This document shows positions 1 to 22,160 of a DNA stretch of 22,160 nucleotides, in pieces. Source of the DNA: a virus. The position numbers and the translations under genes are program-made. Under the pieces are notes generated by a model, which ran no database searches, was not told where the DNA came from, and worked only from the letters and a program-made list of their open reading frames with translations. The stretch lies in IMG/VR virus record IMGVR_UViG_3300036846_000646, positions 1 to 22,160 of that record; one strand, 5' to 3'. Every line of letters begins with the position of its first letter. Position 1 is the first letter of the stretch.

Positions 1-159
1 ACCGTGCCGCCCTTTCATATTCGGCACGCCGTAGCACACGCGGTGCACCGAGCACGGTGCGAGCGCACGTGGCACGCCAGCACCAGGGCGCGGTGCGATC
101 CATGCGTGGTGGTCGTGGACGTAGATAACACCCGACTGTTGTGGACCATGGGTTACCGG
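1..159. repeat. Left copy of the 159-bp end overlap (circular junction)
   Basis: Bases 1-159 match 22002-22160 with an offset of 22001 and seven substitutions, at 89, 98, 111, 122, 123, 125 and 128. The first 88 bases and the last 31 are identical. The simplest reading is that the contig is circular or circularly permuted and was not trimmed, which gives a unit length of about 22,001 bp. The copy holds the last 41 codons of the small Arg-rich gene and the first four codons of the HNH gene. A true phage terminal repeat would be identical at both ends, so the differences suggest mixed strains in the assembly. Confidence 0.9.
3..128 (+). CDS. C-terminal part of small Arg-rich protein (wraps from 21854)
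   Basis: This is the continuation, through the circular junction, of the gene that starts at 21854. The frame beginning at base 3 reads RAALSYSARRSTRGAPST and ends MRGGRGRR with a TAA stop at 126-128. The right-hand copy ends MRGSRGRR with TAG. Six of the seven differences between the copies are silent in this frame; the only replacement is Gly to Ser. That pattern supports this frame as the coding one and argues against the GTG-started ORF at base 4 in another frame. Function unknown. Confidence 0.75.
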   Translation, partial: RAALSYSARRSTRGAPSTVRAHVARQHQGAVRSMRGGRGRR

Positions 160-405
160 CGACTGCGTCGTCTGGTGTTGGCACGTGACGGCATGGTGTG
201 CCAGATCAAGGGGCCACGATGCACCGGGTACGCCACCCAGGTCGACCACGTCATCGCACGCAGCGAAGGCGGGTCGGTCTACGACATGGCGAATCTGAGG
301 AGTGCATGCCGCATGTGCAACCTCGGGCGACGTGCCGGTCGCCAGCGTCCGGGCAGACGGGGGGCTGGTTCAAAGGACGGTGTGTTCTATGAGGTGCGCC
401 TGTGA
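148..405 (+). CDS. HNH endonuclease (terminase-associated type)
   Basis: An 85-aa protein with a compact HNH fold. A first zinc pair (CQIKGPRC, about residues 17-24) is followed by the core VDHVIARSEGGS with the catalytic-type D-H, then NLRSACRMCN carrying the second CxxC and the terminal Asn. This is the classical small phage HNH layout. In HK97-like phages such a protein sits beside the terminase genes and supports terminase cleavage of DNA (family knowledge). Here it is two genes from the large terminase, consistent with that role. The ATG at 148 starts 19 nt after the preceding stop. An in-frame GTG at 4 would add 48 residues with no HNH similarity that overlap the preceding gene, so 148 is preferred. 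No strong ribosome binding site is visible. Confidence 0.85.
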   Translation: MGYRRLRRLVLARDGMVCQIKGPRCTGYATQVDHVIARSEGGSVYDMANLRSACRMCNLGRRAGRQRPGRRGAGSKDGVFYEVRL

Positions 406-457
406 CGCGCGAGTGATCGACGACCATGAACTGTGTGTCGACCTCGAGTCGACCTCG

Positions 458-501
458 GCGACCGACGCGGTCGCGTTTTGAAAATTGGCGACCGGTTTTT
501 T
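458..501 (+). terminator. Probable terminator/attenuator between HNH and terminase genes
   Basis: GCGACCG (458-464), CGGTCGC (468-474) and GCGACCG (488-494) can form two mutually exclusive 7-bp hairpins. The second hairpin (468-474 with 488-494) is followed by six Ts at 496-501, as in an intrinsic terminator. The first has a 3-nt loop and is followed by GTTTTG. This lies in the 175-nt gap (406-580) that precedes the late operon. TTGACA at 500-505 resembles a -35 element, but I see no convincing -10 at the right distance. The gap could also hold packaging sequence, which I cannot identify. Confidence 0.6.
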
Positions 502-580
502 GACAGCAAGCGCCTGTTTCACCCAGTGCTCACTGTTTGTTTTCTTCCTGAAAGCCCAGGCCAGGGACTGATTTGATCCG

Positions 581-880
581 ATGAAGTCCAAGCCCTTCCA
601 GATTGGCCGCGTCGAGGCCGGATTGAACCGGGATCTGACGACGCGCCACGACATCGGTCCGGCCGAGCGTTCGGCGCTCCGCGTGCAGGCCCGGGCGCTC
701 GACCGGGCTGAATCGGCCTCCGATCCCGACGCCGTGACCCGAGCCAACGCGGTCTACTTGCAACTACGCCAAGCCGCCGGCCTCAGTGCAGGAGGTGCCA
801 AGACTGTCGATGCCTGGGATTCGCTCATGGCCGACGTCCTGCGGGCCACCCCCGGCGATAGCAAGCCGGCGAACGGCTGA
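581..880 (+). CDS. terS: Putative terminase small subunit
   Basis: A 99-aa, mostly helical, charged protein directly upstream of the large terminase. The small terminase subunit recognises phage DNA and regulates the motor. The call rests mainly on position and size, because small subunits are poorly conserved and I see no diagnostic motif. The central segment (about residues 25-75, rich in Ala, Arg and Asp) looks like helical oligomerisation or DNA-binding structure. The ATG at 581 is the only reasonable start; a weak AGGGA lies 13 nt upstream. The 3' end overlaps the large-subunit gene by about 70 nt in another frame. Confidence 0.6.
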   Translation: MKSKPFQIGRVEAGLNRDLTTRHDIGPAERSALRVQARALDRAESASDPDAVTRANAVYLQLRQAAGLSAGGAKTVDAWDSLMADVLRATPGDSKPANG

Positions 881-2249
881 ACGGGCGACGTTCGGGCCGG
901 CGGCGGCTCGTCTCGCCGAGGCCTGTGGCAAGCCGTTCATGCCCTGGCAGCGCCACGTGGCCGACGTGGCGCTCGAGGTCGATGCCGACGGCCGCTTCTG
1001 CTACCACCTCGTCGTCGTCACCGTACCCAGGCAGTCGGGGAAGACGACCCTGTTCGGCGCCGTGCTCGACCACCGGGCCCTGCTCGTCCCGCGCTGCCGG
1101 GCCTGGTACACGATGCAGACCCAGAAGGACGCGGTCGACTGGCTGACGAACGAACACTGGCCCTTGCTCGCACCCTTCGCCGATGCGGCCCGGCTGCGTC
1201 GCATGGCGGGCTCAGAAGACATCCGCTGGAACGTCAGCGGCGGCATGATCCGGCCGTTCCCGCCGAACCCGACCGGGCTGCACGGCAAGGTGAGCGACAT
1301 CGTCGTCATCGACGAGTGCTGGGCCTTCGACCAGATGAAGGGCTCCCAGCTCGATCAAGCGATAGTTCCTACACAAGCGACGCGTCCCAACGCCCAGGTC
1401 TGGAAACTGTCGACCGCCGGCGACGCGGCGGCGCTCTGGTGGCTCGGCACCGTCGAAGCGGGCCGGGCCGCGGCGCTCTCTGGTAAGGACCGCGGCGTCG
1501 CCTTCTTCGAGTGGAGCTGCAGCGACGAGCTCGACCCGACCGATCCGGCCTCCTGGCCGCTCTACCACCCCGCCTACGGGCGCACCATCGGCGAGGCGTC
1601 CATGCACGCCGCGCTGGCGATGCTCGGCCCAGACGACTTCGCCCGCGCCTACGGGAACCGGTGGGTGTCGATGGTCGACCGGGTGATCCCGGCCCCGGCG
1701 TGGCGTGACGCGGCCGACCCCGAAGCATCCATGCCCGAGCGTGGACATGTCGCGCTGGGCTTCGACGTGGCGCTGGACCGCTCCGAGGGCGCCATCGCGG
1801 CAGCGTGGCGGACAGAGGACGGTGTCGCGCACCTCGAGGTCGCCGACTGCCGTCCCGGCGTGGGTTGGATCCCCGAGCGCGCACTCGAGCTCGTCGAGCG
1901 TTGGGCGCCGCTCGCCTTCGCCTATGACGCCGCGGGCCCCGCCATCGACGTCGCAGACGTGCTCAGTCGCCACGGTGTGACCCTCGAAGGTTTGAAGGGC
2001 AAGGAATACGCCGCGGCGTGTCAGGGGCTCTTAGAACTAATTTGCGGGGCGCCTCCGGCCATTCGCATCCGCCCCCACCGCGCGCTCGACGCCGCGGCCG
2101 CGTCGGCGGCCCGTCGCAACGTCGCCGACGCGTGGGCCTGGGGTCGGCGCCAGAGCGCCACGTCCATCGCGACACTCACCGCGGCCACCGTCGCGCTCTG
2201 GGCCTACGACCACGCTCCGGCCGCGCTGGGGTCGTTCCGGATTTACTAG
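810..2249 (+). CDS. terL: Terminase large subunit (ATPase plus nuclease)
   Basis: About 479 aa. This is the packaging motor that hydrolyses ATP to translocate DNA into the prohead and cuts the concatemer. From the ATG at 810, Walker A is VPRQSGKTT (about 72-80), Walker B is IVVIDE (about 164-169) and the coupling motif is STAGD (about 201-205). The C-terminal RNase H-like nuclease shows GFDVALD (Asp about 319) and AYDAAGP (Asp about 373). The N-terminal FMPWQRHV is typical of actinophage large subunits. The start is uncertain. No in-frame start codon lies after the end of terS, so the gene must begin inside it; AGGAGG at 790-795 supports initiation nearby. ATG 810 lies 14 nt from it, and GTG 795, GTG 786 and CTG 804 are alternatives. 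Confidence 0.93.
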   Translation: MPGIRSWPTSCGPPPAIASRRTAERATFGPAAARLAEACGKPFMPWQRHVADVALEVDADGRFCYHLVVVTVPRQSGKTTLFGAVLDHRALLVPRCRAWYTMQTQKDAVDWLTNEHWPLLAPFADAARLRRMAGSEDIRWNVSGGMIRPFPPNPTGLHGKVSDIVVIDECWAFDQMKGSQLDQAIVPTQATRPNAQVWKLSTAGDAAALWWLGTVEAGRAAALSGKDRGVAFFEWSCSDELDPTDPASWPLYHPAYGRTIGEASMHAALAMLGPDDFARAYGNRWVSMVDRVIPAPAWRDAADPEASMPERGHVALGFDVALDRSEGAIAAAWRTEDGVAHLEVADCRPGVGWIPERALELVERWAPLAFAYDAAGPAIDVADVLSRHGVTLEGLKGKEYAAACQGLLELICGAPPAIRIRPHRALDAAAASAARRNVADAWAWGRRQSATSIATLTAATVALWAYDHAPAALGSFRIY

Positions 2250-2254
2250 GTGTG

Positions 2255-2300
2255 CCGTCCGGCGTCGCCTACCCCATCTTCCCCGAGCGACGTCGGGCGG
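2255..2300. terminator. Putative bidirectional terminator between convergent genes
   Basis: A 13-bp stem pairs 2255-2267 with 2288-2300 (two G-U pairs, otherwise Watson-Crick) around a 20-nt loop. It lies exactly between the stop of the large terminase (2249) and the stop of the minus-strand microgene (2301). No T-tract follows on either strand, which is common for terminators in GC-rich actinobacteria. The assignment is from position and structure only. Confidence 0.55.
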
Positions 2301-2468
2301 TTACTTGGGTGGGGGCTCGGTGACCCCGTCGTCCTGGCGCAGGTAGACCACCCAGCCACCGCCCGAGATCGTCGAGGCTTCGGCGTGGAAGGGCTCCCAG
2401 CCGCCCGGGAAGGTCGCCTCGTCGGTCTCTTCCTTGACTTCGACGCGGAGGACCTTGAAATGCCACAT
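2301..2468 (-). CDS. Small 55-aa protein on the minus strand, DUF4177/DUF1737-like pattern
   Basis: The reverse strand encodes a 55-aa protein starting MWHFKVLRVEVKEE and containing GGWEPFHAEAS and GGGWVVYLRQDDG before the TAA stop. Nearly every codon ends in G or C, as in the real genes of this genome. An in-frame stop lies only four codons upstream of the ATG, so the start is fixed. The layout of beta strand, acidic helix, GW(E)PF and hydrophobic strand resembles the small phage and bacterial DUF4177/DUF1737-type proteins, whose function is unknown. It is the only minus-strand gene in the late region, convergent with terminase and divergent from portal. TAGGGT lies 6 nt before the ATG and could be a -10 box for a leaderless transcript. 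Confidence 0.75.
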   Translation of the reverse strand: MWHFKVLRVEVKEETDEATFPGGWEPFHAEASTISGGGWVVYLRQDDGVTEPPPK

Positions 2469-2542
2469 AAGCCAACCCTAAGCCTTCGGTAGAGGTGAAT
2501 GCTTGCTTTTACCTGCGCTGACGCGACAACGTTGACGCGAAA
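2469..2542. promoter_or_regulatory. Divergent intergenic region upstream of portal, with repeated TGACGCGA
   Basis: This 74-nt spacer separates the divergent microgene and portal gene. It holds two copies of TGACGCGA (2519-2526 and 2533-2540), 14 bp apart, around the palindrome CAACGTTG, just before the portal ATG. On the minus strand TAGGGT (2480-2475) fits the actinobacterial TANNNT -10 pattern. A promoter or operator role is inferred from position. No clear Shine-Dalgarno sequence precedes the portal start. Confidence 0.4.
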
Positions 2543-3763
2543 ATGTCGCTGACCGCCACCCCAGTCGGGCCGATGATCACCGGCGCGCGGGCGCGCAGCG
2601 CCATGCCGCCAGGGGTCAACCTGCTCGCCGGTGTCGGGCCCTACGTGGTCGACGCCAGCACGGCCCGCCAGGTGCCCGCCGTCGGCCGGGCCCTCCAGCT
2701 CTACAGCGGCATGTGCAAACAGATGCCCATGGAGGCCTACCGCGGCTACACCCGTCTCGACAACCAGCCGCGGATGCTTTCCCGCCCCGACATGGACAAC
2801 GCCGGTAGTTGGTTCGTCCAGGTCAACGTCGAGGACTACCTGCTCAACGGCAACGCCATCAGCTACGTGACCGCCCGTGGCGCCGACGGCTGGCCGCTGA
2901 GCTCGGTGTGGCTGCCCGTCCAATGGGTCAACATCATGTGGAACTGGTCGGACCCGACCGGTGCGGCGGCGAGCTACTACTACCTGGGGGAGCAGCTCGT
3001 CAACGACGACGTCGTCCACGTCAAGCGCGGGGCGGATCGCTTCTACCCGGTGCGCGGCGTCGGCGTCGTCGAGGAGTACCTCAACACGCTCGACCGCGTG
3101 GCGATGGAGGAGGAGTACGAGCGCGGGGCGCTGGCCAACGGGGCGGTGCCCTCGGCCGCCATCATCACCCCGCAGGCCACGTTGACCCAGGAAGTGGCCG
3201 ACGAGGCCAAGGCGACGTGGATGACCAACTTCAGCGGCCCCGTGCGCGAGCCGGTCATCCTGCCCAACGGCACGGTGATCCAGCCGCTGGCGTGGTCGCC
3301 CACCGACACCCAGCTGTCAGAAGCTCGTCGCCTCTCGCTCATCGACGTGGCGAACATGTTCAACCTCGACGGCTACTGGCTCGGCGCTCCGGTGGCGGGC
3401 ATGACGTACCGCACGGCCGGCCCGCAGTACCAACAGGTCCTGCGCACCAGCCTCGAGCCCTTGCTGGCCGACTTCGAGGACGTCTGGTCCAACGCCTGGC
3501 TGCCGCGCGGCACCACGATCCGCTTCCAGCGCAGCCAACTGCTGAGGGAGGACCTCGCCACGTCCATGACGGCCGCGGTGGCCGGCGTCGCGTCGGGCAT
3601 CATGTCGATCCCAGAGGCCCGCGTGATGGTGGGCCTGCCGCCCCAGACCTTCGGCGCCACCGGTATCACCGCCGACCTCGGCGGCACCTCGACCGCGTCA
3701 CCCGACGACCCCAATGCGCCGCTCGCGCCCGACCAGGGCGAGACGGGAGGAGTCCAGCCATGA
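2543..3763 (+). CDS. Portal protein
   Basis: A 406-aa protein of the HK97/SPP1-like portal type, the dodecameric ring at the head vertex through which DNA passes. It shows the expected order: an N-terminal region with TARQVPAVGRALQLYSG, a conserved GNAISYV segment near residue 110, a clip/stem region, and the helical stretch LIDVANMFNLDGYWLG with the following GMTYRTAGPQ near residue 300. The Pro/Asp-rich C-terminus after about 375 looks disordered. Position after terminase and before the prohead protease agrees with the assignment. The stop overlaps the protease start as ATGA, so the two are probably translationally coupled. ATG 2543 is the first start, and no better Shine-Dalgarno sequence supports a later one. 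Confidence 0.9.
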   Translation: MSLTATPVGPMITGARARSAMPPGVNLLAGVGPYVVDASTARQVPAVGRALQLYSGMCKQMPMEAYRGYTRLDNQPRMLSRPDMDNAGSWFVQVNVEDYLLNGNAISYVTARGADGWPLSSVWLPVQWVNIMWNWSDPTGAAASYYYLGEQLVNDDVVHVKRGADRFYPVRGVGVVEEYLNTLDRVAMEEEYERGALANGAVPSAAIITPQATLTQEVADEAKATWMTNFSGPVREPVILPNGTVIQPLAWSPTDTQLSEARRLSLIDVANMFNLDGYWLGAPVAGMTYRTAGPQYQQVLRTSLEPLLADFEDVWSNAWLPRGTTIRFQRSQLLREDLATSMTAAVAGVASGIMSIPEARVMVGLPPQTFGATGITADLGGTSTASPDDPNAPLAPDQGETGGVQP

Positions 3764-4401
3764 CCATCGCACCCGAGAGCCGCACCTACGCCACCCGCCT
3801 CGAGCTCGTCGACACCGAGGCGACGGGGCGCAAGCCCTACCGCTACCTCGAAGGCCGCGCCGTGCCGTATGACACCTGGGGCGACTGCGGCATGTTCATG
3901 GAGCGCCACGCCCTCGAGAGCTTCAAGCGCTCGACGACGGGCAACTCCGGCGCCAAGTTGCCGCTGATGCTCTTCCACGACCGCCAGCGCATCCCCGTCG
4001 GCGTCGCCGAGAAGTGGACGCACAACGACGGGCTGAGCGGCGTGTGGCGGCTGTCCGAGTCGCCCGAGGCCCAGCGCGCGGCGGAGGCGGCGTCCCAAGG
4101 CCTGCTCGTCGGGCTGTCCGTCGGCTTCCAGCCCCAGAAGAGCGACTGGAACCACATCGCCTGGGACGAATGGGATCCGGCGCTCGGCCCGGACCACAAG
4201 GACAAGGTGACCCACCTCGAGTCGCGTCTCGTCGAGGTATCACTCACACCGACGCCCGTCTTCGAGGACGCCGGCGTCTCTGAGGTCCGCACCGCCATGG
4301 ACGCGTTGCAGATCCGTGAGCAGAAGGTGATCAGGCCTGAACGCCAAGTCGATGCTTGGCGCGCCTGGCGCGCCGCACTAGAGTCCGCCACCAGCGAGTA
4401 G
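3760..4401 (+). CDS. HK97-family prohead protease
   Basis: A 213-aa maturation protease that cleaves the capsid protein's scaffold-like N-terminus in the prohead. Family features seen are the fold entry RYLEGRAVPYDTW (about 28-40), the catalytic-type His in LMLFHDRQRIPVG (about 70-80), the catalytic-type Ser in GLLVGLSVGF (about 114-123), and RLVEVSLTPTPVFEDAGV, where these proteases normally carry a conserved E-S/T-P segment. The start overlaps the portal stop (ATGA) and is preceded by GGGAGG at 3745-3750, a good ribosome binding site. The C-terminal 35 residues are charged and probably non-catalytic. Confidence 0.92.
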   Translation: MTIAPESRTYATRLELVDTEATGRKPYRYLEGRAVPYDTWGDCGMFMERHALESFKRSTTGNSGAKLPLMLFHDRQRIPVGVAEKWTHNDGLSGVWRLSESPEAQRAAEAASQGLLVGLSVGFQPQKSDWNHIAWDEWDPALGPDHKDKVTHLESRLVEVSLTPTPVFEDAGVSEVRTAMDALQIREQKVIRPERQVDAWRAWRAALESATSE

Positions 4402-4419
4402 TCCGCGGCCGGCCCGTTC

Positions 4420-4452
4420 CGACGCCCGGCCCGACGCCCGGGCGCGACGCCC
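4420..4452. repeat. Short GC-rich direct repeats upstream of the capsid gene
   Basis: CGACGCCC occurs three times (4420-4427, 4432-4439, 4445-4452) at 12-13 bp spacing in the 130-nt gap between protease and capsid genes, with the palindrome GCCCGGGC overlapping. This is the largest gap within the head operon. It could be an mRNA structure that adjusts capsid expression, or a promoter region. Neither is demonstrated by the sequence. Confidence 0.4.
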
Positions 4453-4531
4453 ACCGCCGGGCCACCGTAGGGGCACCTTGGCGCCAGCACCTTCTTGGCC
4501 CCAATCCGACGAACGGAAAGGTTCCGGCACC

Positions 4532-5899
4532 ATGCCCAACGTTGTCCTAGATCGTCTGCGCGAGCAGCGTGACGAGCAGATCTCGACCATCGACGCCATC
4601 CTCGGCCAGGTAGGCGAGGAGCGCGACCTCGTCGACGCCGAGCGCAACCTGCTCGAAGCGGCACGCCAGCGCATCAACGAGATCGACGCCCAGATAGAGC
4701 CCTTGGCCGGCTTCGAGGCCCTACGCGGCCAGCACAACGACAAGCTCGCCGCGCTGCCCCGTCCCGAGACCGCCCCGGTGCGTGCCGCGGCGGTGCCGAA
4801 CCGCCCCGCGCCCTGGTCGACTCCGGGCGAGTTCATCATCGACTACATGCGGGCCAACTCGATGATGGACCGCGGCCAGCGCGACGAGCAGGCGGCGAGC
4901 CGCCTCGGCAACTTCTACGCCCAGCGCGCCGACATGACCACGACCCAGACGCCCGGCCTGTTGCCGACCCCGATCATCGGCCAGGTGGTCAGCCTCATCG
5001 ACAGCTTCCGGCCGCTGATCACCTCCCTTGGTGGCGCTCGAGCGCTCGGCGGCATCGCCGGCACGACGTTCACCCGGCCCAAGATCACGACACACACGAC
5101 GGTCGGCGTGCAGGCCACCCAGAAGACCGCGTTGAGCTCCCAGGCCATGGTGGTGTCGCCGGTCACGTTCACCAAGGCCACCTACGGCGGTTACGTCGAC
5201 GTCAGCCGCCAGGACATCGACTGGACGTCCCCAGCGGCGTGGGACATCGTCGTGCGCGACCTCGCCGAGGTCTACTCGGTGCAGACCGAGACCGCGGTGG
5301 CGGCCAACTTCAAGACCGCGGCCACCGGCACCGCCATCTCCGTGGGCACAGCGGCCCAGCCCGTCACGCTCTCCCAGTGGGCCACCGGGCTCTACACCGC
5401 GGCCATGCACTCCTACCAACAGGCCCGGCGCATGCCCGACCGCATCTGGTGCAGCCTCGACGTGTGGGCCGCGCTGGGCGCCCTGGTCGACACCACCCGC
5501 GTCGTCCTGCCCGTCGACACGACCCGCGAAATGGGCGCACCGGGGACGAGCCAACTCGGCATGTTCGCCGGCGACCTGTTCGGACTGCCGCGCATCGTGG
5601 TGCCGACCTTCGCCAGCGGCACGCTCATCGTCGGGCCGTCCACGCTCTATGAGGTCTACGAGGAGGTCATCGGACTGCTCAGCGTCATCGAGCCCTCCCT
5701 GCTCGGTGTCCAGGTCGCTTACGGCGGCTACGTCGCCTTCGGGACGCTCGACACGCTGAGCTTCATCCCGATCACCGTCGTGGGCACACTGCCGACAGCC
5801 GCCGAGGCCGAGGACGCCGCAGCCGAAGCCGAAGAGGCCGACGAGGCCGAGCCGGGCTCAGGGCCGGGCACGCCCAAGGCCAGAAGGTCGAGGGCCTAG
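4532..5899 (+). CDS. Major capsid protein, HK97 fold
   Basis: A 455-aa capsid subunit. Residues 1 to about 60 form a long charged helix with heptad character (LDRLREQRDEQIS, EERDLVDAERNLLEAARQR), the scaffold-like delta domain that HK97-type capsid proteins carry and their protease removes. The body follows from about residue 110, with the typical GG(Y/A)V(D)VSRQDIDWTSPAAWDI segment near 228 and a beta-rich C-domain. The tail after about residue 420 is an unusual Ala/Glu-rich stretch ending in basic KARRSRA. The ATG at 4532 is preceded by GAAAGG (4516-4521). An upstream in-frame start at 4478 would add 18 residues without a better site. It sits immediately after the protease gene. Confidence 0.93.
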   Translation: MPNVVLDRLREQRDEQISTIDAILGQVGEERDLVDAERNLLEAARQRINEIDAQIEPLAGFEALRGQHNDKLAALPRPETAPVRAAAVPNRPAPWSTPGEFIIDYMRANSMMDRGQRDEQAASRLGNFYAQRADMTTTQTPGLLPTPIIGQVVSLIDSFRPLITSLGGARALGGIAGTTFTRPKITTHTTVGVQATQKTALSSQAMVVSPVTFTKATYGGYVDVSRQDIDWTSPAAWDIVVRDLAEVYSVQTETAVAANFKTAATGTAISVGTAAQPVTLSQWATGLYTAAMHSYQQARRMPDRIWCSLDVWAALGALVDTTRVVLPVDTTREMGAPGTSQLGMFAGDLFGLPRIVVPTFASGTLIVGPSTLYEVYEEVIGLLSVIEPSLLGVQVAYGGYVAFGTLDTLSFIPITVVGTLPTAAEAEDAAAEAEEADEAEPGSGPGTPKARRSRA

Positions 5900-5902
5900 G
5901 AC

Positions 5903-6235
5903 ATGGCGGGCGGCATCTGGCCGAAGCTCGCCGACGTCCGGTCGTGGCTGCGTCTGGCACCCGACGCAGCCGAGGACGCCGTCATCGACCAGTGCCGCCT
6001 CGCTGCCATCGCCTACGGCATCGGACGGACGGGTTCACAGTGGTTGGCCGACACAACCACCCTGCCCGATGCCGTGTTCCAGGCGTGCGTCATGGACGCG
6101 GGCCGCATCTATCGCCGGCGCGATTCTCTCGACGGGACGATCGCGTGGGGGGACATGGGTGTGGTCCGCGTCGGACGTGCCGACCCCGACACCGAACGTC
6201 TCTATGCGCTCTATGCCCCGCTGGTATTTTCTTGA
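5903..6235 (+). CDS. Head-tail connector (gp6-like adaptor)
   Basis: A 110-aa helical protein placed directly after the major capsid gene, where HK97-like phages encode the gp6/gp15-type adaptor that docks under the portal. The first half (KLADVRSWLRL, then EDAVIDQCRLAAIAYG) is the usual helical hairpin. The middle VFQACVMDAGRIYRRRDSLDG matches the conserved A-x-L-Y-R-R-R-x-S-P/L-D-G pattern of this family. The last part (WGDMGVVRVGRADPDTERL) contains the loop and final helix. ATG 5903 follows the capsid stop by 3 nt. The stop forms a TTGA overlap with the next gene. Confidence 0.85.
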   Translation: MAGGIWPKLADVRSWLRLAPDAAEDAVIDQCRLAAIAYGIGRTGSQWLADTTTLPDAVFQACVMDAGRIYRRRDSLDGTIAWGDMGVVRVGRADPDTERLYALYAPLVFS

Positions 6236-6627
6236 GCTGGCAGCGCGCCCCGGTGGCCGCCGCCGTCGCGGACGTGTTGTCCTCAGCCGGCGATGGCTGG
6301 GGCGTGGCGAGCTTCGCCACGCCGCCCGAGACGCTGAACCCGCCGGCCTACGTCTGCGCTTACCCGCGCACGGTCCAATACGACCTGAGCAGCTTTGGCG
6401 TCGACCTGGTCGAGTACATCGTGGGCGCCTACGCCGGGCCGAACGACCCCGACACCCTCGACGAGCTCTTGGCCCAGGCGCGCGCCGCTCTGTCGGTCGA
6501 CCCGGGCCTGGGCGGGGTGGTGCAGTCGCTCGTGCCCACGACGCAATCCAACTGGCGCCGCGTTGCTATCGCCAGCACCAACGTCAACGTGCTGGCGGCC
6601 GACCTGACGCTCGAGATCCGAATGTGA
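6232..6627 (+). CDS. Tail completion/terminator-like protein
   Basis: A 131-aa protein read from a TTG at 6232 that overlaps the preceding stop (TTGA). The alternative, GTG 6253, loses seven residues. It holds an alpha/beta domain: helix APVAAAVADVLSSAG, strand PAYVCAYPRTVQYD, helix DTLDELLAQARAAL, and the terminal strand VNVLAADLTLEIRM. Ending in a hydrophobic beta strand is common in minor tail and tail-terminator proteins encoded between connector and tail tube. Such a protein caps the tail tube or joins head to tail. I assign it by gene order and secondary-structure reading rather than by a signature. Confidence 0.65.
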   Translation: MSWQRAPVAAAVADVLSSAGDGWGVASFATPPETLNPPAYVCAYPRTVQYDLSSFGVDLVEYIVGAYAGPNDPDTLDELLAQARAALSVDPGLGGVVQSLVPTTQSNWRRVAIASTNVNVLAADLTLEIRM

Positions 6628-6637
6628 AAGGGGAACC

Positions 6638-7369
6638 ATGAGCCCAGAAACCAAGAACGGCGGCAGCGGCGGCCCGGCTGCGGCCAGTGCGGGTGTCGGC
6701 CTGCTCGACGCCAGTGTGACCGCGACAGGTGACCCGGTCCCGCCGATCGCCAACCCGTTGATCCTCAATGACGCCTACTACGAGCTCAACGGGGTGAACC
6801 TGCGCTGCCTCGTCAAGCACATCGAGATCGTGCCCGAGAACAAGCTTGTGACGGTGACGAGCTTCTGCGCCGAGACCGACTATCCCGGCGTCACCAAGTA
6901 CCACATGAAGTTGACCTTCTACCAGTCCTTCGACACCGGCGCGACCTATCAGACGCTGAATACGGCCTATCAGACGTACCTCAGCGGCGGCACGCCGGCC
7001 ACCTTCAAGGCGCGCCCGCACGCGAGCCTGGTGGCGAGCGCGAACAACCCGATCATCACCGGCCAGGTCATCCCGATGCCCTTCGAGCTGTTGATCGGCG
7101 ACGCCGGCGCGGCGTCAGAAGTGGCCATCGACTGGAACATGATCGCCCCGCCGACGGTCAACACCGGCGCCATCACCGCCACGACCGCCACGGCCGGCTT
7201 CCCGGGCTTCTACAGCCCGAGCGGGGCGACCGTGCCCGCCAACCTGGCCGGGCTCACCGGCATCACCGCCAGTCCGACCACGGCGTGGGCGACGGGCCAG
7301 TACGTCATCACGGCCGACCTCATCGGGGCGCACTGGTCCGGTACGGCCTGGGTGGTCGGCAAGGCATGA
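6638..7369 (+). CDS. Major tail (tube) protein
   Basis: A 243-aa protein in the tail-tube position, before the tail chaperones and tape measure. It starts with a Gly/Ala-rich N-arm, then a beta-rich core of about residues 45-165 (YYELNGVNLRCLVKHIEI, KLVTVTSFCAETDYPG, YHMKLTFYQSFD, and PFELLIGD near 148). The last 60 residues, after a Thr/Ala-rich linker, form an added small domain ending GQYVITADLIGAHWSGTAWV, the kind of Ig-like decoration seen on many actinophage tail tubes. AAAGGGG just upstream is a strong ribosome binding site, as expected for an abundant structural protein. The stop overlaps a 30-aa membrane ORF (ATGA). Confidence 0.85.
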   Translation: MSPETKNGGSGGPAAASAGVGLLDASVTATGDPVPPIANPLILNDAYYELNGVNLRCLVKHIEIVPENKLVTVTSFCAETDYPGVTKYHMKLTFYQSFDTGATYQTLNTAYQTYLSGGTPATFKARPHASLVASANNPIITGQVIPMPFELLIGDAGAASEVAIDWNMIAPPTVNTGAITATTATAGFPGFYSPSGATVPANLAGLTGITASPTTAWATGQYVITADLIGAHWSGTAWVVGKA

Positions 7370-7458
7370 CCGATACCGAGTGGGTCGTCCTGCTCATCGA
7401 GGTGGGCGTCATCGCGTTGGTGACAACGCTGGCGTGGTTGGGCGTCGGACGGCGCTAG
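7366..7458 (+). CDS. 30-aa single-pass membrane microprotein
   Basis: A 30-codon ORF fills exactly the gap between the tail-tube gene and the next gene. Its ATG overlaps the previous stop (ATGA), and its TAG is followed immediately by the next GTG. The peptide has an acidic N-terminus (MTDTEW), about 20 hydrophobic residues including VVLLIEVGVIALVT and LAWLGVG, and ends in Arg-Arg, so a cytoplasmic C-terminus is predicted. I do not recognise a family. Conservation of exact spacing and coupling supports translation. A membrane peptide inside the tail morphogenesis operon is unexpected. It could be an early-acting lysis accessory, a superinfection factor or a tail-associated peptide, and the sequence does not decide between them. 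Confidence 0.65.
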   Translation: MTDTEWVVLLIEVGVIALVTTLAWLGVGRR

Positions 7459-7896
7459 GTGCCCACGACTCCTACGGTCGACGTCGTCGGCCTTCGTGCG
7501 CTGGTGCGCGACGCCAACCGCCTCTGTGAGGACGCCGGGCCACTGAACAAGGCGCTGAGCGCGGCCGGAAAGCAGGCGGCCGAGCCGGTGGCCGCCCAGG
7601 CACGCTCGAGCTACCCCCAGGCCTCGGGACGCCTGGCCGGCAGCGTGCGGACGAGTGGCACGCGCTCGGGCGCGGCGGTGCGTGTAGGGAGCGCCGCGCT
7701 GCCCTACGCCGGGCCGGTCGACTTCGGGGGCTATCCGCCCGGTCGTGAGTACGTGGGAACCGGGCGTTACCTGTTCCCCGCCGCCGAGCAGCTGGCGTCG
7801 ACCGCGGCCGAGCTCTACAGCGCCGGGGCGCAGAGGGCGTTCGACTCCTTCAACTGGAGCAATGAGACCACGAGCGCGGAGGCCGTCCATGACTAG
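7459..7896 (+). CDS. HK97 gp10-like neck/tail completion protein
   Basis: 145 aa from a GTG start directly abutting the preceding TAG. The layout matches the HK97-gp10 group of head-tail joining proteins: an N-terminal helix (GLRALVRDANRLCEDAG), the segment AAEPVAAQARSSYPQASGRLAGSVRTSG, in which the G-x-L-x-x-S-x-R pattern is characteristic, a strand-turn-strand (AVRVGSAALPYAGPVDFGG), and an aromatic/Pro segment before the last helix (YLFPAAEQLASTAAELYSAG). These proteins complete the neck before the tail joins. The 3' end overlaps the tail chaperone gene by 8 nt. Confidence 0.8.
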   Translation: MPTTPTVDVVGLRALVRDANRLCEDAGPLNKALSAAGKQAAEPVAAQARSSYPQASGRLAGSVRTSGTRSGAAVRVGSAALPYAGPVDFGGYPPGREYVGTGRYLFPAAEQLASTAAELYSAGAQRAFDSFNWSNETTSAEAVHD

Positions 7897-8242
7897 CGAG
7901 CCCTACGACGCCGAGCCACCGACGCAGCAGTACTCGGCCATGTCGGCCGAGGAGCCGCTGCCGACGCTGGTACACGTCTCCCAGGCCTTCAGCGCCCGGT
8001 TGCCCTCCCAGCGCGTACTCGACCTCGTGACGAAGATGGAGGGCATCGACTTCGCCGCCCTGGCGAGCTCGGCCCCGTTCCGCCTCGTCGCCTTCCGTGC
8101 CCTGCTGCGCGACTACCCGAACCGCGACCCGACGTCGCTGTGGCTGCACGCCTACGACGTCGAGGTGGAGATCGACGACGTAAACCCTACGAACGGCAGC
8201 TCGCCGACGCTCGGGCCGCTTTCTGCCGCTACTGGCGGATGA
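7889..8242 (+). CDS. Tail assembly chaperone G
   Basis: A 117-aa product, the lambda gpG analogue, located two genes after the tail tube and just upstream of the tape measure. Chaperones of this type bind the tape measure and are absent from the virion. The N-terminus is acidic and probably disordered. The helical part (RLPSQRVLDLVTKMEGIDFAAL, then FRLVAFRALLRDYP) resembles actinophage G proteins. It overlaps the previous gene by 8 nt. A canonical slippery heptamer near its 3' end lets a fraction of ribosomes enter the -1 frame to make GT. Confidence 0.75.
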   Translation: MTSEPYDAEPPTQQYSAMSAEEPLPTLVHVSQAFSARLPSQRVLDLVTKMEGIDFAALASSAPFRLVAFRALLRDYPNRDPTSLWLHAYDVEVEIDDVNPTNGSSPTLGPLSAATGG

Positions 8243-8346
8243 CACCGGACCAGATCGACGAGCTGGCCGACGAGGACTTCGCCGCCATGGTGCGCTACAT
8301 GGCGGCGGAGGCCGAGGAGGTCGCTAGAGCGAACAGGACGCGCTGA
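7889..8346 (+). CDS. Tail assembly chaperone GT, made by -1 frameshift at 8182-8188
   Basis: Ribosomes that slip by -1 at AAACCCT read on in the second frame to the TGA at 8344-8346, giving a fusion of about 152 aa: 100 residues of G plus a 52-residue T extension. The T frame is coding-like, with high GC3 and a helical, acidic sequence (ADARAAFCRYWRMTPDQIDE, then DFAAMVRYMAAEAEEV). The W-R-M-T-P-x-x-I/V-D-x-L/M pattern is typical of actinophage T extensions. In lambda, GT bridges the tape measure and the tail tube protein. An independent start at ATG 8140 is possible but would not carry the G domain. Confidence 0.75.
8182..8188 (+). promoter_or_regulatory. Programmed -1 ribosomal frameshift site A_AAC_CCT
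   Basis: The heptamer fits the X_XXY_YYZ rule exactly. In the G frame the codons are AAC (8183-8185) and CCT (8186-8188). After a -1 slip the two tRNAs re-pair on AAA and CCC, changing only the wobble position. It is followed by an open T frame that ends at the tape measure start. G-T frameshifting at this locus is conserved in long-tailed phages. Confidence 0.8.
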
Positions 8347-10031
8347 TGGCCGGTCCGTCCATCATGGTCAAGATCTTGGGCGACGTCACCGGGCTCGGTA
8401 AGTCGTTCCAGTCCGCCGGCCAGAAGGGCCAATCTGCCGCCCAGGGCATGCACAGCGCCTTTTCGGGCATGCTCGGCACGCTCAACTCGACCGGCGCGCT
8501 CGGGCCGTTCGGCAATGCGCTGCAGACCGCCGACCAGTCCATGCAGAACATGGGTGAGCACGCCAAGAGCACCGGACTGAAAATGGCCGGCGTCGGTGGC
8601 GCGGCGGCCGGTGTCGGGCTCGCGCTGAGCGCGCTCGGTTCCAAGGACCAGGCGGCACACGCCCAGCTTCAGGCGTCGATCACCGCCACCGGGCACTCCT
8701 ACGACCAGTACTCCAAACAGGTCGAGGCCGCCATCGGCCACGAGGAGAAGTTCGGCAACACCGCGGATGAGACGCAGGGCGCGCTGCAGAAGCTGACCCA
8801 GGCCACCCACGACCCGACCGAGGCCCTGAAGCTGCTGAACACGGCCACCGACCTCGCCGCGGCCAAGCACGAGGACCTGGCCACCGCGGCGGGCCAGGTC
8901 GGCAAGGCCTACAACGGCAGCGCCCGGATCTTCAAGGAGTTCGGCATCGTCGTCACCAAGAACAAAGACGGCACGAAGGACTACAAGGGGGCGATCGACC
9001 AACTGGGCCAGAGCCTCGGCGGCCAGGCCAGCGCCCAGGCCAACACCTTCACCGGCCACCTCCACGCCATGCGGGCCGAGATCACCGACCACGTCTCGCT
9101 GTTCGCCCAGAAGTACGGCCCGGCCATCTCCACCGCGGGCATCGCTCTGGCCGGGCTCGGCTCGGCTATAGAAATCGCCAAGAACGCCGCCCGGCTGCTC
9201 AAGGTCGAGCAGATTGCTCAGGCCGCCGCGAGCGGCATCGCCACCGCGGCGACGTGGCTGTGGAACCTCGCCCTCGAGGCCAACCCGATCGTGCTCATCG
9301 CCACGCTGATCGGCGTCGTGCTCGTCGGCGCCATCATCCTCATCGTCACGCACTTCAACACGTTCAAGGCGGTCGTGCTCGACGTGTGGAACGTCGTCGT
9401 GGTCGCCTTCGACGCCATCAAGAACGCCGTCATGGTCGTCTACAACTGGATCGTGGCCAACTGGCCGCTGCTGCTCGCCATCCTCACCGGCCCGTTCGGC
9501 CTCGCCGTCTTCATGATCGTCACCTACTGGAACAGCATCGTCAGCTTCTTCACCGGCATCCCGGGGGACATCAAGAACGCCATCGGCGACGTCACCAATC
9601 TGCTCTACGACATCGGCAAGACGATCATCAACAGCTTGAAACGCGGGCTGGAGGACGCCTGGCACGCAGTCACTGGGTTCGTCGACAGCATCGGCAGTCA
9701 CATCAAGAACGCCATCACGCACCCGCTCGGGATCCTCTCCCCGTCCAAGGTGATGATCGAGACCGGGAGTTACATCATGCAGGGGCTCGGCATCGGCATC
9801 ACGAGCGGCTTCGCCCAGCACGTCCAGCCCGCCCTCAACGCCACCGTCGCAGCGCTTACCCCGGCCCGCGGCGGTGGCGTCGGCGGCGGCACCGGTGCCG
9901 CACTGGCTCCGGCGATGGCGTCGAGCTCGAGCGGCCCGGCCGTGGTCGTCAACAACGCCCACTTTTCGTCCGGCGTCGACGTGGACGCCTTCATGCGGCG
10001 CGCCGCCTGGGTGGCGCGGAACCGGATATGA
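8346..10031 (+). CDS. Tape measure protein
   Basis: 561 aa, the longest gene in the window. The protein spans the tail lumen and sets tail length; at about 1.5 angstrom per residue it predicts a short tail of about 85 nm. N-terminal Gly/Ala helical repeats (about 1-110) are followed by a helical region with ALQKLTQATHDPTEALKLL. Two hydrophobic segments, about 314-338 and 373-395, are probable membrane-insertion helices. The C-terminal PLGILSPSKVMIETGSYIMQ is the classic tape measure signature. The ATG overlaps the chaperone stop (TGATG), and the stop overlaps the next start (ATGA). Confidence 0.93.
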   Translation: MAGPSIMVKILGDVTGLGKSFQSAGQKGQSAAQGMHSAFSGMLGTLNSTGALGPFGNALQTADQSMQNMGEHAKSTGLKMAGVGGAAAGVGLALSALGSKDQAAHAQLQASITATGHSYDQYSKQVEAAIGHEEKFGNTADETQGALQKLTQATHDPTEALKLLNTATDLAAAKHEDLATAAGQVGKAYNGSARIFKEFGIVVTKNKDGTKDYKGAIDQLGQSLGGQASAQANTFTGHLHAMRAEITDHVSLFAQKYGPAISTAGIALAGLGSAIEIAKNAARLLKVEQIAQAAASGIATAATWLWNLALEANPIVLIATLIGVVLVGAIILIVTHFNTFKAVVLDVWNVVVVAFDAIKNAVMVVYNWIVANWPLLLAILTGPFGLAVFMIVTYWNSIVSFFTGIPGDIKNAIGDVTNLLYDIGKTIINSLKRGLEDAWHAVTGFVDSIGSHIKNAITHPLGILSPSKVMIETGSYIMQGLGIGITSGFAQHVQPALNATVAALTPARGGGVGGGTGAALAPAMASSSSGPAVVVNNAHFSSGVDVDAFMRRAAWVARNRI

Positions 10032-10894
10032 CGATCCACCAGCCGATTTCGGGCATGCCGACCTGTGTGCGCAAGGCCTGGCTGGCGTTGGGCGGCAACA
10101 CCCTGCAGCTCGAGGACCCGACTGCGGGGTACTTCTGCCAGAGCCTCGACCTCGGCACGCCGGTCATGCGCACGGTGATGACCAACGCACCCGACCAGGA
10201 CGGCGTCATCGACCGCACCCAGTACATGGGTGCTCGCACCGTCACTGCTGCCATCACGGTGCTGGCCGGCGCCGGCGCACAGATCGACGCCGTCGCCGAC
10301 AACTTCGCCCCGTACATGGTGCCGAGCGCACGCCCGGTGCTCCACTACGTGCTCGACCGGCCGGGTGCTCCCGAGCGCACGCTGACGCTGCGCCCCGACT
10401 CCTACGACTGGCCGATCGTCGGGGCCGCCCAGCGCGACGTCGCCCTGCAGTGGATCGCGCCGAACCCCATCGCCCTCGACGCGACCCAGCAGAGCGTCAC
10501 CGTGCTCTGGGGTGGGCCTTTCGCGGTGGTCAACAACCTTGGCGACGTGCCGTTGCGCCCGTTGTTGCAGTTGACCGGGCCGACCACCCAGGGCGGCGTG
10601 GTCTTCCAGCAGTACTCCGCGCCCGGTGTGTCCGTCGGCAACGGGCTGATCGCCTTCCTCCCGACGTACACGATCGCGGCCGGTCACACCGTCTGGGTCG
10701 ACACCGCCGCCCACACCGTGCTGCTCGACAACACGACGCCGATCCTGAACCAGATCGACTGGGTGAACACGGTCTGGCCCGTTGCGCCTCCTAACCCCGG
10801 CTTGTACCGGGTGGCCTGGCCGGGCGGCTACAACACCGGCACCACGGCGGCCACCCAGTTCACCGTGCTCTGGAACAACGGGTACCTCACCTAA
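10028..10894 (+). CDS. Distal tail (Dit-like) protein
   Basis: A 288-aa beta-rich protein directly after the tape measure, the usual position of the distal tail protein that forms the hub between tube and tip. Recognisable elements are an N-terminal sandwich with LQLEDPTAGYFCQSLDLGTP, RTVTAAITVLAGAG followed by the YMVPSARPVLHY segment (the family's P-x-x-R-P-x-L), and a galectin-like C-terminal half of repeated beta strands (RPLLQLTGPTTQGGVVF, TVWVDTAAHTVLLDN). DTAAHTV with the following N is a motif often seen in Dit proteins. ATGA overlap with the tape measure stop; the stop abuts the next ATG (TAATG). Confidence 0.82.
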   Translation: MTIHQPISGMPTCVRKAWLALGGNTLQLEDPTAGYFCQSLDLGTPVMRTVMTNAPDQDGVIDRTQYMGARTVTAAITVLAGAGAQIDAVADNFAPYMVPSARPVLHYVLDRPGAPERTLTLRPDSYDWPIVGAAQRDVALQWIAPNPIALDATQQSVTVLWGGPFAVVNNLGDVPLRPLLQLTGPTTQGGVVFQQYSAPGVSVGNGLIAFLPTYTIAAGHTVWVDTAAHTVLLDNTTPILNQIDWVNTVWPVAPPNPGLYRVAWPGGYNTGTTAATQFTVLWNNGYLT

Positions 10895-12192
10895 TGGCGA
10901 CCCCGATCCCGCCCGGACGCGGCCGCTGGCGTTTCACGCTGCACACGCGGCCGTTCACCGACCAGACCTGGACCCAGACGATCATCGCCCAGCTCGACAA
11001 CGCGCGCAGTCGCAAGCTCGTCCAGGCGTGGGACATGCCCGCCACGCTCACCTTCGACATGGACGGCCACGCCGCCGACTGTGCCCTCGTCACCGAGCTG
11101 CAGCGCGACGTGGTCGCCTGGCGCTGGGACGAGAACAGCGGGGCGGACGTCCCGATGTTCAGGGGCATGGTCGACGCGTCGGAGGACCAGATCGACGAGC
11201 AGTCCCACGTCGTGACGTTCACGTGCCACGACTACCTCGCCATGTTGAACCGGCGCATCTACACCGGGACGGGCACCGACTACATGGGGTCGGGCACCCC
11301 GCCGGTCTTCGACCAGGACTACGCGTTCGACCAGTGGCGCTCGTGGGCTATTGGCATGTTCACTTCCAACCCGCCACCGGGCGGGACGTCGCTCTCGCCC
11401 GGGTCGTACCTGCCGCTCTGGACGTTCCACGCCAACCCCAACGGCACCCAGCGCACGCCGCCGAGCGGGGTGAACCGAACGGTGATGCAGCAGGGCAACA
11501 TGGTCGTGCTCACCCAGATCGACGCCCTGGCCAAACTCACGAGCGGCTTCGACTACGACGTGAAGCCCCTGTGCATGCTCAACAATGCCAGCGCACAGGT
11601 GGCGGTCAACAGTGCGACTCGTGACGCCATGCGCATCTTCTACCCCCAGCAGGGCGTCACGACGCCGGGCGTCGCCCTCGTCTACGGGTCCAACGTCTCC
11701 AAGATCCAGCGCCAGGTGACCTCGGCCGACTACTCGAACTACTGGCGCACGCTCGGCAATAACGGCCAACCGGACAACTCCTCCACGCAGACCTACGGGG
11801 AGAACTGGAACGCCGACGCGGCGGGCACGACGGTCGGCACGTTCATGGGCGTCGACAGCGCCAGCGTCTCGACGCCGACGCAGACCTGGCTGACCTCTGC
11901 CGCCCAGGGCAAGGTCGGCCTCTTCGGCACGCTGGTGCCGACCTACGTGCTCACGTTGACACCGGGCTGGTACTACTGGGGCGCCCTGAACATGGGCGAC
12001 GCGGTGCGGCTCGTCGTCAAGTCGGGGCGTCTCAACGTGAACACGACGTCCCAGCGCGTGCTCGGCATCACCTACAACATCGGCGACGACGGCCAGGAGG
12101 ACCTCGACATCGTGGTCGGGCGGGCGACGACGACACTCGGCGGGATGATGAGAGGCCAGGACGCCAGCATCAACGCACTGTCTCGACGATGA
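10894..12192 (+). CDS. Minor tail/tail-tip protein (Gp37-like)
   Basis: A 432-aa tail-tip protein following Dit, in the position of the actinophage minor tail proteins related to siphovirus Gp37. The N-terminal domain combines strands and loops typical of hub proteins: WDMPATLTFDMDGHAADC, VAWRWDENSGADVPMFRG and HVVTFTCHDYLAMLNRR. That strand pattern resembles the gp27/gp44-like hub fold. The C-terminal third ends in the conserved-looking WYYWGALNMGDAVRLVVKSG and a final IDVVVGR-like strand (LDIVVGRATT). No catalytic motif is visible. It is coupled to Dit by a TAATG overlap. Confidence 0.75.
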   Translation: MATPIPPGRGRWRFTLHTRPFTDQTWTQTIIAQLDNARSRKLVQAWDMPATLTFDMDGHAADCALVTELQRDVVAWRWDENSGADVPMFRGMVDASEDQIDEQSHVVTFTCHDYLAMLNRRIYTGTGTDYMGSGTPPVFDQDYAFDQWRSWAIGMFTSNPPPGGTSLSPGSYLPLWTFHANPNGTQRTPPSGVNRTVMQQGNMVVLTQIDALAKLTSGFDYDVKPLCMLNNASAQVAVNSATRDAMRIFYPQQGVTTPGVALVYGSNVSKIQRQVTSADYSNYWRTLGNNGQPDNSSTQTYGENWNADAAGTTVGTFMGVDSASVSTPTQTWLTSAAQGKVGLFGTLVPTYVLTLTPGWYYWGALNMGDAVRLVVKSGRLNVNTTSQRVLGITYNIGDDGQEDLDIVVGRATTTLGGMMRGQDASINALSRR

Positions 12193-12203
12193 AAGGACCA
12201 ACC

Positions 12204-12314
12204 ATGACGACCGAACCAGAGCCCCAGGTGATCCCCGAACCGGCACCAGAGCCCGAGACCGAGCCCAGTCACGAGCCCGTCCACGAGGGCGTCGAGGAGC
12301 CCGATGTCCCTTAG
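12204..12314 (+). CDS. 36-aa acidic Pro/Glu-rich microprotein
   Basis: A 36-codon ORF with a clear ribosome binding site (GAAAGGA, 12191-12197). It encodes an almost pure Pro/Glu/Val peptide: it begins MTTEPEPQVIPEPAPEPETE and ends EEPDVP. It is predicted to be fully disordered and strongly negative. It lies between the tail-tip gene and the endolysin and overlaps the latter by 11 nt. I do not recognise a family. It may be a small virion-associated or regulatory peptide, or may mainly serve to couple translation of the endolysin. Confidence 0.6.
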   Translation: MTTEPEPQVIPEPAPEPETEPSHEPVHEGVEEPDVP

Positions 12315-13089
12315 GCGAGAGTGGATCGGCTCGCCCAACTACTCGAGCCGGGGGAGTGGTGTGCGCCTGGTCGTGCTGCACACCGCGGAGGGCGCCCGTA
12401 CGTACCAGTCGCTCGGCAGTTACTTCGCCAGCTCGAGCTCAGGCGTGTCCAGCCACACCGGCATCGACGACACGCCCGGCGTCATCGGTGAGTACGTGCG
12501 GCGCAGCGACAAGGCCTGGACCCAGGCCAACGCCAACCCCTACAGCGTGGCCACCGAGCTCTGCGCCTTCGCGTCCTGGTCGTCCGCCGAATGGCAGCGT
12601 CACCCGGCCATGCTGTCCAACACCGCCCAGTGGATCGCCGAGGAGTGTGCACACTTCGGTATCCCGCTGCGCCGGCTCTCAGCAGCACAGGCCCAGGGCG
12701 CTCAGTCCGGTGTCTGCCAGCACGTCGACCTGGGCGCCGCCGGCGGCAATCACTGGGACTGCGGGCCGTCTTTCCCGATGGACCAGGTCATCGCCATGGC
12801 GGCCGGCGGCGCAGCGCCATCACCAACAGATTCGGAGGACAAGGAAATGATCATCTGCTCGACCCCGAGTGGCAAGGGCTACATCGTGGTCAAGCCCGAC
12901 GGGGCGGTGTTCGCCTACGGCGACGCCAACTATCACGGAGGAGCCAACAAGGCGGGCCATCTCACCGCCGGCGACCGCGTCACCGACGCCGCCTATGTCG
13001 GCTCGGGTGACGGCTACTGGCTGGTGGCCAAATCCGGTGCCGTGTTCGCCTACGGCAGCGCGCCCTACAAGGGCGGGCCAAACGCCTGA
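12304..13089 (+). CDS. Endolysin: N-acetylmuramoyl-L-alanine amidase with C-terminal repeats
   Basis: A 261-aa lysin. Residues 1 to about 170 form an amidase_2/PGRP domain that cuts the bond between muramic acid and the stem peptide. Zinc ligands are visible as His26 (VVLHTAEG), His140 (CQHVDLG) and Cys153 (NHWDCGPSFP). After a short linker the last 80 residues contain two GY-x-V-x-x-x-G-x-VFAYG-x-A-x-Y-x-G repeats: GYIVVKPDGAVFAYGD and GYWLVAKSGAVFAYGS. Such repeats are common in surface proteins of Acidimicrobiia and other actinobacteria and probably bind the wall. No signal peptide, so a holin is needed for export. The acidic microprotein overlaps the start. Confidence 0.92.
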   Translation: MSLRREWIGSPNYSSRGSGVRLVVLHTAEGARTYQSLGSYFASSSSGVSSHTGIDDTPGVIGEYVRRSDKAWTQANANPYSVATELCAFASWSSAEWQRHPAMLSNTAQWIAEECAHFGIPLRRLSAAQAQGAQSGVCQHVDLGAAGGNHWDCGPSFPMDQVIAMAAGGAAPSPTDSEDKEMIICSTPSGKGYIVVKPDGAVFAYGDANYHGGANKAGHLTAGDRVTDAAYVGSGDGYWLVAKSGAVFAYGSAPYKGGPNA

Positions 13090-13282
13090 CTGGCGTGCGC
13101 TCGCCGCGCTCGTTCTCGCTCTCGGGGCGTCGGTCGCCATCGTGGTGCTGGCGTGGTCAGAAGCGGACCACCAGATCGCCGGGCACATCTCAGAGGCCGA
13201 GTCGACGCTGCTCGCCACGGTGTTGGGCGCCATGGTCGGCGCCGTTGCCACGTTCCTGGGCACGCGCGAGCGCCATGATTGA
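13037..13282 (+). CDS. Holin candidate, two transmembrane segments
   Basis: About 81 aa if read from GTG 13037; the start is uncertain because no ATG lies in frame nearby. Two hydrophobic segments (ALAALVLALGASVAIVVLAW and TLLATVLGAMVGAVATFLG) flank a polar loop (EADHQIAGHISEAE), and the C-terminus is charged (TRERHD). This is class II holin architecture, and the gene directly follows and overlaps the endolysin. The holin forms membrane lesions that release the amidase. The first 20 residues are out of frame within the endolysin's last repeat and may not all be translated. Two other small membrane proteins downstream are rival candidates. Confidence 0.65.
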   Translation: MPCSPTAARPTRAGQTPDWRALAALVLALGASVAIVVLAWSEADHQIAGHISEAESTLLATVLGAMVGAVATFLGTRERHD

Positions 13283-13296
13283 GGAAAGGAGCTGAC

Positions 13297-13644
13297 ATGG
13301 GTACCAGCCAGCGGGTCAACGCATTGCCGGCCCCTGTCGACCTGGGGCTGTACCAGGGCGACGACTTCGCCATGACGCTGACGGTCACCGACCAGGCCGG
13401 CAATCCCATCGACATCTCCGCAGGCACCGTGGCCGCCCAGATCCGGCAGAGCCGCTCGAGCACGACGATCGCCGGCACCTTCACCACGTCGATCAACGTG
13501 AACGTGGTCAAGCTCGGCCTCCCGGCGACGCTCTCGACCACGTTGCCCCAGCTCTGTGTCTGGGACTGTGCGCTGACCTTGACCGGCACGGTCTACACGC
13601 TGGCCGGGGGCCGGCTCGAGCTGATGGCGCGGGTGACCCAGTGA
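13297..13644 (+). CDS. Tail fiber-associated beta-sandwich protein (LtfC/BppU-N-like)
   Basis: A 116-aa all-beta protein. The N-terminal pattern LGLYQGDDFAMTLTVTDQAG, followed by NPIDISAG and AAQIRQSRSS, matches the layout of the small domains found at the base of phage receptor-binding modules (BppU N-terminal, LtfC/p132): Q-G-D-D-F, hydrophobic strand, D-x-x-G-x-P-x-D-x-S/T. It would anchor the following fiber to the tail tip. ATG 13297 has AAAGGAG upstream (13285-13291). An in-frame TTG at 13279 would include that site inside the coding sequence and is rejected. The stop overlaps the fiber gene (GTGA). Confidence 0.65.
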   Translation: MGTSQRVNALPAPVDLGLYQGDDFAMTLTVTDQAGNPIDISAGTVAAQIRQSRSSTTIAGTFTTSINVNVVKLGLPATLSTTLPQLCVWDCALTLTGTVYTLAGGRLELMARVTQ

Positions 13645-14591
13645 GTGACCCACTCGAGGGCGCACAGGTGAGCGCGCAGGGACAGGATCCCTTCAACGTC
13701 GACGTCCAGATCATCGGCCCGCCCGGCCCGATGGGTCCACAAGGCCCCGTCGGACCACAGGGCCCACAGGGCCCACAGGGAATTCAGGGTCCCACCGGGC
13801 CGCAGGGTCCGGGCAGCTCGACCCAGACGATCGTCGGCACCTCACAGAACTTCAAGCCGACCATCACCGGGCTCTACCTCGTCGAGTGCATCGGTGGTGG
13901 CGGCGGCGCCGGCGGCGGTGGGGCGAACACCGGCGTGACGAATCAGACCCCGGGCGGCGCGGGCGGCGGCGGCGGTGGCTATTCGTCCGCCGTGGTCCAG
14001 TTGACGGCGAACGTCAACTACTCGTGCACCATTGGCGCCGGTGGGACCAACGGCAACGGTGGCGCGGCCGCTGGGAACAACAACGGGACCGGGGGCTCTG
14101 TCGGCGGGGTCACCAGTTTCGGTCCCGGCCCGCTCGTCGCAGCCCCTGGGGGCGGGGGCGCCTTCGCGGGGCCGTCCGCCGCCAGCTCCACCATCCCCGC
14201 CGCGGGAGCGTGGGGGGCCAGTAGTCAAGTCCTGCCCTTAGCAGGCCAGCAGTTCATCAACATCAGCGGGGCCGGTGGTATTTCGAACTGGACCAACGGG
14301 TTCGGCGTCGCCGGGAGCGGGCCGCACGGCCGGACGTCGGGCGGCGGTGGCGGTGGCTGTGCCGGGCCGGCCTCTCGCGGTGGGAGTGGCGCCCTCGCCG
14401 GACTCCCCACAGGGCCCAACGGCGGTGGGGGCTTCAACAACGCGCCGGACAACAACGGCACCGCCGGCGGGAGCGGCGCGGCGAACAGCGGGTGTGGTGG
14501 TGGTGGAGGCGGTGGTGGCAACAACGGCGGGGCGGGTGGCGCCGGAGGTGCAGGCGGGTCGGGCTACGTGGTGATAACGGGGCCGCTATGA
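13641..14591 (+). CDS. Collagen-like, polyglycine tail fiber (receptor-binding candidate)
   Basis: 316 aa from a GTG that overlaps the preceding stop. Residues 26-58 are eleven Gly-X-Y triplets (GPPGPMGPQGPVGPQ and on), a trimeric collagen-like stalk. After a short beta segment (TGLYLVECIGGGGG) the remaining 240 residues are dominated by Gly runs interspersed with Asn and Ala, ending GGSGYVVITGPL. This is the glycine-rich domain seen in phage tail fibers and adhesins, where runs of glycine form a polyglycine-II bundle that displays receptor-binding loops. It is likely the host-range determinant. The Gly codons produce very GC-rich repetitive DNA prone to replication slippage. Confidence 0.82.
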   Translation: MSDPLEGAQVSAQGQDPFNVDVQIIGPPGPMGPQGPVGPQGPQGPQGIQGPTGPQGPGSSTQTIVGTSQNFKPTITGLYLVECIGGGGGAGGGGANTGVTNQTPGGAGGGGGGYSSAVVQLTANVNYSCTIGAGGTNGNGGAAAGNNNGTGGSVGGVTSFGPGPLVAAPGGGGAFAGPSAASSTIPAAGAWGASSQVLPLAGQQFINISGAGGISNWTNGFGVAGSGPHGRTSGGGGGGCAGPASRGGSGALAGLPTGPNGGGGFNNAPDNNGTAGGSGAANSGCGGGGGGGGNNGGAGGAGGAGGSGYVVITGPL

Positions 14592-14764
14592 GTGAACCGA
14601 TCGAAGAGCATTACGCCGAGCTCGAAGCCAACACGGTTGTCAACGTGGTCGTCTGCGACGACCCCGAATACGCCGCCGAGATGGGTTGGTACACGCTGGC
14701 CGGGTTGAACCCGGTGCCGTGGATCGGTTGGACCTACGACGGCGGCCAATGGTCAGCGCCCTAG
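14588..14764 (+). CDS. Small tail fiber-associated protein
   Basis: 58 aa; the ATG overlaps the fiber stop (ATGA). The pattern TVVNVVVCDDPEYAAEMGW followed by VPWIGWTYDGGQWSAP resembles the short modules at the end of fibers and in fiber assembly proteins, where V-x-N-V-V-V-x-D and I/V-G-W-x-Y-D-G are conserved. The likely role is fiber assembly or tip decoration. No other function is suggested. Confidence 0.65.
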   Translation: MSEPIEEHYAELEANTVVNVVVCDDPEYAAEMGWYTLAGLNPVPWIGWTYDGGQWSAP

Positions 14765-14768
14765 GGCG

Positions 14769-14870
14769 GTGGACGAGTACGAGCCCGACCCCCACGAGGT
14801 GCTCGTCGGCGCCCTGGTGATCACCGTCGTGATCCTCGCCCTCGTCGTGGCGGCCTTCGCCATCTTCTGA
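14769..14870 (+). CDS. 33-aa membrane microprotein, possible holin/antiholin
   Basis: From a GTG at 14769, five bases after the previous stop, this 33-codon ORF encodes an acidic N-terminus (MDEYEPDPHE) and then one uninterrupted hydrophobic helix (LVGALVITVVILALVVAAF) up to the stop. The orientation is probably N-out because the N-terminus is strongly negative. The TGA overlaps the ATG of the next membrane protein gene (TGATG). Position at the end of the late operon and coupling to a second membrane protein suggest a lysis function; no family is recognised. Confidence 0.6.
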   Translation: MDEYEPDPHEVLVGALVITVVILALVVAAFAIF

Positions 14871-15067
14871 TGAGCCGGGCGCGCCAGCTCGCCGTCCTGA
14901 TCGTGCTCGGCGCCGCGGTCCTGGCCCTCGCCGTCGTGGTCTTCGTGCTGAACCGCGACACGAGCTCGGACGTGCTGGCGGTCATCGCCCTGCTCGGCGG
15001 CATCGCCATCATCGTGAACGTCCTGCCCATCGGGAACCATCGCAACGGGGACAACGGGCGGGCATAA
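14870..15067 (+). CDS. 65-aa two-helix membrane protein, possible holin
   Basis: 65 aa with a basic N-terminus (MSRARQ) and two hydrophobic segments, LAVLIVLGAAVLALAVVVF (about 7-27) and LAVIALLGGIAIIVNVLPIG (about 36-55), separated by the polar NRDTSSD. A short hydrophilic tail follows. The topology agrees with small class II holins. It is coupled to the upstream membrane microprotein and is the last gene before the strong hairpin at 15117. Together with 13037-13282 and 14769-14870 it could form a holin/antiholin set; which one makes the pore cannot be read from sequence. Confidence 0.65.
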   Translation: MSRARQLAVLIVLGAAVLALAVVVFVLNRDTSSDVLAVIALLGGIAIIVNVLPIGNHRNGDNGRA

Positions 15068-15116
15068 TCGGGGCGGACGAGGCATCCTCCGTGCATCTCC
15101 CTGGGTTCCACGTCTC

Positions 15117-15169
15117 GGCGCCGGCGGGCGTTGAGTCGCCTCCAAGCTCCTCTGACGCCCGCCGGCGCC
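15117..15169. terminator. Strong hairpin between late operon and integrase (bidirectional terminator)
   Basis: A perfect 15-bp inverted repeat pairs GGCGCCGGCGGGCGT (15117-15131) with 15155-15169, with a 23-nt loop. It lies between two convergent operons, six bases from the integrase stop. No T-tract follows. The stem is by far the strongest in the window after the coding palindromes. The flanking 15068-15116 carries no gene and is a possible site for part of attP, but no core sequence can be identified. Confidence 0.7.
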
Positions 15170-15174
15170 ACCAA

Positions 15175-16044
15175 CTAGGCGGCGTAGTCGCGCCCACCCA
15201 TGGCTTCGCGGAGCTGGTCGAGCGACGCCCGCCGCAGGTAGATCTGCGTGGTCGCCAGGCTGGCGTGGCCCAGCATTCCCTGGACGATGCGCACGTTGCC
15301 GCAACGGTCCAAAACGTCTGACGCAGCGGTGTGGCGCAGCGCATGGGCGGTGATGCCGTCACCGGGCGCGGTCTTGACCCCGCTTGCGTACAGCAGCTTG
15401 GTCACGATCCGTGCCACGGCGGCCGAGCTGAGTGCCCAGCGCCCCGAGTGCAGGGTGCAGACGAGCGGGCCGGCCGACCAGCCGATCTGGTTCCGGTAGG
15501 CGTCGACGGCTTCGGCGACGGGCGGCGGCACCGGCAGGACCCGTTCGCCGCCGCCCTTGCCGCGCACCAAGAGGGTGGCCGCGGCCGGGTCGTAGTCGGC
15601 GAGCTCGGCCCGGGCCACCTCGCAACAGCGCAGGCCCATCTGCACCATGAGCACCACGATGAGGCGATCGCGGGCGCGGGTGGCGACGCTCAGCACCCGC
15701 GCCACGTCGGACGCCGGCCGCGCCCTCGGCACCCGTCCCGGCTCGCGCACCTTGGGCAGGTGAGCGCTCGGGTCCTCGCTGAGCATGCCCTCCTCGAGCG
15801 CCCAGCGGCACAGGCAGACCAGTGTGGAGCGGTAGAGCCGCCGGGTGGCCGGGCTCAACTGGCCGATGCGCCGGCCCCAGGCCCGCACGGCCGTCCGGTC
15901 GAGGTCGGCGACGGGCAGGTCACCGCAGTGCTCGAGAAGCCCGGCGAGGCGGTACTCGAGGATCCGGGCCGTACGTGGGGTGATCTCGCCACCGAGCACC
16001 CGCTCTCGGAGCCACCGCTTCGTCGCTCCCCGTAGTGTCTCCAT
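15175..16044 (-). CDS. int: Tyrosine recombinase (phage integrase)
   Basis: 289 aa. It catalyses site-specific integration and excision through a 3'-phosphotyrosine intermediate. All catalytic positions are visible: Arg139 (GLRCCEVAR), Lys163 (RGKGGGERVLPVP), His234-x-x-Arg237 (HALRHTAASD), His260 (MLGHASLATTQIY) and nucleophile Tyr269. Residues 1-100 form a SAM-like core-binding domain (LGGEITPRTARILEYRLAGL). No N-terminal arm-binding domain is evident, so size and layout are close to XerC/D. The ATG at 16044 has AAGGGGGG upstream on the minus strand. It faces the late operon and is downstream of the repressor and HNH genes. Confidence 0.95.
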   Translation of the reverse strand: METLRGATKRWLRERVLGGEITPRTARILEYRLAGLLEHCGDLPVADLDRTAVRAWGRRIGQLSPATRRLYRSTLVCLCRWALEEGMLSEDPSAHLPKVREPGRVPRARPASDVARVLSVATRARDRLIVVLMVQMGLRCCEVARAELADYDPAAATLLVRGKGGGERVLPVPPPVAEAVDAYRNQIGWSAGPLVCTLHSGRWALSSAAVARIVTKLLYASGVKTAPGDGITAHALRHTAASDVLDRCGNVRIVQGMLGHASLATTQIYLRRASLDQLREAMGGRDYAA

Positions 16045-16125
16045 GGCCCCGCCCCCCTTAGAACGTCTTTTTGGAGCGCTTTCTAGCCAGACAACTGGGC
16101 GGCATCTTGGGCACGAACCGTGGTT

Positions 16126-16163
16126 TGTGCGGTCGTTGTGCGGTCGTTGTGCGGTCGTTGTGC
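16126..16163. repeat. 11-bp tandem repeat TGTGCGGTCGT, about 3.5 copies
   Basis: TGTGCGGTCGT occurs at 16126-16136, 16137-16147 and 16148-16158, followed by TGTGC. It occupies the 120-nt space between the double-HNH stop (16165) and the integrase start (16044), and is thus upstream of integrase on the minus strand. One repeat per helical turn places the copies on one face of the DNA, as expected for a binding array. Integrase arm sites or an integrase operator are possible. The rest of 16045-16125 shows no gene or clear promoter. Confidence 0.8.
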
Positions 16164-16164
16164 T

Positions 16165-16839
16165 TCATCCCGACTTCTCCCCAGGTAGACGCCGACCCTT
16201 CGCCGAATTGCAGCGACGGTGAGCGGCCTGGACGTTCCCCGGCTCATCGGTCCCGCCTCGGCGAACCGGGATGATGTGGTCGATACAAGCCGACTCCGGG
16301 TGTGGGTTCTTGAGCATCATGTCGATCAGCTCGCCGCAGAGCTGGCAAGTGAAGTCGTCGCGGTCGAAGATATCGAGACGGCGGTAGAGCGCCGCATGTC
16401 CGGTCCAGAGTCGAGCTCTCCGCTCCTCTTGGTACGAGCGGCTGAGGAGGTTTCTACAGGTCCGGCACTGGCGCTGCATGGTCTCGCGGTTCGTGACGTA
16501 GAGATTGTCGCCCTCTAAGGGATGACCTCGCTTGCAGTGTGTCTGGTTGGCCCGGCGACCCCGTCGCATGTTCTCCTGTCGGCTCACCGCCTCCAGGTGG
16601 GTGGGATTGACGCAGTGACGGACTGAGCACAGATGGTCGATCTCGAGTCCCTCGGGGATCGGTCCGACCAGGAGTTCGTAGGCGATCCGATGGGCGCCGA
16701 CCGTCGTGCGCTGGCCACGTTCGCCTATGGCGCTCAGGATCCCGTAACCACTCGGGTTGCGGGCGCCCGTCCATAGCCAGCAATCGGAAGTGACCTTCAC
16801 CTTGGGCCAGAACTTCTCGGCCAGGGACTTGGCCGTCAT
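16165..16839 (-). CDS. Double-domain HNH endonuclease (HNH_3 plus classical HNH)
   Basis: A 224-aa free-standing homing-type nuclease with two separate HNH modules. Residues 1 to about 100 match the HNH_3 layout: W-x-W-T-GARNPSGYG, AHRIAYELLVGPIPEGLEID, then HLCSVRHCVNPTHLEAVSRQ, followed by the zinc element CKRGHPLEGDNLY and CRTC. Residues about 150-220 form a second, classical HNH: DDFTCQLCGE, CIDHIIPVRRGGTDEPGNVQ, and HRRCNSAKG. Such genes normally cut a specific site in related phages and spread themselves. The ATG overlaps the repressor stop (ATGA), so it is co-expressed with the repressor, an unusual placement for a homing gene. Confidence 0.88.
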   Translation of the reverse strand: MTAKSLAEKFWPKVKVTSDCWLWTGARNPSGYGILSAIGERGQRTTVGAHRIAYELLVGPIPEGLEIDHLCSVRHCVNPTHLEAVSRQENMRRGRRANQTHCKRGHPLEGDNLYVTNRETMQRQCRTCRNLLSRSYQEERRARLWTGHAALYRRLDIFDRDDFTCQLCGELIDMMLKNPHPESACIDHIIPVRRGGTDEPGNVQAAHRRCNSAKGRRLPGEKSG

Positions 16840-17114
16840 GCCGCCGCCATATGCCTATCCTCATGGCGTGACCGACCGTTCGCTGTCCATTTGGTAGATA
16901 GCGGCTCCAGCCATTCGAGCGGGACTTCGGTGCGCATGGCCCACAGGCGCAGAACGGCCCGGGGCGGCACTTTGCGCCCGGCCTCGTACGCGTTGAGCGA
17001 ATTGCGGTGGATGCCGAGGTAGTCGCACATCACCGCGGTGGGGATGCCGGCGGCCTTGCGGGACTTGGCCATGCGGTCGCCCACGGTCCACACCGGAATG
17101 GTCAGTTCGGACAT
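16836..17114 (-). CDS. XRE-family repressor (Cro/CI-type HTH)
   Basis: 92 aa. A helix-turn-helix of the lambda Cro/CI type occupies about residues 12-55: VGDRMAKSRKAAGIPTAVMC, then DYLGIHRNSLNAYEAGRKVP with the recognition helix NSLNAYE. The tail (LRLWAMRTEVPLEWLE) is typical of actinophage immunity repressors of this size. It is transcribed leftward, divergent from the HTH gene at 17192, and is the best candidate for the lysogeny repressor. The ATG at 17114 follows a TGCATAA-N4-GTGC motif by two bases, so the transcript is probably leaderless. A much longer upstream ORF extension lacks coding character and is ignored. Confidence 0.82.
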   Translation of the reverse strand: MSELTIPVWTVGDRMAKSRKAAGIPTAVMCDYLGIHRNSLNAYEAGRKVPPRAVLRLWAMRTEVPLEWLEPLSTKWTANGRSRHEDRHMAAA

Positions 17115-17191
17115 ACGCACAAGCTTATGCACACCCTGTGGATATCGCAAGACCGCTTGCGCTATTTGTGCTTTTGCATAAAACTGTGCCG
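17115..17191. promoter_or_regulatory. Divergent genetic switch: mirrored promoters and operator palindrome
   Basis: The 77-nt region between divergent repressor and HTH genes is mirror-symmetric. The palindrome CGCAAG-ACCG-CTTGCG (17146-17161) places CTTGCG as a -35-like element on each strand. TGCATAAGCTTGTGC (minus strand, 17131-17117) and TGCATAAAACTGTGC (plus strand, 17175-17189) match at 12 of 15 bases. Each contains a CATAA(G/A) -10-like hexamer 15-16 bp from its -35 and ends two bases before an ATG. Both transcripts would begin at or near the start codon. The repeats are natural operator candidates for the repressor and its opponent. Functional assignment is inference. Confidence 0.6.
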
Positions 17192-17371
17192 ATGCCCGCG
17201 ACACAACTGCTGACCACGCGCCAGGTCGCCAAGCGCCTGGGCGTCGATCAGTCGACAGTGTGGCGCCTCGTCGAGCGGGGCCGACTCGAGCCGGCGGTGC
17301 GCCTCGACAACCGTCAGATGCTCTTTGAGCCCGGCGCCGTCGAGGATTTGCGGCGGGAACGGACCTCGTGA
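17192..17371 (+). CDS. MerR/excisionase-type HTH protein (Cro or Xis candidate)
   Basis: 59 aa with one winged-helix HTH: LTTRQVAKRLGVDQSTVWRL followed by VERGRLEPAVRLDNRQMLFE and PGAVEDLRRERT. This is the helix_turn_helix_17/excisionase layout (T-x-x-x-V-A-x-x-L-G-V, W/V-x-x-x-x-x-G-x-L-x-x-x-R). Proteins of this type act as recombination directionality factors or early regulators in actinophages. It is the first rightward gene from the switch, so an excisionase/Cro-like lytic role fits. The ATG at 17192 lies two bases after the -10-containing motif, suggesting leaderless translation. A longer ORF from 17138 would run through the promoter and is rejected. Confidence 0.8.
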   Translation: MPATQLLTTRQVAKRLGVDQSTVWRLVERGRLEPAVRLDNRQMLFEPGAVEDLRRERTS

Positions 17372-17391
17372 GCCTGGGGGACGAGGGGTGA

Positions 17392-17892
17392 GTGCGCAAA
17401 AAACGAACCAGCCAAAAGAGTGCGCTTCTCGAAGATTGCGTGGACACCCTTCGGTTACTGAACTTCAACGACTTCACATACCCAGAGTTCTGCCGGCTTC
17501 CAGAGCTGCCAGAGCGCTACGTGATTCGGAACTATCCGCACGGTTCGATCTACGGCACTCGAGGCAAAAAGGAAGCGCTGATTGTTGTTCACGGTTTGTG
17601 TCCGCCATTCGTCCAGGACGGGGACGGCTGGACCCGGATCGTGATAGAGGCCAAGTGGCAGGAAGTTTCGGGGTCTGTCGATGAGAAGATTCCTTTCGTC
17701 TGGGCGTCCTCTCTGGAATCGCATATTCCGAATTGGATCCTGCTGATGGACGGCCACCATTGGCGGGTTGGTCGAGGCAAGGCAGTAGTCCAATGGGCCC
17801 AACGTCAATCTGCGAGCGAGGGCCGAACGTGGCATGCCATGAATCGGCGGGACTTCCTGTTGAGTGCCAAGGAGTGGTGGGGTGGCCCATAG
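17392..17892 (+). CDS. PD-(D/E)XK-like nuclease, paired with Dam methyltransferase
   Basis: 166 aa from GTG 17392 with GAGGGG just upstream. The core IVIEAKWQEVSGSVDEKIPF (about residues 83-102) contains E-x-K in the PD-(D/E)XK arrangement. The S-G-S-V-D-E-K-x-P continuation is typical of a phage and prophage PD-(D/E)XK family. NWILLMDGHHWRVGRGK (about 114-130) forms the following strand and turn. The preceding acidic position is uncertain. The N-terminal 45 residues are basic then helical. It overlaps the methyltransferase gene by 11 nt. GC falls to about 52-60% in lines sampled by hand here, against about 77% in one capsid-gene line. A restriction-modification pair, or a DNA-processing nuclease, are the two readings. 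Confidence 0.7.
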   Translation: MRKKRTSQKSALLEDCVDTLRLLNFNDFTYPEFCRLPELPERYVIRNYPHGSIYGTRGKKEALIVVHGLCPPFVQDGDGWTRIVIEAKWQEVSGSVDEKIPFVWASSLESHIPNWILLMDGHHWRVGRGKAVVQWAQRQSASEGRTWHAMNRRDFLLSAKEWWGGP

Positions 17893-18829
17893 CAACGGGA
17901 ATCTGCCCGTGCTTCCACCGGCGCCTGGCCCAGGCGAGTCGCGCCAAGTCGTGGTGGCGAGCCAGGCCATGGAGATAGAACGCCAGGTAGCCGCGCAGCT
18001 CGACACTGTTCACGAGGTGGATATGGCGCTGGCATGGCTGGATGGTGCCCGCGCTCTGACCGCCTATCTACGTGACAGGGAGGCTCGAGGGCCGATGCAC
18101 GGTGCCCAGCGCCGCCTGGAAGCCCGGATCGGACAGTTGCTGGGTAAGGCGTCGATGGGGCCCCAAGAGTCTTCTGTCATGACAGAAGACTTGGACAGAA
18201 ATGAACGGCATGAATTCCGGCTAATGCGCCTCGCTCTGGACGGTCGTTTCGACGGCGAAGACTGGTGGGTAAGTCGGCGGGCGATGCTCAGGGCGATTAA
18301 GAATCCGGGAAGCGCCAACGTCACCCGCCATCTGGAACTCACTGGTGAGATCGAGTGGTACACACCCCGTCAATATCTCGATGCGGCGATCGAGGTGATG
18401 GGAGCTATCGAACTGGACCCCGCGTCGTCGGATCGGGCGCAGCAGCACGTGCGGGCCGAGGATTATTTCACTCTCGACAACGACGGATTAACTCAGGCGT
18501 GGCACGGCCGGGTGTTTCTCAATCCGCCCTATCGAATGCCCGACATCAAGAACTTCGTGTTCAAGCTCGCTAAGGCATATGAAACCGGCGAGATTGAAGA
18601 AGGCATTCTGCTCACGAACAGCGCCACGGACACGGAGTGGTTCCACCGGGCCATGACTATGACTTCGGCGCTTTGTTTTACCCGGGGCCGCATCAAGTTT
18701 CTGGAAGCCGGCGAAGAAGAACTGATCGAGCGGCGGACGCCAACCCACGGGCAAGCGTTCTTCTACTTCGGACCGCATAGCCGAAAGTTCCGTTCAGTAT
18801 TTCGGCGTTTCGGAGGTTTCGCCCCATGA
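17882..18829 (+). CDS. Phage Dam-type DNA N6-adenine methyltransferase with helical N-domain
   Basis: 315 aa from GTG 17882, with AAGGAG (17868-17873) eight bases upstream. Residues about 20-90 are a helical module (VDMALAWLDGARALTAYLRD, RRLEARIGQLLG) like those fused to phage adenine methyltransferases and ParB-like proteins. The catalytic domain (about 155-300) follows the phage Dam family: EWYTPRQYLDAAIEVMG, IELDPASSD, then the NPPY motif at about 214-217 (VFLNPPYRMP), and HGQAFFYFGP at the end. It transfers a methyl group from SAM to adenine N6; the target cannot be read. It could protect DNA against the adjacent nuclease or host restriction. A 24-bp perfect palindrome lies within the gene. 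Confidence 0.88.
   Translation: MAHSNGNLPVLPPAPGPGESRQVVVASQAMEIERQVAAQLDTVHEVDMALAWLDGARALTAYLRDREARGPMHGAQRRLEARIGQLLGKASMGPQESSVMTEDLDRNERHEFRLMRLALDGRFDGEDWWVSRRAMLRAIKNPGSANVTRHLELTGEIEWYTPRQYLDAAIEVMGAIELDPASSDRAQQHVRAEDYFTLDNDGLTQAWHGRVFLNPPYRMPDIKNFVFKLAKAYETGEIEEGILLTNSATDTEWFHRAMTMTSALCFTRGRIKFLEAGEEELIERRTPTHGQAFFYFGPHSRKFRSVFRRFGGFAP
18168..18191. repeat. 24-bp perfect palindrome inside the Dam gene
   Basis: AGTCTTCTGTCA at 18168-18179 is followed with no spacer by its exact reverse complement at 18180-18191. It lies in the linker between the helical module and the catalytic domain. A perfect 24-bp palindrome is expected about once per 17 million random bases. TGTCA/TGACA half-sites at its centre suggest a dimeric protein target. 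A second partial half (GACAGAA) follows at 18194. Confidence 0.9.
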
Positions 18830-18936
18830 GCATTTACGTCGTGGATGCCGTGTTCGGTGGTTTCGCTCTCGGTGTCTTTTACTCATTGCTCGTCTGGCAC
18901 TACTTCGGCCCTGACCGAGAACGGAGAAGACATTGA
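18826..18936 (+). CDS. 36-aa single-pass membrane microprotein
   Basis: The ATG overlaps the Dam stop (ATGA), and the TGA overlaps the TTG of the next gene. The peptide has a hydrophobic stretch (IYVVDAVFGGFALGVFYSLL) followed by WHYFGPDRERRRH. The strongly basic C-terminus predicts one transmembrane helix with a cytoplasmic tail. Codon use is less GC3-biased than in the structural genes, like the two genes before it. No family is recognised. Its position in the nuclease-methyltransferase module makes a superinfection or defence-related role possible but unproven. Confidence 0.6.
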   Translation: MSIYVVDAVFGGFALGVFYSLLVWHYFGPDRERRRH

Positions 18937-19700
18937 CCGAGGTCATCACCCCCGCCGGCGAGATCGTCGCCGTCCCGGCCACCCGCCCCGACTTACTTTC
19001 TGCCGCCCCCGTCGCCGACGCCGTCGCCCTGCAGAAGGCTTTCCACGACCTTTCGGCCGCCCTGCTCGACAAGAGCGACTACCAGCGCATCGGCGGCAAG
19101 GAGTACAAGACCAAGAGCGCCTGGCGCAAGCTGGCCGCCGCCTTCAACGTGTCCGACGAGATCGTCGAGAAGGTCTACGACCGCGACCCCGAATCCGGCC
19201 GCATCATCCGCGCCGAGTTCACCGTCCGCGCCACCGCACCGAACGGACGATCGACGGTCGGGGTCGGGCTGGCGTCGGTCTTCGAGCGCCACTTTTCCAA
19301 CCCCGAACACGACCTGCCGGCCACCGCCCACACCCGGGCGAAGTCGAGGGCGTTCTCGGACCTGTTCGGGCTGGGCGAGGTCTCGGCCGAGGAGATGGAC
19401 GACCAGCCGGTGACGTCGGGCATCGGGCGTAAGCGGTCCTCGCCGCCGCGTCGGCGGGACACGGGCGACGAGAACCACGGCGAGGGTAGTGGCGATGCCG
19501 GGCTGGCCAAAGGCGTCGTCGAGCTCGAGGCGCGTCTCATGGACCTGGACCCGCCGTATCGCACCGCCTTCAAGGACTGGCGTCGCGCCGCCAACATGGA
19601 ATGGCCGCCCGCAACGCTGCGCGATTTCGCCGCCATGGCGGCCAGGATCGGCCAGCTCGAAGAAGAAGCCGCATTGGACGCCGACACCTACGACGGATGA
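18933..19700 (+). CDS. Rad52/Erf-type single-strand annealing protein candidate
   Basis: 255 aa from TTG 18933, with GGAGAAG shortly upstream. The core, about residues 38-160, has LLDKSDYQRIGGKEYKTKSA followed by WRKLAAAFNVSDEIVE, then RAEFTVRATAPNGRSTVGVG, and the conserved ending TAHTRAKSRAFSDLFGLGEV. The K-S-A-W-R-K-L, A-P-N-G-R and T-R-A-K-x-R-A-x-x-D-L elements are those of a widespread phage/prophage group related to Rad52/Erf annealing proteins. It would promote recombination or circularisation of incoming DNA. The 80-residue C-terminus after an Arg/Asp/Gly linker is a separate helical domain, possibly contacting a partner. High-GC codon use resumes here. Confidence 0.72.
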   Translation: MTEVITPAGEIVAVPATRPDLLSAAPVADAVALQKAFHDLSAALLDKSDYQRIGGKEYKTKSAWRKLAAAFNVSDEIVEKVYDRDPESGRIIRAEFTVRATAPNGRSTVGVGLASVFERHFSNPEHDLPATAHTRAKSRAFSDLFGLGEVSAEEMDDQPVTSGIGRKRSSPPRRRDTGDENHGEGSGDAGLAKGVVELEARLMDLDPPYRTAFKDWRRAANMEWPPATLRDFAAMAARIGQLEEEAALDADTYDG

Positions 19701-19861
19701 TCTGTCCGGTCTGCCACAGCGAGTTGGACCTGGCCCTGGTCAACATGACCGGCACCCCCGACATCGTCGCCACTGTCAGACAGGCGTGGCAGGACGCCGA
19801 GGAGGCGGCTTTGCTGCGCGAGGCCCAGCGGGGTGAGAACCAGGACGACGCGGGCTGGTGA
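19697..19861 (+). CDS. Small CxxC protein of unknown function
   Basis: 54 aa; ATGA overlap with the previous stop and GTGA overlap with the next start. It begins MICPVCHSELDLAL, a single CxxC that would need a partner to bind zinc, followed by an amphipathic, acidic helix (VRQAWQDAEEAALLREAQRG). Tight coupling to the annealing protein and replication protein genes suggests a replication or recombination accessory. No family is recognised. Confidence 0.6.
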   Translation: MICPVCHSELDLALVNMTGTPDIVATVRQAWQDAEEAALLREAQRGENQDDAGW

Positions 19862-20376
19862 GTCACAACGCCAACGCCGCTGTCTGGGCCTTCTGCGACC
19901 CGGCATTGACACCGATCCAACTGTTAGTCCTCGTCGCCTTGGCCGACTACGCGAACCCTGACACGGCGCTGTTGTGGCCGTCGCTCGACAATGTCGCCCG
20001 CCGGTGTCATCTGTCTCGCTCGACCGTGAAACGAGCAATCGCTGAACTTGAAGCAACCCGGCAGATCGAACGTGTGCAACGGGGAGGGCGAGCCGGGCAC
20101 GACACGAACGTCTTCCGGTTCTGCCTTGTGGACAACCTGGGGGTTAGGGGGTTCACAGTGACCCCCCAGGGGGTTCAGCGACGACCGGTAGGGGGTTCAC
20201 TGACGGCCGTTAGGCAGTTCACTGGTGAACCACAAAACAGAATTAACCCGAATGAACCTCGCGCGCGCGCGCGCGCGAGGGACGAACCCGCGCCGATGCC
20301 CGATCCAAAGGAACTGGCCAACCGGATCGCGGATCTCCGGACCCGCATCGGTCGCCCTAACCGAGGGCCGGCATGA
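19858..20376 (+). CDS. Winged-helix replication initiator candidate (HTH_36-like)
   Basis: 172 aa from GTG 19858. Residues about 17-90 form a winged-helix domain: LTPIQLLVLVALADYANPDT, then LLWPSLDNVARRCHLSRSTV with the recognition helix SRSTVKRAIAELE, and a wing ending THDTNVFRF-like (GHDTNVFRFCL). The A-L-A-D-x-A-N...W-P-S-x-x-x-x-A pattern is typical of phage replication organisers and plasmid initiators of the helix_turn_helix_36 group. The second half is low complexity and carries the iterons, an AT-rich stretch and a (CG)9 tract that encodes alternating Arg-Ala. Initiator gene and origin would then coincide, as with lambda O. It could instead be only a regulator. Confidence 0.72.
   Translation: MSHNANAAVWAFCDPALTPIQLLVLVALADYANPDTALLWPSLDNVARRCHLSRSTVKRAIAELEATRQIERVQRGGRAGHDTNVFRFCLVDNLGVRGFTVTPQGVQRRPVGGSLTAVRQFTGEPQNRINPNEPRARARARDEPAPMPDPKELANRIADLRTRIGRPNRGPA
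20146..20233 (+). other. Putative replication origin: four 22-bp iterons
   Basis: AGGGGGTTCA starts at 20146, 20168 and 20190, and AGGCAGTTCA at 20212, exactly 22 bp apart. The fourth copy continues as the perfect palindrome GTTCAC-TG-GTGAAC (20217-20230). Because 22 is not a multiple of three, the protein sequence does not repeat, so selection acts on DNA. Bases 20231-20256, immediately after, are 17 of 26 A/T in an otherwise very GC-rich gene, a candidate unwinding element. The layout is that of the lambda origin, with iterons then AT-rich DNA inside the initiator gene. Confidence 0.7.
20257..20280. repeat. (CG)9 tract inside a 24-bp palindrome
   Basis: CCT-(CG)9-AGG is perfectly self-complementary. 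The 18-bp alternating CG tract (20260-20277) is a classic sequence for Z-DNA or cruciform extrusion. It follows the AT-rich segment next to the iterons and encodes RARARARD in the initiator candidate. It may help strand opening or simply be slippage-derived low complexity. Confidence 0.85.
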
Positions 20377-20624
20377 GCCACGACGACGCCCCGGTCGAGA
20401 AGCACGCCGAGAACCGCGCCACCCTCGAGCTCGAGCGCCGGCTCGACGCCCTGAAGGCCGCCATGACGCGCCGCGAATGGGACCGCGTCGAGTGGCACTT
20501 CGACCGCGTCCGCAAGGCCATCCAGGCGCTCGAGCGCGCCGAGATGGGCCAAGAAGCCGCCGACCAGCCGTTCGGCTTCTACCAGTACCTCCACGACAAG
20601 GCGCGGGGGCGCTACAGCCGGTGA
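20373..20624 (+). CDS. Helical 83-aa protein of unknown function
   Basis: ATGA overlap with the previous stop and GTGA overlap with the next start. The sequence is almost entirely charged helix: ATLELERRLDALKAAMTRRE, WDRVEWHFDRVRKAIQALER, then a short aromatic segment FGFYQYLHDKARGR. No zinc or nuclease motif. Position after the replication protein suggests a small replication or DNA-handling accessory, which is inference only. Confidence 0.6.
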   Translation: MSHDDAPVEKHAENRATLELERRLDALKAAMTRREWDRVEWHFDRVRKAIQALERAEMGQEAADQPFGFYQYLHDKARGRYSR

Positions 20625-20782
20625 GCGAGCACGTATGGGCAACCGACCGCTGCCCTGACTGCGCCGCCAAAGACGCACAGATCGAGCGGCTGCGGACTGA
20701 GATAGAGCGGCTGACCGCACAACGGGATCGGCATCTCCGCGTGATCGCCGCCCTCGCCCCACCAATACAGGAGAAGCCGTGA
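20621..20782 (+). CDS. Small CPDC coiled-coil protein
   Basis: 53 aa from GTG 20621 (GTGA overlap). One CxxC (CPDC, about residues 11-14) is followed by a heptad-like helix (KDAQIERLRTEIERLTAQRD) and the ending APPIQEKP. The zinc-knuckle-plus-coiled-coil layout suggests a small oligomerising DNA or protein binder. Its 3' end contains the left 23-bp repeat that flanks the cytosine methyltransferase gene. Confidence 0.6.
   Translation: MSEHVWATDRCPDCAAKDAQIERLRTEIERLTAQRDRHLRVIAALAPPIQEKP
20760..20782 (+). repeat. Left copy of 23-bp direct repeat flanking the C5 methyltransferase
   Basis: Matches 21476-21498 at 22 of 23 bases (mismatch at 20765/21481), 716 bp apart. Each copy contains the ribosome binding site CAGGAG and a GTGA stop/start overlap, so the repeats bracket the methyltransferase gene exactly. 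Confidence 0.9.
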
Positions 20783-21498
20783 CGCGGCCGAGACTGCTCG
20801 ACCTGTTCTGCGGCGCAGGCGGTGCGGCGATGGGCTACCACCGCGCCGGGTTCGACGTGGTGGGCGTGGACATCGAGCCCCAGCCGCACTACCCGTTCGA
20901 GTTCGTCCAAGCGGACGCGCTCGAGGTGCTTGATGGCACTTTCTGGGCTCCCGGGTTGGGGTTCGATGGTGACGACTTCGACGCCATCCACGCCAGCCCG
21001 CCGTGCCAGCACTTCTCCACGATGGGCAACCGCTCACGGGCCGAGGACAAGCGCAAGACGCCTACCGTCGATCTGCTGACGCCCACGCTCGAGCTGCTGG
21101 CGGGTATCGACCTGCCCTGGGTGGTCGAGAACGTCGCGGGTGCCAAACGGTCGATGCCCAACTACTTCGTGCTCTCAGGCGGCCAGTTCGGGCTAGGTGT
21201 TCACCGGCCGCGCTACTTCGTGTCCAACGTGCTCATTATGACGCCGCCGCGGAGCAAGCCTCCCAAGCACGGCATCGGCGTCTACGGCCGGGACCACGAC
21301 GGACGGCGGCTGTTCAACCGCAAGTCGAACGGCACCTATCGGGCACCACGCTCGCTCGAGGAGGCCCAAGAGGCGATGGGCATGGATTGGGCCGACTGGC
21401 ACGGCACCAAGGAAGCGATCCCACCGGCATATTCGGAATGGATCGGCGCCCAACTTCTGCGACATCTGTCGCTGGCACCAGTACAGGAGAAGCCGTGA
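20779..21498 (+). CDS. DNA cytosine-C5 methyltransferase
   Basis: 239 aa from a GTG overlapping the previous stop, with CAGGAG upstream. It methylates carbon 5 of cytosine using SAM. Visible motifs are I (DLFCGAGGAAMGYHRAGF, with GVDIE following), IV with the nucleophile Cys76 (ASPPCQHFS), VI (WVVENVAGAK, Glu117), VIII (HRPRYF) and the C-terminal X-like AYSEWIGAQLL. The protein is short for the family (usually over 300 aa), leaving only about 80 residues between motifs VIII and X for target recognition. Target not predictable. It probably masks phage DNA from host restriction. No cognate endonuclease is adjacent. It is bracketed by direct repeats, suggesting cassette gain. Confidence 0.9.
   Translation: MTRPRLLDLFCGAGGAAMGYHRAGFDVVGVDIEPQPHYPFEFVQADALEVLDGTFWAPGLGFDGDDFDAIHASPPCQHFSTMGNRSRAEDKRKTPTVDLLTPTLELLAGIDLPWVVENVAGAKRSMPNYFVLSGGQFGLGVHRPRYFVSNVLIMTPPRSKPPKHGIGVYGRDHDGRRLFNRKSNGTYRAPRSLEEAQEAMGMDWADWHGTKEAIPPAYSEWIGAQLLRHLSLAPVQEKP
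21476..21498 (+). repeat. Right copy of 23-bp direct repeat flanking the C5 methyltransferase
   Basis: Partner of 20760-20782. It includes the end of the methyltransferase (VQEKP and stop) and the GTG of the next gene. The protein ends on both sides are similar, IQEKP and VQEKP. Confidence 0.9.
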
Positions 21499-21632
21499 GC
21501 CGCCTGCGCTCACTGTGGCGCCGCTGGCGCCGGCATCGCAGCCCCTACATCTACGACTGGCAGGTCGAAGACCCCGAGCTCGGCCGGCCGAGCGCCACCC
21601 ACGTGCGCCTTCTCGGGCGGTGGCCCAAATGA
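21495..21632 (+). CDS. 45-aa basic protein of unknown function
   Basis: GTG 21495 overlaps the methyltransferase stop and has CAGGAG upstream. The N-terminus is very basic and aromatic (SRLRSLWRRWRRHRSPYIYD), followed by WQVEDPELGRPSATHVRLLG and RWPK. A nucleic-acid-binding or membrane-surface peptide is plausible, but no family is recognised. The stop TGA (21630-21632) is in the same frame as the gene that begins at 21669. Confidence 0.55.
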   Translation: MSRLRSLWRRWRRHRSPYIYDWQVEDPELGRPSATHVRLLGRWPK

Positions 21633-21668
21633 GTCACGACTACGCAACCGTCCGAAGCCAAAGCCCTA

Positions 21669-21839
21669 ATGCCCGTTGACCGCGTCGTCTTCCTGCCCAG
21701 CGGTGACCATCACGTCAGCGCGATCACGGTCATCGTCGACTGCAGCTGTGGCGCCTGCTTCGAGGGCGACACCGAGACCATGGCGATCGAGGACTGGCAA
21801 CAGCACGTCGAGGACGAGACACATACTGGTGACACCTAG
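21669..21839 (+). CDS. 56-aa cysteine-containing protein of unknown function
   Basis: A 56-codon ORF with strong G/C preference at third positions. It begins MPVDRVVFLPSGDHHVS, continues as a beta strand AITVIVDCSCGACFEG with three cysteines, and ends in an acidic helix (MAIEDWQQHVEDE). The CSCGACFEG cluster resembles small phage proteins whose conserved W-x-x-H-V helix follows a zinc-type turn. ATG 21669 is the only start in frame after the TGA at 21630. The next gene's ribosome binding site lies directly after the stop. Confidence 0.65.
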   Translation: MPVDRVVFLPSGDHHVSAITVIVDCSCGACFEGDTETMAIEDWQQHVEDETHTGDT

Positions 21840-21853
21840 CAAAGGAGGTCGGC

Positions 21854-22129
21854 ATGGCACTTACGAGCAGGCAGCGCAATGCCCTGCCACGTAGCGCATT
21901 CGCTCTGCATTCTGGCCCACGTAGCAACTGGCGCTACCCCGCACCTACCAAGGCCCAGGCACGCCGGGCCGGCATATCCGAGGCCCAGCGTGGGCGCACT
22001 CACCGTGCCGCCCTTTCATATTCGGCACGCCGTAGCACACGCGGTGCACCGAGCACGGTGCGAGCGCACGTGGCACGCCAGCACCAGGGTGCGGTGCGCT
22101 CCATGCGTGGTAGTCGTGGACGCCGCTAG
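21854..22129 (+). CDS. Small Arg-rich protein, DUF6582-like N-terminus (crosses circular junction)
   Basis: 91 aa with a strong ribosome binding site, AAAGGAGG at 21840-21847. The N-terminal part RNALPRSAFALHSGPRSNWR then YPAPTKAQARRAG matches the L-P-x-S-A-F-A...Y-P-I-P-D-x-x-H-A-R pattern of the DUF6582 group found in phages and actinobacteria. The remainder is Arg/Ser/Ala-rich (RAALSYSARRSTRGAPSTVR) and ends MRGSRGRR, consistent with nucleic-acid binding. Its distal part is repeated at 3-128 with mostly silent changes. On the circular map it lies just upstream of the HNH-terminase genes. Confidence 0.75.
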   Translation: MALTSRQRNALPRSAFALHSGPRSNWRYPAPTKAQARRAGISEAQRGRTHRAALSYSARRSTRGAPSTVRAHVARQHQGAVRSMRGSRGRR

Positions 22130-22160
22130 CACCCGACTGTTGTGGACCATGGGTTACCGG
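22002..22160. repeat. Right copy of the 159-bp end overlap
   Basis: Partner of 1-159 (152 of 159 identical). It ends inside the first codons of the HNH gene, whose ATG is at 22149 here and at 148 in the left copy. Confidence 0.9.

Follow-up and report, generated by a model that had tools for sequence, protein, structure and literature searches.

The window, a 22,160-nucleotide stretch of viral DNA comprising positions 1 to 22,160 of IMG/VR record IMGVR_UViG_3300036846_000646, contains a gene encoding a 172-aa protein, within which lie four direct repeats (iterons), an AT-rich stretch and a palindrome of alternating C and G (Table 1). The protein was matched by the Pfam family PF13730 HTH_36 (E = 1.3e-12; 47.7 bits against a cutoff of 25) and by the PHROG families phrog_270 (3e-15), phrog_391 "replication initiation O-like" (8e-14) and phrog_1032; the Pfam match above the cutoff together with a replication-initiation PHROG places it among the HTH_36 phage replication initiators. 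An AlphaFold2 model of the protein contained helices at residues 3-12, 19-30, 43-50 and 54-66, strands at residues 70-73 and 85-88 and a helix at residues 150-160, corresponding to a winged helix that extends to about residue 88, followed by a low-confidence stretch and then one helix. The overall pLDDT was 62, with values below 50 over most of residues 95-142. Foldseek comparison of the model with the PDB returned weak generic matches, mostly to winged-helix DNA-binding proteins and none at E ≤ 0.001, and a search of solved structures by sequence yielded nothing useful. The iterons, the AT-rich stretch and the CG tract all encode the low-confidence linker, which is predicted to be disordered.

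Table 1. Features of the initiator gene and the adjoining open reading frame in the window
Feature	Position	Strand	Remarks
Replication initiator gene	19858..20376	+	GTG start, 172 aa; winged helix N-terminal, disordered linker, short C-terminal helix
HTH_36 domain, proposed iteron-binding domain	19906..20055	+	Residues 17-66; Pfam match and model
Iteron 1, AGGGGGTTCAC	20146..20156	+	Inverted half-site GTGACCCCC; dyad 20147-20166
Iteron 2, AGGGGGTTCAG	20168..20178	+	
Iteron 3, AGGGGGTTCAC	20190..20200	+	
Iteron 4, AGGCAGTTCAC, degenerate	20212..20222	+	Dyad GTTCAC-TG-GTGAAC at 20217-20230
AT-rich stretch, proposed unwinding element	20234..20259	+	26 bp, 3' of the iterons
Perfect palindrome CCT(CG)9AGG	20257..20280	.	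24 bp, alternating C/G; directly 3' of the AT-rich stretch
Next ORF	20373..20624	+	83 aa; overlaps initiator stop codon; without family match

No helicase loader or helicase gene was recognised next to the initiator gene in this possibly incomplete contig, and comparison of the downstream ORF with the "helicase loader" of Gingerbug gave no clear similarity (E = 0.025). ORFs for a Dam-type adenine methyltransferase and a C5 cytosine methyltransferase (17864-18829 and 20779-21498) flank the replication module. The 255-aa ORF upstream of the initiator gene (18933-19700) has a weak PHROG match only, to a family of unassigned function, and judged by eye it is possibly a recombination protein. At 16125-16163, the 11-mer TTGTGCGGTCG is repeated perfectly in tandem (3.5 copies), next to the end of a minus-strand ORF that resembles an HNH endonuclease. 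The host of the phage is probably actinobacterial, consistent with a terminase whose closest counterparts by sequence are those of small Rhodococcus and Gordonia phages.

The iterons have the consensus AGGGGGTTCA(C/G) and a start-to-start spacing of exactly 22 bp. Iterons 1-3 are identical over 10 bp and iteron 4 contains two mismatches; within the whole window, the first three iteron sites are the sole matches to the exact 10-mer AGGGGGTTCA. Since the 22-bp period is not a multiple of three, the iterons occupy frames 0, 1 and 2. The best four-copy 11-mer score in the initiator gene was 41 out of 44, against a mean of 33.7 and a maximum of 36 in 60 synonymous-codon shuffles and a maximum of 34 in 60 codon-order shuffles. 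A second, independent repeat score reached 38, against a maximum of 34 among 100 synonymous shuffles, and TRF likewise listed the 22-bp array. The array therefore goes beyond chance, and neither codon usage nor the protein sequence accounts for it, because it scored higher than every synonymous-codon shuffle. The outer two iterons form dyads and the inner two do not, both in the window and in its closest relative (described below): the dyad scores of iterons 1 and 4 were at or above the 95th percentile of random 22-mers, and those of iterons 2 and 3 were below it.

The AT content of the stretch that follows the iterons is 65%, compared with 32% in the window (the contig is 68% GC). Equally AT-rich 26-bp windows make up 0.06% of all those in the contig, and among the 26-bp windows within 19850-20780 this stretch ties for the lowest GC content. 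An AT maximum thus adjoins the array. The (CG)9 palindrome next to it might adopt a Z-DNA or cruciform structure, or might reflect slippage in a coding stretch for RARARAR. The initial annotation, made from the letters alone, had reported four repeats 22 bp apart starting at 20146, 20168, 20190 and 20212, a 26-bp AT-rich stretch directly after them, and a winged-helix replication protein gene enclosing both. The coordinates and the spacing proved exact, and the scores against shuffles, the AT content and the domain matches bore out the rest; the dyads at iterons 1 and 4 and the palindrome had gone unmentioned there.

A search for relatives found a single close one, the IMG/VR contig IMGVR_UViG_3300036846_001084 (L002/L041, hereafter L002), which encodes an initiator with 71% aa identity and a terminase with 69% identity to those of the window, both at matching places on the contig. 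L002 shares with the window the four iterons, the AT-rich stretch and the CG tract. Its iterons read AAGGGGGTCA and are spaced by 31, 22 and 22 bp, the interval between iterons 1 and 2 being 9 bp longer than in the window. In the codon alignment, each of the four L002 copies departs from its window counterpart by two substitutions, G to A and T to G, in the same columns every time; the two shared substitutions hit different codon positions and alter different residues, and the iterons are more alike within one phage than are the orthologous copies between the two. In the iteron block, aa identity between the phages is 0.48 and third-position identity is 0.81, whereas in the HTH domain the corresponding values are 0.81 and 0.61 (Fisher p = 0.003 for aa and p = 0.04 for third positions). 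With a third-position p value of only 0.04, more weight falls on the parallel changes. The same changes in every L002 copy and third bases better conserved than the amino acids indicate that the repeats are kept as DNA, in agreement with the initial annotation, which had argued as much from a period that is not a multiple of three and had proposed comparing iteron bases with codons in homologues; the one close relative found that retains the protein also retains the repeats. Over 20222-20262, the two phages are 92% identical in nucleotide sequence, and the L002 counterpart of the palindrome (about 3416-3437) is a 22-bp near-palindrome in which 6 bp are missing and the alternating purine-pyrimidine tract is kept.

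Wider searches were largely negative. A DNA-pattern search around the AT/CG junction recovered the sister phage, the other 15 matches being chance; the phage collection contained no DNA-level relatives of the window; and GTDB genomes contained no close protein relatives, with a distant Nonomuraea locus as the sole match. In the stretches viewed of small Gordonia and Rhodococcus phages with a related terminase, no replication initiator was annotated, judged by annotation only.

We compared the locus with known phage origins. That lambdoid origins lie midway within gene O is well established (PMC7466680). Like the window, lambda has four direct repeats halfway along its initiator gene, spaced by 20-24 bp, spread over the three frames and directly followed 3' by an AT-rich stretch. 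Two features of a lambda-type origin, at least three direct repeats about two helical turns apart inside an initiator gene and an AT-rich stretch directly 3' of them, are found in the window, the latter by AT content with unwinding itself predicted. The iteron sequences differ between the two. Bacillus phage SPP1 provides a second parallel: its oriL, located inside gene 38 and bound by gp38, contains direct repeats and a DNA unwinding element (PMC6316719), like the repeats and the AT-rich element in the window. A difference is that SPP1 has a second origin, oriR; the likeness is drawn at the level of layout.

The initial annotation had described the locus as a copy of the lambda gene O/ori arrangement in an unrelated actinobacterial-type phage whose initiator has another fold. 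The layout stood, and the claim of an unrelated initiator was not supported. Lambda O belongs to PF04492 Phage_rep_O and the window protein to PF13730, with no match to PF04492; because the two families are distinct in Pfam, the window protein is not classed in the lambda O family. Ending at residue 172, it also gave no match to the O-type C-terminal domain, which is represented by phrog_2357 and by the C-terminal portion of phrog_277. However, the lambda O C-terminal domain is present in the HTH_36 initiators of L113 and of Arthrobacter phage KellEzio (gp40), with identities of 41% over 113 aa and 35% over 60 aa, respectively, and two PHROG profiles, phrog_345 and phrog_678, have matches in the N-terminal regions of lambda O and of the window protein alike. 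Comparison of the HTH_36 profile with the single lambda O sequence was uninformative, so N-terminal kinship with lambda O rests on the shared PHROG profiles.

Nor is the likeness to lambda isolated: the arrangement recurred among HTH_36 initiator genes of several phyla. Initiators of the phrog_391/phrog_270 type, among them those of phages KellEzio, Pam5, PseuP_222 and Riah and of an Arsenophonus plasmid, share the order seen in the window: the HTH_36 domain, then iterons mostly 21-24 bp apart, then an AT-rich stretch. They are about 30-43% identical to the window protein over the matched N-terminal part and differ from it in length, most having 200-325 aa, and in the O-like C-terminal domain of KellEzio and L113. 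We surveyed 42 genes, HTH_36-type genes plus lambda O, and as controls 41 ORFs, each the longest neighbour at one of these loci; a gene passed if its best 11-mer repeat score exceeded all 60 synonymous shuffles and at least one spacing was 20-25 bp. We found that 24 of the 42 genes passed, compared with 0 of the 41 controls; some of the genes are related, so these are not counts of independent events, and seven actinobacterial loci (duplicates, truncated genes and evident non-initiators) had been left out by a choice made after the scores were seen. The annotated ori iterons in lambda gene O, the positive control, were retrieved by the same scan. The passing genes belong to phages and prophages of Actinobacteria and Gammaproteobacteria. 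Their spacings are most often 21-24 bp, and in 20 of the 24 the copies occupy more than one frame. For the majority of 15 arrays inspected, the 30 bp with the highest or nearly highest AT content in the gene start no further than 60 bp 3' of the repeats. Cyanophage Pam5, with spacings of 21, 22 and 23 bp, exceeded 100 shuffles in one run and equalled the shuffle maximum in the other. Since several genes failed, including those of SI8, Gingerbug, L130 and L141, the layout is common and not universal; a scan with the N-terminal fragment of KellEzio found nothing. Searches of the open-access literature found no paper that treats an origin inside the gene as the general case among HTH_36 initiators. 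These sequence comparisons suggest that an intragenic origin layout is common in the HTH_36 initiator family and is not a one-off.

Many relatives carry a second type of repeat, short GAACC(A/G)GTCA-like copies about 12 bp apart, in the AT-rich stretch 3' of the iterons. Such repeats were present in L034, L070, L113, L144, L156 and HTH_36 genes related to these, in some cases in two reading frames, and PseuP_222 and its relatives contain GAACCAGTCA in two frames. In the 80 bp after the array in 23 lineage representatives, GAACC occurred 33 times against 19.7 expected from synonymous shuffles (maximum of 27 in 300), and CAGTCA occurred 11 times against 1.5 expected. The doubled motif lay inside an HTH_36 ORF, at a near-fixed distance, at 72 of 80 viral loci, which are mostly close relatives. 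The window contains GAACC alone, at 20227, 20254 and 20284, which is by itself little informative. We regard this second repeat, a pattern read from sequence, as a lead rather than a result; it might act as a single-strand signal that is recognised by the initiator or during helicase loading.

We consider it highly likely that the region is a theta-type replication origin inside the initiator gene, with the iterons bound by the gene's own product, the AT-rich stretch opened and the helicase loaded there. From the arrangement of the features we infer the following steps. The protein would bind the four iterons through its N-terminal winged helix, whose 22-bp spacing would place them on one face of the helix, and the resulting nucleoprotein array would strain and open the adjoining AT-rich stretch, where the replicative helicase would be loaded. 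The iterons would lie in the linker-coding part because the linker tolerates sequence change. With an O-type C-terminal domain and a recognisable loader both missing, recruitment of the helicase must come either from the short C-terminal helix or from an unrecognised or missing gene. A switch in GC skew near 20.2 kb, which the initial annotation had suggested looking for, was not found; the global minimum lies at 13.9 kb, in what is a weak test on a small and possibly incomplete contig.

An improbable alternative is that the repeats are operators, through which the protein binds within its own gene and blocks transcription as a form of autoregulation, with no role in initiation. The resemblance of the HTH_36 binding domain to transcriptional regulators and the half-site dyads at iterons 1 and 4 would agree with this, and a dual use would be possible. 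However, for an operator it would be unusual to consist of four phased copies some 290 bp inside a gene and to be followed by the AT maximum of that gene, this order of elements recurs across phyla in proteins classed as replication initiators, and the precedents of lambda O and SPP1 gp38 are origins. Iteron-like arrays also serve in packaging, partition and recombination in phages and plasmids, and the adjoining perfect CG palindrome is without explanation; that the array is another such cis-acting site, located in the initiator gene by chance, nevertheless seems quite unlikely, as the array follows the HTH_36 initiator gene across distant phages (24-25 of 42 genes against 0-1 of 41 controls) and a GGT(T)CA-like half-site is common to several related initiator genes. 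That a linker motif was duplicated in tandem at the protein level, without any DNA function, would fit a disordered linker and the in-frame 15-bp repeats of some relatives such as SfIV, but it is scarcely credible here, being already contradicted by the spread of the copies over three frames, the divergence of amino acids with third bases kept and the same base changes in every L002 copy.

For the window itself, an origin within the initiator gene would be an ordinary finding. More broadly, we tentatively raise the possibility, which we think plausible though not probable, that intragenic iteron origins are both ancestral and general to the HTH_36/lambda-O initiator superfamily across bacterial phyla and carry a two-part code: iterons about 22 bp apart that evolve in step with the initiator and, in the unwinding stretch, a second, strand-specific repeat of the GAACC type at intervals of about 12 bp. 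For many uncultured phages, the layout would provide a rule for finding the origin: the HTH_36 linker, repeats 21-24 bp apart and then the most AT-rich stretch of the gene. A DNA site that is under selection within a coding linker and whose copies have all changed in parallel between sister phages would also be a tractable case of coevolution between an initiator and its origin.
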